From contig JAHJPG010000065.1 of NCBI GenBank assembly GCA_018819925.1, positions 1 to 47,844 of the forward strand: a DNA stretch of 47,844 nucleotides, read 5' to 3'. Source of the stretch: Pseudomonadota bacterium (GTDB taxonomy: Bacteria > Desulfobacterota > Desulfarculia > Desulfarculales > Desulfarculaceae). A program made the position numbers and the translations under genes. Shown here piece by piece: positions 1 through 47,844 of the stretch (within the stretch, counting starts at the first letter, position 1; each line of letters begins with the position of its first letter). Under the pieces are notes generated by a model that was not told where the DNA came from, ran no database searches, and saw only the letters and a program-made list of their open reading frames with translations.

Positions 1-410
1 GGCTCCCGCAAGGGGGGAATGGCCTGGCGCGGCGTCCGCAACCAGGCCGGGGCCTGCTCCAGGAGAAGGTCGTAGGCCCGCGCCGCCCGCTCCAGCAGCT
101 CCATATCCCACCGGGCTTGGGCCAGGCGCTCCACCCTCTCCTCAAGCTGGCGGGCGCAGTGCCGGCGAACTTTGGCCAGGGCGCCCAGACCCTGGGCCCG
201 GGCCAGGGCCTGGCGGGCCTGCTTGACTTGGGCGGCCAGTTGGCGGCGGCGCTCCAACTGGGCCCGGGCCAGCCCGGCCAGATCGGCCCGGCTGAACTCC
301 AGCCCTGATTCCCCCCGGGGCAATTGGCCGCACCACGCCGCCAAAAGTTGGCGCAGCCTGGCGGTCAGGGCGGGCACCTGGGGCGGAATTGTGGATGGCG
401 GCGGACCCAA
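1..410 (-). CDS. Hypothetical coiled-coil protein (3' end outside window)
   Basis: An open frame runs leftwards off the window edge with no stop. The translation is almost wholly helical and charged, rich in Ala, Leu, Arg and Gln, with long runs of the AQLERRRQLAAQ type typical of a coiled coil. The start is taken as TTG at 410 because a GGGAG ribosome site lies 5 bases upstream and two stop codons lie just before it; GTG at 377 is the alternative. Helical secretion or flagellar chaperones of the FlgN/FliJ kind look like this, but no diagnostic motif is visible and no function is claimed. The next gene (ending at 500) is on the same strand. Confidence 0.5.
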   Translation of the reverse strand, partial: MGPPPSTIPPQVPALTARLRQLLAAWCGQLPRGESGLEFSRADLAGLARAQLERRRQLAAQVKQARQALARAQGLGALAKVRRHCARQLEERVERLAQARWDMELLERAARAYDLLLEQAPAWLRTPRQAIPPLRE

Positions 411-499
411 CGCGGCTCCCGGCTACTAGGGGGCTCCGATGGCTACCGGAGCGGTTTAATTCGTCATATCAAACATATTGCTGACGGGATAGCGCCCTG

Positions 500-2509
500 T
501 CAATCATTTTCGCCCGGGGCGGGAGTGCGGCCGGCCTCGTCCCCCTCGCCGGTCTCCACCAGGTTGCGGCCCTTTTGCTTGGCCCGGTACATGGCGTCGT
601 CCGCCGCCCTCATCAGGTCGGTGAGGCGCATCCCCGGAGCCAGTTGGGCCACTCCCAGGCTGATGGTCACGCGCACCTGGGGCTGGCTTTGGCTCACCTG
701 CTGGCTGGCGGTTTCCACCCTCAGGCGTTCGGCCACCATGGCCGCCGCCGCCAGGCCGGTCTCGGGCAACAGGGCCATGAACTCCTCGCCGCCCACCCGG
801 CCGAAAAGGTCCACCTGCCTGAGCACCTTGCGGCACACCTTGGCCAGCGATACCAAGACCTCGTCGCCCGTCTCGTGCCCATAGCTGTCGTTGACCGCCT
901 TGAAGTGGTCCACGTCCAGCATTATCAGAGACAAGGCTCCGGCGTAGCGCTGGCTGCGGGCCACCTCCTGGCGCGAAAGCTCCATGAAGCGGCGGCGGTT
1001 GAGCACTCCGGTGAGCCCATCGGTGTTGGCCAGGCGCTTGAGGGCCTCCTCGTCGCGCTTGTGCGCGGTGATGTCGCGCACGCTGCCGGCGGCGTACCAC
1101 TGGCCGTCCAGGGAAAAGGCCGAGGCGCTCACCTCGGCTGGGAAAAGGGAGCCGTCCTTGCGTTTGGCCAACACCTCGCGGCGACCTTCGAAGATGGGGC
1201 CTTGTCCGGTGCGGCTGAAAGCCTCCAAACCCCGGGCGATGCCTCCGTGCTGCTCGGACGGGGCCACCAGTTGGTGCAGGCCTTGGCCCATGGCCTCCTC
1301 GCGGCGATATCCGAACAGCCGCTCCGCGGCCAGGTTCCAAAACTGCACCTTGTCTTGTGAGTCCACCAGGGTTATGGCGTCCTGGGCGGTGTTGGTGATG
1401 AACTCCAGGCGGCGCTGGTCGCGCTGGGCCGCGCTTTCGGCCAGGGCCCGGCGCACCCGGGCCGCCGCCCACAGCCACACCACCCCGGCCAGCAGGGCCA
1501 GCACCCCGGCACAGATCAAGTACATGGCCGGAAGCCAGGGCAGGGAGAGCACCTCCGGGGGCACCCGGGAGATTATCCACCAGTGGTCGTCCATACGGGT
1601 GGGGGGGATGGGCGATCCCGCAGCCTGGGCTTTTTCCATAAGGGCCACCGACTGGTAGGTGAACAGCCCTTGGGGGGTGAGCACCTGTCCCTGGTCCTCG
1701 GGGGCGATGGACTGCCAGGCCTGCTGGAAGGCGGAAGGCATGCTGAAGGTTGCCCGCTCGCTGATGGCATGGCCCCACTCCAGCTCCGGCGAGGGACCCA
1801 CCAGCCACCAGCCCTTTTGGTTCACCAGGAAAATCTTGTTTTCCCCCTCCCGGGAGGCTCGGCGCAAGCGGTCCAGCAGACGGTCGCCCAGGAAGTTGAG
1901 CACCACCACCCCGGCCTTGCCGCCGCCGGGGAGCGCCACCGGGCTGACGAAACGCAGGGTGGGCTTGAGGGGCGTTTCCAGCTTGCCTTGCTCGAGGTTC
2001 AGGTCAAAGGGCGAAACATAGACCTGGCCTTGGTCCATGGCCAGGCCAGCGGCGAAGTAGTAGCGGGAGACCTTGTGCTGCATCTGCTCCTGGGCCACCG
2101 CCAAGGCCTTGCCTTGCTTCAGGTTGATGCGCACCACCTCCCGGCCGGTGGCGTCCAAAAAGCGCACCTGGTCATAGACTCTTTGGCTTTGGCTGAAGTG
2201 CACAAAGGCCTCTCGCAACACGTGCTTCAAGGGCACCAGCATGGTGGGGTTTTGCATGGTCAGGGAGGTGAGCCGGGCCAGGAACACCGCGTCGGCAACA
2301 TGGGCCAGAAGATCGGTTTCCAGCACCTCGCGCTCCAGGCGCACCAAGTTGACCTGTTGGCCCTTGATGGCCTCGATGCGGGTGTTCTGCTGGATGATGC
2401 CCAGCAAGACCGCCGCCAGCGCCACCAGGGCGGCCAGGGGCAGATAGAGCTTTAGAAACTGGGGCAGCAGGCGTATATGGGCAGCGGAGGTGGCTCGGTC
2501 AGCGCGCAT
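500..2509 (-). CDS. Membrane diguanylate cyclase: periplasmic sensor, PAS, GGDEF
   Basis: 669 residues. A membrane segment at about 19-40 and another at about 328-350 enclose a ~290-residue periplasmic region of the Cache type. A PAS domain follows (about 370-485), then GGDEF (about 495-655). The active-site motif is GGEEF at 573-577, so cyclic di-GMP synthesis from two GTP is expected. An RxxD inhibitory site (RQVD, 564-567) sits five residues before it, which predicts product feedback inhibition. There is no EAL domain. It lies upstream of the coiled-coil gene and just downstream of a hybrid kinase, all on the minus strand, but gaps of ~75 bases or more do not force co-transcription. The ligand is unknown. 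Confidence 0.9.
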   Translation of the reverse strand: MRADRATSAAHIRLLPQFLKLYLPLAALVALAAVLLGIIQQNTRIEAIKGQQVNLVRLEREVLETDLLAHVADAVFLARLTSLTMQNPTMLVPLKHVLREAFVHFSQSQRVYDQVRFLDATGREVVRINLKQGKALAVAQEQMQHKVSRYYFAAGLAMDQGQVYVSPFDLNLEQGKLETPLKPTLRFVSPVALPGGGKAGVVVLNFLGDRLLDRLRRASREGENKIFLVNQKGWWLVGPSPELEWGHAISERATFSMPSAFQQAWQSIAPEDQGQVLTPQGLFTYQSVALMEKAQAAGSPIPPTRMDDHWWIISRVPPEVLSLPWLPAMYLICAGVLALLAGVVWLWAAARVRRALAESAAQRDQRRLEFITNTAQDAITLVDSQDKVQFWNLAAERLFGYRREEAMGQGLHQLVAPSEQHGGIARGLEAFSRTGQGPIFEGRREVLAKRKDGSLFPAEVSASAFSLDGQWYAAGSVRDITAHKRDEEALKRLANTDGLTGVLNRRRFMELSRQEVARSQRYAGALSLIMLDVDHFKAVNDSYGHETGDEVLVSLAKVCRKVLRQVDLFGRVGGEEFMALLPETGLAAAAMVAERLRVETASQQVSQSQPQVRVTISLGVAQLAPGMRLTDLMRAADDAMYRAKQKGRNLVETGEGDEAGRTPAPGEND

Positions 2510-2585
2510 TGGACGGCTCTCTGCTGGTTTGGGGTAGCTTACCCCGGCATTTTACCTGATGTTCTCGCCAGGCCTCTATACTTCT

Positions 2586-5234
2586 TTACCGGCCTCGGCC
2601 GGGCTCCAGGCTCCGGCGCGCCGCCAGGGCGATCTCTCGGCCGCTGAAGGGTTTGCTGAGAAGCAGGCGCACGTTCGTGGGCAGCTCCCCGTGGGGCAGA
2701 TGGCCGCCATAGCCGGTGGCGATTATCACCGGGAGGCCGGGATTGATCTCATATACCCGGCGGGCCAACTCGTCGCCGGTGAGATGAGGCATGGTCAGGT
2801 CGGTGATTATCAGGTCGTAGCCGCCGGGCGCGGATTCCAGCGCCTTTAGGGCCTCCCGCCCGGAGAAGCACAACGTCACCCTGTAGCCCAGGCGCTCCAG
2901 CAGCTTGCGGACCATCCGGCCCACCGCTTCCTCGTCGTCCACCAAGAGCACCCGCTCGCCGCGTCCGTCTTGCCCGGCTTGCTCCTCATCGGCTGGGGAC
3001 GGCTCCGGCACATTGACCAGGCGGGGCAGATAGACCTCGAACACCGATCCCCGGCCCGGCTGGCTCTTGACGGTCACCTCCCCGCCGTGGCTCTTGACGA
3101 TGCCGTGCACCATGGCCAAGCCCATGCCCGAGCCCTGGCTCTTGTCCTTGGTGGTGAAGAAGGGCTCGAAGGCGCGCTGCATGGTCTGGGGGGTCATGCC
3201 CTGGCCGGTGTCGCTCACTCTCAGGCGTAGATAAGGCCCCGGCTTCAACTCGGCGAAGCCCGCCGCCTGCTCCTGGTCCAAATCAAGGGGTTCCAAGCGC
3301 ACGCCCAGCACCCCGCCGCGGTGGCCCATGGCCTGGAAGGCGTTGGTGGCCAGGTTCATCACCACCTGGTGCACCTGGGAAGGGTCGGCCATCACCATTT
3401 CGTGGGGGGCGGCCAGGTGGCTTTCCATCTGGATGGTGGCGGGCAGGGAATTGCGCAGCAGCTCCAGGGCCTCGGTCACCAAGGGCTGCAACCTCACTGG
3501 GGCCTGGCCCGACTCGCTATGGCGGGAGAAGCTGAGGATGTGGCGCACCATGCCCTTGGCCCTCTCCCCCGCCTTCATCACCTGCGCCAGGTTGGGGCGG
3601 ATGGGCGAATCGGGGGGCAGGTCGGCGAGCACCAGTTCGGTGTAGCCCAGCATGGCCGCCAGGACGTTGTTGAAGTCGTGGGCGATGCCCCCGGCCAGAG
3701 TGCCCACGGCCTCCATCTTCTGGCTTTGCAGCAGTTGAGACTCCAGCTGCTTTAGGCGCTGGCTGGCCAACACCCGCTCGGTGACGTCCCGGCCCGAGCC
3801 GCTGATGTAGGGCTCGCCCTCTTCCGGGCGCACCAGAGTGCTGCGATATTCGAGGTAGCGCCTCTTCCCCCGCTTGTCCAGGTATTGGCTCAACCCGCCC
3901 ACGAAACCGTCCCGCTTAAGGGTGGCAAGGTACTCGCTTTCAAAGGCCTGGCGGTGCTCGGGCAGCATGAAATCCGCGCCCTTGCGGCCTATCAGCTCCC
4001 CGGGCTGGTAGCCGAAGATGGTGGCGGTGGCCTGGTTGGCGCTGGTGAAGCGGCCCTGAAGGTCCTGGGTGTAGATCATGTCGGTTATGGAGTCGAACAA
4101 ATCGCGGTAGCGCTGCTCAGAGCGGCGCAGGGCCTCCTCGGCTCGGCGGCGTTCGGTGATGTCCCGGGCGATGCCCAAGATGGCCTCGGGTTTGCCGTCT
4201 TGGCCGCGCAAAAAGCGGCCCGTGACCTCCAGCCACACCTTGTCCCCGTCAGACTTGATCCCCTCCGAGATCAAGGTGCGGGAGCGATTGGGGTCCGGGT
4301 GGTCGCTGTCGAGCTTCATCTCGTCCGTGAGAAGCTGTTGAAGCTGCGCCAGCGCCTGGGAGGTGAGCAGGCCCGGTAGGCCCAGGGACATGGCCTGCCC
4401 AGGGTTGTATCCCAGAAGGGCTTGCACCGAGGGGCTCGCGTAGGTGAGGGCCATGTCCTTTAGGCGCACGATCCAGATGCTGTCGCTGACGTTTTCGGCC
4501 ACCAGGCGGTAGAGCCGCTCGCTCTCGGCCTGGGCCTCCTGGGCCTGGCGGCGGTTGGTCATTTCTTGGCGAAGCAGGGCGCGCTCCCGGGCCAGCTCCT
4601 GAGCCGCGCTACGCTGACGGCCCAGCGAGGTTTCCAACCCATGCACCAAGATGGCCCCAGGCAGGGCGATGGCCGCGTTGATGAGCAGAAAGTTGGCGAC
4701 GATGACCAGCCAGTGGTCTTGGTATTGCGCCAGGCTCTCGGCCCAGGCCACTTGGCCGGCGTGGAAGCACCAGGTGCATACCAGCAGTGTGGCCAGATTG
4801 AGGGCCAACCCCACCAGGACCGGCCGCCGTCCCAGATACAGGGCGGCCAGGATGGGGATCGAGAACAGCCAAAAGGGTCCGCTGCTCAACGGCCCTATGG
4901 TCACCATAATGGCCAGGCCGAGGCAGTAGATCATCAGCAGAAGCACCGCGACCCTGGCGGCCAAGGGCAGCCGGCGCAACCCAAAAACCGTCAGGGCCAG
5001 GGCCAGCATCACGCTGTCCAGGGTCAAGACCAGGTAGTGGCCCTCGCTAAACAGCATCGGCAGGGCCATGAGATAGGCCAACAGGCCCAGGAGCAGGCCC
5101 GGCCCCAGGGTGAAGAAAAACATGCGTTCGCGCCACTGGGCCAGCCCGCCGGAGTCCCCCACCCGGGGAGGGGTCACCATTTGGCGCAACCAAGGCCAAC
5201 AGCCTTGTTTGCTTGGCGTTTTGTTGTCCGGCAT
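2586..5234 (-). CDS. Hybrid sensor histidine kinase (membrane, PAS-PAS, HisKA, HATPase, REC)
   Basis: 882 residues. The first ~200 residues hold five or six hydrophobic segments, with no large external domain. Two PAS domains follow (about 240-362 and 372-490), then a HisKA dimerisation domain with phospho-acceptor His519 in GGIAHDFNN, a HATPase domain with DTGQGM (about 675-680) and the GSGMGL ATP lid (701-706), and a C-terminal receiver (about 761-875) with DD at 766-767, Asp812 and Lys861. All catalytic residues are present, so internal phosphorelay from kinase to receiver is expected. No separate response regulator is adjacent. The GGIAHDFNN H-box is typical of soluble-signal or redox PAS kinases of deltaproteobacteria. 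The signal is unknown. Confidence 0.9.
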   Translation of the reverse strand: MPDNKTPSKQGCWPWLRQMVTPPRVGDSGGLAQWRERMFFFTLGPGLLLGLLAYLMALPMLFSEGHYLVLTLDSVMLALALTVFGLRRLPLAARVAVLLLMIYCLGLAIMVTIGPLSSGPFWLFSIPILAALYLGRRPVLVGLALNLATLLVCTWCFHAGQVAWAESLAQYQDHWLVIVANFLLINAAIALPGAILVHGLETSLGRQRSAAQELARERALLRQEMTNRRQAQEAQAESERLYRLVAENVSDSIWIVRLKDMALTYASPSVQALLGYNPGQAMSLGLPGLLTSQALAQLQQLLTDEMKLDSDHPDPNRSRTLISEGIKSDGDKVWLEVTGRFLRGQDGKPEAILGIARDITERRRAEEALRRSEQRYRDLFDSITDMIYTQDLQGRFTSANQATATIFGYQPGELIGRKGADFMLPEHRQAFESEYLATLKRDGFVGGLSQYLDKRGKRRYLEYRSTLVRPEEGEPYISGSGRDVTERVLASQRLKQLESQLLQSQKMEAVGTLAGGIAHDFNNVLAAMLGYTELVLADLPPDSPIRPNLAQVMKAGERAKGMVRHILSFSRHSESGQAPVRLQPLVTEALELLRNSLPATIQMESHLAAPHEMVMADPSQVHQVVMNLATNAFQAMGHRGGVLGVRLEPLDLDQEQAAGFAELKPGPYLRLRVSDTGQGMTPQTMQRAFEPFFTTKDKSQGSGMGLAMVHGIVKSHGGEVTVKSQPGRGSVFEVYLPRLVNVPEPSPADEEQAGQDGRGERVLLVDDEEAVGRMVRKLLERLGYRVTLCFSGREALKALESAPGGYDLIITDLTMPHLTGDELARRVYEINPGLPVIIATGYGGHLPHGELPTNVRLLLSKPFSGREIALAARRSLEPGRGR

Positions 5235-5451
5235 GGCTACCCCGGGCCTTTACATGGCCACTGGTGAAATAAAGGGCCGCCTGGCGAGCGTGGATGGGCG
5301 TTTCGGGTAGAAAACGCAAGCAAAGTTGTGGAGCGAGCCACGGCTTTGGGTCAAGATGAAATAGCTATACTACACTACCAAGGGCCCCTCCCGCAAAGCT
5401 GTCGGGCCCGGCCCCCGGCGAGGCGGGGTCCTTGGGTTGGGCCGCTGATCC

Positions 5452-6117
5452 CTAGAGGTCGAAGATGGTCAGCGTCTCCTCCAGGGGGCGGCGCTGGCTG
5501 CGGAAGAGGTTGGCCGGGGCCTCGGGGTTCGGATGCCCCAGGGCCACCCCGATGACCATATCCTCGTTGGCGGGGATGGGGACCACCGCCCGGACCTCAT
5601 CGGGGAAGCGGGCCAGGGCGGCCAGGATCACCGTACCCAGGCCCAGGCTGGAAGCGGCCAGGCACAGGCCATGCACAAAGGCCCCGGCGTCGAAGACCGC
5701 GTAGCTGGTCTGCTCCTTGGGCACGGTGACCAACAGCAGGCAGGGCGCGCCAAAGGCCCCGAAGTTGTTGGCATAGTGGGCGGCGCGCTTTTCCGCGTCC
5801 TCCCGGCCGATCTCCAGGGCCTTGAACAGGCTGCGCCCCAGGTTCTTGTAGCGCTGGGCCATGCCTTCCTCGAAGCCCATGGGCATGGTGATGTCCGGCT
5901 CCTGGGGCCGCCCGGAGCGCATGGCATCCACAAGGCGGCGGCGGATTTCCTCGGCCTTGCCGCCGCCCACGGCGTAGAGCTTCCAGGGCTGGGTGTTGCC
6001 CCAGGAGGGGGCCTTCCCAGCCAGGGCGGCTATCTGCTCCACCTGCTGGCGGGAAACCGGGGCGTCGCTGAAGCTCCGGCAGGAATGGCGGCTGTCCACC
6101 ACTTGCGTGTATTGCAT
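5452..6117 (-). CDS. Nitroreductase family FMN-dependent oxidoreductase
   Basis: About 221 residues. The N-terminus has the family pattern DSRHSCRSF...PVS, then APSWGNTQPWKLY, the region that holds FMN, and a C-terminal segment GLGTVILAAL followed by VVPIPANEDMVIGVALGHPN. These proteins move two electrons from NAD(P)H through FMN to nitro, quinone or enoate substrates; the substrate cannot be read. ATG at 6117 is chosen because AGGAG lies 8 bases upstream. GTG at 6123 is in frame, overlaps the stop of the preceding crotonase gene (GTGA), and is the alternative, but it has only two bases of spacing. The overlap makes a two-gene operon likely. Confidence 0.85.
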   Translation of the reverse strand: MQYTQVVDSRHSCRSFSDAPVSRQQVEQIAALAGKAPSWGNTQPWKLYAVGGGKAEEIRRRLVDAMRSGRPQEPDITMPMGFEEGMAQRYKNLGRSLFKALEIGREDAEKRAAHYANNFGAFGAPCLLLVTVPKEQTSYAVFDAGAFVHGLCLAASSLGLGTVILAALARFPDEVRAVVPIPANEDMVIGVALGHPNPEAPANLFRSQRRPLEETLTIFDL

Positions 6118-6119
6118 GC

Positions 6120-6923
6120 TCACTTCTCCTTTAGCCCGCTTTTGCTTACAAAACGTTGCACCCGGAGGGCGAATTCCTTGTCGTCCGCCGCGATCATCAC
6201 CCCGCGCCGCTCGTCTTCCAAATGAGGGGCCAGCCCCTGGCGAACCGCCTGGCCCAGGAGGCGCTTGGTGGCGGCCAGGGCCTGGCGCGGACCCCGGGCC
6301 AGCTCCCCGGCCAGCTCCCGGGCCGCGTCCAGGGCCCCGCCCGGGAGAGCCAGGCGCGACACCAGGCCCAGCTCTTGGGCCCGCTGGGGACTCACGGTGT
6401 CGCCCAGATAGAGCATCTCCGCGCTCAGGGCCGGGCCGAACAAATGGGTCAGGTGCCAGGTGGCGCCCGCGCCGGGCACCAGGCCCACCTTGAGGAATCC
6501 CGGCACCAGGCGGGCGTCATCGGCGGCCACCACCAGGTCGCTGGCCGCCATCCAGGCCAGGCCCGCCCCGGAGGCGGCCCCCTCCACCGCGGATATCACC
6601 GGCTGGGGCAGGCCGGTGAGGGCCAGCGCCACCCGCACCACGTATTGCAGGTAGTTGCCGAATATCTTGCCGGCCCCCTGGCCGGGGTTCTCCTGCAAAA
6701 AGGCCGCCGCCCGCTTGAGGTTGCCCCCGCCGCTGAAGTTGCCCCCCGCCCCGGTGAGGATCACCACCCGGGCGCTTTCGTCGCCGGCCAGGCCCTCCAG
6801 GGCCCGGGCCAGGCGGGGGCCCATCTGGTCGTCCATGCCGTTCATGGTGGCCGGGTTGTCCATGGTCACGATGACCACGGAGCCCTGGCGCTCTAGGCGC
6901 ACGTAGGCTGGCGTCTGGCTCAT
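6120..6923 (-). CDS. Enoyl-CoA hydratase/isomerase (crotonase) family protein
   Basis: 267 residues. Crotonase landmarks are present: the first oxyanion-hole region FSGGGNLKR, the second oxyanion-hole region AVEGAASGAGLAW, and the helix after VGLVPGAGATW. The two glutamates that activate water in true hydratases (E144 and E164 in the rat enzyme) both align with Gly here, so simple hydration of 2-enoyl-CoA is doubtful; an isomerase, hydrolase or other crotonase chemistry is more likely. Start ATG at 6923 is supported by AAGGAG five bases upstream; a longer in-frame start at 7181 lacks this and adds non-homologous sequence. Translationally coupled to the nitroreductase. Confidence 0.82.
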   Translation of the reverse strand: MSQTPAYVRLERQGSVVIVTMDNPATMNGMDDQMGPRLARALEGLAGDESARVVILTGAGGNFSGGGNLKRAAAFLQENPGQGAGKIFGNYLQYVVRVALALTGLPQPVISAVEGAASGAGLAWMAASDLVVAADDARLVPGFLKVGLVPGAGATWHLTHLFGPALSAEMLYLGDTVSPQRAQELGLVSRLALPGGALDAARELAGELARGPRQALAATKRLLGQAVRQGLAPHLEDERRGVMIAADDKEFALRVQRFVSKSGLKEK

Positions 6924-7086
6924 GTCGCTCCTTGCCTCGGTGGAAAAAAGACCGGCTCCAGCTTGCCACAGGCGGCGGCGGGTGACAAGCCGCCCCGCGC
7001 CGGTGCCCGCCGCAAGACTCCACGGCTGAAATCGGTTATACTGATGTCTCACGATAAAAACCTTTTGGCAGCGCGAATCTCGTCTC

Positions 7087-7392
7087 ATGAGCGTGTTCGA
7101 ACAAGTCTTGGCCCTGCTGACAAGCCCGGCTCCGCCCAGCCGCAACCGGCACTTCGCCCTTTTCGCCGGCCAGGGGGGCAACCGGGTGCATCGGATGTAC
7201 CGCCTCTACCGCGCCCTGGCCCAGGAGGCCTCTCGGCTGACCGCCCGGCCCGGGGCCAGCGCCCGCCTGCGGCGGGAGGAGGGCGGACTGTGGCTGGAGC
7301 TAAAAGACCCGCGGCTGGCCTACCAGCGGCGCTGCCTGCTGCCCTCCGAGCTTTCCGGCTATTTCTTAGAGCGCCTGGCCCGGGAACCATGA
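7087..7392 (+). CDS. Small conserved-looking hypothetical protein
   Basis: 101 residues, Arg-rich and without membrane segment or signal peptide. Its stop overlaps the start of the Nudix gene in an ATGA arrangement (7389-7392), which supports it being real and co-translated. It diverges from the crotonase gene; the 163-base gap between them contains a -10-like TATACT upstream of it. No family is recognised; possible roles follow only from the Nudix partner. Confidence 0.6.
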   Translation: MSVFEQVLALLTSPAPPSRNRHFALFAGQGGNRVHRMYRLYRALAQEASRLTARPGASARLRREEGGLWLELKDPRLAYQRRCLLPSELSGYFLERLAREP

Positions 7393-7895
7393 GCCCGGCC
7401 CAGGACTCCAATGAGCTGCTGCCGGTGGTGGACGGCGAGGACCGCCAGGTGGGCCTGGCCCCCCGCTCCCAGGTGCATGCCCAGGGACTCTTGCACCGGG
7501 CGGTGCATATCCTTCTCTTCAACCCCGAGGGGAGCCTGTGGCTGCAACGGCGCGGCCCGGCCAAGGACACCTATCCGGGCCTGTGGACCTCTTCGGCCAG
7601 CGGCCACGTGGACCCCGGCGAGGACTACCTGTCCGCCGCCTGCCGCGAGTTGCGCGAGGAACTGGGGCTGGAACTGGAGCTGGATTACGTGGGCAAGGTG
7701 CCCGCCGGGCCGGCCACCCAGGGGGAGTTCAGCGGCGTGTTCAGGGCCGAGACGGACCAAAAGCCCCGGCCCGACCCCCAGGAGATAGCCGAGATGGGAC
7801 TTTTCTCCCTGGCCGACGCCAAGGCCTTGGCCCTGGACCACGGCCGCTGTGCCCCCTCCCTGGAGGCGGTGATGCGGGCGGCGGGCCTCATTTAA
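7389..7895 (+). CDS. Nudix hydrolase (IPP-isomerase-like/YfcD subgroup)
   Basis: 168 residues. A complete Nudix box begins at GHVDPGE and ends at RELREELGL, matching G-x5-E-x7-REUxEExGU, so Mg-dependent hydrolysis of a nucleoside-diphosphate-linked compound is expected. The N-terminal pattern ELLPVVDGEDRQVG...LLHRAVHILLFN and the SSASGHVDPGE context match the YfcD/isopentenyl-diphosphate-isomerase-like branch rather than MutT. Substrate is not predictable. It overlaps the preceding small gene by four bases (ATGA). Confidence 0.88.
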   Translation: MSPAQDSNELLPVVDGEDRQVGLAPRSQVHAQGLLHRAVHILLFNPEGSLWLQRRGPAKDTYPGLWTSSASGHVDPGEDYLSAACRELREELGLELELDYVGKVPAGPATQGEFSGVFRAETDQKPRPDPQEIAEMGLFSLADAKALALDHGRCAPSLEAVMRAAGLI

Positions 7896-7977
7896 AAACC
7901 ACCTTGTCCTGCGAAAGCTAAAAACCAGGCCGGGCGCGGCAGCCGCCGCCCAATGCAAGCGAAGAGGGGATTTCTCC

Positions 7978-8445
7978 ATGCAGCGCGAGATACGCAGAAA
8001 AGACCGGGCCGCCGGCCAGGAACAGACTTGGCGGGTTTTGGAGCAGGGCGAGTACGGGGTGCTGTCCACCGTGTCGCCCGGCGGCCAACCATACGGCACG
8101 CCGTTAAATTACTGGCTCATGGGCGGGGCGGTCTATTTCCATTGCGCCCTGGCGGGCCACATGCTGGACAACATCGCGGCCAACAACCGGGTCTCCTTTT
8201 GCGTGGTGGGCAAGACCCAAATTCTGCCGGACAAATTTGCCGCGGTCTATGAAAGCGTGGTGGTCTTTGGCCAGGTCGCGGAAGTGTTTGAGGAGCAAAA
8301 GCAAAAGGCCCTGGAAGACCTGGTGGACAAATACAGCAAAGGTTTCCGTGCCGAGGGCTTAAAATACATTGAAAAGCTGGCCCACAAGGCCCGGGTTTTC
8401 AAGATCACCGTCGAGGCCATCAGCGGCAAGGCCCGCACCGCCTAA
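7978..8445 (+). CDS. Pyridoxamine 5'-phosphate oxidase-like (NimA-type) flavoprotein
   Basis: 155 residues, a single split-barrel domain. The pattern LEQGEYGVLSTVSPGGQPYGTPLNYW...VYFHCALAGHMLDNIAANNRVSFCVVG is typical of the NimA / pyridoxamine-oxidase-like family, which binds FMN, heme or F420 and often reduces nitro compounds or protects against oxidants. The GAGAGGGG-type ribosome site lies ~8 bases before the ATG. The C-terminal part (EEQKQKALEDLVDKYSKGF) also fits the family. It stands alone between the Nudix gene and a convergent hydrolase. Exact substrate unknown. Confidence 0.85.
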   Translation: MQREIRRKDRAAGQEQTWRVLEQGEYGVLSTVSPGGQPYGTPLNYWLMGGAVYFHCALAGHMLDNIAANNRVSFCVVGKTQILPDKFAAVYESVVVFGQVAEVFEEQKQKALEDLVDKYSKGFRAEGLKYIEKLAHKARVFKITVEAISGKARTA

Positions 8446-8459
8446 GCTCATTATCCCGG

Positions 8460-9224
8460 CTAGAAGCGCCCCATGAAGTCGGCGATGGCCTGGTTGACCT
8501 CGCGGTGCTGCTCCAATTGGATCATGTGCCCCCCTCCTTGGATGATCCTGAGCTCGGCCTCGGGGATGGCCTGGGCCATGGCCTGGCTCAGGGCGGGCGG
8601 GGTCATCTTGTCCTCGGCTCCCACCACGATCAGGGTGGGCAGGCGCAGCCGGCTTAGGCGTTCGCCGGCGTCAAATTGGTTGCAGGCGTAAAAGTCGTCG
8701 TGCAAGACCTGGGGATCGGTCTGGGCCATCTGCTCCACCCCCTGGCGCAAGAGCAGCTTGTCCACCCCCCGGGAATAGGCCCAGCCCACGATGGTCTCCA
8801 CGGTGGGCAGGAAGTTTTCCTTGATGCCGGCCAGCAGGGCCGGGTTCACCGGCAGGCGGGCCCCGGTGCTCATGAGGATCACCCCCCTAACCAGTTCGGG
8901 GTGGCTCAGGGCCAGCTCCTGCACGATGGCTCCGCCTAGGGAGTGGCCCAGCACCACCGGCCTCAGCGGCCCGGCGGCCAGGAATTCGGCCACCCACTCG
9001 GCGTAGTCCTCCACCCGCCGGCGGCCCGGGCCCGGGGTGGCGAAATGGCCGGGCAGATCCAGGGCGGCCACGTTGATCTGTTTGAGGTTGCTGAGTTGGG
9101 GCAGAAACGCCTCGCCCCGTCCGCCCGCGCCGTGGATGAGGAGCAAAGAGGGCCGGGCCGGGTCAAAGCCGCTCCTGCCCTGGTAAAAGCCCATCTCCCG
9201 TCCGTCCAGATACTTTTGCCACAT
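8460..9224 (-). CDS. Alpha/beta hydrolase
   Basis: 254 residues. The oxyanion HGAGG (31-35), the nucleophile elbow GHSLGG with Ser95, Asp205 in VGAEDKMTP and His233 in GGGHMIQLE form a full catalytic triad. Members include esterases, lactonases and C-C bond hydrolases. ATG at 9224 is chosen because GGGGAG lies 8 bases upstream; an in-frame start further out (9266) adds a basic, non-homologous stretch. It is convergent with the NimA-type gene (14-base gap). No pathway partner identifies the substrate. Confidence 0.88.
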   Translation of the reverse strand: MWQKYLDGREMGFYQGRSGFDPARPSLLLIHGAGGRGEAFLPQLSNLKQINVAALDLPGHFATPGPGRRRVEDYAEWVAEFLAAGPLRPVVLGHSLGGAIVQELALSHPELVRGVILMSTGARLPVNPALLAGIKENFLPTVETIVGWAYSRGVDKLLLRQGVEQMAQTDPQVLHDDFYACNQFDAGERLSRLRLPTLIVVGAEDKMTPPALSQAMAQAIPEAELRIIQGGGHMIQLEQHREVNQAIADFMGRF

Positions 9225-9348
9225 GTCATTCGCTCCCCGCTTCAGATTGCGCGCCCACGCTAGCATGGGCTCCGGGGCAAAAACAAGACCGCCAGCGCTT
9301 GCTGCGCCGGCGGCCCTGCTGGGTTCCGCGCTATGTGGGGGGGCTTGC

Positions 9349-9567
9349 TTAAACCAAGGCGGGCGCCTGGTGCCCTTCCTTGAGAGCCTTCACCAGCGCA
9401 TTGGCCTCGCGGACCAGATCCTCCACCTTGCCCACCGCTGGTTTGGTGCTGAGGATTACATAGGCCTTTTGGTCGCAGATGGTTTTGATCTCCCAGTCAA
9501 CCGTGCCGTCCTTGTTGTCGTGGCGCTCCACGACCCACTCCGGCTTGTACTTTTCCAACATGCCCAC
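9349..9567 (-). CDS. Small hypothetical protein
   Basis: 72 residues, soluble and mixed-charge, with a predicted beta-rich first half (WVVERHDNKDGTVDWEIKTICDQKAYVILST) followed by a helix. The start is GTG at 9567, five bases after a strong GGAGGG; ATG at 9561 is also in frame. Codon use matches the chromosome. No family recognised. Confidence 0.6.
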   Translation of the reverse strand: MGMLEKYKPEWVVERHDNKDGTVDWEIKTICDQKAYVILSTKPAVGKVEDLVREANALVKALKEGHQAPALV

Positions 9568-9619
9568 TTCGGCCCTCCAGTGTAATACACTTCAATCATA
9601 GGGATTGTTCTTGGCCAGG

Positions 9620-10660
9620 TCAAGCCTCGCCATTGGTTTTCAGGTACTTGAGGACGCCGTACAAGGCGTCCACGTAGGCGGCTCCGATCTCAGGATCGAG
9701 CTTGCGGTCCAATACTCTCGGCTGGCTACAGCGTAAGCAAAGGATCCCGATCAAATCTTGTTTGGGGTCGATGTTCATCACCCGGTCATGCAATCCGTCC
9801 ATGCGCTTGCGCACGGGCCAAACGATGGTGGAGTTGTAGTGGACCCCTTTTTCAGGGTCCATTTTAATGGGCCATTCAGGGTTGTTGTAATCGTTGCGTA
9901 CGTTGTAGGCCTGCAAATCGTTGCTCATGAAGCAGGTGTCGGCCGGGTTGCGCAGCAGATGTACAAAGTCGGTGGATTGCTCCAGGAATTGGGTGGCGCT
10001 AACCGTCAGACGTTGTGACACGGGTTCACTTTCCGCGAGGGTCTTGACCATCGCCGCACTGTCATTTTGGGAGTGGAAGTCTTTGATTTTTACGTCAGTG
10101 ACGTCTTTCAAGACCAGCCAGCAGTGAGTGCCGCATATGGCGCCGAATGCCTGGGCCAGGTGCCCCAGGGACTCACAAAGCTTCTCCACGATATCCTTTG
10201 ATTTTGGTTCTTCCTCCAGCCTGGAGAACATGGCCACGAACCACACGTCGCGAAGCAACTGCAGGGCGTTGTGAACGCTGGGCAAGGACAGGGCCATGCG
10301 GGCCTGGCGGCCGAGGGTGTCCTCTATCTGTTGAACGCGGCTCCGGCATTGCTCTTCGACTTCGCGCAGGTGCGTCTGGTGGTTGTTGTCCATGGCGGTG
10401 GTTTGTCTCTTTTGGGCGAAGCTCTGGGCGATGATGCCCGCCCAGGCCAGGCCGAGCAGGACAAGGAGCCCGTAAACGATTACTTCACTGCCTGGCTGCT
10501 GGCCGGTGAGGGTCAAGTAAATGGTCAGCCCAAAAGAAGCCAGGGTCACCAGTCCGGATACGATCGTAAATACAACGTAGGCTATTTGTCCCATGAAGTG
10601 ACTCCCAAATCCTTTGCCGGTTCCAATGCTGGCGTACGCAACAAAACTTTGGCGAGTCAT
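9620..10660 (-). CDS. Membrane protein with two TM helices, coiled coil and GAF-like C-terminal domain
   Basis: 346 residues from ATG at 10660 (GGAG eight bases upstream; a longer start at 10708 is less likely). Two adjacent hydrophobic segments (about 25-50 and 57-78) are followed by a charged linker with a short coiled coil (REVEEQCRSRVQQIEDTL) and a ~220-residue cytoplasmic part. The latter has GAF-like features: helix bundle, then IVWPVRKRMDGL...DLIGILCLRC before the last helix. No kinase, cyclase or phosphatase output is present. This looks like a membrane-anchored sensory or scaffold protein. GC content is slightly lower than its neighbours. No known family assigned. Confidence 0.72.
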   Translation of the reverse strand: MTRQSFVAYASIGTGKGFGSHFMGQIAYVVFTIVSGLVTLASFGLTIYLTLTGQQPGSEVIVYGLLVLLGLAWAGIIAQSFAQKRQTTAMDNNHQTHLREVEEQCRSRVQQIEDTLGRQARMALSLPSVHNALQLLRDVWFVAMFSRLEEEPKSKDIVEKLCESLGHLAQAFGAICGTHCWLVLKDVTDVKIKDFHSQNDSAAMVKTLAESEPVSQRLTVSATQFLEQSTDFVHLLRNPADTCFMSNDLQAYNVRNDYNNPEWPIKMDPEKGVHYNSTIVWPVRKRMDGLHDRVMNIDPKQDLIGILCLRCSQPRVLDRKLDPEIGAAYVDALYGVLKYLKTNGEA

Positions 10661-10893
10661 GGCCAAACTCCGGACCTTCGGCGTTGGCGCGGCGGCGCTA
10701 ACACACAAAGGGCCTGCCAGGACTTACGTCCCGGCGAGTGCCAGCCAATCATGAGCTGGGGGGTGCCGATCATGGGCAAGGGCGGTCAGGTTGCGACCGC
10801 AACGAAAAATATCAGTCCTCAGGACTGAGTGTCAATCATTTTTACACGGGCGTGACCATGGGGTCAAGAGGGCAGATTTTGCCGCGCCCGTTT

Positions 10894-12336
10894 TCACCGG
10901 CCATTTTCTTCGGCGGAGCGGCTGCGGCTGCGGTAGCGCAGGCCGCCCAGCTTTTTAAGCTTTTGCACCAGGGTGGTGCGGTTGAGGCCCAGCAGGGAGG
11001 CGGCCTGGGCCTTCACCCCGCCGCTCTGCTCCAGGGCCTGGGCGATGAGGCGCCGCTCTATCTGCTCCAGGGCTGTTTTCAGGTTCAGGCCGCCCGGGGG
11101 CAGCTCAAAGGCCGGCAGCTCGTCGTCGCCTTCGGTTGCCGGCTGGGGGGCCTGGTCGAAAAGCTTGGGGGGCAGGGCCTCGGGGCCGATGACCTCGCCT
11201 TCGGCCAGCACCACCAGGCGCTCCAAAAGGTTTTCCAACTCGCGCACGTTGCCCGGCCAGGAATAGCGCAGCAGGCGCTCGGCCACCTCGGGGTGCAGCT
11301 CCTTGCGCTCCAGGCCCTTTTGCTGGGACAGGCGCTCCAGGAAGTGCTGGCAAAGCAGGGGTATGTCGCTACGCCGCTCCCTGAGGGGAGGCACCAGAAT
11401 GGGCACCACGTTGAGGCGGAAATAGAGGTCTTCGCGGAAATCCCCGCTGGCCACCCGGGAAGCCAGGTCCTGGTTGGTGGCGGCCACGATGCGCAGGTCC
11501 ACCTCGATGGTGCGGGTGCCGCCCACCCGCTCGAAGGCGTGCTCCTGCAACACCCTGAGGATCTTCACCTGGAGCAGGGGGGGCATGTCGCCGATTTCGT
11601 CCAGGAAGATGGTGCCCCCCTGGGCCAGCTCGAAGCGCCCCACCCGGCTGCGCACCGCCCCGGTGAAGGCCCCCCGCTCGTGGCCGAACAACTCGCTTTC
11701 CAACAGCTCGCTGGGGATGGCACCGCAGTTCACCGGCACCAGGGGAAACTCCCGGCGGGTGGATTGGTGGTGGATGGCCCGGGCCACCAATTCCTTGCCG
11801 GTGCCGCTTTCGCCCAGGATCAACACGGTGCTGTCGGTGGGGGCCACCTTGTGGATCAGGCGGAAAACCTGCTGCATGGCCCGGCTCTGGCCCATCAGGT
11901 TTTCCACGTCGTAGCTCACCGAGACTTGGCGGCGGCGGCGGGCCCCCTGGCGGCGCTGGCGGCGGTGCTCGAGGGCCGCCTCCACCACCGCCAAAAGCTC
12001 CTCCTGGCCGCCGGGGGTGGCCAGGTAGTTGAAGGCCCCCTGGTGCAGGGCGGCCACCGCCGCATCGGCCTGGGGCTCATCGCTGAACACGGTGACCACC
12101 GTTTCGGGGAACAGTTCCACCAGGCGCTCCAGGAAGGGGCCGGTGGATTTGCCCCCCAGGCGTTCGGTCAGTAGCACCAGGTCGAAATAGCTCTGGTCGG
12201 CCAGGGCCAGGGCCTGGTCGGGGTCGGCGGCGACGCTCACCACGAAGCCCCGCCCTTCCAGCCACTGCTGAAAGGACTTGCCCTGGGTCTTGGTGCGGGC
12301 CACCAGCAGGATGGATATGGGGGCGGTGGAGGCCAT
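10894..12336 (-). CDS. Sigma-54-dependent transcriptional activator with degenerate receiver
   Basis: 480 residues. The N-terminal ~120 residues fold like a receiver, but the acidic pocket is missing (LLVARTK where DD is usual) and the phospho-acceptor position is Thr57 (DLVLLTE), so phosphorylation is not expected. The AAA+ domain is intact: Walker A GESGTGKE (175-182), the sigma-54 contact loop GAFTGA (222-227) and Walker B FLDEIGD (244-250). A Fis-type helix-turn-helix ends the protein (QAASLLGLNRTTLVQKLKKL). It should open sigma-54 promoters; target genes are not evident and no -24/-12 site was confirmed next to it. Ribosome site GGAAGG precedes ATG. Confidence 0.92.
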   Translation of the reverse strand: MASTAPISILLVARTKTQGKSFQQWLEGRGFVVSVAADPDQALALADQSYFDLVLLTERLGGKSTGPFLERLVELFPETVVTVFSDEPQADAAVAALHQGAFNYLATPGGQEELLAVVEAALEHRRQRRQGARRRRQVSVSYDVENLMGQSRAMQQVFRLIHKVAPTDSTVLILGESGTGKELVARAIHHQSTRREFPLVPVNCGAIPSELLESELFGHERGAFTGAVRSRVGRFELAQGGTIFLDEIGDMPPLLQVKILRVLQEHAFERVGGTRTIEVDLRIVAATNQDLASRVASGDFREDLYFRLNVVPILVPPLRERRSDIPLLCQHFLERLSQQKGLERKELHPEVAERLLRYSWPGNVRELENLLERLVVLAEGEVIGPEALPPKLFDQAPQPATEGDDELPAFELPPGGLNLKTALEQIERRLIAQALEQSGGVKAQAASLLGLNRTTLVQKLKKLGGLRYRSRSRSAEENGR

Positions 12337-12455
12337 GGACCTTCCTCTCCGGCGCGGCGCGCCGTCCCCATTGTGGTTTATGGGCCGGCGATTTACAAGG
12401 GGTTAGGCCGGCTTCGCCAAACGGCCGGTGGCCGGAGCCCGGCCTCGCTTGGCGG

Positions 12456-12881
12456 CTAGGTCTTTTTCCTGGCCTTTGCCGCCTTCATGCCCTGGAACCA
12501 GGCGTTGGACTCGGCAGAGAACAGCATCACCAAGGCCACCAGTTGCAGGATCACCTGCACTATGTCCATGACCGCGGCCGCGCCGAGGGGCGCGCCTGAG
12601 ACCAGGCCGACGACCATCATGACCGTGCCGATGATATAGAGCACCAAAAAGGTGATGCGGGCCCAGTTGCGGCCCTTGCCGATCATGAAAATAAAGAAGA
12701 GCATCACCGCTAAGATGACCACCACGATGGCCACGGCGGCTCCGGCCTGGCCCTCGCTTCCCAGGTGAGAAATGGCGGGCGCACCCAACAAGGTGCGCAG
12801 CACTCCCAAGCCCCAGGCCACATAGAGCAGCACGATGGCGGTGTTGGCCTTGCTGGGCCGGGCGGCGGGCGAAGCGGTCAT
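12456..12881 (-). CDS. Small integral membrane protein, hypothetical
   Basis: 141 residues from ATG at 12881, six bases after GGGAGG. Four hydrophobic segments: about 15-32, 45-67, 73-95 and 100-120, with a Lys-rich tail ending KARKKT. The pattern LYVAWGLGVLRTLLG...GKGRNWARITFLVLYIIG resembles the small four-helix membrane proteins that bacteria often carry singly, but no specific function is known to me. A 30-residue-longer start at 12971 would overlap the region of the divergent promoter and lacks a ribosome site. Confidence 0.7.
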   Translation of the reverse strand: MTASPAARPSKANTAIVLLYVAWGLGVLRTLLGAPAISHLGSEGQAGAAVAIVVVILAVMLFFIFMIGKGRNWARITFLVLYIIGTVMMVVGLVSGAPLGAAAVMDIVQVILQLVALVMLFSAESNAWFQGMKAAKARKKT

Positions 12882-12987
12882 GAGTGTCCTCCCTGAATCT
12901 GGGCGCAGATAAAAACCCGCGGGCAGGACGGGACGATATTTCATCCTATGGACTCGCGTTCCAAGGGTCAATGTTTTTGGGCTGATC

Positions 12988-13015
12988 TTGACAGGCCCAT
13001 TTTCCTGCTTATCAT
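12988..13015 (+). promoter_or_regulatory. Sigma-70 promoter for the FmdB-family gene
   Basis: TTGACA at 12988-12993 and TATCAT at 13010-13015, spaced by 16 bases, lie about 30 bases before the FmdB start at 13046. This is the best sigma-70 match noticed in the chromosomal part of the window. Confidence 0.65.
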
Positions 13016-13045
13016 TAATATCAATGACAAACCGGAGGAATTGCC

Positions 13046-13258
13046 GTGCCCATCTATGAGTACAAATGCAACAAATGCGGCCATCAGTACGAGGCCTTGG
13101 TCATGGGCAGCGCCGATTCGGTGGAGTGCGACAAGTGCGGCTCCAAGAAAAAGGAGCGCCTCATGAGCTGCTTCAGCTCGGCCGGCAAGGGGTTCGGCTC
13201 CCTGGCCGAGTCCGCGGCGGCCTCCAACTCCGGCTGCGGCGGCTCGGGCTTTTCCTGA
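13046..13258 (+). CDS. FmdB-family zinc-ribbon regulatory protein
   Basis: 70 residues. MPIYEYKCNKCGHQYE with CxxC at 8-11 and a second CxxC at 28-31 (ECDKCGSK) form the zinc ribbon typical of the FmdB family. A Ser/Gly-rich tail (SNSGCGGSGFS) is also usual. Members are predicted regulators, first named for amidase/formamidase operons, but most are unlinked to any target. Start is GTG at 13046 with GGAGG seven bases upstream. Single gene with its own promoter and a downstream hairpin. Confidence 0.88.
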   Translation: MPIYEYKCNKCGHQYEALVMGSADSVECDKCGSKKKERLMSCFSSAGKGFGSLAESAAASNSGCGGSGFS

Positions 13259-13301
13259 GCGGGCTAACATGGGCGGCGCGGTCTGCGCCGTGAGCACAAC
13301 C

Positions 13302-13327
13302 AACCCCTTCCGGCCCCGGAGGGGGTT
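13302..13327. terminator. Hairpin between convergent FmdB and Yip1 genes
   Basis: A near-perfect inverted repeat (AACCCCTTCCGG / CCGGAGGGGGTT, one G-T pair) lies between the two convergent genes. The T-run is short on the plus side, so this is a probable but not strong terminator that may serve both strands. Confidence 0.5.
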
Positions 13328-13329
13328 TG

Positions 13330-13860
13330 CTATTGGAACAGGGCCCCGGCCCCCGCGAGGGACAGGGCCAGGGAAAATATCACAGGGATGAGGTTGGCCA
13401 CCAGGGACAGGCGGGTGGTGGTGCGGTGAACCGCGGCCAGGCCGTAGACCAAAATCACCAGGTTCCATACCGCGAAGGCGGCCATGCCCGCGAAGGGGAT
13501 CATGGTGAGCAGGGCCGGGGCCTGGGCGTAGCAGGCCACCCTTAGGGTGGTCCCCAGGTTTTTGCCCGCCGCTCCCAGGGTCATGAACATCACGTGGATG
13601 ATGAGAGCGTTCAGCGGCATGAAGGCCAGGAGCACCAGCCAGGGCACCGGCCCGGCCGGGGATAGCCCCAGGGGCCACATCACCGCCCCGGGGAGCAGGG
13701 TGCAGATCACCGCGAAGACGGCCGCCGGGATCAGCCTCCCCCGGGGAGCGGCGGCGAAGCTGGCCTGGGGGTGACGGGCCACGGCCCACATGGTGGCCGG
13801 CAGGCCCCGGAGGGGGCCGCCGCCGGTCTCCCAGGGCAGGGGACGGGGCTCAATGGCCAC
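13330..13860 (-). CDS. Yip1-domain membrane protein
   Basis: 176 residues with four to five hydrophobic helices. The LNALIIHVMFMTLGAAGKNLGTTLRVACYAQAPALLTMIPFAG part is the Yip1 signature, in which a conserved 'CYAQAP' segment precedes a membrane helix. The start is GTG at 13860, a few bases after the stop of the preceding Yip1 gene, so translation is likely coupled. Bacterial Yip1 proteins are poorly understood; they are integral membrane proteins of unknown cargo. Second of two paralogous Yip1 genes in a row. Confidence 0.72.
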   Translation of the reverse strand: MAIEPRPLPWETGGGPLRGLPATMWAVARHPQASFAAAPRGRLIPAAVFAVICTLLPGAVMWPLGLSPAGPVPWLVLLAFMPLNALIIHVMFMTLGAAGKNLGTTLRVACYAQAPALLTMIPFAGMAAFAVWNLVILVYGLAAVHRTTTRLSLVANLIPVIFSLALSLAGAGALFQ

Positions 13861-13863
13861 CGC

Positions 13864-14484
13864 CTAGGCCCCCATGCCCAGGCTGGCCAGGAGCATCCCC
13901 AGCAGGAAGAAGCCGATCATGGGCAGCACCACCCCCAGGATGGCGCTGCGCTTATCCTGGCCCAGGCCCACGGTCAGGGCGGTGGCCAAGACGTAGACGT
14001 TCCACAGCAGGTGCGCGAAGATGCCCACCATGGGCAAAAGCAGGGCCGCGGTGGTCACCTGGCTGTAGCAAACCAGGCGCAGCACCAGGGCAAAGGGCGG
14101 GGAGGGCCGCCCCTTGGCCAGGATTCTAAGGGTCAGATGCACCGCCCCGCTGTAGATGGGCAAAAACACCACCGCCTGCACCAGCATGCCCAGGATGCCC
14201 CACAACAGCACCGCCACCCCGCCAGCGGGGCCCGCGATCCAGGCCAGGTGCAGCAGGTAGCGGGCCAAAAACACCAGCAGCCACAGCCCCACCGCGAAGC
14301 CGGCCCAACGGGGCCAGGAGGCCGCCGGCTGGGCGGCCAGGGCCCAGCGCGGCCGGGCCATGATGCCGTAAGCAGTGGCGAAAAACGCCTTGATCCCGGC
14401 TCCCGGGACCTCCCAGGGCATCATGATGGGTGGCGGGGGCGGAACCTGGGGAGCCTCCGGGGCGTCAATAGGGCTGTCAGGCAA
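13864..14484 (-). CDS. Yip1-domain membrane protein with Pro-rich N-terminus
   Basis: 206 residues. A Pro-rich cytoplasmic head (PEAPQVPPPPP) precedes an amphipathic stretch and five hydrophobic helices. The Yip1-type segment is LRILAKGRPSPPFALVLRLVCYSQVTTAALLLPMVG. Its start overlaps the end of the upstream crotonase gene by 8 bases (14477-14484), and its end lies 3 bases before the next Yip1 start, so the three genes form one operon. It is a clear paralogue of the downstream gene; the pair may form a hetero-oligomer (inference). Confidence 0.72.
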   Translation of the reverse strand: MPDSPIDAPEAPQVPPPPPIMMPWEVPGAGIKAFFATAYGIMARPRWALAAQPAASWPRWAGFAVGLWLLVFLARYLLHLAWIAGPAGGVAVLLWGILGMLVQAVVFLPIYSGAVHLTLRILAKGRPSPPFALVLRLVCYSQVTTAALLLPMVGIFAHLLWNVYVLATALTVGLGQDKRSAILGVVLPMIGFFLLGMLLASLGMGA

Positions 14485-15271
14485 AGTTTGGTTTCCTTTT
14501 CTCGAAAAAGGCGGCGATGCCTTCGGCGAAATCGGGTTGGTCGCTCAGGCGGCACAGGCTCTGGCGCTCGTTTTCCATCACTGTTTCCAGGTCCCCGAAC
14601 AAGGCCTGGTTGAGCAGGGCCTTGGTCTGGGCCAGGGCGGTGGCCGGCCCTTTGGCCAGCCTCTGGGCCACGGCCAGGGCCTCATCCACCACCACCTCGG
14701 GCTCCACCACCCGGTTAACCAGGCCCCAGGCCTGGGCCGTGGCCGCGTCTATGGTCTGGGAGAGCATGAAGAAGGCGCTGGCCCGCTGCACCCCCAGCAA
14801 ACGGGTGATGAGCGCGGTGCTGCCGCCGTCGGGGCTCACGGCTATGCGGATGTAGCCCGGGTCGAATACGGCTTTTCGGCTGGCCACCACCAGGTCGCAA
14901 GAAAGGGCCCAGCCGATGCCCCCGCCGCTGACCACCCCGTTGAGGGCGCAGACCACCGGCTGGGGCAGGCGGCGCAGGGTGGTTATGGAGCGGTGCAACA
15001 TGGCGGCCAGCTCGGAGAAGAATATTCCCGGTTTCAGGCCGCTGCCCAGCGCCTCGGCCATCTTGCGCACGTTGCCCCCGCCGCTGAAGGCCTTGCCCGC
15101 CCCGGTGAGCACCAGGGCCCTCACTTGGGGGTCGGCGCCCGCCTCTTCCAGGGCCTGGATCAGCTCCGGCCCGCTGCCGTAATCCAGGGGATTGAAGATT
15201 TCAGGCTGGTTCAGGGTGAGCAGGCGCACCGGCCCGCGGTCCTCCACCAACAAAGTTTTATACTCGCCCAT
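14477..15271 (-). CDS. Enoyl-CoA hydratase/isomerase family protein (PaaG-like)
   Basis: 264 residues. Crotonase landmarks: FSGGGNVRKM (first oxyanion region), CALNGVVSGGGIGWALSCD (second), and IAVSPDGGSTALITRLLG. Both hydratase glutamates are Gly here, while an Asp is present in SPDGGST, the position used as the acid/base in PaaG-like enoyl-CoA isomerases. A cis-trans or double-bond isomerase acting on an acyl-CoA is therefore favoured over a hydratase. AGGAG six bases before ATG supports the start. It heads the operon with two Yip1 membrane genes, an unusual pairing with no obvious metabolic link. Confidence 0.85.
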   Translation of the reverse strand: MGEYKTLLVEDRGPVRLLTLNQPEIFNPLDYGSGPELIQALEEAGADPQVRALVLTGAGKAFSGGGNVRKMAEALGSGLKPGIFFSELAAMLHRSITTLRRLPQPVVCALNGVVSGGGIGWALSCDLVVASRKAVFDPGYIRIAVSPDGGSTALITRLLGVQRASAFFMLSQTIDAATAQAWGLVNRVVEPEVVVDEALAVAQRLAKGPATALAQTKALLNQALFGDLETVMENERQSLCRLSDQPDFAEGIAAFFEKRKPNFA

Positions 15272-15405
15272 GGCCTTCTCCTAAGCTATATGCGCCAAGG
15301 CCTCCAGCATAGAGCGAGCGCCCGGGGCCGTCAAGGCATGGCGGCCTTGCTAAAGCCGTCCAGCTTTGTTAGTTTTGGGCCACCCTTAAGTAGCGAGATA
15401 GCCTC

Positions 15406-16905
15406 ATGCCCAAGGTGCTTTCCAGCCCCAAGCTGCCCACCGGAAAGGGAGGCGGCCGCCGCAATTTCCGCCTTTCGCCCCTGGAGATCGGGGTGGCCGT
15501 TTTGGTGGCCATGGGCGGCGTGTATTTGATCTACGTGCTTTTGAGCGGCCTGTTCGGCGGCGCGGCCGAGGCGCCGGCGCCCGCCGGCGGACCGGTGGGC
15601 CAGGGCATCAGCCCCGCCCGCCTGGACAAGGTGCTCAGCGCCGCCGAGGGGGCCGGGCGCCAGCTCCAGGATCTTGAAAAGCGCTTGGTGGAGATGGACA
15701 AGCGCTTGCAACAGGCCGGCCAACAGGGCGGAGCCCCGGCCGCCGTGGGCGGCGACCCCAAGCTGGCCGCCCGGGTGGAGGCCCTGGAGAAAAAACTGGC
15801 CGGCCTGCCCGTTGCCCCGGCGGGCAAGGGCAAGGTGGCGGCCGATCCCAAGCTGGCCGCCCGCCTGGACAAGCTGGAAAAGAGCCTGGCCTCGCTGCAA
15901 AAGCAAAACCAGGACCAGGCCAAGGCCCTGAGCGGGGATCAGGCCAAGCTGGCGCCCCAGGTGGCCGGGTTGGAAAAAGCCCTGGCCTCCTTGCAAAAGC
16001 AGAATCAGGACCTGGCCAAGGACCTTAAAAAACTGGAGCCCCCCAAGGCCCAGGCCAAGCTGGCCGCCCGTGTGGCCGAGCTGGAAAAACAGGCCAAGGC
16101 CAAGACGGCCGCCGCGCCCCCGGCCCCGGACAAGTTGGACCAGCGCCTGGCCTCCCTGGAAAAGCAGGTGAAGGCCCTCTCCCAAGGGCCCGCCCCCAAG
16201 GGCGGGGCTCCGGCCGCGCCCGGGCTGGCCCAGCGGGTGGAGGGCCAGGGCAAGGTGTTGGCCGGGCTCACCACCAACTTGGGCCAGATCCAGCGCTCTC
16301 AGGAGCGCCTGGAGAAACAGGTGGGGGCCCTGGCCACCGCCGGACCGGCGGCAATTAGGGGAGGAGCCCCCCTGGCCTCGCCCCTGCTGGCCCAGCGCCT
16401 CGGCGGCCTGGAAAAGCAGATTGCCTCCCTGGCCCAAGCCCAGGCCCGGCCCTCCCGCCAGGAATTGGCCGCGGCCAAGCGTTTGGCCGAGATGGAAAAG
16501 TCGCTGAACGAGGTGAAGAAACAGGCGGCCGCCGCCACCAGGGCCGATCCCAGGCTCAACTCCCGCATCAACTCCCTGGAGAAAAAGGTGGCCGCCGAAA
16601 CCAGCGAGGGGCGCGCCCTGGACCGCCGCTTGGACCTTCTGGAGAAAAAGCTCACCGCCGTGGCCGCCCGTCCCGCCTCGGCCCCAGCCGTTCGTCCGGC
16701 CACGGCCCCAGCCGTCCGTCCCGCCCCAGCGGCGGAGCCCAAAACGGTTCGCATCGTGCATGTGGTGCGCCCTGGCCAGACTCTTTACGGCCTGGCCCGC
16801 GGCTATGGGGTGAAGATGAGGCAGATCAAGGAGTGGAACCCCAACCTGGGCGCCCGGGACAAGCTCTACATCGGGGAGAAGCTGGTGATTGTAGTCAGGA
16901 AGTAG
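15406..16905 (+). CDS. Membrane-anchored coiled-coil protein with C-terminal LysM
   Basis: 499 residues. One membrane helix at about 27-50 with a short basic cytoplasmic tail. The long middle (about 75-420) is a string of degenerate coiled-coil repeats of the LAARVEALEKKLA and LEKSLASLQKQNQDQAKAL kind, separated by Ala/Gly/Pro linkers. A Pro/Ala spacer (VRPATAPAVRPA) leads to a LysM domain at about 453-498 (VVRPGQTLYGLARGYGV...WNPNLGARDKLYIGEKLVI). The layout fits a periplasmic stalk that reaches from the inner membrane to peptidoglycan. No enzymatic domain is present. It is followed within 3 bases by the tRNA nucleotidyltransferase gene. Confidence 0.85.
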   Translation: MPKVLSSPKLPTGKGGGRRNFRLSPLEIGVAVLVAMGGVYLIYVLLSGLFGGAAEAPAPAGGPVGQGISPARLDKVLSAAEGAGRQLQDLEKRLVEMDKRLQQAGQQGGAPAAVGGDPKLAARVEALEKKLAGLPVAPAGKGKVAADPKLAARLDKLEKSLASLQKQNQDQAKALSGDQAKLAPQVAGLEKALASLQKQNQDLAKDLKKLEPPKAQAKLAARVAELEKQAKAKTAAAPPAPDKLDQRLASLEKQVKALSQGPAPKGGAPAAPGLAQRVEGQGKVLAGLTTNLGQIQRSQERLEKQVGALATAGPAAIRGGAPLASPLLAQRLGGLEKQIASLAQAQARPSRQELAAAKRLAEMEKSLNEVKKQAAAATRADPRLNSRINSLEKKVAAETSEGRALDRRLDLLEKKLTAVAARPASAPAVRPATAPAVRPAPAAEPKTVRIVHVVRPGQTLYGLARGYGVKMRQIKEWNPNLGARDKLYIGEKLVIVVRK

Positions 16906-16907
16906 CC

Positions 16908-18365
16908 TTGGCCAGCGGGGAGCTCTGGCACGAGATCAGCGGGCATCCGGCCCTGGCGGCCCTTGCTGGCCTGGCCCGGGAGGGCGGCCACGGCTTGTGG
17001 CTGTGCGGCGGCACCCTGCGCGACCTGCTGATGGGACGCCGGGCCCCGGATTTGGATCTGGCCGTGGCCGGCGACGCCCTGGCCCTGGGCCAAGCCCTGG
17101 CCCGCAAGATCGGGGGTCATTTCGTTCCCCTGGGGCGTGAGTTCGCCACCTGCCGGGTGGTGGGGCCCCAGGGAGAGTTGGACCTGGCAGGGCTGCGCGC
17201 CCCCACCCTGGCCGCCGACCTGGCGGCCCGCGACTTTACCCTCAATGCCCTGGCCTTGCCCCTGGAGGCCCTGTGGGCCGGCGGCGAGCCGGAGAGCCAG
17301 TTGGTGGACCCCACCGGGGGACGGGCCGACCTGGCCGCCGGGGTGCTGCGGCCGGCCGGGCCCGGGGTCTTGGCTGCCGACCCCCTCAGGGTGCTCCGGG
17401 CCTTCCGTTTCATGTCCACCCACGGTTTTTCCCTGGCCCCGGGATTGGAACAGCGCCTGGCCGGGGCCGCGCCGGGGTTGTTCCGAGTGGCCGCCGAGCG
17501 CATCGGGGCCGAGTGGATGCGCCTCATGGCCGGGCCCCGGGCCGCCCGGGCGGTTCAGGCCATGGAGGACTGCCAGGTGCTCACCCGCCTGGTGCCGGAG
17601 TTGGCCGCCGGGCGGGGCTTGGCCCAGAATCCCTACCACCACCTGGACGTCCTGGGCCACAGCCTGGCCTGCGTACGGGCCGCCGGGTTGCTGCTGGCGG
17701 GGCGGGGGCCCCTGGCCGGGGCCTTGGCCCAGGAGGGGCCGGACTATTTGCAGCCGCCGCGCCGCCGGGCCCTGTTCATGACCGCGGCCCTGCTGCACGA
17801 CCTGGGCAAACCGCCCACCCGCGAGGCCCGGGACCAAGAGTGGGCCACCTTTTACCGCCACGAGATAATGGGGGCCCGCCTGGCCCGGCGGCGCTGCCTG
17901 GCCCTGGGGCTCTCCAAGGCCGATGCCGCCTGGGTGGGCCGGCTGGCGGCCGAGCACATGCGGCCTTTCCATTTGCTGGGGGCTCAGGGCCGGGGGCAGC
18001 TGACCCGCCGGGGTGTGCGCCGCATGCTGGCCGCCCTGGGCCAAGACCTGCCGGCCCTGTTTTTGCTGGCCATGGCCGACACCATCGCTGGGCGGGGGCC
18101 CTTGCGCCCTCCAGAGGCGGAGGGTAGGCTTTTGGCCCTGTACCAAGAGGTGGCCCGCCTGCGCGACGCGGAACTGGCCGCGGCCCTGGCCGCACCGCCC
18201 CTGGTGGATGGCAACGATTTGATGCGGGCTCTGGGCCTGCCCTCGGGCAAGGAGGTGGGCCGTCTGCTGGCCCTGGTGCGCGAGGCCCAGTTGGACGGCG
18301 AGATAAGCAGTAAGGACGAGGCCCTGGCCCTGGCCAGGGAGGCCGGCCGGCAGAGCGTTTCTTGA
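16908..18365 (+). CDS. tRNA nucleotidyltransferase / CCA-adding-type enzyme with HD domain
   Basis: 485 residues from a TTG at 16908 (AGGAAG six bases upstream, just after the LysM gene stop). The class II nucleotidyltransferase signature is GGTLRD (34-39) with catalytic DLD (48-50). RDFTLNALA and DPLRVLRAFRF follow, all expected for a CCA-adding or poly(A) polymerase head. An HD phosphohydrolase domain is at about residue 297 (LLHDLGKP). It should add or repair the tRNA 3' CCA; whether it adds CC, A or CCA cannot be told by eye. The tRNA-Sec gene follows 36 bases downstream. Very high GC. A start further upstream inside the LysM gene is possible but less likely. Confidence 0.85.
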   Translation: MASGELWHEISGHPALAALAGLAREGGHGLWLCGGTLRDLLMGRRAPDLDLAVAGDALALGQALARKIGGHFVPLGREFATCRVVGPQGELDLAGLRAPTLAADLAARDFTLNALALPLEALWAGGEPESQLVDPTGGRADLAAGVLRPAGPGVLAADPLRVLRAFRFMSTHGFSLAPGLEQRLAGAAPGLFRVAAERIGAEWMRLMAGPRAARAVQAMEDCQVLTRLVPELAAGRGLAQNPYHHLDVLGHSLACVRAAGLLLAGRGPLAGALAQEGPDYLQPPRRRALFMTAALLHDLGKPPTREARDQEWATFYRHEIMGARLARRRCLALGLSKADAAWVGRLAAEHMRPFHLLGAQGRGQLTRRGVRRMLAALGQDLPALFLLAMADTIAGRGPLRPPEAEGRLLALYQEVARLRDAELAAALAAPPLVDGNDLMRALGLPSGKEVGRLLALVREAQLDGEISSKDEALALAREAGRQSVS

Positions 18366-18388
18366 CGCTGGCCCGAGCCGGTGATAGT
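18362..18388 (+). promoter_or_regulatory. Candidate promoter for tRNA-Sec
   Basis: TTGACG at 18362-18367 overlaps the stop codon of the nucleotidyltransferase gene. A -10-like GATAGT at 18383-18388 follows at 15 bases, about 13 bases before the mature tRNA start. The spacing is a little short, so this is tentative; read-through from the upstream gene is also possible. Confidence 0.4.
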
Positions 18389-18401
18389 TTTTGCCAACTA
18401 C

Positions 18402-18499
18402 GGAAGTGGAAAGCTCACTGGTGGGGCTCCCGGACTTCAAATCCGGTGTACCGTCTGAGTAAGGCGGTAGGTGGGTTCGATTCCCATGCACTTCCGCCA
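18402..18499 (+). tRNA. selC: tRNA-Sec (anticodon TCA), CCA encoded
   Basis: 98 bases, long for a tRNA. The acceptor stem is GGAAGTG paired with CACTTCC, followed by G and an encoded CCA. The anticodon arm CCGGA-CTTCAAA-TCCGG carries TCA at 18437-18439, which reads UGA. A long variable arm (TACCG ... CGGTA, 18447-18468) and the T arm with TTCGATT follow. These are the hallmarks of selenocysteine tRNA, so the organism should make selenoproteins; selA, selB and selD are not in the window. Its 3' 66-69 bases are repeated twice downstream and mark a chromosomal integration site. Confidence 0.95.
18434..18499 (+). repeat. Attachment repeat, copy 1 (inside intact tRNA-Sec)
   Basis: The 66-base 3' segment of tRNA-Sec, from the anticodon arm to the CCA, is repeated without mismatch at 26624-26689 and 34560-34625. 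With copy 2 the identity extends to 69 bases (from 18431). This is the usual footprint of tyrosine-recombinase integration into a tRNA 3' end, where the incoming element restores the gene. Confidence 0.93.
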
Positions 18500-18509
18500 A
18501 AGTAAAATC

Positions 18510-18540
18510 AAGGGGTTGGCCGATTTGGCCGGCCCCTTGC
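18510..18540 (+). terminator. Terminator after tRNA-Sec
   Basis: A 12-base-pair stem (AAGGGGTTGGCC / GGCCGGCCCCTT with G-T pairs) and five-base loop is followed by TGCTATATTTTTA. Closely related hairpins follow attachment copies 2 and 3. Confidence 0.8.
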
Positions 18541-18579
18541 TATATTTTTAAGGCATCACTAAGCAAGATTTGTCTGGCA

Positions 18580-18605
18580 TTTGTCCCCATGCTGTCCCCA
18601 CTTTT
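18580..18605. promoter_or_regulatory. Left integrase arm-site doublet of island 1 (candidate)
   Basis: Two TGTCCCCA half-sites start at 18582 and 18593, exactly 11 bases apart. The 26-base block matches 26471-26496 at the other end of the island with one mismatch. Paired direct repeats near both ends of an integrated element are typical of arm-type binding sites of lambda-like integrases. Confidence 0.65.
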
Positions 18606-18725
18606 CCTGAAGCGGGCGGCAGAATGAGCAAAAAAACGATACTTATGACGAGTTTTTTGGTGGGTGTGTATGTAGGAGCAAAAGGACTTTTCTAACTTTT
18701 CCTCAAAAGCATTGACGCCAGGACT

Positions 18726-19181
18726 TCATAAATTTTTAGTTGCATCTCCCTCATCAGCGGTTCGCTGCTCTATGAGCTCCCAGAGGCGCTGAGAGCCTCT
18801 GGCGACGAAATCTTGATACTGCCCCGAAACCCTCTGGCACTCTGCGTCTTCATGGGGAATCCGCACCAGGCCGCTCAACCCCGATCCAGCCAACCGAATG
18901 ACCAGCTTGACCTGGCAGCCGCTTTGTAACGGCAATTCGAACAGAGTCTTTTTGCCTTTCTTGAAAGCGACGGCATGAGAGGCGAAGAGGGCCTTGTGTT
19001 CTTTGGGCTCGCCATCGGCAGGCAAGTCGTGACGAATCAAGCCTGACCTAAAAAGATTCGCTATCTCAGGTAAATGACTGATTTGGCAGCTCTTTATTGT
19101 GCCCACGGATGTTGGGATACATTGGGTCCTATTGGCGTTTTGATGGGCTGGCGGGCACAATTTGGGCACAGTTTCAACCAT
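18726..19181 (-). CDS. Hypothetical protein of island 1
   Basis: 151 residues, soluble, without signal peptide. The second half (KTLFELPLQSGCQVKLVIRLAGSGLSGLVRIPHED) is predicted to be beta-rich and ends in an acidic-basic helix. Four cysteines are scattered without CxxC. No family is recognised. The gene lies 15 bases downstream of the exonuclease gene on the same strand, so it may be the last gene of that transcript. The ribosome site is weak. GC is intermediate between the AT-rich exonuclease gene and the chromosome. Confidence 0.55.
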   Translation of the reverse strand: MVETVPKLCPPAHQNANRTQCIPTSVGTIKSCQISHLPEIANLFRSGLIRHDLPADGEPKEHKALFASHAVAFKKGKKTLFELPLQSGCQVKLVIRLAGSGLSGLVRIPHEDAECQRVSGQYQDFVARGSQRLWELIEQRTADEGDATKNL

Positions 19182-19196
19182 AATCAGACGACTAGA

Positions 19197-20660
19197 TCAT
19201 ACTTCCGCTTGTTCCACATGAATTTTTTTTACCATGAGTTTGATTAGCTGTATAACCGATTCACAGTCTGAAAGCGCACGGTGTTTGTTACCCACGTCTA
19301 CAGATAGTAGCTTGCATAGGGTTTGGAGCTTGTGATTAGGTAGCTCAGGCCATGTGTACCGGAACAAGGTGAGCGTGTCAAAAAAGCGAATATTATTATT
19401 GATGCCAATGTTACTATATGCACAGTCCAAAAAAGACTTATCAAAAGAAGCATTGTGGCAAAATACTGGTAACCCACTAACGAATTTATTAAAATCATAA
19501 ATTGCACTTGATATATTCACCCCTCTTTTATGCAGCATCGAATCATTTATTCCTGTCAGGCGGACGATTTTTTCAGGTATTTTGTGATCGTAAACAACAA
19601 GTGCTGTAAACTTCTCATAATTACTAAAATTTTCAGTCACTTTAATCGCCGCCAACTCAATAATCGCGTCGTCATTCGGATTTAACCCTGTAGTCTCTAA
19701 ATCGGCCACTACAAAATTATCTTTAAACATTTCTATGTAATCTTTAATTTCGACATGATTTTTAGCTCTAACCCATTCGGTTTTCCTCGCTTGATCTTTT
19801 TCCATTTCGCATTGATATTCTAAAGAATATCCAAGGTACTGTCGCAAGTAATTTTTCAAGTCTTCTTGAATGCTGGAAGGTTGGGTGCCAAGTTTGCTCC
19901 TTAGTTCATTGTTTTTTTCGAAGTGTTCCCAGCAATGGCGAGATATGGTCTCGTTAATTATTTCAGAAAAAATATCAGAGACAGCTCTATGGTTTTTTGG
20001 AGTTCCCATAGATTCTGCCAGCCACTTTTTGTCTGTTTTGTTTAGTAGGGTGAGCGTTTCGTAGCCAATTTTTTCATAACTAATGACGGCATTTTCCAAA
20101 TCTTTCTTCGATATATTTTTTACTATGTTTGCGCCTCCCACACCTTTCATTTTGGGGAAAACACACTCTTTGAGCAAATCGTTTAAAATTGCAACTCTAT
20201 ATAAAAAATCTAATTCACGGCGATAGCCCTTCTTCTCTTTCCTCTTTGCCCTTATAATCTTCCTAACAGCAATAGCAATACTGTTAAGATTGTTCGGGCC
20301 TAGTATTAATTGTTTTCTTAAAAGATCATTATCAAAATCTGTTTTTGGCAGTATCGGTTCCATCCATTTTGGCAACTTTTTCGCGTTTTTATTAATTTTT
20401 TTAAGGGGATCAAGCCAAATGTCATTGCCATCGTTTATTTCTGGCCTGTGTTCAGTTATAAATTTCCATTTGTCATATTCTTTGTCGAGCAAATCTTCTG
20501 GAACAGGCGGGGAGCTTCGTCCGGGATATGATATTTCTATTTTTAATCTCTGTTCGTTAACGTCCGTTTTTTTGTAGCCATTTAATGTTTTTATGTAGCC
20601 AGTTACTGTTTTATCTTGTGAACTATTAATGCCTAGCAACCTCAGTAGCTTACCAAACAT
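19197..20660 (-). CDS. DEDDh 3'-5' exonuclease (DnaQ-like) with unknown N-terminal half
   Basis: 487 residues. The C-terminal ~175 residues are a DEDDh exonuclease: Asp320 and Glu322 (VADLETTGLNP), Asp407 in CHNASFD, His460 and Asp465 in KHRALSD. All five catalytic positions are present, so digestion of single-stranded DNA or RNA from the 3' end is expected. The first ~310 residues are charged, Lys-rich and mostly helical; no known domain is recognised. The gene is very AT-rich compared with the chromosome. Possible roles are island replication or repair, or defence against other elements; the context does not decide. Confidence 0.8.
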   Translation of the reverse strand: MFGKLLRLLGINSSQDKTVTGYIKTLNGYKKTDVNEQRLKIEISYPGRSSPPVPEDLLDKEYDKWKFITEHRPEINDGNDIWLDPLKKINKNAKKLPKWMEPILPKTDFDNDLLRKQLILGPNNLNSIAIAVRKIIRAKRKEKKGYRRELDFLYRVAILNDLLKECVFPKMKGVGGANIVKNISKKDLENAVISYEKIGYETLTLLNKTDKKWLAESMGTPKNHRAVSDIFSEIINETISRHCWEHFEKNNELRSKLGTQPSSIQEDLKNYLRQYLGYSLEYQCEMEKDQARKTEWVRAKNHVEIKDYIEMFKDNFVVADLETTGLNPNDDAIIELAAIKVTENFSNYEKFTALVVYDHKIPEKIVRLTGINDSMLHKRGVNISSAIYDFNKFVSGLPVFCHNASFDKSFLDCAYSNIGINNNIRFFDTLTLFRYTWPELPNHKLQTLCKLLSVDVGNKHRALSDCESVIQLIKLMVKKIHVEQAEV

Positions 20661-20745
20661 AAAATCCCTCTAACTGCTATATCAACACGCGGAAGTAAGA
20701 TTAACCTATTTAAGAAATTATTATTCATCTAACTACGGCAACAGC

Positions 20746-21297
20746 TTAGAGATTGTTTTCCTTTAAATTGGGTTCATATGAAACATTGGTGCGCTGAAAA
20801 TTCAATCCAAAATCGTGAAAATATCCAAGTTGAATGCTGACATTTGGAATCATCCAGATTGTTCGCTTCGAAATTACATTCCTAATGCCGCTCGGACCTT
20901 CCTCCACTCTTGATGGCGAACCATATTTTGCCTCAAGCTTGTTTCGCAGATCATCATACCTGGCGCTGCACTCGCTACCGTTGGAATAAATATTTATCAT
21001 TGTTAATTTATTGCTACCTCCGTCCATGATGAATCTGACTTCATAGGTATAAATGCCTATTTTTAAGTTAGGTATACCAAGCTTAGCATACTTGCCATGA
21101 TCGAATGTTTCCACCTGTGAGAGTGTCTGAATCTCCCCGGGGAAAGCCTTAATTAGCTCTGCCTCAGTCATGCCAAATTTGGCACCACGCCATACACCGC
21201 CTTCGCCTCCAAGAGCCAATCCATTTCCCGTAAAACAAAAAATAGCTATAGAAACAAAAAGCAAAAAACGTTTATTGAATTTGCTGAAATTAACCAT
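20746..21297 (-). CDS. Secreted hypothetical protein
   Basis: 183 residues from ATG at 21297 (GGAGG about six bases upstream). A Lys/Arg head and a hydrophobic helix ending in GNGLALGG form a signal peptide. The mature part contains the pattern GVWRGAKFGMTEAELIKAFPGE...KYGSPS, seen in many small periplasmic proteins in which a short 'W-G-s-ve' segment precedes a helix; function unknown. AT-rich. Its upstream region (21405-21640) is a diverged copy of the region upstream of the next secreted gene. A longer start at 21381 is unsupported. Confidence 0.68.
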   Translation of the reverse strand: MVNFSKFNKRFLLFVSIAIFCFTGNGLALGGEGGVWRGAKFGMTEAELIKAFPGEIQTLSQVETFDHGKYAKLGIPNLKIGIYTYEVRFIMDGGSNKLTMINIYSNGSECSARYDDLRNKLEAKYGSPSRVEEGPSGIRNVISKRTIWMIPNVSIQLGYFHDFGLNFQRTNVSYEPNLKENNL

Positions 21298-21404
21298 AGT
21301 CCCCCTCCTCTCCATCTCCCCTGAGTCCGAAATCATTCCTGAGCCTGGCCTTGGCCGCGCGCCACAAGCCAGGTCCACCACCGCTTCACCGCAAAGGGCC
21401 CCAA

Positions 21405-21640
21405 GCCCAGATTATGCGGCAGTCGCCGCATTCCCTTTGGTTTTGAGCCTGTTGGTGCTCTCAATGCACCTAGTTCCTTTGCCGGGCGGCCTACCATGGC
21501 TCCATGGCCTGTCTGCCGAAACGATTTTGCACTGAAAACCCAACAAAAATTGCAATTCCCTTTTTCCCCTGGTCAATCAATTTTCACCAGTCACCCTGTA
21601 CCAAGCACCTCCCGGTAATGATTGGCCAAGGGAAACGATG
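21405..21640. repeat. Duplicated upstream module, copy A
   Basis: Within this gene-free stretch (21298-21766) about 235 bases resemble 22198-22460. Shared blocks include AGCCCA-rat-ATGCGGCAGT at the left and TGGTCAATC, CACCCTGTACCA and CCCGGTAATGAT-GGCCAAGG at the right. The rest has drifted. It sits upstream of one minus-strand secreted gene, as copy B does for the other. No gene was found in it. Confidence 0.7.
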
Positions 21641-21766
21641 AGGCCATGTGTACCCGCCGGTGAAGGCCGCTGTAGGAAATCCTGGGGGCGGCCTTGATGA
21701 TCCGCCGGATCAGTTACTCCATGGACCGCTTCACATCCTTACCCTGCAATTGTAGACTGTCACCAG

Positions 21767-22096
21767 CTACCTACACTCAATTTCCATTTTGGTGGTGTAG
21801 AAGTGAGACTTCACGCCAGGCACACGAACCTCTAAGCAAGGAATCCCTTTAAGGAGGAATTTGCTAACTATAATGCAAGGTAATCCTCTTTTTACAATTA
21901 CCACACGATTATTTTGGACAAGGTTTCGCAGTATGGAAGAATCTCCACTGCTTGCACCATCATTGGCAGACGTGAGAGCTTGAACGCTAGTGGCTAGAAC
22001 GGCATTCTCTATCGTTTGGCAAGATTCCGCATATGCTCCGTAAATTCCAAACAGAACCAGAATAAGGGTGCCCAATGCGACGGCAATCTTTTTCAT
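21767..22096 (-). CDS. Small secreted hypothetical protein
   Basis: 109 residues from ATG at 22096. MKKIAVALGTLILVLFGIYG followed by AYA is a clear signal peptide. The mature ~80 residues contain four Cys (ESCQTIE, GLPCIIV, GIPCLEV, IECR), which could form two disulfides in the periplasm. A GGGGGA ribosome site precedes the start. No family recognised. Not similar in sequence to the other secreted protein of the island, although both share the duplicated upstream module. Confidence 0.65.
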   Translation of the reverse strand: MKKIAVALGTLILVLFGIYGAYAESCQTIENAVLATSVQALTSANDGASSGDSSILRNLVQNNRVVIVKRGLPCIIVSKFLLKGIPCLEVRVPGVKSHFYTTKMEIECR

Positions 22097-22197
22097 GTCT
22101 TCCCCCAAATTGTTCGGCAATCACAGCGCTTAACTTTTCGTAAGCTTTCTGACCCTTCCAGTGCCCCTTGGCATTCGTCCAGGCTACACAGCCATAT

Positions 22198-22460
22198 CAG
22201 CCCAAATCATGCGGCAGTAACCACTTTTGGCCTCGTTTCTAGCCATTTGGTGCTCTCTGCGCGCTCTGTCATGCGGTGGTTGGGTTGCACCCACAGGCTT
22301 TCGCTGTCTACCGATCAAAACGCTCTCTCCTTGAAACCACAATGAAAACCGCAATGCCCTTGACCTTGAGCATATTAGCCCATTTCTTTTTTTATGGTCA
22401 ATCGACTTTCACTGGTCACCCTGTACCAGATACTGCCCGGTAATGATAGGCCAAGGGGAG
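22198..22460. repeat. Duplicated upstream module, copy B
   Basis: Diverged copy of 21405-21640 (see the shared blocks ATGCGGCAGT, ATGGTCAATC, CACCCTGTACCA and CCCGGTAATGAT). It lies in a ~730-base stretch (22097-22825) with no convincing gene; the right part of that stretch holds the iteron array. Confidence 0.7.
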
Positions 22461-22680
22461 ACTCAGGTCAGGAGGGTGAAAAGCACCCCCAAAAACATAA
22501 AAAACTGCATGTAAAAGTTGGCCCAGCGGTCTCTGCATGAAGGCGTTGAAGATATACCCGCCCCCCCTGGCAGGCAAGGACCAGGAGATGGTTTGGCGGT
22601 GCCGGGGCACTGACGTTGTGTTGGCCTTGGCTATCATCAGAAGGGCAAAGAAAGAAGCCCAAGCCTGGCAGAATCTAAGA

Positions 22681-22816
22681 GTAGGGTGCAAATGACCCCT
22701 TGCGGGACCGCATAATTTGACCACACAAGGGTTCTTTTGGCCCCTTGGGCCGGCCCAGTATATGCCTTGACAAGGGTGGTTATTGCCCCCTGGCAAGGGT
22801 GGAAATTGCCCCTTGC
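22681..22816. repeat. Four 23-bp iterons, candidate replication origin of island 1
   Basis: Four related 23-base units start at 22681, 22726, 22771 and 22794; steps are 45, 45 and 23 bases, close to whole numbers of two helical turns. The best-conserved parts are AAGGGT on the left and CCCCTTG on the right; the last two copies abut. They lie directly beyond the 3' end of the winged-helix gene. Directly repeated, phased sites beside a DNA-binding gene are typical of iteron origins; an operator array is the alternative. Confidence 0.6.
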
Positions 22817-22825
22817 TATCTAATT

Positions 22826-23188
22826 TTATCTTGGCCACATGGGAGGCGGCTTCCAATACCGCCATTGGTCACTAAGACCATACTCTGTGCAGTGCTGCAT
22901 CAACCCGCCCGGCTGATTGATGGTTATGAAGCCATGATCCACTAGCATTCGTATAGCCCTGGTGAAAGTCTTTCGCCCCATGAGTTTCTCGGCTTGGGAG
23001 TATGGTAGCTTTAGTTCCGTGCGATTATACCCCTTATCATCTTTCCTTATGTGTAGGTACGCAACACGCGCGGCGCAGGTAATCGACTCCCAGGCCTGGG
23101 ATTCAAGGATTGCGTCCTCAATACCAGTAAAGGGGCCATGAAAACGGTGCGGTTTTGTTGAACGCCTTCGGGGTCCATCCATTCCCAT
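22826..23188 (-). CDS. Winged-helix DNA-binding protein (candidate replication initiator)
   Basis: 120 residues. The centre reads as a winged helix: SITCAARVAYLHIRKDD..., LPYSQAEKLMGRKTFTRAIRMLVDHGFITI. This helix-turn-helix plus wing resembles domains of small-plasmid and satellite replication initiators and of some regulators. The tail (QWRYWKPPPMWPR) is basic and aromatic. It starts 12 bases after the AlpA-like gene, probably the same transcript. The iteron array begins just past its 3' end. At 120 residues it is short for a Rep protein, so it may act with host DnaA, or be a regulator; confidence in the fold is moderate and in the role low. Confidence 0.65.
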   Translation of the reverse strand: MGMDGPRRRSTKPHRFHGPFTGIEDAILESQAWESITCAARVAYLHIRKDDKGYNRTELKLPYSQAEKLMGRKTFTRAIRMLVDHGFITINQPGGLMQHCTEYGLSDQWRYWKPPPMWPR

Positions 23189-23200
23189 GGGGCGGTAGCC

Positions 23201-23446
23201 CTAGTTGCCTGCTTTGCGGCCGGATTCCACCACAAGCCTTTTAGCAAGCCAGCTTAATAGCGACTCCCTGGAATAACCTACGATTTTCCCCAGACGCACC
23301 CGCTGAGCCGGACCTTGGCCCAGCGAATCAAGATTCGCCATCGTGCGCGGGCTTAAGCCCGTTAGTTCGCGGAATCGGGGGTTGGTGCGATAGAGCACGG
23401 GAGGCAGACTGGAGGCCAATTCATCCATCAATTCGTTGCGCGCCAT
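23201..23446 (-). CDS. AlpA/excisionase-like helix-turn-helix protein
   Basis: 81 residues. The core PRFRELTGLSPRTMANLDSLGQGPAQRVRLGKIVGYSRESLLSWLAKR is an AlpA/MerR-type winged helix-turn-helix, the kind used as excisionase or integrase activator in P4-like satellites. It lies between the replication-type gene and the 275-residue gene on the minus strand. Start ATG at 23446 follows an AAAAGGATGA ribosome site that is complementary to an upstream sequence (see 23450-23500), so its translation may be switched. It is the best candidate recombination directionality factor for the island integrase. Confidence 0.8.
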   Translation of the reverse strand: MARNELMDELASSLPPVLYRTNPRFRELTGLSPRTMANLDSLGQGPAQRVRLGKIVGYSRESLLSWLAKRLVVESGRKAGN

Positions 23447-23449
23447 TTT

Positions 23450-23500
23450 TCATCCTTTTAGCTTTAACGTGAGCACCATTGCTCACGGGTGAAAGGATGA
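23450..23500 (-). promoter_or_regulatory. Nested hairpin masking the ribosome site of the AlpA-like gene
   Basis: Two perfect nested inverted repeats: outer arms of 9 bases (23450-23458 and 23492-23500) and inner arms of 8 bases (CGTGAGCA / TGCTCACG, 23468-23487, loop of four). In the minus-strand transcript the outer 3' arm is AAAGGATGA, which contains the ribosome site of the gene starting at 23446. Folding would hide it. The inner hairpin alone would leave it free. Confidence 0.65.
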
Positions 23501-23536
23501 CAGAGCAAACGAACGTGGACTAAGTTAGATGTTCCC

Positions 23537-24364
23537 TTATTTTTGCAGAATTCTTCGAATATGTTGTGGGGTGTAGTTATATATTTTACCTAGAATACCA
23601 GCTAGCTCCCGAGGTGATTTGCCTTGCTGCAATAGCTTGTTAGCATGATCCCGTATAGACTCATGCCATTGGTTGGTTAATGCTTGCCTGGTCTTGCTGC
23701 CTTTGGAGCCCCCCTTGGATTGCCCTCTGCGCCATTTGTAGCCAACCAGTAATTCAGACCCCAACCCGTATCTACAGGCATTCAAAAGCATTGTGGCTGC
23801 CCAATAGGGCGCATTATGCATGTCGTCTGTTTTCAGACAAACGAGTAATTTTTGGGCTGCCTTGATCGTTTCAGCCGCTGCTTTATAGCGAAAACCGATT
23901 TTAGCCTGATATTGGAGTTTACCGTTTTCATTTTTGCGAGCTTCAAGGGGAATTTCTAGCCTGAGTAAGTCATACGGTGTATCAGGAAAGTCTTGTTCTC
24001 TAAGCCACACACCCAATATTTCCTTCCGCTTGTCTTCAATTCCAAGTTCTATAGCTTCGGCGGCATAACGGCTGATTTCATTGGCCCTTTTTGTGGCTTC
24101 CCCTTCGAGCATATTTAGGTCTTCAGGTAACGGGCTAATTTTGAGGAAATTCTTTGCGTCTTCTTCTAATGACTTTGCAAGCCTGGCAAGGTCCTGGCAT
24201 TGATCGGCATCAGGGTAGGAGTAAAACAAATCGGTGACAGCACCGACCTTGGGTCTGCGAGCCTTCATCAGCTCGCCAAGGTCAACAACACCTCCGCCTT
24301 TAACTTTAACATATATACGTTTCCTTCTAGCCATCCCCCACGTTCCAATATGCGTTATGGGCAT
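23537..24364 (-). CDS. Hypothetical protein with C-terminal helix-turn-helix
   Basis: 275 residues, or 265 if ATG at 24334 is used. It is soluble, helical and charged. The last ~50 residues (LLQQGKSPRELAGILGKIYNYTPQHIRRILQK) look like a helix-turn-helix of the type found in resolvase or replication proteins. An internal Lys/Gly/Ser-rich loop (RRGQSKGGSKGSKTRQA) precedes it. No enzymatic motif recognised. Start at 24364 is coupled to the stop of the antitoxin gene 4 bases upstream. GC is lower than the chromosome. Confidence 0.65.
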   Translation of the reverse strand: MPITHIGTWGMARRKRIYVKVKGGGVVDLGELMKARRPKVGAVTDLFYSYPDADQCQDLARLAKSLEEDAKNFLKISPLPEDLNMLEGEATKRANEISRYAAEAIELGIEDKRKEILGVWLREQDFPDTPYDLLRLEIPLEARKNENGKLQYQAKIGFRYKAAAETIKAAQKLLVCLKTDDMHNAPYWAATMLLNACRYGLGSELLVGYKWRRGQSKGGSKGSKTRQALTNQWHESIRDHANKLLQQGKSPRELAGILGKIYNYTPQHIRRILQK

Positions 24365-24368
24365 TCAC

Positions 24369-24731
24369 TCAAATCGAAATAAACCGCCTCGGGTCAACCT
24401 TAAGCGCCTCCCCCAACTTTTTGGCGTTCTGCTTGCCGATGGGGCGCTTGTGGTGTTCCATCTCGGAGATATGCCGGCGGGGGATGCCCGTGGCCTGGGC
24501 CAATTGGGCCTGGGTCATACCCTCCCGGTAGCGGGCACCGGCCAGAAAGACGCCGGGAAGCTCCCGGTCGTCATAGTCCAGGACTTGCCGCCAGGGCTTG
24601 CTGGGTTCCTGGGCGGAAAATCCCAGCTTGTCCATGGCGGCCACCACTTCGGCCACCTTGGCGGCCGGGCCGGAAAAGGTCAGCACGGCGGTGCTCTTGT
24701 CAGTACGGTGCTTTTTCGTGGCTGCCAACAT
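24369..24731 (-). CDS. HigA-like antitoxin (XRE helix-turn-helix)
   Basis: 120 residues. The C-terminal ~55 residues are an XRE helix-turn-helix (MTQAQLAQATGIPRRHISEMEHHKRPIGKQNAKKLGEAL). The N-terminal half (STAVLTFSGPAAKVAEVVAAMDKLGF) should wrap the toxin. It overlaps the toxin gene by 32 bases; GAGGTG lies five bases before the ATG. Order toxin-then-antitoxin is that of higBA systems. It probably represses the shared promoter together with the toxin. Family name rests on layout and motif, not on alignment. Confidence 0.8.
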   Translation of the reverse strand: MLAATKKHRTDKSTAVLTFSGPAAKVAEVVAAMDKLGFSAQEPSKPWRQVLDYDDRELPGVFLAGARYREGMTQAQLAQATGIPRRHISEMEHHKRPIGKQNAKKLGEALKVDPRRFISI

Positions 24732-24978
24732 AGGTCACCTCGATCAGTCTGATTTCGCCGGCCATCTCCTCCCACACGGCTATGTAGGTGGGCTGGCCTT
24801 TCTTAATGTGGCAATGGTGGCGACGGGGGCCAAGCTTGCCGTAGTTGGGCCAGTCGCCTCGCACCGGCCCGCTGTCCTCCATGTCCGCCATCAGTAGCGC
24901 CAGGGCCTTGCGCACCGCGCTGGGCAGTTTACCTATGCGCTTGCTGACCTTGTAGGTTATCTCGACTTGCCACGCCAT
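24700..24978 (-). CDS. RelE/HigB-like toxin
   Basis: 92 residues: EITYKVSKRIGKLPSAVRKALALLMADMEDSGPVRGDWPNYGKLG...HHCHIKKGQPTYIAVWEEMAGEIRLIEVTYVGSHEKAPY. The helix-helix-sheet order, the conserved 'Y-KL' turn, the basic strand (HHCHIKKG) and the final 'I-V-YVGSHEKAPY' are typical of the RelE/HigB superfamily of ribosome-dependent mRNA endonucleases. Basic residues and His near the active site are present. It is the first gene of the toxin-antitoxin pair and follows the operator at 24996-25014. Likely role: keep the island in the population. Confidence 0.82.
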   Translation of the reverse strand: MAWQVEITYKVSKRIGKLPSAVRKALALLMADMEDSGPVRGDWPNYGKLGPRRHHCHIKKGQPTYIAVWEEMAGEIRLIEVTYVGSHEKAPY

Positions 24979-24993
24979 GTCGCCCGCACCCCA

Positions 24994-25022
24994 AATGTAC
25001 TAAAAATTGGTACAAGAATCAA
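24994..25022 (-). promoter_or_regulatory. Promoter and operator of the toxin-antitoxin pair
   Basis: On the minus strand TTGATT (25017-25022) and TACATT (24994-24999) are 17 bases apart. A TGTAC-N9-GTACA inverted repeat (24996-25014) covers the spacer and part of the -10 element, a good place for autorepression by the antitoxin. The toxin start is ~16 bases further on. Confidence 0.55.
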
Positions 25023-25037
25023 GTTGCCGGTGGGATT

Positions 25038-25238
25038 TTATGGTGCCTTTTGGTCCCGAAACTCTATATGGGCTTCTCTCGCGGTACCGAGCATCTCCGG
25101 CACCAGGGCCTTGACCACCTTGGTCAGTTCTTCCCTGGTGGCGGCTTGGGCACACAACCCCGGCACGTCCCGGCTGGTGGCTATCCACACGGCCGCCTCC
25201 TGGTCCCAAATTACGTCAATCAAATATGCCTCAGTCAT
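25038..25238 (-). CDS. HicB-like / DUF1902-type protein without a HicA partner
   Basis: 66 residues: YLIDVIWDQEAAVWIATSRDVPGLCAQAATREELTKVVKALVPEML is the compact HicB fold (partial RNase H fold) with the characteristic 'D-e-a-vW-a-S-D-pGL--a--t-eel'. No DNA-binding tail and no adjacent hicA gene are present. It overlaps the 3' end of the integrase gene by 8 bases and is therefore read from the integrase transcript. It may be an orphan antitoxin or a domain used for another partner. Confidence 0.7.
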   Translation of the reverse strand: MTEAYLIDVIWDQEAAVWIATSRDVPGLCAQAATREELTKVVKALVPEMLGTAREAHIEFRDQKAP

Positions 25239-26502
25239 GGTTCACCTGGACCAGTTCGGCCATGTTGGCCTGGGCGTCGTTCTGGGCCAAGGCATCTTCA
25301 AAACCCTTCACGGCCTGGCGCAGGTGATCCGGGGCCAGGTGGCTGTAGCGCTCGGTCATGGCGCTGGTGCGATGGCCCATAAGCCTTTGCACGGTGTATA
25401 AGGGGGTTCCCTGCATCACCAGCCAAGAGGCGTAGGTGTGGCGCAGGCTGTGGAAGGTCACCCGCTGGCGGCGGTCTGTGACGCCTTCATTTAACCCCAG
25501 GCGGCTGATGGCACTGCGGAAGGCTTTGCAGAAGGGGACGCGGCGCTGGCCGTGCTGGCCGGGGAAAGCCAGGGCGCTGGGCTTCTGTCCATCCCGCCGG
25601 GCCGCGAGCATGTCCGTGGCCGGACCGGTCAGGGGTACATGCCGGGTGCGGCCGTTCTTGGTGTCCCGCATGGTGATCATTTTTTGTTCCAGGTCCACGT
25701 CACCCCAGGCCAGGGAACGAATCTCCCCAGAGCGCATTCCGGTGTGGAGACTTAACAGGGCCATGTCATGCAAGTCTGGGCTGGCGGCGGCCAAGTCCTC
25801 CAGGAGCGCCTTGGCTTCGGCCTGAGTCAGAAAACGCAGGCGCTGGTTGTCCGGGTTGGGCTTCTTGACCATGCTGGTAGGCGCTTCATCCCGGAAAAGG
25901 CCCAATTTGCGGGCCTGGTTGAACACCTGCCGGGCCACGGCCAGGCAATACTGGATTGAGCGGGGCGCGCGACCGGCCTCGGCCATGTTCTTTTTGACCC
26001 GCTCCAAGTGCAGTGGGCCTATGTCTTTCAAAGGCCGCTGGCCAATGACCGGCTCCAACCACAGGCGGTAAAGCTGGTCTTCCCGCTGCCAGCTTCCGGG
26101 TGTCTTGTCCTTCTGGGCCTGGGGGAAATAGGTCTGGTGCCAAAACTCATCAAAGGTCAGGGCGTCCCGTTCCTCTTGTTCCTGGGCTTCTATGGCGGCC
26201 AGGCGTTTGGCCTGGGCAATCTGACGCTTTTCGGCCAAACGGGTGGGGCCTTCCCCCAGGCGCGCCGCCTCCCTGAGCTTGGCCAGTTCCAGGGCGGCCT
26301 TGCGTTCGGTCCAGCCCTCGCTGGCCCAGCCCAAGCCTTCTTCCTTCCGCCTGCCTTGGTGCTGGTAGCGAATCATGAAATAGCGGTCCGGCACCGCTCC
26401 GTGTTTGCGCTCCGGGTGGGAGCGCCAGCGTACGCCTGGATATGTCTTGGATGAAGTCCTGTGTTTCGAGTTTGTCCCCATCCTGTCCCCACTTTTTGCC
26501 AT
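25231..26502 (-). CDS. int: Tyrosine recombinase (integrase) of island 1
   Basis: 423 residues. An N-terminal basic domain with the arm-binding type 'PGVRWRSHPERKHG...YFMIRYQHQGRRKEEGLGW' is followed by a SAM-like core-binding domain (about 115-210) and the catalytic domain. Catalytic residues are Arg257 (HTGMRSGE), His351 and Arg354 (HSLRHT), His377 (LMGHR) and Tyr386 (ERYSH), all intact. It should recombine the tRNA-Sec attachment site. Right arm-site doublet 26471-26496 lies within its first codons and its promoter is at 26538-26566, so it may regulate itself by binding. Confidence 0.93.
   Translation of the reverse strand: MAKSGDRMGTNSKHRTSSKTYPGVRWRSHPERKHGAVPDRYFMIRYQHQGRRKEEGLGWASEGWTERKAALELAKLREAARLGEGPTRLAEKRQIAQAKRLAAIEAQEQEERDALTFDEFWHQTYFPQAQKDKTPGSWQREDQLYRLWLEPVIGQRPLKDIGPLHLERVKKNMAEAGRAPRSIQYCLAVARQVFNQARKLGLFRDEAPTSMVKKPNPDNQRLRFLTQAEAKALLEDLAAASPDLHDMALLSLHTGMRSGEIRSLAWGDVDLEQKMITMRDTKNGRTRHVPLTGPATDMLAARRDGQKPSALAFPGQHGQRRVPFCKAFRSAISRLGLNEGVTDRRQRVTFHSLRHTYASWLVMQGTPLYTVQRLMGHRTSAMTERYSHLAPDHLRQAVKGFEDALAQNDAQANMAELVQVNHD
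26471..26496. promoter_or_regulatory. Right integrase arm-site doublet of island 1 (candidate)
   Basis: Two TGTCCCCA-type half-sites, with GTCCCC cores at 26474 and 26485, 11 bases apart. The block matches 18580-18605 with one mismatch in 26 bases. It overlaps the first codons of the integrase gene. Confidence 0.65.
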
Positions 26503-26537
26503 GCGACGCCATGAAACAAAGTGATACCCTGGGAATT

Positions 26538-26566
26538 AGAATACTGGTAACCAACTGCAATGGCAA
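26538..26566 (-). promoter_or_regulatory. Candidate promoter of the island 1 integrase
   Basis: Minus-strand TTGCCA (26561-26566) and TATTCT (26538-26543), spaced by 17 bases. The predicted transcription start is about 30 bases before the integrase ATG at 26502. Confidence 0.5.
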
Positions 26567-26620
26567 GATTAAAATTGATAGGGCGGGATTTTTCGTGAAG
26601 GCAAGTGAAGGGCTTTAAAA

Positions 26621-26689
26621 CGGACTTCAAATCCGGTGTACCGTCTGAGTAAGGCGGTAGGTGGGTTCGATTCCCATGCACTTCCGCCA
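26621..26689 (+). repeat. Attachment repeat, copy 2 (junction of islands 1 and 2)
   Basis: 69 bases identical to the 3' part of tRNA-Sec (18431-18499). The upstream half of the tRNA is absent, so no second functional tRNA is encoded. It is followed by a hairpin like the one behind tRNA-Sec. Confidence 0.93.
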
Positions 26690-26699
26690 CAATGATTTC

Positions 26700-26728
26700 A
26701 AGGGGTTAGCCAATTTGGCTGGCCCCTT
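26700..26728 (+). terminator. tRNA-Sec-type terminator after attachment copy 2
   Basis: AAGGGGTTAGCC / GGCTGGCCCCTT with a five-base loop, followed by TCATTTT. Same position relative to the repeat as the terminator behind tRNA-Sec, and identical in stem and loop to the one after copy 3 (34636-34664). Confidence 0.7.
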
Positions 26729-27288
26729 TCATTTTAGACGGATTCGTGATTTCGACCCCAGGGTGCGTATAGGGTGCGGATTGGTGCGCCTCAACCTGCG
26801 TATCATCCAATTTGTTGACCGCCTCTCGGTTTCCTCCAGGGGCAAGGTGGCCGTAGGTGTCAACCGTCAGCTTGATACTGTGGTGACCTAGCTGATCGCG
26901 AACATACGCCAAGGATTCCCCCTGTTGAATCAGAAGTGAAGCGTAGGTGTGCCTCAAGTCGTGTATGCGATGGCGAGACAAACCGGCAGACGCCAGAGAC
27001 TTGCGCCACACCCGGTTGTAAAAGGCGCCGCGTTCCATGGGGGTGCCCGTAGAGGACACAAACACCAGGGCTGGCGGATCACTCCACCCTTTGCCAATGC
27101 CTCCCGCTTTCGTGCGGTCCTGAGGGCTCTCACAGGACCCCTGCAAGCTGATTGCTCATGTCCACGCGCCGCCCCTTGCCGCTCTTGGGGGTTTCTACCC
27201 TGCCCCGGCTCAAGCCGCGCTGTACGTCGATAAACCTGCCCTCAAAGTCGATGTCCCCCCACTCAAGGGCCAGGGTCTCCTCCAAGGC
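26706..27288 (-). pseudogene. Degraded tyrosine recombinase of island 2
   Basis: Only the catalytic domain is left. From 27288 the frame reads LALEWGDIDFEGRFIDVQRG, then stops at 27130; the rest continues in another frame (VFVSSTGTPMERGAFYNRVWRKSL...HDLRHTYASLL...LGHHSIKLTVDTYGHLAPGG), so there is a frameshift near 27130-27146. His/Arg, the second His and the Tyr are recognisable, but the segment with the first catalytic Arg is lost and the N-terminal half is missing. It is therefore inactive. The remnant lies just inside attachment copy 2, the position expected of the island's own integrase. Confidence 0.85.
26760..26779. promoter_or_regulatory. Left arm-site doublet of island 2 (candidate)
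   Basis: Two AGGGTGCG half-sites 11 bases apart (26760, 26771). The 20-base block matches 34456-34475 with one mismatch. It lies 70 bases inside attachment copy 2, within the 3' part of the integrase remnant. A weaker third half-site (TTGGTGCG) follows at 26781. Confidence 0.6.
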
Positions 27289-27351
27289 TCCACCTCCAAG
27301 GAAGCGAACCTGGAAATCTCTCATCCCACTTGGACCCGAAACGGGTAGCAC

Positions 27352-27751
27352 CTCAGCAGGTCAACGCCAAAAATTGAACTGCGCCCGGCAAACCCGGGGA
27401 TTCCCGTGCGACTCATCGACGAGTTGGCCGACACGGTGGCCCAACCATAAGGTGGTTACCCTTCACTACTTTACTAATATTTAATATCAAACAATTTGTT
27501 AATACTGGCTCTCGTAGAATTAAATGCGGCCAAGCCATGTAATCGCTTGAAATATATGCTATATGTTCTAAGCAGTTGTAAAAATTCGACTGGTTTTTTC
27601 CATTGAGGGCATACAAAGAGACAAACCAAATAGTAATGCTTCACGCCGTTAGCTATTGGTTTAATTGAATTTAAGCCGGTATCATACTTTTCGCTTGACT
27701 TTGCTGACAGTAAAGTAGTTAGGTATTAATTAACTGGTTGGAGTCGCGTCT
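27352..27751. other. Gene-free AT-rich stretch before the cargo regulator
   Basis: About 400 bases without a convincing gene. The first ~100 bases are GC-rich, and a short frame ending at 27449 (VRLIDELADTVAQP) may be a relic of the 3' end of some coding sequence. The rest is AT-rich. An AGTTA-N9-TAACT inverted repeat (27717-27735) lies just upstream of the regulator start and could be its own operator. Confidence 0.5.
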
Positions 27752-28300
27752 ATGGATATCGGAGACCGCCTAAAAAAATTCAGGACCGCCAAGGGCCTGA
27801 CTATGAAAAAGCTGGCCGAGGCGGCCGGCGTATCTGAGCCCTACATCAGCCAGCTGGAAAAGGGCTCGGCCAATCCCTCCCTGGGAACCCTAAAAAAAAT
27901 CGCCGAGGCCTTGGACCAAAACATCGTCGCCTTCTTCTCGGTGGAAGACGGTGAGCAGGATGTGGTCTGTCCCCTAGAGGAAAGACGCGAAATCGTCTAT
28001 CCTGGCGGCCATATTCGGGCCCAGTTGATGGTGTCAAAGCTCAACGGCAAGACAATCGAGCCCCTGTACACCATTATCGAACCCGGGGGCGACACCCTTG
28101 ATCCCTACATCCATACAGAAGGCGGCGAGGAGTTCGGCGTGCTGATCAAAGGCCAACTCCTGCTCACGATTGATGGCGTGGAGCACCACCTTAAAAAGGG
28201 TGATGCCTTTTATTTCCGATCGGACCGGCCCCATCGTTGGGCCAACCCCGGCAAGGACACAACTGAGATAGTGTGGGTTATAACCCCGCCGACCTTCTAG
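27752..28300 (+). CDS. XRE-family regulator with C-terminal cupin domain
   Basis: 182 residues. An XRE helix-turn-helix occupies about 1-60 (IGDRLKKFRTAKGLTMKKLAEAAGVSEPYISQLEKG). A cupin fold covers about 95-180 (PGGDTLDPYIHTEGGEEFGVLIKGQL...KKGDAFYFRSDRPHRWANPG). Such regulators sense a small molecule or metal in the cupin barrel and control neighbouring catabolic or transport genes. It is divergent from the integrase remnant and directly precedes the transporter operon on the same strand, so it is the likely local regulator. Its ligand may be a nitrile, amide or carboxylate (inference). The 28350-28365 inverted repeat is a candidate binding site. Confidence 0.88.
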   Translation: MDIGDRLKKFRTAKGLTMKKLAEAAGVSEPYISQLEKGSANPSLGTLKKIAEALDQNIVAFFSVEDGEQDVVCPLEERREIVYPGGHIRAQLMVSKLNGKTIEPLYTIIEPGGDTLDPYIHTEGGEEFGVLIKGQLLLTIDGVEHHLKKGDAFYFRSDRPHRWANPGKDTTEIVWVITPPTF

Positions 28301-28349
28301 CCTTCACCTTGCCTTACTGAGCCGGCTGCACCAGGCTGGCGGTGACTAG

Positions 28350-28365
28350 ACGCTATAATTAGCGT
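28350..28365 (+). promoter_or_regulatory. Promoter -10 element inside a 6-4-6 inverted repeat upstream of the transporter operon
   Basis: ACGCTA-TAAT-TAGCGT is an inverted repeat with six-base arms. It contains a perfect TATAAT at 28354-28359. No good -35 element lies 16-18 bases upstream. The site is ~115 bases before the substrate-binding protein gene. Binding of the cupin regulator here would block or reshape initiation. Confidence 0.5.
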
Positions 28366-28478
28366 AACGTGCCGTTTTGCCTGTTTTAAATAAAAGTTAA
28401 TCCAGCAATCGGCGAGGGTGCCCGCGCGCATCCATAGGGGGAGTGCGCGCTTTTCGCCAAGAAAGGGAGCAGAGGAAA

Positions 28479-29738
28479 ATGGCATTAAAAAAGACCTGGA
28501 CCATGCTCTTGGCCCTAGCCTTGTGCCTGGCCTTGGCCTGTCCGGCTGCCGCGGGGGATGCATTAAAAATCGGCGTGATGTACCCCATGAGCGGCCCGCT
28601 GGCCTACACCGGCCAACAATGTTTGAGGGGAGCCGAGATCGCCCGCGACATGATCAACGAAGCGGGCGGAGTAAAAGGCAAGAAGATTCAATTCCTGGTG
28701 GGCGATTCGGTGTCGCCCAAGGACGCCATGGCCGAGGCCGAGCGCCTGATCACCATCGAAAAGGTGCCGGTGATTTCCGGCGGCTACTCCAGCTCCAACG
28801 CCTTTGCCGCCTCGGATGTTTGCGAGCGTCACAAGACCGTGTTCTGGATCACCACCGGCGTGGGCGACCCCATCACCTCGCGTGGCTACAAATACATATT
28901 CCAGCTCAACACCAGGGCCAGCCAGTGGGGCAGCACCACCGCCGACTTCCTGGCCAAGATGGCCGCGCCCAAACTGGGCATAAAGCCGGCCGACTTCAAG
29001 CTGGCCCTGATTCACGAAGACTCCCTGTTCGGCACCATAATCGGCGACAGCTGCGTGGCCCGGGCCAAGGAGCTGGGTCTCAAGGTGGTCGAGCGCATCA
29101 CCTACAGCCACAAGACGGTGGACTTATCCTCGGAGATCGCCAAGCTCAAGGCCGCCGGAGCCGACGGCATCGTATCCATCCACTACGTCAACGACGGCAA
29201 CCTGTTCTATGGGCAAGCCAAACAGATGCGCCTGAACGCCAAGGTGCTGGTGGGCAGCGTGTTCTTCGGGCTTAACCAGTTCCAGAAAAAATTCGGTTCC
29301 CTGGTGGACTACGTATGCGTGGTCGATCCGCCCACCCGGGTGGAGGCTTCCAAGATATCCAAGCCCGCCGCCGAGGTGCTCACCGAGTTCCGCAAGCGCT
29401 TCCAAGCCAAATACAAAGAAGAGCCCGGCGATCCTGGCTTCACTGCCTTTGGCGGCACCTACGTTCTGCTCAAAAACGTCCTACCCAAGGCCAAGGCCTT
29501 TGACGCCAAGTCAATTCAGGAAGCCGCCCTCTCTCTGGACCTCCCCAAGCTGGAGACTCCCTACGTGTTTGGGGTGAAGTTCGAGCAACCTCCGGCCAAG
29601 ACCGCCGGAGCCAACCTGAACGCCTTCCCGGTGATCATGCAATGGCAGAAGCAGCAACTGCTGGTGGTCTATCCGGAGAATTTGGCCAGCGCGCCGGTGG
29701 AACTGCCCATGCCCACCTGGAAGCAGCGCAAGAAATAG
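28479..29738 (+). CDS. ABC transporter substrate-binding protein, LivK/amide-urea type
   Basis: 419 residues. Signal peptide (KKTWTMLLALALCLALACPAAAG), cleaved near residue 26; no lipobox. The mature protein is a periplasmic binding protein type 1: KIGVMYPMSGPLAYTGQQCLRGAEIARDMINEAGG, VPVISGGYSSSNAFAASDV, HEDSLFGTIIGDSCVARAKELGLKVV. It is longer than typical LivJ/K (~370). It delivers a small ligand to the permeases encoded next. ATG at 28479 is preceded by AGAGGA. Members of this class bind branched-chain amino acids, amides, urea or aromatic acids; with a nitrilase downstream an amide, nitrile or carboxylate is plausible. Confidence 0.88.
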   Translation: MALKKTWTMLLALALCLALACPAAAGDALKIGVMYPMSGPLAYTGQQCLRGAEIARDMINEAGGVKGKKIQFLVGDSVSPKDAMAEAERLITIEKVPVISGGYSSSNAFAASDVCERHKTVFWITTGVGDPITSRGYKYIFQLNTRASQWGSTTADFLAKMAAPKLGIKPADFKLALIHEDSLFGTIIGDSCVARAKELGLKVVERITYSHKTVDLSSEIAKLKAAGADGIVSIHYVNDGNLFYGQAKQMRLNAKVLVGSVFFGLNQFQKKFGSLVDYVCVVDPPTRVEASKISKPAAEVLTEFRKRFQAKYKEEPGDPGFTAFGGTYVLLKNVLPKAKAFDAKSIQEAALSLDLPKLETPYVFGVKFEQPPAKTAGANLNAFPVIMQWQKQQLLVVYPENLASAPVELPMPTWKQRKK

Positions 29739-29750
29739 CTCTGTTGAAAA

Positions 29751-29777
29751 AAGCCGGGTCCCCGGGGGGCCCGGCTT
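29751..29777 (+). other. Intercistronic hairpin between binding-protein and permease genes
   Basis: AAGCCGGG (29751-29758) pairs perfectly with CCCGGCTT (29770-29777), with more G-C pairs inside. No T-run follows, so it is not a classical terminator. Hairpins in this position often stabilise the upstream message and raise the level of the binding protein relative to the permeases. Confidence 0.6.
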
Positions 29778-29789
29778 GCCAGGAGAGAT

Positions 29790-30668
29790 ATGTTCACACA
29801 GTTATTGCAACTCACCGCCAACGGCCTTTTGCTGGGCGCCATCTACGCCTTGAACGCCATGGGGCTCACCTTGATCTTCGGGGTGATGGAGATAATCAAC
29901 TTCGCCCATGGTGAGTTTTTAATGCTGGCCATGTACGGCGCGTTCTTCCTCAACGTTTGGATGGGCATGGGCCCCTACGTGGCCATTGTGGTAGTGGTGC
30001 CCCTGTTTTTCGTGCTGGGCGTGGCCTTCCAGAGGCTGATGATTCAGCCGCTTTTGGACTCCCAGGAAATCGCCCAGATATTCGCCACGGTGGGCCTTTC
30101 CATCGTGCTTTCCAACGGGGCCCTGTTCTTCTTCTCGGCGGACTACCAAATGGTGCGCACCGATTATTCCTTGGAGTCGCTGGATCTTTTCGGCGTCTAC
30201 CTGGGATACACCAGAATCTTCGCCTTTGCGGCGGTCTGTATGGTGGCCTTGGGGCTTTACCTTTTCATGAAAAGAACCTACATGGGCCGCGCCATCCGGG
30301 CCACGGCCCAGGACCGCCGGGCGGCGGCCCTGATGGGCGTCAACGTGCGCCGGGTTTACATGATCACCACCGGCTTGGGCCTGGCCTGCGTGGGCATCAC
30401 CGGGTCGGTGCTTTCGCCCATTTTCTCGGTATTCCCCTCGGTGGGCACCCAGTTCGGACTCATCGCCTTCGTGGTGGTGGTCTTGGGCGGAATGGGCAAT
30501 CTGGCCGGCGCATTTTTCGGCGGCCTGATCATCGGTCTGGTAGAGGCCTATTCCGGCTTCTTCCTTGATCCGGCGCTAAAGACGGTTGTGTATTTCGTGG
30601 TATTCATCCTCATCCTGCTGGTCAAACCCTCCGGGCTCTTTGGCAGCACCGTAAGGGAGAACGGATGA
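29790..30668 (+). CDS. ABC transporter permease, LivH-like
   Basis: 292 residues, about eight membrane helices. Typical LivH markers are LLGAIYALNAMGLTLIFGVMEIINFAHGEFLMLAMYGAFF at the N-terminus and the ATPase-coupling loop RAIRATAQDRRAAALMGVNVRRVY. AGGAGA precedes ATG by five bases. Its stop overlaps the next start (ATGA), so the two permeases are co-translated. It forms the heterodimeric channel with the LivM part of the next gene. Confidence 0.9.
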   Translation: MFTQLLQLTANGLLLGAIYALNAMGLTLIFGVMEIINFAHGEFLMLAMYGAFFLNVWMGMGPYVAIVVVVPLFFVLGVAFQRLMIQPLLDSQEIAQIFATVGLSIVLSNGALFFFSADYQMVRTDYSLESLDLFGVYLGYTRIFAFAAVCMVALGLYLFMKRTYMGRAIRATAQDRRAAALMGVNVRRVYMITTGLGLACVGITGSVLSPIFSVFPSVGTQFGLIAFVVVVLGGMGNLAGAFFGGLIIGLVEAYSGFFLDPALKTVVYFVVFILILLVKPSGLFGSTVRENG

Positions 30669-32416
30669 TGCAGGCGCTCGGCGTGAAAGGTTTAAGCGGG
30701 ATAGGTTTGTTGGTGGCGCTCAGCCCCTTTTGGGTGGGCAACCCCTTTTACACCGACATAATCGTAACCATCCTGTACTACGCAGCCTTGAGCTTGGCCT
30801 GGAACTTGGTGGGCGGCTACGCCGGCCAATTTTCCCTGGGCCATACCTCCTTTTTCGGGGTGGGCGCCTACACTTCCACCCTGCTTTTCCTGAACCTGGA
30901 CATATCGCCTTGGTTCGGCATGCTGGCCGGTGGGGTGTTAGCCGCCATCATGGCCTTGTTGATCTTCACACCCTGCTTTCGCCTTAAGGGCTTTTACTTC
31001 TGTCTGGTCTCCATCGCCCTGGCCGAGGTGCTGCGCATCATCGCCGTGTACTGGCGCGGGCTAACCATGGGAGGGGTCGGGCTACTGCTGCCGGTGAAAC
31101 CCGCCTGGCAGAACTTTTTATTCGAAAGCAAATACCCCTACCTCATCTTCGCCTTGCTGCTGCTGCTCATAATGATCGGAGTCACCTACTGGCTGGGCCG
31201 CTCCAAGCTGGGCTATTACCTCCAGGCCATACGGGAGGACGAATCCGCCGCCAAGGCGGTGGGCATCAACGTGGTGCGCTGCAAGACGATCATCATGATG
31301 ATCAGCGCCTTTTTCACCGCCGTAAGCGGCACCTTCTACGCCCAGTACATGATGTTCATAGACCCGGACATCGTGTTTTCCATGCACATGTCCATACAGG
31401 TGGCCCTGTTTGCCATCATCGGCGGAGTGGGCACTCTAGCGGGGCCGGTTTTGGGCGCTTTCTTGTTGGTCCCCCTGGACGCGGTGATGAAGGGCTGGCT
31501 GGGCACCATCTACGCCGGCCTGGGTTTCGTGGTATACGGAGCCATCCTCATCGCCGTGGTCATGCTCATGCCCGATGGCATCGTCAAAAGCGCAGAAGCC
31601 TGGATGGGACGGCGCCGGCCCAAGGAGATTAAAGAGGTCGAGTACCTGGAGGACGCCGTCATCCCACCACCGGCCCTGGAGCCGCCGCCGGGGGAAATCC
31701 TGCACGTCAAGGGGTTGTGCAAATCCTTCGGAGGGCTCAACGCCATTTATGAACTAGACCTGAGCGTGCGCCGGGGAGAGATCGTGGGGGTTATCGGTCC
31801 CAACGGAGCCGGCAAAACCACCTTGTTCTCCCTGATATCCACTTTTCTCAAACCAGACCGAGGCAGCGTTTCCTTTTGCGGCCAAGACCTGGGCCAGATG
31901 GCTCCCCACAGCGTGTGCGCCATGGGCCTTTCGCGCACCTTCCAGGTGGTTCGCCCTTTCATGCACCTCAGCGTGCTGGACAACGTAGCCACCGCCTGCC
32001 TTTTGCGCGATCCCCATGTGCCCCGGGCCCGGGAGCGCGCCCTGGAGGTTTTGCGTTTCGTGGGTCTGGGGGATCAGGCCCACAAGCCGGCCTCCAGCCT
32101 CACCCTGCCCAACCGCAAACGGGTCGAATTGGCCCGGGCTTTGGCCACGCGGCCCTCGCTGATTCTGCTGGACGAGGTGATGGCCGGGCTCAATCCCAGC
32201 GAGATCAGACAGATCATCGAGTTGGTGCGACGCATATCGGCAACTGGAATCACCCTGGTGGTGATCGAGCACGTCATGAAAGCCATCATGTCCCTAAGCG
32301 ACCGCATCGTGGTGATCAACTACGGGCAAAAGATCGCCGAGGGCACGCCGCAGGAAATCGTAGCCAACCCCTTGGTCATCGAAGCCTATCTGGGCAAGGA
32401 GACGGCCCATGCTTGA
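30665..32416 (+). CDS. Fused ABC permease-ATPase, LivM-LivG type
   Basis: 583 residues. Residues ~1-310 are a LivM permease with about nine helices; GGYAGQFSLGHTSFFGVGAY and the coupling loop QAIREDESAAKAVGINVVR (188-206) are diagnostic. A ~30-residue Pro-rich linker (about 320-345) leads to a LivG ATPase with Walker A GPNGAGKTT (378-386), Walker B LILLDE with Glu504, and switch His536. The usual signature LSGGQ is replaced by LTLPNRKR, which LivG-type proteins often vary. The genetic fusion keeps the permease and its ATPase in one chain; the second ATPase is encoded downstream. No frameshift or internal stop, so it is a real fusion. Confidence 0.92.
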   Translation: MMQALGVKGLSGIGLLVALSPFWVGNPFYTDIIVTILYYAALSLAWNLVGGYAGQFSLGHTSFFGVGAYTSTLLFLNLDISPWFGMLAGGVLAAIMALLIFTPCFRLKGFYFCLVSIALAEVLRIIAVYWRGLTMGGVGLLLPVKPAWQNFLFESKYPYLIFALLLLLIMIGVTYWLGRSKLGYYLQAIREDESAAKAVGINVVRCKTIIMMISAFFTAVSGTFYAQYMMFIDPDIVFSMHMSIQVALFAIIGGVGTLAGPVLGAFLLVPLDAVMKGWLGTIYAGLGFVVYGAILIAVVMLMPDGIVKSAEAWMGRRRPKEIKEVEYLEDAVIPPPALEPPPGEILHVKGLCKSFGGLNAIYELDLSVRRGEIVGVIGPNGAGKTTLFSLISTFLKPDRGSVSFCGQDLGQMAPHSVCAMGLSRTFQVVRPFMHLSVLDNVATACLLRDPHVPRARERALEVLRFVGLGDQAHKPASSLTLPNRKRVELARALATRPSLILLDEVMAGLNPSEIRQIIELVRRISATGITLVVIEHVMKAIMSLSDRIVVINYGQKIAEGTPQEIVANPLVIEAYLGKETAHA

Positions 32417-33113
32417 GGTGAGTTCTCTAGAGGTTTGTTATGGCGACCTGGTGGCCTTGTCCGGGCTGAATCTTCACGTGGAACAAGGCCGCATCGTGGC
32501 GCTCCTGGGCTCCAACGGTGTGGGCAAAACCACTCTGATCAACACCATCTGCGGGTTGTTCAAACCCACCAAGGGCAGCATCGTCTACCAGGGCACTCAC
32601 CTGGAACGCGAACCCGCCCATCGGGTGGTGGAACTGGGAGTGGTGCAGGTGCCCGAGGGCCGCAAGCTGTTCCCCCAAATGACCGTGTTGGAAAACCTGC
32701 AGATGGGGGCATATCCTCCCAGGGCCAGAGAACTGGCCGAGGAAAGCCTGGATTTCGTCTTTGGCCTGTTGCCCCGCCTCAAGGAGCGCACCAACCAGAT
32801 CGCGGGCACCCTTTCGGGCGGGGAACAGCAGATGGTGGCCCTGGGAAGGGGGCTCATGGCCAGGCCCCGGCTGTTGATCCTGGACGAGCCCTCCTTGGGA
32901 TTAGCGCCGCTGGTGGTGCAAACCATCTTTGAGACCGTAAGACAGGTCAAGGAAACCGGCATCACGGTGCTGTTGGTCGAACAGAACGTGCGCCAGGTGC
33001 TGTCGTTTTGCGACCGCGCCTTTGTGCTTGAAAACGGTTGCATAACCCTGGGAGGCCAAGGGCTGGAACTGCTTGATAATCCTCATGTTCGCGAAGCATA
33101 TCTAGGAATGTGA
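32409..33113 (+). CDS. ABC transporter ATPase, LivF-like
   Basis: 234 residues. Walker A GSNGVGKTT (34-42), signature LSGGEQQM, Walker B LLILDEPSLGLAP and switch H-loop region VLLVEQNVRQ; the His is replaced by Gln, as is usual in LivF. It overlaps the fused gene by 8 bases. Together the two ATPase domains (LivG part and this one) should make an asymmetric pair powering uptake. Start and length agree with LivF (~235). Confidence 0.92.
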   Translation: MLEVSSLEVCYGDLVALSGLNLHVEQGRIVALLGSNGVGKTTLINTICGLFKPTKGSIVYQGTHLEREPAHRVVELGVVQVPEGRKLFPQMTVLENLQMGAYPPRARELAEESLDFVFGLLPRLKERTNQIAGTLSGGEQQMVALGRGLMARPRLLILDEPSLGLAPLVVQTIFETVRQVKETGITVLLVEQNVRQVLSFCDRAFVLENGCITLGGQGLELLDNPHVREAYLGM

Positions 33114-33136
33114 ATCACAGCCGGAGATGAAAGCAA

Positions 33137-34150
33137 TTGCCTAAACAGACATACAAAGTGGCTGCCATGATCGCCGCCTCCAGCCACAAAAGCAAAGACG
33201 AAACCATGGACAAGGTGCTGGCCATGACCCGGGAGGCGGCAGCAAGGGGAGCCCAACTGGTGGTCTTCCCCGAGACCTTCGTCCCCTACTACCCCTGGTG
33301 GATATGGATGGCGGTAAACAACACCCAGCGCCTGAACCTCTACCGCCAGCTCTATCACAACTCCATCGAAGTGCCGGGCCCGGAAATCCAACGGTTGGCC
33401 GAAGAGGCGGCGCGTCTTAAGATTCACGTAACCTTGGGGATCAACGAACGCGATGGCGGGACCATCTACAATTCACAAGTTTTGATCGACGATCAGGGCC
33501 GGCTGGTGGGCAAGCGGCGCAAACTCATGCCCACCGGCGAAGAAAAAACCATCTGGGGCTGGGGCCACGGCAACGACTTGGTGGTCTACGATACCAGCCT
33601 GGGCAAAATCGGCCCCCTGATCTGTTATGAGCACTCCATGGCCCTTAGCCGCTTCGCGCTATACGCCATGGGCGAACAGGTGCATGTGGCCAATTGGCCG
33701 GGAGCCAACTTCAAAAGCCAGCCGCGCAACCGCTCGCGCATCATTGACGCCGCCATGCGCCACACCGCCTTTGAGGGCCAGGTCTTTGTCATCTTCTCCT
33801 CGTCCATGCTCACCGAGGAAGACGTGGCCTATTACCATGAGTTGGACCCTTCCACCGAGGAAAGTCTGGAGCCGGGCGGCGGCATCGCCGGCATCATAGA
33901 CCCCCTGGGCAATTACGTGGCCGGGCCGGTGGAGCACGAAGAAACCATGCTGGTGGCGGAAATCAATCTCGAGCTTATAACCTACGCCAAACACATGGTG
34001 GACTCGGTGGGTCATTACAACCGCCCCGATGTGTTTTCCTTGCGGGTGGACCGCCGTCCCCGTCCAGCCATGACCTCACGGGAAGACATCCAGGATCCAG
34101 TTGGGCAAAAACCGGTGGAGATGGTCACCGAGATGCCAGAGACGATTTAA
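33137..34150 (+). CDS. Nitrilase (carbon-nitrogen hydrolase family)
   Basis: 337 residues. The catalytic triad is complete: Glu46 (VFPETFVPYYPWW), Lys129 (RKLMPTGEEKTIWGWG) and Cys163 (LICYEHSMALSR). The RKLMPT-x-EEKTIWGWG pattern and the length are those of true nitrilases (EC 3.5.5.-), which convert a nitrile to acid and ammonia, rather than amidases. TTG at 33137 is chosen because the family's first strand (YKVAAMIAASSH) starts there and GGAG lies about 10 bases upstream; there is no in-frame ATG before it. No signal peptide: cytoplasmic. Last gene of the cargo operon, 23 bases after livF. Substrate range (aliphatic, aryl, arylacetonitrile) cannot be read. Confidence 0.9.
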   Translation: MPKQTYKVAAMIAASSHKSKDETMDKVLAMTREAAARGAQLVVFPETFVPYYPWWIWMAVNNTQRLNLYRQLYHNSIEVPGPEIQRLAEEAARLKIHVTLGINERDGGTIYNSQVLIDDQGRLVGKRRKLMPTGEEKTIWGWGHGNDLVVYDTSLGKIGPLICYEHSMALSRFALYAMGEQVHVANWPGANFKSQPRNRSRIIDAAMRHTAFEGQVFVIFSSSMLTEEDVAYYHELDPSTEESLEPGGGIAGIIDPLGNYVAGPVEHEETMLVAEINLELITYAKHMVDSVGHYNRPDVFSLRVDRRPRPAMTSREDIQDPVGQKPVEMVTEMPETI

Positions 34151-34559
34151 CTTGAAGGCTATGCGGCAAAGAAATGCCCCACTGCCGACGAAAGACCGCC
34201 GGTGATGCCGCCCATGGGCAAAGGGTCATTATGCGCTCCATGCCCAGCTAGGACCCGGGCCGGTGAAAGCGCCATTCTTAAGAGAGGCGACACGGTTTGG
34301 TGAAATTCCAAAGATTTTATTACCGCGCCCATGCCCCATGTTATTGCGTGTTAGTAGAATCGGCTACGAGCTGCAACGGGTCTAGCCGGCATGGAAATAA
34401 CCTTGTAAATCCTATTCGGACTTTTCCACCAAAACACGAATACACTAGCAATGATAGGGTGCGCATAGGGTGCGGGCTGAGGTTGCTGGGTGCATGAATC
34501 TGCACCCATTTGCGACCCCAACTATGTTAACTTACTGGTATCTTTAGCCATATTGTATA
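34151..34559. other. Right end of island 2: gene-free, with arm-site doublet and inverted repeat
   Basis: No convincing gene. AGGGTGCG occurs at 34456 and 34467, an 11-base step; this 20-base block matches 26760-26779 with one mismatch. A perfect 8-base inverted repeat (TGGGTGCA / TGCACCCA, six-base loop, 34487-34508) follows. Both are 50-105 bases from attachment copy 3. No strong terminator was seen after the nitrilase gene. Confidence 0.6.
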
Positions 34560-34625
34560 ACTTCAAATCCGGTGTACCGTCTGAGTAAGGCGGTAGGTGG
34601 GTTCGATTCCCATGCACTTCCGCCA
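34560..34625 (+). repeat. Attachment repeat, copy 3 (right end of island 2)
   Basis: 66 bases identical to 18434-18499, i.e. the tRNA-Sec 3' end including CCA. The sequence upstream of it differs from the tRNA, so it is a partial copy left at the chromosome junction. Confidence 0.93.
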
Positions 34626-34635
34626 CAATAAAAAC

Positions 34636-34664
34636 AAGGGGTTAGCCAATTTGGCTGGCCCCTT
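34636..34664 (+). terminator. tRNA-Sec-type terminator after attachment copy 3
   Basis: Same stem and loop as the hairpin after copy 2 (AAGGGGTTAGCC / GGCTGGCCCCTT), followed by TCTCGTT. If island 2 entered first, this could be the original chromosomal terminator. Confidence 0.65.
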
Positions 34665-34746
34665 TCTCGTTGATCCCATATGCTGGCTTTGCCTGGTTTT
34701 CAATTCTGGACGTTAGGATAGACGTAGGATTTTCCCTACGGAGTGT

Positions 34747-34974
34747 TTAGGCGGCGTTTTCCGTCTGGGTCTTTCCGCCCGTAAGTACTTTGAGGTGAGG
34801 TCTGATAGACGCTACTCCCCTCACGTAGTCTTCGGTCGTCATTAGGTGCTTGTGCCGCAGGTGCTGCTTGATGGAGCCAAGTACAGCTTGGAGTGGTTTC
34901 TTGCCGGGCTCACCAAGTTGGTGGTCCCGGATTACAAGCGCAGAGTCACTGTGCCTGACGCACCATCCGAATAA
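34747..34974 (-). pseudogene. C-terminal remnant of a third tyrosine recombinase
   Basis: An uninterrupted minus-strand frame from 34974 to a TAA at 34747 reads PLQAVLGSIKQHLRHKH, then LMTTEDYVRGVASIRPHL and KVLTGGKTQTENAA. This is the end of an integrase: the LRHKxxxTTExY part carries the last His region and the nucleophilic Tyr. A stop at 34977 cuts it off and no N-terminal part is present. It is unlike both other integrases of the window and marks an older integration at the same tRNA, outside attachment copy 3. Confidence 0.72.
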
Positions 34975-35056
34975 TCACCCCTCCAACTAGTCAAGAGTCT
35001 TGGCTGTTCCCCGTCAGAGCCCATGGGACAGATTTGGTGGTTTACCTATGGGAACC

Positions 35057-36739
35057 CTAGCGGACTCTGACCAATACATAGCCCGGCAACTTGCCCGCGT
35101 CCTTGAACCGCCGCCCGGCGGCCAAAGCCTGGGCCTTGCCGGGGAAGGGCCCCAAGAGCACGCGGTGCCACAGGCCGCTTTTGGGCGAGTTCCAATCCCA
35201 GACCTGAGCCGGTTGCCCCGCCGCCACCCAGCGGTTCCGGGCTGCCCGGGCCAGGTTGGGGTTGCGGTTGGAGGACAACTGCAAGTACCAGCCCCGGGGC
35301 GGCTTGCCGGCCTGCTGGGCAGCCGGGGGCGCGGGCTTGGGCTCCGCCTTGGGCGGGGACGCTGGCGCGGGTTTGGCTTTGGCCTTGGCCACGGGCGCGG
35401 GCTTGGGAGCCGGCGCGGGCGCGGGTTTGGCCTCGGCGATGGGCGAAGGCTGGGGCCGGGCGGCCGGGGCCGGCTTAGTCTCGGGCGCGGGGCGCTGGCT
35501 CCAGCCGGTGGAAGCCATTGCCTTGGGCTGGGGCGCGGGCTTGGCCTCGGGCGCGGGCGCGGGGGCCGGCCCTGACTTTGGTTCGGGAGCAGGCGCTGCC
35601 TGGGGAGCGGGAACCGGCTCGGGCTTGGGAGCCGATTTGGGCCTGGGCTTGAGCGCCGGCTTTGGCCGGGGCGCGGGGGCCGGCGGCAGCTTCACCCCGT
35701 TGACGCCCAAACGGGTAACCTGGTCTGGCGAAAGCTTGAGCAGGCTGGCGGTCATGCGGCTCTTGGCTCCGGCCGCCTGGGGGTCCAGGCGCAGGGCGTG
35801 GTGGAAGCTCATCACCGCACCGGCGTGGTCCCCCCTGGCCTGCTGGACCAAACCCAAGGTGTCCCACACCGCCGGGTTGTCCGGGGCCAGGCGCGCCGCC
35901 TTTTGGGCCAGGGTCAGGGCCTCGTTCAGGTCGTGCTTGTTTTTCACCAGAGCCCAGGCCAGGTTGTTCATGTACACCGGGTTGTCGGGCGCGGCGGCCA
36001 GGGCCCGGCGAAACAACACCACCGCCTGGCCGCCCTGGCCCATGGTGCTGAACAGGGTGGCCTTGTCGTTGAGCACCGCTGGGTCATTGGGGGTCCATTC
36101 CAGGGCCTGGTCATAGGCCTTGAGGGCCCCTTGCTTGTCCCCGGTGGCCGCCCGGCACAGGGCCATGAGGTGCCAGCTGCCGGCCGCCGCGGGATGCAGC
36201 TCCAGGTCCAGGCTGAGTGGCTGCATGGCCTCGCGGTACTTGCCCTGTTGGTAGAGCTTCTGGGCCTGGCGGCGGAAGACATCGCTGGTGAGCATGGCCA
36301 GGGCCTGGCCGCCGTTGAGCGCGAAGACCCCACTCACTTGGCCCAGCCTCAACCCCTTTATGGCCTTGGTCATGGCGGCGGGAAGTTCGCTTTTGGCCAG
36401 GCAGTCGGCATGGGTGGTGACGTAACCCTTGTTGTTGCGCGCCATGTCCAGGGCCGCGCTTTGAAAGGGCTTGCCCTGGCCCAGCATGGCCCGCATCTCC
36501 CGCATCAGGGTCTGGTTGTCGGTCCAGAAGACCCACAAGCACACCCTTGCCGCGTCGCCTGGCGGATTTTGGGGCAAGGAAGCCCAAGCGGGGGCGGGCT
36601 GGGGCGATGCCGCCCGGGACGGGGCGGCCGCCGGCGTGGCGGTGGGAGCGGCGTCCTTGGAGGGCCCCGAGGCGCAGGCGGCCAGCAAAAACAACGGGAT
36701 GGCCAGGAGCCCCCAATACAGGCGCAAATAATAAATCAT
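35057..36739 (-). CDS. TPR lipoprotein with Ala/Pro-rich linker and SPOR domain
   Basis: 560 residues. Lipoprotein signal: LLAIPLFLLAAC with Cys22. A stretch at about 80-160 (QSAALDMARNNKGYVTTHADCLAKSELPAAMTKAIKGLRLGQVSGVFALNG) looks like a worn parvulin-type peptidyl-prolyl isomerase domain. Then come four or five TPRs (about 155-330), a 110-residue linker of Pro-Ala-Lys repeats, and a SPOR domain (about 475-560) that would bind denuded peptidoglycan glycans at division sites. It should sit in the outer membrane facing the periplasm and touch the septal wall. The antisense open frames here come from the repetitive linker. Confidence 0.82.
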   Translation of the reverse strand: MIYYLRLYWGLLAIPLFLLAACASGPSKDAAPTATPAAAPSRAASPQPAPAWASLPQNPPGDAARVCLWVFWTDNQTLMREMRAMLGQGKPFQSAALDMARNNKGYVTTHADCLAKSELPAAMTKAIKGLRLGQVSGVFALNGGQALAMLTSDVFRRQAQKLYQQGKYREAMQPLSLDLELHPAAAGSWHLMALCRAATGDKQGALKAYDQALEWTPNDPAVLNDKATLFSTMGQGGQAVVLFRRALAAAPDNPVYMNNLAWALVKNKHDLNEALTLAQKAARLAPDNPAVWDTLGLVQQARGDHAGAVMSFHHALRLDPQAAGAKSRMTASLLKLSPDQVTRLGVNGVKLPPAPAPRPKPALKPRPKSAPKPEPVPAPQAAPAPEPKSGPAPAPAPEAKPAPQPKAMASTGWSQRPAPETKPAPAARPQPSPIAEAKPAPAPAPKPAPVAKAKAKPAPASPPKAEPKPAPPAAQQAGKPPRGWYLQLSSNRNPNLARAARNRWVAAGQPAQVWDWNSPKSGLWHRVLLGPFPGKAQALAAGRRFKDAGKLPGYVLVRVR

Positions 36740-37019
36740 GGCTGGATTATAGAAATTTGCCTGCCGGCGCGCAACGTAGTTTTATGGCCCGGGGGGGTGC
36801 CAAATCCCGCAGCGCGGCCTAAGAGGCGGATACCAGTTGACAAATGGGGCCAAACCGGTAATCATTATGTCCTATACCGGCCAATAAGTCTAAATTTTCC
36901 GCTAGATCTTCAAGGCTCCGCCCCGCGATCTCAGCAAAAAGTTAAGGCTGGTTGAGCCAAAAGAAGCCTTCCCTATTGGTTGGGGGGCATGCCGCTTTTT
37001 TCACAGGAGTCTTTGCAAG

Positions 37020-37301
37020 ATGAGCAGTAATATCTATGTGGGCAATCTGTCCTACGACACCACCGACGATTCTCTGAACAACGCCTTCAGCGAGTACGGC
37101 ACCGTGCTTTCGGCCAGGGTGATCACCGACCGGATGACCGGTCGTTCCCGCGGTTTTGGTTTCGTGGAGATGGAAAACAATAACGAGGCCCAAGCGGCCA
37201 TCCAGGCCCTTAACGGCGCCCAGTTGGACGGCCGGGACCTGAAGGTCAACGAGGCCAAGCCCCGCGAGGACCGCGACTCCCGGCCCCCCCGCCGCTGGTA
37301 A
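37020..37301 (+). CDS. RRM-domain RNA-binding protein
   Basis: 93 residues, one RRM. RNP2 is IYVGNL (5-10) and RNP1 is RGFGFVEM (about 44-51). An Arg/Asp/Pro-rich tail (KPREDRDSRPPRRW) follows. Single-RRM proteins of this type in cyanobacteria and deltaproteobacteria bind RNA and are often induced by cold or stress. AGGAG ten bases before ATG; a TTGACA lies at 36837-36842 but its -10 element is unclear. A strong terminator follows (37362-37413). Confidence 0.9.
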   Translation: MSSNIYVGNLSYDTTDDSLNNAFSEYGTVLSARVITDRMTGRSRGFGFVEMENNNEAQAAIQALNGAQLDGRDLKVNEAKPREDRDSRPPRRW

Positions 37302-37361
37302 TCCCAGGCCGGGCCTGGTTTGACTAGGCCCGGCGCCGGGTTTTCCCGGCCCAAGCCTTTT

Positions 37362-37413
37362 AAGTCCCCGCCGGCCGGCGAACCTCCGGAATGCTGGCCT
37401 CGGGGACTTTTTT
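37362..37413 (+). terminator. Rho-independent terminator after the RRM gene
   Basis: AAGTCCCCG (37362-37370) pairs with CGGGGACTT (37401-37409) around a GC-rich loop of 30 bases that can fold further, followed by a run of six T in total. Confidence 0.75.
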
Positions 37414-37476
37414 ACCCCCAACCGGCCACAGCGGCCGGCCAAAACATTTTTCAACCCCCAGCGAGGAGGTGTCCAC

Positions 37477-37650
37477 TTGGCGAGAACCAACTTCCAGTTC
37501 CAAAAAAGACAGAAGGAGATGGAGAGGAAAAAGAAAAAAGAGATGAAGCGCCAACAAAAATTGGAGAAAAAGGCACTAAAGGATGAGCCGGACTTTCAGG
37601 AAGAGCCGGACGTGGAAGGCGGCGAGGTAGAGCAGGACCCGCCCGCCTAG
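37477..37650 (+). CDS. Small basic coiled-coil protein, TTG start
   Basis: 57 residues, beginning at a TTG seven bases after an excellent AGGAGG. The first 35 residues are Lys/Arg/Gln/Glu-rich (NFQFQKRQKEMERKKKKEMK), the tail acidic (EEPDVEGGEVEQDPPA). No ATG start exists, so ATG-only searches miss it. Small proteins of this kind occur near RRM genes in several deltaproteobacteria as far as I recall; a nucleic-acid-linked role is inference. It converges on plsC with a 4-base overlap of stops. Confidence 0.75.
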   Translation: MARTNFQFQKRQKEMERKKKKEMKRQQKLEKKALKDEPDFQEEPDVEGGEVEQDPPA

Positions 37651-38390
37651 GACCCTGCCGGAGGCCGGGGCTCATCAAGGGCCTGGGCCAGCATGCGGTG
37701 GGTCGCCTCCATGAGCAGTCGGGAGTTTTTCTTGACCGCCGGGTCGCTGATGGTGGGCAGCACCGAAACCGTGATGTGGCCCGGCCTGATGCGCCAGCTC
37801 TTTTTAGGCAGCACCTGGGCCGAACCGGCGATGGCCACCGGGGCCACATCGGCCCGGGCCAGAGTGGCCAGCACGAAAGCTCCCCGCTTGAACTGGCCCA
37901 ACTTGCCGTCGGCGCTGCGGGTGCCCTCGGCGAAAAACAGCACCGCGCTGCCCAGCTTGATTTTGTCCACCGCTTGTCGCATCAACTCGCCGGCTTGGCC
38001 GCTTTGGCCGCGATCCACGAAGATGTAACCGGCTTTTTTCATGGCATAGCCCCACAGGGGCACCTTGCCAAGCTCCTTTTTGACCACGAACTTGAAATCC
38101 ACCGGCAGGCTGGCCAAAAGGGCCAGGATGTCGAACAGGCTCTGGTGATTGCACACCAGGACCATGGGCCCCTTCCCGGCGCGCTCCAGGTTTTCTAGGC
38201 CCTGGACATCCACCTTGACCCGGCTGGCCCAAAGCAAAATACGGCTCCAAGGCCGGGCTCCGTAGCGGTGGGCCTTGCTGCCCGTGGAGTCCACCAAAAA
38301 CCACAGTATGGATATGGTGGACCAGATGATGGTCTGCACCAGGATGAAAAGAAGCAGCCCGGCCATACCCAGGCGCTCCACCAAGCCCAT
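37647..38390 (-). CDS. plsC: 1-acyl-sn-glycerol-3-phosphate acyltransferase (PlsC family)
   Basis: 247 residues. One N-terminal hydrophobic helix (about 8-33). Acyltransferase motifs: NHQSLFD with His82 and Asp87 (HX4D), GYIFVDRG (121-128), and FAEGTRS (153-159). It should acylate lysophosphatidic acid at the inner membrane in phospholipid synthesis. ATG at 38390 lies 8 bases after the fabH stop, so the two genes form an operon; a longer in-frame start inside fabH is not supported by homology. Confidence 0.88.
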   Translation of the reverse strand: MGLVERLGMAGLLLFILVQTIIWSTISILWFLVDSTGSKAHRYGARPWSRILLWASRVKVDVQGLENLERAGKGPMVLVCNHQSLFDILALLASLPVDFKFVVKKELGKVPLWGYAMKKAGYIFVDRGQSGQAGELMRQAVDKIKLGSAVLFFAEGTRSADGKLGQFKRGAFVLATLARADVAPVAIAGSAQVLPKKSWRIRPGHITVSVLPTISDPAVKKNSRLLMEATHRMLAQALDEPRPPAGS

Positions 38391-38398
38391 GCGTTCCA

Positions 38399-39397
38399 CT
38401 ATATGGACCACTCCACCAGTGAGGCTCCCCAGGTGAGACCGGCTCCGAAGGTGACCATCAACAGCTTGTCCCGGGGGGCCAAGCGGCCCATGGACACAGC
38501 CTCGGCCAAGGCGGTGGGAATGGAGGCCGAGGAGGTGTTGCCGTAGCGCTCGATGGTGGTGTAGACCTTGTCCTCGCTCAAGCCCAGGCGCTGGGCCAGG
38601 GCGTTTATGATGCGGATGTTGGCCTGGTGGGGCACCATCAGGGCCAACTCCTCCACCTTCACGCCGGCCTTGTCCAGGGTCCAGCGGGTGATCTCCTCCA
38701 GGCACTCAACCGCCTTTTTGAAAAGCGGCTTGCCGTCCATGACCAGATAGAAGGGCTTGGGTTCGCCCGCGCCGGGCACTATCTCCAGGGCCTGGCGCGG
38801 GGTTCCGTTTTGGTCCACCGAGTACAGCAGGTGGCCGAAGGAGCCGTCGGAGCGCAGATGGATGGCCTTGATGCCGGTGTCCTCGTCGGTGCGGCTTAAG
38901 ACCACCGCCCCGGCTCCGTCGCCCAGGAGCACGCAGGTGCCCCGGTCGGCCCAGTTGGTTACTCCGGAGAGCACCTCGGCCCCCACCACCAGGGCGTGTT
39001 GGGCCTCGCCGCAACGGATGGCGTTGTTGGCCACGCTAAGGGCGTAGATGAAACCCGAGCAGCCGGCGGAGACGTCCATGCTGGCCGCCTTGCGGGCCCC
39101 GAGCTTTTCCTGCAGCAGGCAGGCGCAGGAGGGGAACTGGCGGTCCGGGGTCACCGTGCCCACCACCACCAGGTCCAGGTCCTGGGCATCCATTCCGGCC
39201 TGCCCCAGGGCCTGCTGGGCGGCCCGGGTGGCCAAATCGCTGGTGAGCAGGCCGCCGGTGGCGATGCGCCGCTCCTTGATGCCGGTGCGGCGGGTGATCC
39301 AGGCGTCGCTGGTGTCCACCACCTTTTCCAGGTCGCGATTGGTTACTATGGTTTCGGGGGAATATGATCCGGCCCCCACGACTTTGGCTTTATACAT
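38399..39397 (-). CDS. fabH: Beta-ketoacyl-ACP synthase III
   Basis: 332 residues with the full catalytic triad: Cys113 (DVSAGCSGFIYAL), His257 (MVPHQANIR) and Asn287 (ERYGNTSSASIPTAL). Length and motifs match FabH, which condenses acetyl-CoA (or a branched acyl-CoA) with malonyl-ACP to start fatty acid synthesis. First gene of a two-gene operon with plsC. The ribosome site is weak. Other KAS III-like enzymes (for secondary metabolites) share these motifs, but plsC as partner favours membrane lipid synthesis. Confidence 0.92.
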   Translation of the reverse strand: MYKAKVVGAGSYSPETIVTNRDLEKVVDTSDAWITRRTGIKERRIATGGLLTSDLATRAAQQALGQAGMDAQDLDLVVVGTVTPDRQFPSCACLLQEKLGARKAASMDVSAGCSGFIYALSVANNAIRCGEAQHALVVGAEVLSGVTNWADRGTCVLLGDGAGAVVLSRTDEDTGIKAIHLRSDGSFGHLLYSVDQNGTPRQALEIVPGAGEPKPFYLVMDGKPLFKKAVECLEEITRWTLDKAGVKVEELALMVPHQANIRIINALAQRLGLSEDKVYTTIERYGNTSSASIPTALAEAVSMGRLAPRDKLLMVTFGAGLTWGASLVEWSI

Positions 39398-39757
39398 CTG
39401 TTATGTCCGGCCACCCCACAATGGGGGCGGCGGTCCTCTAGCGCAGGCCTAGAGGCCTGATTTAGCCGGCGTCTCCGAGATTAATGAGGTTAGAGGATCG
39501 CGGCGAGACGCTTGCGGTTTTAAACAAAAGGGGCTGTAACGATCCCCAGTTGAAGCGGAAGTCTACCACCCGGGGGGCGGAAATCCCACCTTGGACCAGT
39601 ATTTTTTCTCCGGGGCCGATATGGGCCAGATCCCGGCGGCAAGGGGGTGAATGTCATTCATGAAGCGAAACGCCTCTTCGCCGGCGGATACGCCCTCGCT
39701 TGGTGTATATTAATATGAGAGCAGGTTCTGCGATCCAAACCGGAAAGTGGGGCGGGC
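39398..39757. other. Intergenic stretch between fabH and the secreted-protein pair
   Basis: 360 bases, no gene recognised. The right part contains TATATTAATATGA (39711-39723), a possible -10 region for the plus-strand secreted gene starting at 39758. No known riboswitch or small RNA was recognised. Confidence 0.4.
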
Positions 39758-40195
39758 ATGGGTAGATTTTGGGCATTTATTTTGACTGCCAGTCTGTTGT
39801 GGATTTCCGCGACGGCCCTTGCCGGTGAGGAAGCCAAGTTCACCCGTCTGGTAATCCCGGTGGTCAACCAGAACGAACTGATGGTCCTTTTGGACCTTGA
39901 CGGCACGGTCACCACTCCCGGCCGCCGCTACCTGGACGCCGGGCACTCGGTCACCCTGAAGACGAGCGACCCGGCCCTGGATGGCCAGCGCCTGGAATAC
40001 CAGCACACCCTGGACATCAGCCGGGTGGACCAGGGCATCGAGCCCTGGTGCCGGGTCAAGATAAAGACGGTGAACGACGCCGGCCGGCCAGGCAGCGTGC
40101 TCACCTACTGCTCCGCCGCCTCCAGCGACCAGCGCTGCGCCCTGCAAGTATACAACGAGGCCCAGGTCTGCTGGGTTTTGGTCACGGTGCACTAG
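39758..40195 (+). CDS. Secreted hypothetical protein, first of a pair
   Basis: 145 residues. MGRFWAFILTASLLWISATALAG is a signal peptide. The mature ~120 residues are beta-rich, with four Cys in the second half (WCRVK, TYCSAA, QRCALQ, QVCWVL) that could form two disulfides. The start of the mature part (LVIPVVNQNELMVLLDLDGTVTTPGRRYLDAG) resembles the corresponding part of the next gene (LRVVNQSAAPLVFQVNRGQETTVAPGAS), so the two are likely paralogues. No family recognised; probably a periplasmic or surface beta-sandwich. Confidence 0.7.
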   Translation: MGRFWAFILTASLLWISATALAGEEAKFTRLVIPVVNQNELMVLLDLDGTVTTPGRRYLDAGHSVTLKTSDPALDGQRLEYQHTLDISRVDQGIEPWCRVKIKTVNDAGRPGSVLTYCSAASSDQRCALQVYNEAQVCWVLVTVH

Positions 40196-40253
40196 CCAGG
40201 CTGCAGCCAAGGCCAGATTCAACCTTTTTCGGTCCGCGGAAAAGAGAATTTCG

Positions 40254-40673
40254 GTGCGACTGTTGGCGTTGTTGGGCCTGTTGGCCCTGTGGGCGGCCCC
40301 CGCCTCGGCCGAGCAGTTCGGCTCCTTCAACCTGCGGGTGGTCAACCAATCCGCCGCCCCCCTGGTCTTCCAGGTGAACCGGGGCCAGGAAACCACCGTG
40401 GCCCCCGGCGCATCGGGGCGCTTCGGCCAGGGCTTCGACCAGGACCAGCTGGCCGCCAGCCCGGACTATCTTTTTCAAATATCGGTTGCCGGCCAGGAGG
40501 GCGGCCCCTCCTGCTCGGTGCGGGTGCGGGTGGAGGTGAGCACCTGGGGCGACGACTACCTGTTCTCCTGCTCGCCGCGCCGGGAGTTGGTGGGTCCCTG
40601 CCTGCTCACCTGCGACTACGACAACGTGGGGCCCGACTCCCGGGCCCGCCTGGTGTACCGGCCCAGGCAATAA
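40254..40673 (+). CDS. Secreted hypothetical protein, second of a pair
   Basis: 139 residues starting at GTG 40254. MRLLALLGLLALWAAPASAEQ is a signal peptide. The mature part is beta-rich with four Cys (PSCSVRV, FSCSPR, GPCLLTC). The 'VVNQ...' strand and the order of strands match the preceding gene, so a tandem duplication with strong divergence is likely. A short gap (58 bases) separates the two. Function unknown. Confidence 0.68.
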   Translation: MRLLALLGLLALWAAPASAEQFGSFNLRVVNQSAAPLVFQVNRGQETTVAPGASGRFGQGFDQDQLAASPDYLFQISVAGQEGGPSCSVRVRVEVSTWGDDYLFSCSPRRELVGPCLLTCDYDNVGPDSRARLVYRPRQ

Positions 40674-40747
40674 AACCCAGCCCCTTGCTTTGCAATCCGG
40701 GGCGGTCTATCCTCCGGTAATCGGCAACCCCTCAGCGAGGCGCTCCA

Positions 40748-41671
40748 GTGCATTTTGCGGTTTCCGGCGTGGACTGCCCCATCTGGCTGCCCCCCTTGGT
40801 GGCCTTCGTGGTCAGCTTTTTCACCTCCATGGGCGGGGTGAGCGGGGCCTTTCTGCTGCTGCCGTTTCAAATGAGCTTTCTGGGCTTCACCTCCCCGGCG
40901 GTGAGCCCCACAAACCTGGTCTATAACATCGTCTCAATACCCAGCGGAGTCTGGCGCTATCTGCGCGAGGGCCGTATGGTCTGGCCCCTCACCTGGGTGG
41001 TCATCGCCGGCACCCTGCCCGGGGTGGTGGCCGGGGGCTTCATCCGCCTGACCTGGCTGCCCGAGCCCGGCCCCTTCAAGGTCTTCGTGGGCTGCGTGCT
41101 GCTCTACATAGGGGCGCGCATGTTCCTGGACCTGGCCAAGGAGCGGGACAGGGCCAAGGCGCCGGCCCGGAACCAGGCCGGCACCCCGCCCCCGGCCCGG
41201 CCCGGCGGCTTCGTGGTGCGGCTGCGCTCCTTTTCCTGGCGGCAACTCAGCTTCGACTTCGCGGGGCAAAACTACACCTGCTCCACGCCGGGCATATTCT
41301 CCTTGTCCCTGGCCGTGGGCATGGTGGGCGGGGTCTACGGCATCGGCGGCGGGGCCATCGTGGCCCCCTTCTTCGTGGCGGTGTACGGCCTGCCGGTGCA
41401 CGCGGTGGCCGGAGCCGCCCTCATGGGCACCTTTGTCACCAGCGTGGCCGGGGTGGCCTTTTACCAGGCCATCGCCCCCTTCTACTCCGGCCAGATGGCC
41501 GTGGCCCCGGACTGGCTGCTGGGTTTTCTCTTCGGCCTGGGCGGCCTGGGGGGCATGTACTGCGGGGCGCGCATGCAAAAGCGGGTGAAGCCCGCCTACA
41601 TCAAGATCATGCTGGGGCTGATCCTGCTGGGCACCGCGGGCAAGTATCTGCTGGGGTATTTTATGAACTGA
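40748..41671 (+). CDS. Sulfite exporter TauE/SafE family protein
   Basis: 307 residues, about eight membrane helices in two halves. Each half has the family's Gly-rich motif near a helix start: FFTSMGGVSGAFLLLPFQMSFLGF (first) and MVGGVYGIGGGAIVAPFFVAVYGLP (second). A ~50-residue hydrophilic loop (about 140-190) joins the halves. Family members export sulfite, sulfoacetate or similar anions. Start is GTG at 40748 with GAGG upstream. No sulfonate-metabolism gene is adjacent, so the substrate is open. Confidence 0.88.
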   Translation: MHFAVSGVDCPIWLPPLVAFVVSFFTSMGGVSGAFLLLPFQMSFLGFTSPAVSPTNLVYNIVSIPSGVWRYLREGRMVWPLTWVVIAGTLPGVVAGGFIRLTWLPEPGPFKVFVGCVLLYIGARMFLDLAKERDRAKAPARNQAGTPPPARPGGFVVRLRSFSWRQLSFDFAGQNYTCSTPGIFSLSLAVGMVGGVYGIGGGAIVAPFFVAVYGLPVHAVAGAALMGTFVTSVAGVAFYQAIAPFYSGQMAVAPDWLLGFLFGLGGLGGMYCGARMQKRVKPAYIKIMLGLILLGTAGKYLLGYFMN

Positions 41672-41706
41672 GACGGCGGGCGGCCGCACCGCTGAACCAG
41701 CCCCCC

Positions 41707-41740
41707 AAAAAAACCTCAGGCCCCGGATCGCTCCGGGGCC
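41707..41740 (-). terminator. Terminator for the minus-strand cysteine-cluster gene
   Basis: A perfect 9-base stem GGCCCCGGA / TCCGGGGCC with a four-base loop (41719-41740). On the minus strand it is followed after five bases by seven T. It may also slow plus-strand transcription from the exporter gene. Confidence 0.7.
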
Positions 41741-41837
41741 CTTGGCCAACCAATTACTTCTCGCAGCCAATTCAAGATTATCATCACCGGAACCGGGCCA
41801 CGCCGTCAACAGGAATTTTCAGTCTCGGCCCGGCGGG

Positions 41838-42572
41838 TTATCCCCCTAACAGCACCCCGGCCAGCCAATCAACCCCCAGCTTCAAGAGTTCTTGCTCCTC
41901 GGCCAGGGCCAGCTCCACCCGCTCCGGCTCGAAGCCGAAGCGCTCCCCGAACCCCGGCGAGGCGGCCAGGGGCCGGAAGGCCTCCAGGTTGTACAGGGCG
42001 CTGATAAAGGCGTGGGTCTGGCGATCGTCCAGGCTCACCTGGCCTTGGCGGGCCGGGTGCATGAACAAACGTAGGCAATAGTTGTTGGCGGCCTGGTAGG
42101 GGGCCAAACCCTGCTGCCGCACCCAGGCGGCCGCGTCCAGCTCCTGGGGCTGGTCCCAGCCCAGGCAGCCGGGGGTTTCCTGGCGCAGGAACACCTCCTG
42201 GGGCGGGCCGCCGCCGGGGCCGGGGCGCACCGCCCGGGCCAGGGGGTAGACCCGGCAACAGGTGGGCCGGTGGGGGTACACCGAACAGCCCTGGGGAGTG
42301 ACAAAGGGGCAAACGCCCTCATCGGTGAGCTTGATGCGCAGGGTGGGCCAGCCTGAGACCGGGTCGGCCTCCAACTCGGCATGCTGGGCCAGCACCTGGG
42401 CGGCGGGAAGCTCCAGGCACCGGCGCAGGCGCAGAAAGTCATAGGGCAACAGCGGCAGGCGTTTGTCGCGGCAGCAGGTGTTGAAACAGGCCAGGCCGGG
42501 GAGGCAGGCGAAGTGGAAGCGCTCCCCCGGGGCCAGGCGGCGGCCCCCCAGCTCGCCGCCGGTTTCAATCAC
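41838..42572 (-). CDS. YkgJ-family cysteine cluster protein
   Basis: 244 residues from GTG at 42572, which overlaps the stop of the arginine decarboxylase gene (TAGTG). Cysteines are grouped as CLPGLACFNTCCRDKRLPLLPYD and CPFVTPQGCSVYPHRPTCCRVYPLA, the YkgJ/UPF0153 pattern, thought to bind zinc or an Fe-S cluster. The second half is helical with no further Cys cluster but a CLGWDQPQ turn. Function of the family is unknown; links to protein modification have been suggested. The overlap shows that it is co-translated with the polyamine gene upstream. Confidence 0.82.
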   Translation of the reverse strand: MIETGGELGGRRLAPGERFHFACLPGLACFNTCCRDKRLPLLPYDFLRLRRCLELPAAQVLAQHAELEADPVSGWPTLRIKLTDEGVCPFVTPQGCSVYPHRPTCCRVYPLARAVRPGPGGGPPQEVFLRQETPGCLGWDQPQELDAAAWVRQQGLAPYQAANNYCLRLFMHPARQGQVSLDDRQTHAFISALYNLEAFRPLAASPGFGERFGFEPERVELALAEEQELLKLGVDWLAGVLLGG

Positions 42573-43144
42573 TAGGTGTCGCCTTCGCCTTCCAGCCACT
42601 CCATTATCATCACCGCCGCGGCCACCGCGGTCACCCACTTGCCGTCCTTGGGGCCCACGGCGGTCTGGGTGATCTCGCTGGTCTTGACGATGCGGCCGGA
42701 CATGCGGAACACCTGCTTTTTCTCGTCCCAGCTCTGGTCCACGTCAAAGTCGATGCCCAGGGTGGAGGCCAGCATCTCGGCGGCCAGGTCCTCGGCGTAG
42801 TCGCCGGACACCTTGGCCGACTGGCCGTAGCCCTTGTGCTCGCTCAGGTAGCCGTGCAAGGTGCGGTCGGTGGGCAGGGCCAAGCCGATGGAGGAGGAAA
42901 TGAGCCGATGAGACTCGTTGGTCTCGTTGCGGGCCATCACACAGAACAATATCTGCCCCGGCACCAGCATGGACTCGCCCTTCTGGCGGTTTATGAGCTG
43001 GCAGTCGGGAGGGAAAATGGAAGACACATGCACCAGATTCTGACTGGCGATACCCGCGGCGCGCAGGGCCAACTCGAAGCTGGCCAGCTTCTCCTTGTGT
43101 TCCCCCTTGCCCTTGGTCAGATAGATGTACTTGGGTACCAGCAT
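42572..43144 (-). CDS. pdaD: Pyruvoyl-dependent arginine decarboxylase
   Basis: 190 residues. The self-cleavage site is in NLVHVSSIFPPDCQLI, between Ser41 and Ser42; Ser42 becomes the pyruvoyl group. Other family marks are GQILFCVMARNETNE and GLALPTD...HGYLSEHKGYGQSAKVSGDYAEDLAAEML. The enzyme converts arginine to agmatine. It is longer than the archaeal form (~165) by a C-terminal tail. It diverges from agmatinase 166 bases away, so the two steps arginine-to-agmatine-to-putrescine lie side by side. Confidence 0.92.
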   Translation of the reverse strand: MLVPKYIYLTKGKGEHKEKLASFELALRAAGIASQNLVHVSSIFPPDCQLINRQKGESMLVPGQILFCVMARNETNESHRLISSSIGLALPTDRTLHGYLSEHKGYGQSAKVSGDYAEDLAAEMLASTLGIDFDVDQSWDEKKQVFRMSGRIVKTSEITQTAVGPKDGKWVTAVAAAVMIMEWLEGEGDT

Positions 43145-43310
43145 GGCGCCCTCCTTAGATTAATGAGGCAACATTGTAACTCAGTAAGGCTACACTTATG
43201 GCCGTGAAGTGGAGATTCGTCAATACCCTGGATGGCTTTTTTGCCCTTGCCGGATTATGGCGCGCCGGGCCGGGGCTGCTATACTGCAAAAAAAGCTTCG
43301 AGGGAGGCCC

Positions 43311-44189
43311 GTGTCTTTATTAGAGAGCAAAGTCCTGACCTTCGGCGGAGTGCCCCAGCCCAAGCTGGAGCGCTGCCGGGCTGGAATCATCCCCGCGCCC
43401 CTGGAGGTGACCGTCACCTACGGAGAGGGCGCGGCCCAGGGGCCTCTGGCCATCATGAGCGCCTCGGCCAACATGGAGCTCTACGACGAGGTGCTGGGCT
43501 CCTCGCCCGTGGATCAGGGCATCTACACCCACTACCGGGTGGACACCTCCGGCCCGGTGGAGGCCTGCCTGGATCGCATCCAGGCGGCGGTGAGCGCCGA
43601 GCTTGACGCCGGGCGCCTGCCGGTGGTCCTGGGCGGTGAGCACACCGTCACCGTGGGGGCGCTCCGGGCCATGAAGGAGCGTTTTGGTACCGATTTCACG
43701 GTGCTGGTGATGGACGCCCACCTGGACATGCGCCAGGATTACGAGGGCGAGCGCCTCAGCCACGCCACGGTGATGCGCCGGGCCACGGAGATGGGCCTGG
43801 CGGTGCGCTGGGTGGGCGCGCGCTCCTGCTCCCGGGAAGAAGCCGAGTTCGTTGCCCGGCAGGGGCTAGAACCCATGTGGGCCCACGAAACCCACGCCGA
43901 CCCCAATTGGCTGGAGCGGGCCCTGGATGGCCTCAGCGGGCCGGTTTACCTCAGCCTGGACATCGACGGCCTGGACTCGGGCATCATGCCCGCCACCGGC
44001 ACCCCCGAGCCCGGCGGCCTTAGCTGGCAGCAGGCCACCGCCTGGCTGGATGCGGTGTGCGCCCGCCACCAGGTGCTGGGCCTGGACATGGTGGAGCTGG
44101 CCCCCCTGGCCGGCCAGACCGCCTGGGACTTCACCGCCGCCCGCCTGCTCTACCGGGCCTTGGGCCTTATCTTTAGAGGAGCCAAATGA
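43311..44189 (+). CDS. speB: Agmatinase (ureohydrolase family)
   Basis: 292 residues from GTG 43311, with AGGGAGG just upstream; a TATACT at 43280 may be the -10 element. Manganese-binding motifs are His111 (GGEHTVT), Asp135/His137/Asp139 (DAHLD) and Asp217/Asp219 (LDIDGLDSG). The typical 'DxDxxDP' becomes DxDxxDS. The enzyme should hydrolyse agmatine to putrescine and urea, the step after the divergent arginine decarboxylase. Its stop overlaps the start of the deoxyhypusine-synthase-like gene by four bases (ATGA). Arginase or formiminoglutamase are less likely given the context. Confidence 0.88.
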
Positions 44190-45262
44190 GCCGAAAAATG
44201 GCCGGAGAGCCCATCGCCCCCGCCCCCCTGGAGCGGGGCCTTTCCACCGCCCAACTGGTGGACAACTACTTCCTGGCCTACAACGCCGCCCGGCTGCGCG
44301 AGGGCTGCCGGCTCTGGGCCCGGCGCATGGCCCGGCCCGAGGTTACCGTGGCCATGAGCCTCACCGGGGCCCTGACCCCCGCCGGGCTGGGGGCCTCCTG
44401 CCTGGTGCCCCTGGTGCGCTGGGGCCTGGTGGACTTCATCGTCAGCACCGGGGCCAATCTCTACCACGACGCCCACTTCGCCCTGGGATTGGGGCTGCAC
44501 CGCTCCAGCCCCTTTGCCGACGACGCCGCCCTGCGCGACCAGGGCCTGGTGCGCATCTACGACATCGTAATGGACTACACGGTGCTCCTAAAGACCGACG
44601 CCTTCTTCCGGGAGATGATCAAGGCCCCGGAGTTCCAGCGCGCCATGGGCACCGCCGAGTTCCACTACCTGGCCGGAAAGTACCTGGCCGAACGCCAGCG
44701 GGTGTTGAACCTGGGCGATCAGAGCCTGTTGGCCGCCTGTTTTGAGATGGAAGTGCCGGTGTACGCGGCCAGCCCCGGCGACAGCAGCATCGGCATGAAC
44801 GCCGCGGCCCTGGCGCTCACCGGCTCGGCCTTCGCCTGGGACGTGAACCGCGACGTCAACGAAACCGCCGCCCTGGTGCTCATGGCCAAGCGCGGCGGGG
44901 GCAAGACCGGGGTGGCCATCATGGGCGGGGGCGCGCCCAAGAACTTCACCCTGCAAACCGAGCCCCACCTCCAGGAGGTGCTGGGCATCGACGAAAAGGG
45001 CCACGACTACTTTTTGCAGATCACCGACGCCCGCCCCGACACCGGGGGCCTGTCCGGAGCCACCCCCTCGGAGGCGGTGAGCTGGGGCAAAGTTGACCCC
45101 GAGGGCCTGCCCGACACCGTGGTCTGCTACACCGACACCACCATCGCCCTGCCCATAATCACCAGCTATTTGGCCGAGACGGTGGGCAGCCGCGAGCCCA
45201 AGCGCCTCTACGCCCGCCGCGACGAGGCCCTGGAGCTGCTGAAGAAGGAAGCCAAGGTTTAG
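44186..45262 (+). CDS. Deoxyhypusine synthase-like protein (probable homospermidine or related aminobutyl transferase)
   Basis: 358 residues. Family hallmarks: [39 protein letters not shown] (NAD and substrate region), [19 protein letters not shown], and [15 protein letters not shown] with the active-site Lys302 (equal to Lys329 of the human enzyme). The chemistry is transfer of the aminobutyl group of spermidine onto an amine through an imine on this Lys with NAD. Bacteria lack eIF5A, so protein modification is excluded in the known form; transfer to putrescine, giving homospermidine, is the best guess. Co-translated with agmatinase, which makes putrescine. Confidence 0.88.
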
Positions 45263-45480
45263 ACGAAGACCCGGGCAGGCAGCCATTGCCGCCGCCCATG
45301 GACCGGCGGGTGGGGGCGGGCTCCAGGGGTGATGTTATGCGTAACCGCCCAGTCCCATTCCTGAATCTCCATCGTGGGCAACATTGATCTTGCTCCTCCC
45401 CATGGGCTGTGCTATCTGTGGACGCCTATCTGTACGGCATTTCGTTTACACCACACACCCCCAGGGCGTGGAGCGAGGGA

Positions 45481-45903
45481 ATGTACCTGATTAACGAGGT
45501 TTCCCGCAGGGTTGGGTTGAGCCAGAAGCGCATCCGCGAGTACGAAAAAGAGGGCTTCATCCTCCCCGAGCGCGAGGCCAACACCAACAACCGTTTGTAC
45601 AGCGATTTCGAGGTGTCACAGATAAGGCGCATCACCCACCTCATCCACGAGCGGGGCTTCACTCTGGCCTGCCTGCGCAACCTCATGGTGCTGGCCCCCT
45701 GCTGGAACATCTTCGCCTGCCTCGACAAAGAGGCCTGCGCCGCCTACACCGATCCCCACCGCGGCTGTTGGGAGATCCGCCAGCAGGGCAACACCCTGTG
45801 CCCCGGCCCCTGTGAACGCTGCGCCGTGTACCTGAACCGCGAGTTTGCCGCCAAACGGGTCCTGGAACCGGCGGGGGGCTCGCCCATCGACCAGGAAAAG
45901 TGA
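45481..45903 (+). CDS. MerR-type regulator with C-terminal cysteine cluster
   Basis: 140 residues. The N-terminal ~70 are a MerR winged helix (MYLINEVSRRVGLSQKRIREYEKEGFILPER...RLYSDFEVSQIRRITHLIHERGF). The tail has seven or more Cys (APCWNIFACLDKEACAAYTD, RGCWE, TLCPGPCERCAVY), a likely metal or Fe-S site rather than the usual helical dimer coil. Start ATG at 45481 follows GAGGG; a longer start at 45409 is unlikely. Its stop overlaps the mobA start region, so it is co-translated with mobA; a role in sensing molybdate, iron or redox state for cofactor synthesis is inferred. Confidence 0.78.
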   Translation: MYLINEVSRRVGLSQKRIREYEKEGFILPEREANTNNRLYSDFEVSQIRRITHLIHERGFTLACLRNLMVLAPCWNIFACLDKEACAAYTDPHRGCWEIRQQGNTLCPGPCERCAVYLNREFAAKRVLEPAGGSPIDQEK

Positions 45904-46526
45904 TGCGGGCCCAGCTTACCGCCGTGGTGCTGGCCGGCGGGCCGGGCACCCGCCTGGGCGGAGGCAAGCCCTGGCGCACCCTGGCCGGACGCCGCCTGGT
46001 GGACCTGGCCCTGGAGCGGGCCCGGGAGTTGTGCCCCCAGGTGGTTGTGTCGGCCGCCGACTGCGCCGATTTCGCCGACCTGACCTGCCCCATCGTGGCC
46101 GACCGCTGGCCGGGCCAGGGCCCCCTGGCCGCCCTGGCCACGGTGTTTTTGGACACCCCGGCCACCTCGGTGCTGCTTTTGCCGGTGGACGCCCCCCTGA
46201 TGCGCCCGGCCCTGCTCCGGCGCATTTTGGAGCTTAGGCCGGGGCAGCGGGCGGTGGCATGCCTGGGGCCCGGGGGCCACGAGCCGCTCATGGCCTGGTA
46301 TAGCCGCGAGTGCCTGCCCTGGGCCCTAAAGCTGGTCCAGGCCGGAGAGCGGCGGCCCCGCCAGCTTTTGCAGCATGTGAAGGCCTACATAATGAGCCGG
46401 GAGGAGGTGGCCCAGGTGGACCCCGAGGACCTGAGCTTCATCAACGTGAACTTCCCCCAGGACCTGGAGCGGGCCCAGCGCATAGCCGCCGAGCGTGGGC
46501 TTTTTGACACACCTGCCGGGGCATAG
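45903..46526 (+). CDS. mobA: Molybdenum cofactor guanylyltransferase
   Basis: 207 residues. The nucleotide-binding start is VVLAGGPGTRLGGGKPW (L-A-G-G-x-S/G-x-R-x-G-x-x-K), then VADRWPGQGPLAAL and LLPVDAPLM, matching MobA. It attaches GMP to molybdopterin, giving the bis-MGD cofactor used by DMSO-reductase-type enzymes such as formate dehydrogenases (often selenoproteins). ATG at 45903 is chosen with AGGA six bases upstream; GTG at 45900 is also possible. Co-translated with the cysteine-rich MerR gene. Confidence 0.88.
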   Translation: MRAQLTAVVLAGGPGTRLGGGKPWRTLAGRRLVDLALERARELCPQVVVSAADCADFADLTCPIVADRWPGQGPLAALATVFLDTPATSVLLLPVDAPLMRPALLRRILELRPGQRAVACLGPGGHEPLMAWYSRECLPWALKLVQAGERRPRQLLQHVKAYIMSREEVAQVDPEDLSFINVNFPQDLERAQRIAAERGLFDTPAGA

Positions 46527-46719
46527 TGTGGGTTTCAGCCCCCAACGGCTTGGGCGGAGCCCCCGCCCGGATATGGAATATTTAGGACGGCAAACAAATT
46601 TAGCTTGCTATATTTAGACATTAGCCGTATTTTTCTCCGCCGGACAGCCGCCGCCGCCCCTTGGCATGCAAGTTGCTTTATAACTGCCCAGAGGTATGTC
46701 CGCACGAGGAGCCGACTTA

Positions 46720-47646
46720 ATGAACCGACACCAGCGCACATTAATGCGCCCTGTATCTTGCACCGGAATCGGACTGCATAGCGGCAGAACCGTCAACCTT
46801 TGCCTGCGCCCGGCCGAGACGGACACCGGAGTGATGTTCAAGCGCTCCGACCTGCCCGCCTCTCCCCTTATCCCCGCCGACGTCAATCACGTGGTCTCCA
46901 CCGAACTGTCCACCACCGTGGGCATGGACGGGGTGACCATCTCCACGGTGGAGCACCTGCTCTCGGCCCTGTCGGGCCTGGGGGTGGACAACGTGCTGGT
47001 GGAGGTGGACGCGCCGGAAATCCCCATCATGGACGGCTCGGCCGCGCCCTTCGTGTTCTTGATGCGCGGGGCCGGTTTCACCTCCCAGGGCAAACCCCGC
47101 CAGTATTACCGGGTCAAGCGCGAGGTGGAGGTGGTGGAGAACGGCAAGGCCATCAAGGTGACCCCGCACAAAAAGCTCAAGGTGGACTTCACCATAGAGT
47201 TCGACCACCCCTTGATCCACCGCCAGAAGATGGGCTTCGTCTTGGACGAGCGGGCCTACGACAAGGAGATAAGCCGGGCGCGCACCTTCGGGTTCTTGCG
47301 CGACATGCGCTATCTGCACGAAAACGGCCTGGCCCTGGGCGGCAGCCTGGACAACGCCGTGGTCCTGGACAACTACCAGGTGCTCAACGAGGACGGCCTG
47401 CGCTTCCCCGACGAGTTCGTGCGCCACAAGGTGCTGGACTTCATCGGCGACCTGGCCATGGTCGGGCGCCCCATCGTGGGGGCCTTCACCGCCCACAAGT
47501 CCGGCCACGCCTTGAACAACAAGCTGTTCCGCAAGTTCCTGGCCGATCCCACCGCCTGGGAGCTGGTGACCCCCCAGCCCGACGAGATCGCCCCGCTGGT
47601 GGAGGAGCCCCTGCCCCTGTTCGACCGCATGGCGGCCACCGCCTAG
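46720..47646 (+). CDS. lpxC: UDP-3-O-acyl-N-acetylglucosamine deacetylase
   Basis: 308 residues from ATG 46720 (AGGAG ~9 bases upstream). Zinc ligands and catalytic residues are in place: Glu78/His79 (TVEHLL), His236 and Asp240 (RHKVLDFIGD), and His263 (HKSGHALNN). The first strand RTLMRPVSCTGIGLHSG is typical. It removes the acetyl group in the committed step of lipid A synthesis, so the cell has an LPS-type outer membrane. The 190 bases upstream are AT-rich and probably hold the promoter. A strong terminator follows. Confidence 0.95.
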   Translation: MNRHQRTLMRPVSCTGIGLHSGRTVNLCLRPAETDTGVMFKRSDLPASPLIPADVNHVVSTELSTTVGMDGVTISTVEHLLSALSGLGVDNVLVEVDAPEIPIMDGSAAPFVFLMRGAGFTSQGKPRQYYRVKREVEVVENGKAIKVTPHKKLKVDFTIEFDHPLIHRQKMGFVLDERAYDKEISRARTFGFLRDMRYLHENGLALGGSLDNAVVLDNYQVLNEDGLRFPDEFVRHKVLDFIGDLAMVGRPIVGAFTAHKSGHALNNKLFRKFLADPTAWELVTPQPDEIAPLVEEPLPLFDRMAATA

Positions 47647-47670
47647 ACCCTTAGCTCCGCAAGCAACCCC

Positions 47671-47700
47671 ACGCCCCGGCGCCAGCCGGGGCGTTTTTTT
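47671..47700 (+). terminator. Rho-independent terminator after lpxC
   Basis: Perfect ten-base stem ACGCCCCGGC / GCCGGGGCGT with a GCCA loop, followed by six T. Confidence 0.95.
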
Positions 47701-47785
47701 GTGGCCAAATAGTGAACCCCCTTCCTGGGCCGCCGCCGCGCGATGGGTTTTAATTGCCCAAACCCGTCAACAGGGGGCGAGCAAA

Positions 47786-47844
47786 ATGTTTTCCGGTCAA
47801 GGTTCGGTCGTGGTAGGTTATCGCGGGATCACCTTCGGGGGGGA
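47786..47844 (+). CDS. Start of a further gene (truncated by window end)
   Basis: ATG at 47786 follows AGGGGGCGAG and opens a frame that reads MFSGQGSVVVGYRGITFGG up to the last base. Only about 19 residues are visible, so neither the gene nor its function is certain. Confidence 0.35.
   Translation, partial: MFSGQGSVVVGYRGITFGG

Follow-up and report, generated by a model that had tools for sequence, protein, structure and literature searches.

Does a small winged-helix gene followed by four repeats form a complete replication module of a genomic island? The locus that raises this question lies in a stretch of 47,844 nucleotides from a member of the Desulfarculaceae; this whole stretch is the window referred to below. 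It belongs to an 8.2-kb island that is inserted in tRNA-Sec and bounded by 108-bp repeats containing the tRNA-Sec 3' end (Table 1). A reading of the sequence alone (the sequence-only reading) had proposed that the excised island replicates from these repeats. Our analysis leans towards the answer that the excised island replicates from the four boxes, with the 120-aa protein as its initiator.

Four semi-palindromic boxes lie immediately 3' of the winged-helix gene

The array in the window consists of four semi-palindromic 22-bp boxes on the plus strand, with zero to three mismatches each to the consensus CAAGGGTNNNNNTNGCCCCTTG. Successive box starts are 45, 45 and 23 bp apart, an exact match to the steps given by the sequence-only reading. 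The winged-helix gene is on the minus strand and its ORF stops about 11 bases short of the first box, which places the array immediately beyond the 3' end of the gene. This bears out the earlier placement of the repeats just beyond the gene, the span 22681-23188 taking in both boxes and ORF. Each box is in addition an inverted repeat (CAAGGG..CCCTTG), symmetric at 12 to 14 of 22 positions, a property that had gone unmentioned. Only the phasing to two helical turns proved loose, as a helical repeat of 10.5 bp gives 2.2 turns for 23 bp and 4.3 for 45 bp. Overall, the earlier observation was confirmed on much stronger evidence than first stated.

Over the whole 47.8-kb window, 1.3 matches of the CAAGGGTNNNNNTNGCCCCTTG type are expected, and four were observed within 135 bp. 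Even when up to eight mismatches of 22 were allowed, the island contained only these four copies. The best repeat pair agreed at 16 of 18 positions in the real sequence, compared with at most 15 of 18 across 60 dinucleotide shuffles. No DnaA box was found near the array.

Table 1. Features of the island and its box array in the window
Feature	Position	Strand	Remark
tRNA-Sec gene, intact, integration site	18402..18499	+	
Left attachment repeat (tRNA-Sec 3' part and downstream bases)	18434..18541	+	
Candidate AT-rich element	22667..22680	-	weak match only, about TACTCTTAGATTCT
Box 4, most distant from the gene	22681..22702	+	GTAGGGTGCAAATGACCCCTTG
Box 3	22726..22747	+	CAAGGGTTCTTTTGGCCCCTTG
Box 2	22771..22792	+	CAAGGGTGGTTATTGCCCCCTG
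Box 1, closest to the gene	22794..22815	+	CAAGGGTGGAAATTGCCCCTTG
120-aa winged-helix protein, proposed single-domain initiator	22826..23188	-	ORF, predicted fold and homologues
81-aa AlpA/excisionase-like HTH protein	23201..23446	-	directly upstream of the winged-helix gene
275-aa protein	23537..24364	-	between the AlpA-like gene and the integrase
Tyrosine integrase, 423 aa	25231..26502	-	PF00589, E 2e-30
Right attachment repeat	26621..26728	+	93% identity to the left repeat

Protein and array occur together across the family

Homologues of the 120-aa protein number more than 30 and are found chiefly in Desulfobacterota. A whole-genome search revealed a copy with 49% identity elsewhere in the same genome (G000:C76), and other genomes contain relatives too. 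Of 395 genomes searched within the phylum, 20 encoded the protein according to a profile built from five members. A profile from another branch added members in Desulfosarcina, Desulfofustis, Desulfobulbaceae, one Omnitrophota genome and others. Conventional collections of mobile elements yielded next to nothing: tblastn searches with the members tried gave zero matches among 72,556 plasmids and 50,697 phages, and the family is nearly absent from IMG/VR, with a single match. Pattern-based scans of collections with window-like proteins gave no match, and among the collection scans only alignment A3, from another branch, produced any.

We counted 18-mer box copies with up to four mismatches on either strand, within a stretch that begins 170 bp ahead of the stop codon and ends 250 bp beyond it, using the same procedure for 33 oriented homologues and for 198 control windows from the same loci. 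At least three copies of a locus-specific box were present at the 3' end of the gene in 28 of the 33 homologues, which are not 33 independent cases because some loci are closely related (for example L022/L031/L042, L013/L015 and L026/L032), versus 2 of the 198 control windows. Homologues without neighbouring repeats had been named beforehand as a finding that would refute a replicon. The proposal passed this check, as these 28 carry the array at the same place, with three or four copies each and usually four. Protein and box array are thus nearly always found together across the relatives.

Box number and spacing stay constant while the box sequence changes. The sequence varies widely between elements (AGTATCGAAATCGATACT, GAGTGTCAAAAATAACAC, TACGTAAACGTACCC, GGTATAAAATTAGCACC, CAAGGGTGGAAATTGCCCCTTG, and TGTCAAAAATAACA in L034), and the recurring steps are about 23, 34, 44 and 92 bp. 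Nearly all steps (67 of 72) fall within four classes of 20-26, 31-37, 42-47 and 88-96 bp. Counted from the gene, the most frequent layouts begin with a step of 24 or 34, followed by one of 44-45 and one of 92-93. The corresponding steps are 23, 45 and 45 in the window and 24, 44 and 45 in its same-genome relative. The array of many members overlaps the 3' coding region of the gene itself: where the protein has a longer C-terminal tail the first boxes are within the coding sequence, and the window ORF ends before its boxes.

Among hand-picked boxes, the central four nucleotides are 94% A/T, compared with 55% in the arms. The array has about 13 times the density of AGT..ACT-type dyads found elsewhere, and only this type separates array from control DNA; neither the strength of the best dyad alone nor an unrestricted dyad count did so. 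Within each element the boxes are restricted to the array, the exception being AT-rich L072 with its short, uninformative motif. DnaA boxes occur near 3 of 33 arrays, too few for any argument to be built on them.

The predicted fold resembles RepA_N DNA-binding domains

AlphaFold2 predicts a winged helix for the window protein (mean pLDDT 83). The top solved structures were the N-domains of RepA_N proteins (4pql, 4pt7, 5kbj and 4pta; Z 9.9 to 8.6), while all other structures reached Z 7.1 at most. A separate model of a second member (mean pLDDT 88) again placed these four N-domains first (Z 8.5 to 7.5), with a small lead over unrelated winged helices. All Foldseek E-values against solved structures were above 0.01. 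The models suggest that the protein is the equivalent of the DNA-binding N-domain of RepA_N.

The family had no match above cut-off in Pfam-A or NCBIfam, in keeping with the earlier suggestion that such an initiator family may be undescribed. The best E-value to Pfam RepA_N (PF06970) among 18 members was 0.014, from one member only, and a PF06970 scan of ten genomes returned nothing over cut-off, winged-helix genes included. The C-terminal domain of RepA_N proteins, for primase or host interaction, is absent: the 120-aa protein stops with the winged helix, and relatives have only a short C-terminal tail. Because PF06970 did not match and the C-terminal domain is missing, we do not file the protein as RepA_N. 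No helicase- or primase-recruiting domain was found in the 120-aa protein. PHROG matches were mostly to DnaD-like loaders, O-like and replication-initiation families and were all weak; phrog_186 was matched by 9 of 18 members (best E 1.6e-5) and phrog_678 by 5 of 18, none strongly.

Another structural neighbour, TubR (Z 6.5), brings up a partition or incompatibility locus, in which the protein would bind the boxes as a centromere, as TubR does with tubC. A repeat array next to a small winged-helix gene is compatible with such a locus. However, TubR ranked well under RepA_N, no ParA-, ParM- or TubZ-like partner was present among the scanned island proteins, and integrated islands rarely need partition. 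We regard a centromere role as very improbable.

An AT-rich element and the genes beyond the array

In most loci an AT-rich element with the consensus ATTCTATAGATACC lies within a few bp past the last box (for example L036, L035, L019 and L037). A leave-one-out test separated it from control stretches in most loci, the window excepted, where the match had a score of 0.4, a value that 32% of control stretches from the same locus attained. The element might serve for duplex opening or as a -10 box.

The weak element in the window, together with the missing DnaA box and attachment repeats that are merely 93% identical, would fit a former origin whose copy in the window has decayed. Against decay, the winged-helix and integrase ORFs are intact, the four boxes are well kept, and the same genome contains an intact relative with the near-identical spacing 45, 44, 24. 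A decayed copy is in our judgement improbable.

A -10 box would point instead to a transcription regulator with its operator, in which dimers on the four boxes would activate or repress the promoter of the next island genes and the AT-rich element would serve as the -10 of that promoter. Its -10-like sequence and its position in most loci agree with this, as do the co-directional genes that begin 30-260 bp past the array in many homologues, where a promoter would need them, and the structures of MarR, CodY and PadR, which are close in fold to the protein. The operator explanation is nevertheless weakened by three findings. There is no close co-directional gene in L072, where the genes past the array face the opposite way as far as the integrase, or in the window, which has no convincing co-directional gene start for about 570 bp. 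Other promoters of the elements carry no boxes, and in many members the array is partly intragenic. In addition, the window has no sigma-70-like promoter directly past the array, L006 shows no evident co-directional gene, and the genes downstream of the array are unrelated from element to element. We consider an operator, the main rival reading, rather unlikely.

The module resides in small tRNA-integrated islands

Of 34 loci, 26 encode an integrase close to the winged-helix gene, and many have an AlpA-like gene. Repeats derived from tRNA genes flank nine elements of 6-10 kb, the window's included; the other eight are complete, with 6.0-10.1 kb between repeats of 29-59 bp from tRNA 3' ends. 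One more complete element of 9.2 kb contains a weak homologue. In the window, the AlpA-like protein was recognised by a locally built AlpA-like profile (E 1.2e-6) and had no match in Pfam, HTH_17 included. The neighbouring 275-aa protein showed at most marginal similarity (E 0.012) to the protein that L034 encodes at the corresponding place. An Rfam scan of the island found nothing besides tRNA-Sec.

The Desulfosarcina widdelii element (L034/L039) has an integrase, the winged-helix gene and array, then TerS and an HK97-type capsid gene, a combination known from capsid-forming satellites, and L069 is an 8.6-kb tRNA-Leu element with TerS and TerL. Judged by these genes, both elements appear satellite-like. 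The cargo of other elements comprises a restriction-modification-like set, identified by eye (L071), a resolvase (L068) and an SF2 helicase (L070). The scanned proteins of the window island and its complete relatives included no primase, Pri-Rep or replicative helicase, and the winged-helix gene sits where PICMIs and PICIs have their primase or Rep gene. We found no description of such elements in Desulfobacterota in the open-access literature.

Since the module is almost always in integrase elements and often adjoins an AlpA-like gene, protein and boxes might form an accessory excision site that takes part in recombination at att. Yet the array is kilobases away from att, in the window as in complete elements, and in PICMIs the excisionase role is already held by AlpA-like proteins (PMC10803314). 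We regard a function in excision as very improbable.

A proposed single-domain initiator with its own origin

Four boxes beside an initiator gene are known from other systems. The lambda origin has four dyad-symmetric iterons that are bound by the winged-helix N-domain of the O protein. Dyad boxes and a winged helix recur here, and the O-like PHROG matches are weak; the protein differs from O in having no domain that binds a helicase loader, and its boxes come after the gene or within its 3' end. SGI1 has an HTH_17 gene (S004), rep, and an oriV with four iterons directly downstream of rep; deletion of the iteron region stops its replication and leaves excision unaffected (PMC7433901). The likeness to SGI1 is one of arrangement alone, namely an HTH gene, a putative initiator gene and four boxes directly downstream in a site-specific island. 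SGI1 iterons are 17-bp GC-rich direct repeats accompanied by a DnaA box, whereas the window boxes are semi-palindromic and have none nearby.

RepA_N systems (pSK41, pTZ2162 and the PLE RepA) are similar in the predicted N-domain fold and in semi-palindromic, A/T-centred boxes. The 120-residue N-domain of pSK41 binds four Rep boxes, central in the rep gene and 3' of its own codons (PMC5703833); here, too, four boxes are directly 3' of the N-domain codons. The PLE of Vibrio cholerae demonstrates a RepA_N initiator working in a satellite, and typical RepA_N iterons are semi-palindromic repeats converging on an A tract (PMC7145576); the boxes here likewise converge on A/T. According to the same paper, the mechanism by which RepA_N initiators begin replication is unknown, and few Gram-negative bacteria have them (PMC7145576). 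In contrast to them, the protein described here has neither the C-terminal domain nor a PF06970 match, and we found no description of the 23/34/44/92-bp spacing in the literature consulted.

PICIs, cf-PICIs and PICMIs are likewise small att-bounded islands with an integrase, an AlpA-like gene and an origin 3' of the initiator gene (PMC6092414, PMC10803314), as in Gram-negative PICIs, where the origin is 3' of rep (PMC6092414). Some relatives of our island share TerS, TerL or capsid genes with such satellites, a likeness of gene content alone. The difference is that the winged-helix gene stands where PICIs and PICMIs have a primase or Pri-Rep gene.

The fold, the semi-palindromic A/T-centred boxes, their 3' position and the layouts of SGI1, PICIs and pSK41 are the reasons why we favour an initiator-origin pair. 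They support in part the earlier proposal of replication through an unusually small initiator. Points against an origin are that the protein has no domain to recruit helicase or primase, that winged helices of this size also serve as ordinary regulators, that plasmids and phages gave no matches to the members tried, that DnaA boxes are few, that Foldseek E-values exceed 0.01 and that co-directional genes follow many arrays.

As an initiator, the protein would bind every A/T-centred semi-palindromic box, by analogy with RepA_N as a dimer. The four boxes with their fixed spacing would then assemble a nucleoprotein complex adjoining the AT-rich element, which would open and take in helicase and primase supplied by the host or by a helper phage or plasmid. 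Our results cover the boxes with their number, spacing and linkage to the protein family, the predicted fold and the island setting; binding, dimerisation, opening, replisome recruitment and a rise in copy number after excision are inferred. The module most likely serves as a compact starting point for replication in a little-known set of hitch-hiking islands. These are best read as a satellite or mobilizable type whose iteron replicon has a single-domain initiator and four boxes in a strict layout. More tentatively, we propose that the proteins are an undescribed family of single-domain initiators with their own fixed-spacing four-box origins, and that they mark unrecognised 6-10-kb tRNA-integrated satellite or mobilizable islands of Desulfobacterota and a few other phyla. 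If the family keeps the DNA-binding part alone, together with a strict layout of four boxes, it would offer a minimal system for testing what origin recognition by itself achieves. The signature of gene plus array gives a handle on islands that escape phage and plasmid collections, and the co-variation of protein and box sequences offers a natural specificity library.

Further features of the islands

The same-genome copy L006 was considered as a complete 3-kb mini-element and dropped, as its left end could not be fixed; its integrase side is marked only by a 48-bp tRNA-Thr fragment. A Cys-rich protein with a C..C...EV..C....C.L...R.G-like pattern and no Pfam match is encoded beside the winged-helix gene in about ten elements (L006 6221-6709, L002 1990-2340, L068, L070-L073, L079 and L047).

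The cargo of the window island includes a 487-aa protein (19197-20660) in which an uncharacterised N-terminal part precedes an exonuclease domain of the RNase_T/DnaQ type at the C-terminus. A 63-bp stretch occurs twice, at 21570-21632 and 22395-22457, with 84% identity and 825 bp apart, and adjoins a small ORF with a secreted look. Between the proposed initiator gene and the integrase, a 92-aa ORF overlaps an HTH_3 gene, with a DUF1902 gene adjoining (24369-24978 and 25038-25238); these genes resemble one or more toxin-antitoxin-like pairs.

The tRNA-Sec attachment repeat occurs a third time, at 34560-34666, and there delimits a second island in tandem (26621-34666). This island contains integrase fragments (26706-27351), an HTH-cupin regulator, a nitrilase-like gene and an apparent branched-chain amino-acid ABC transporter operon.
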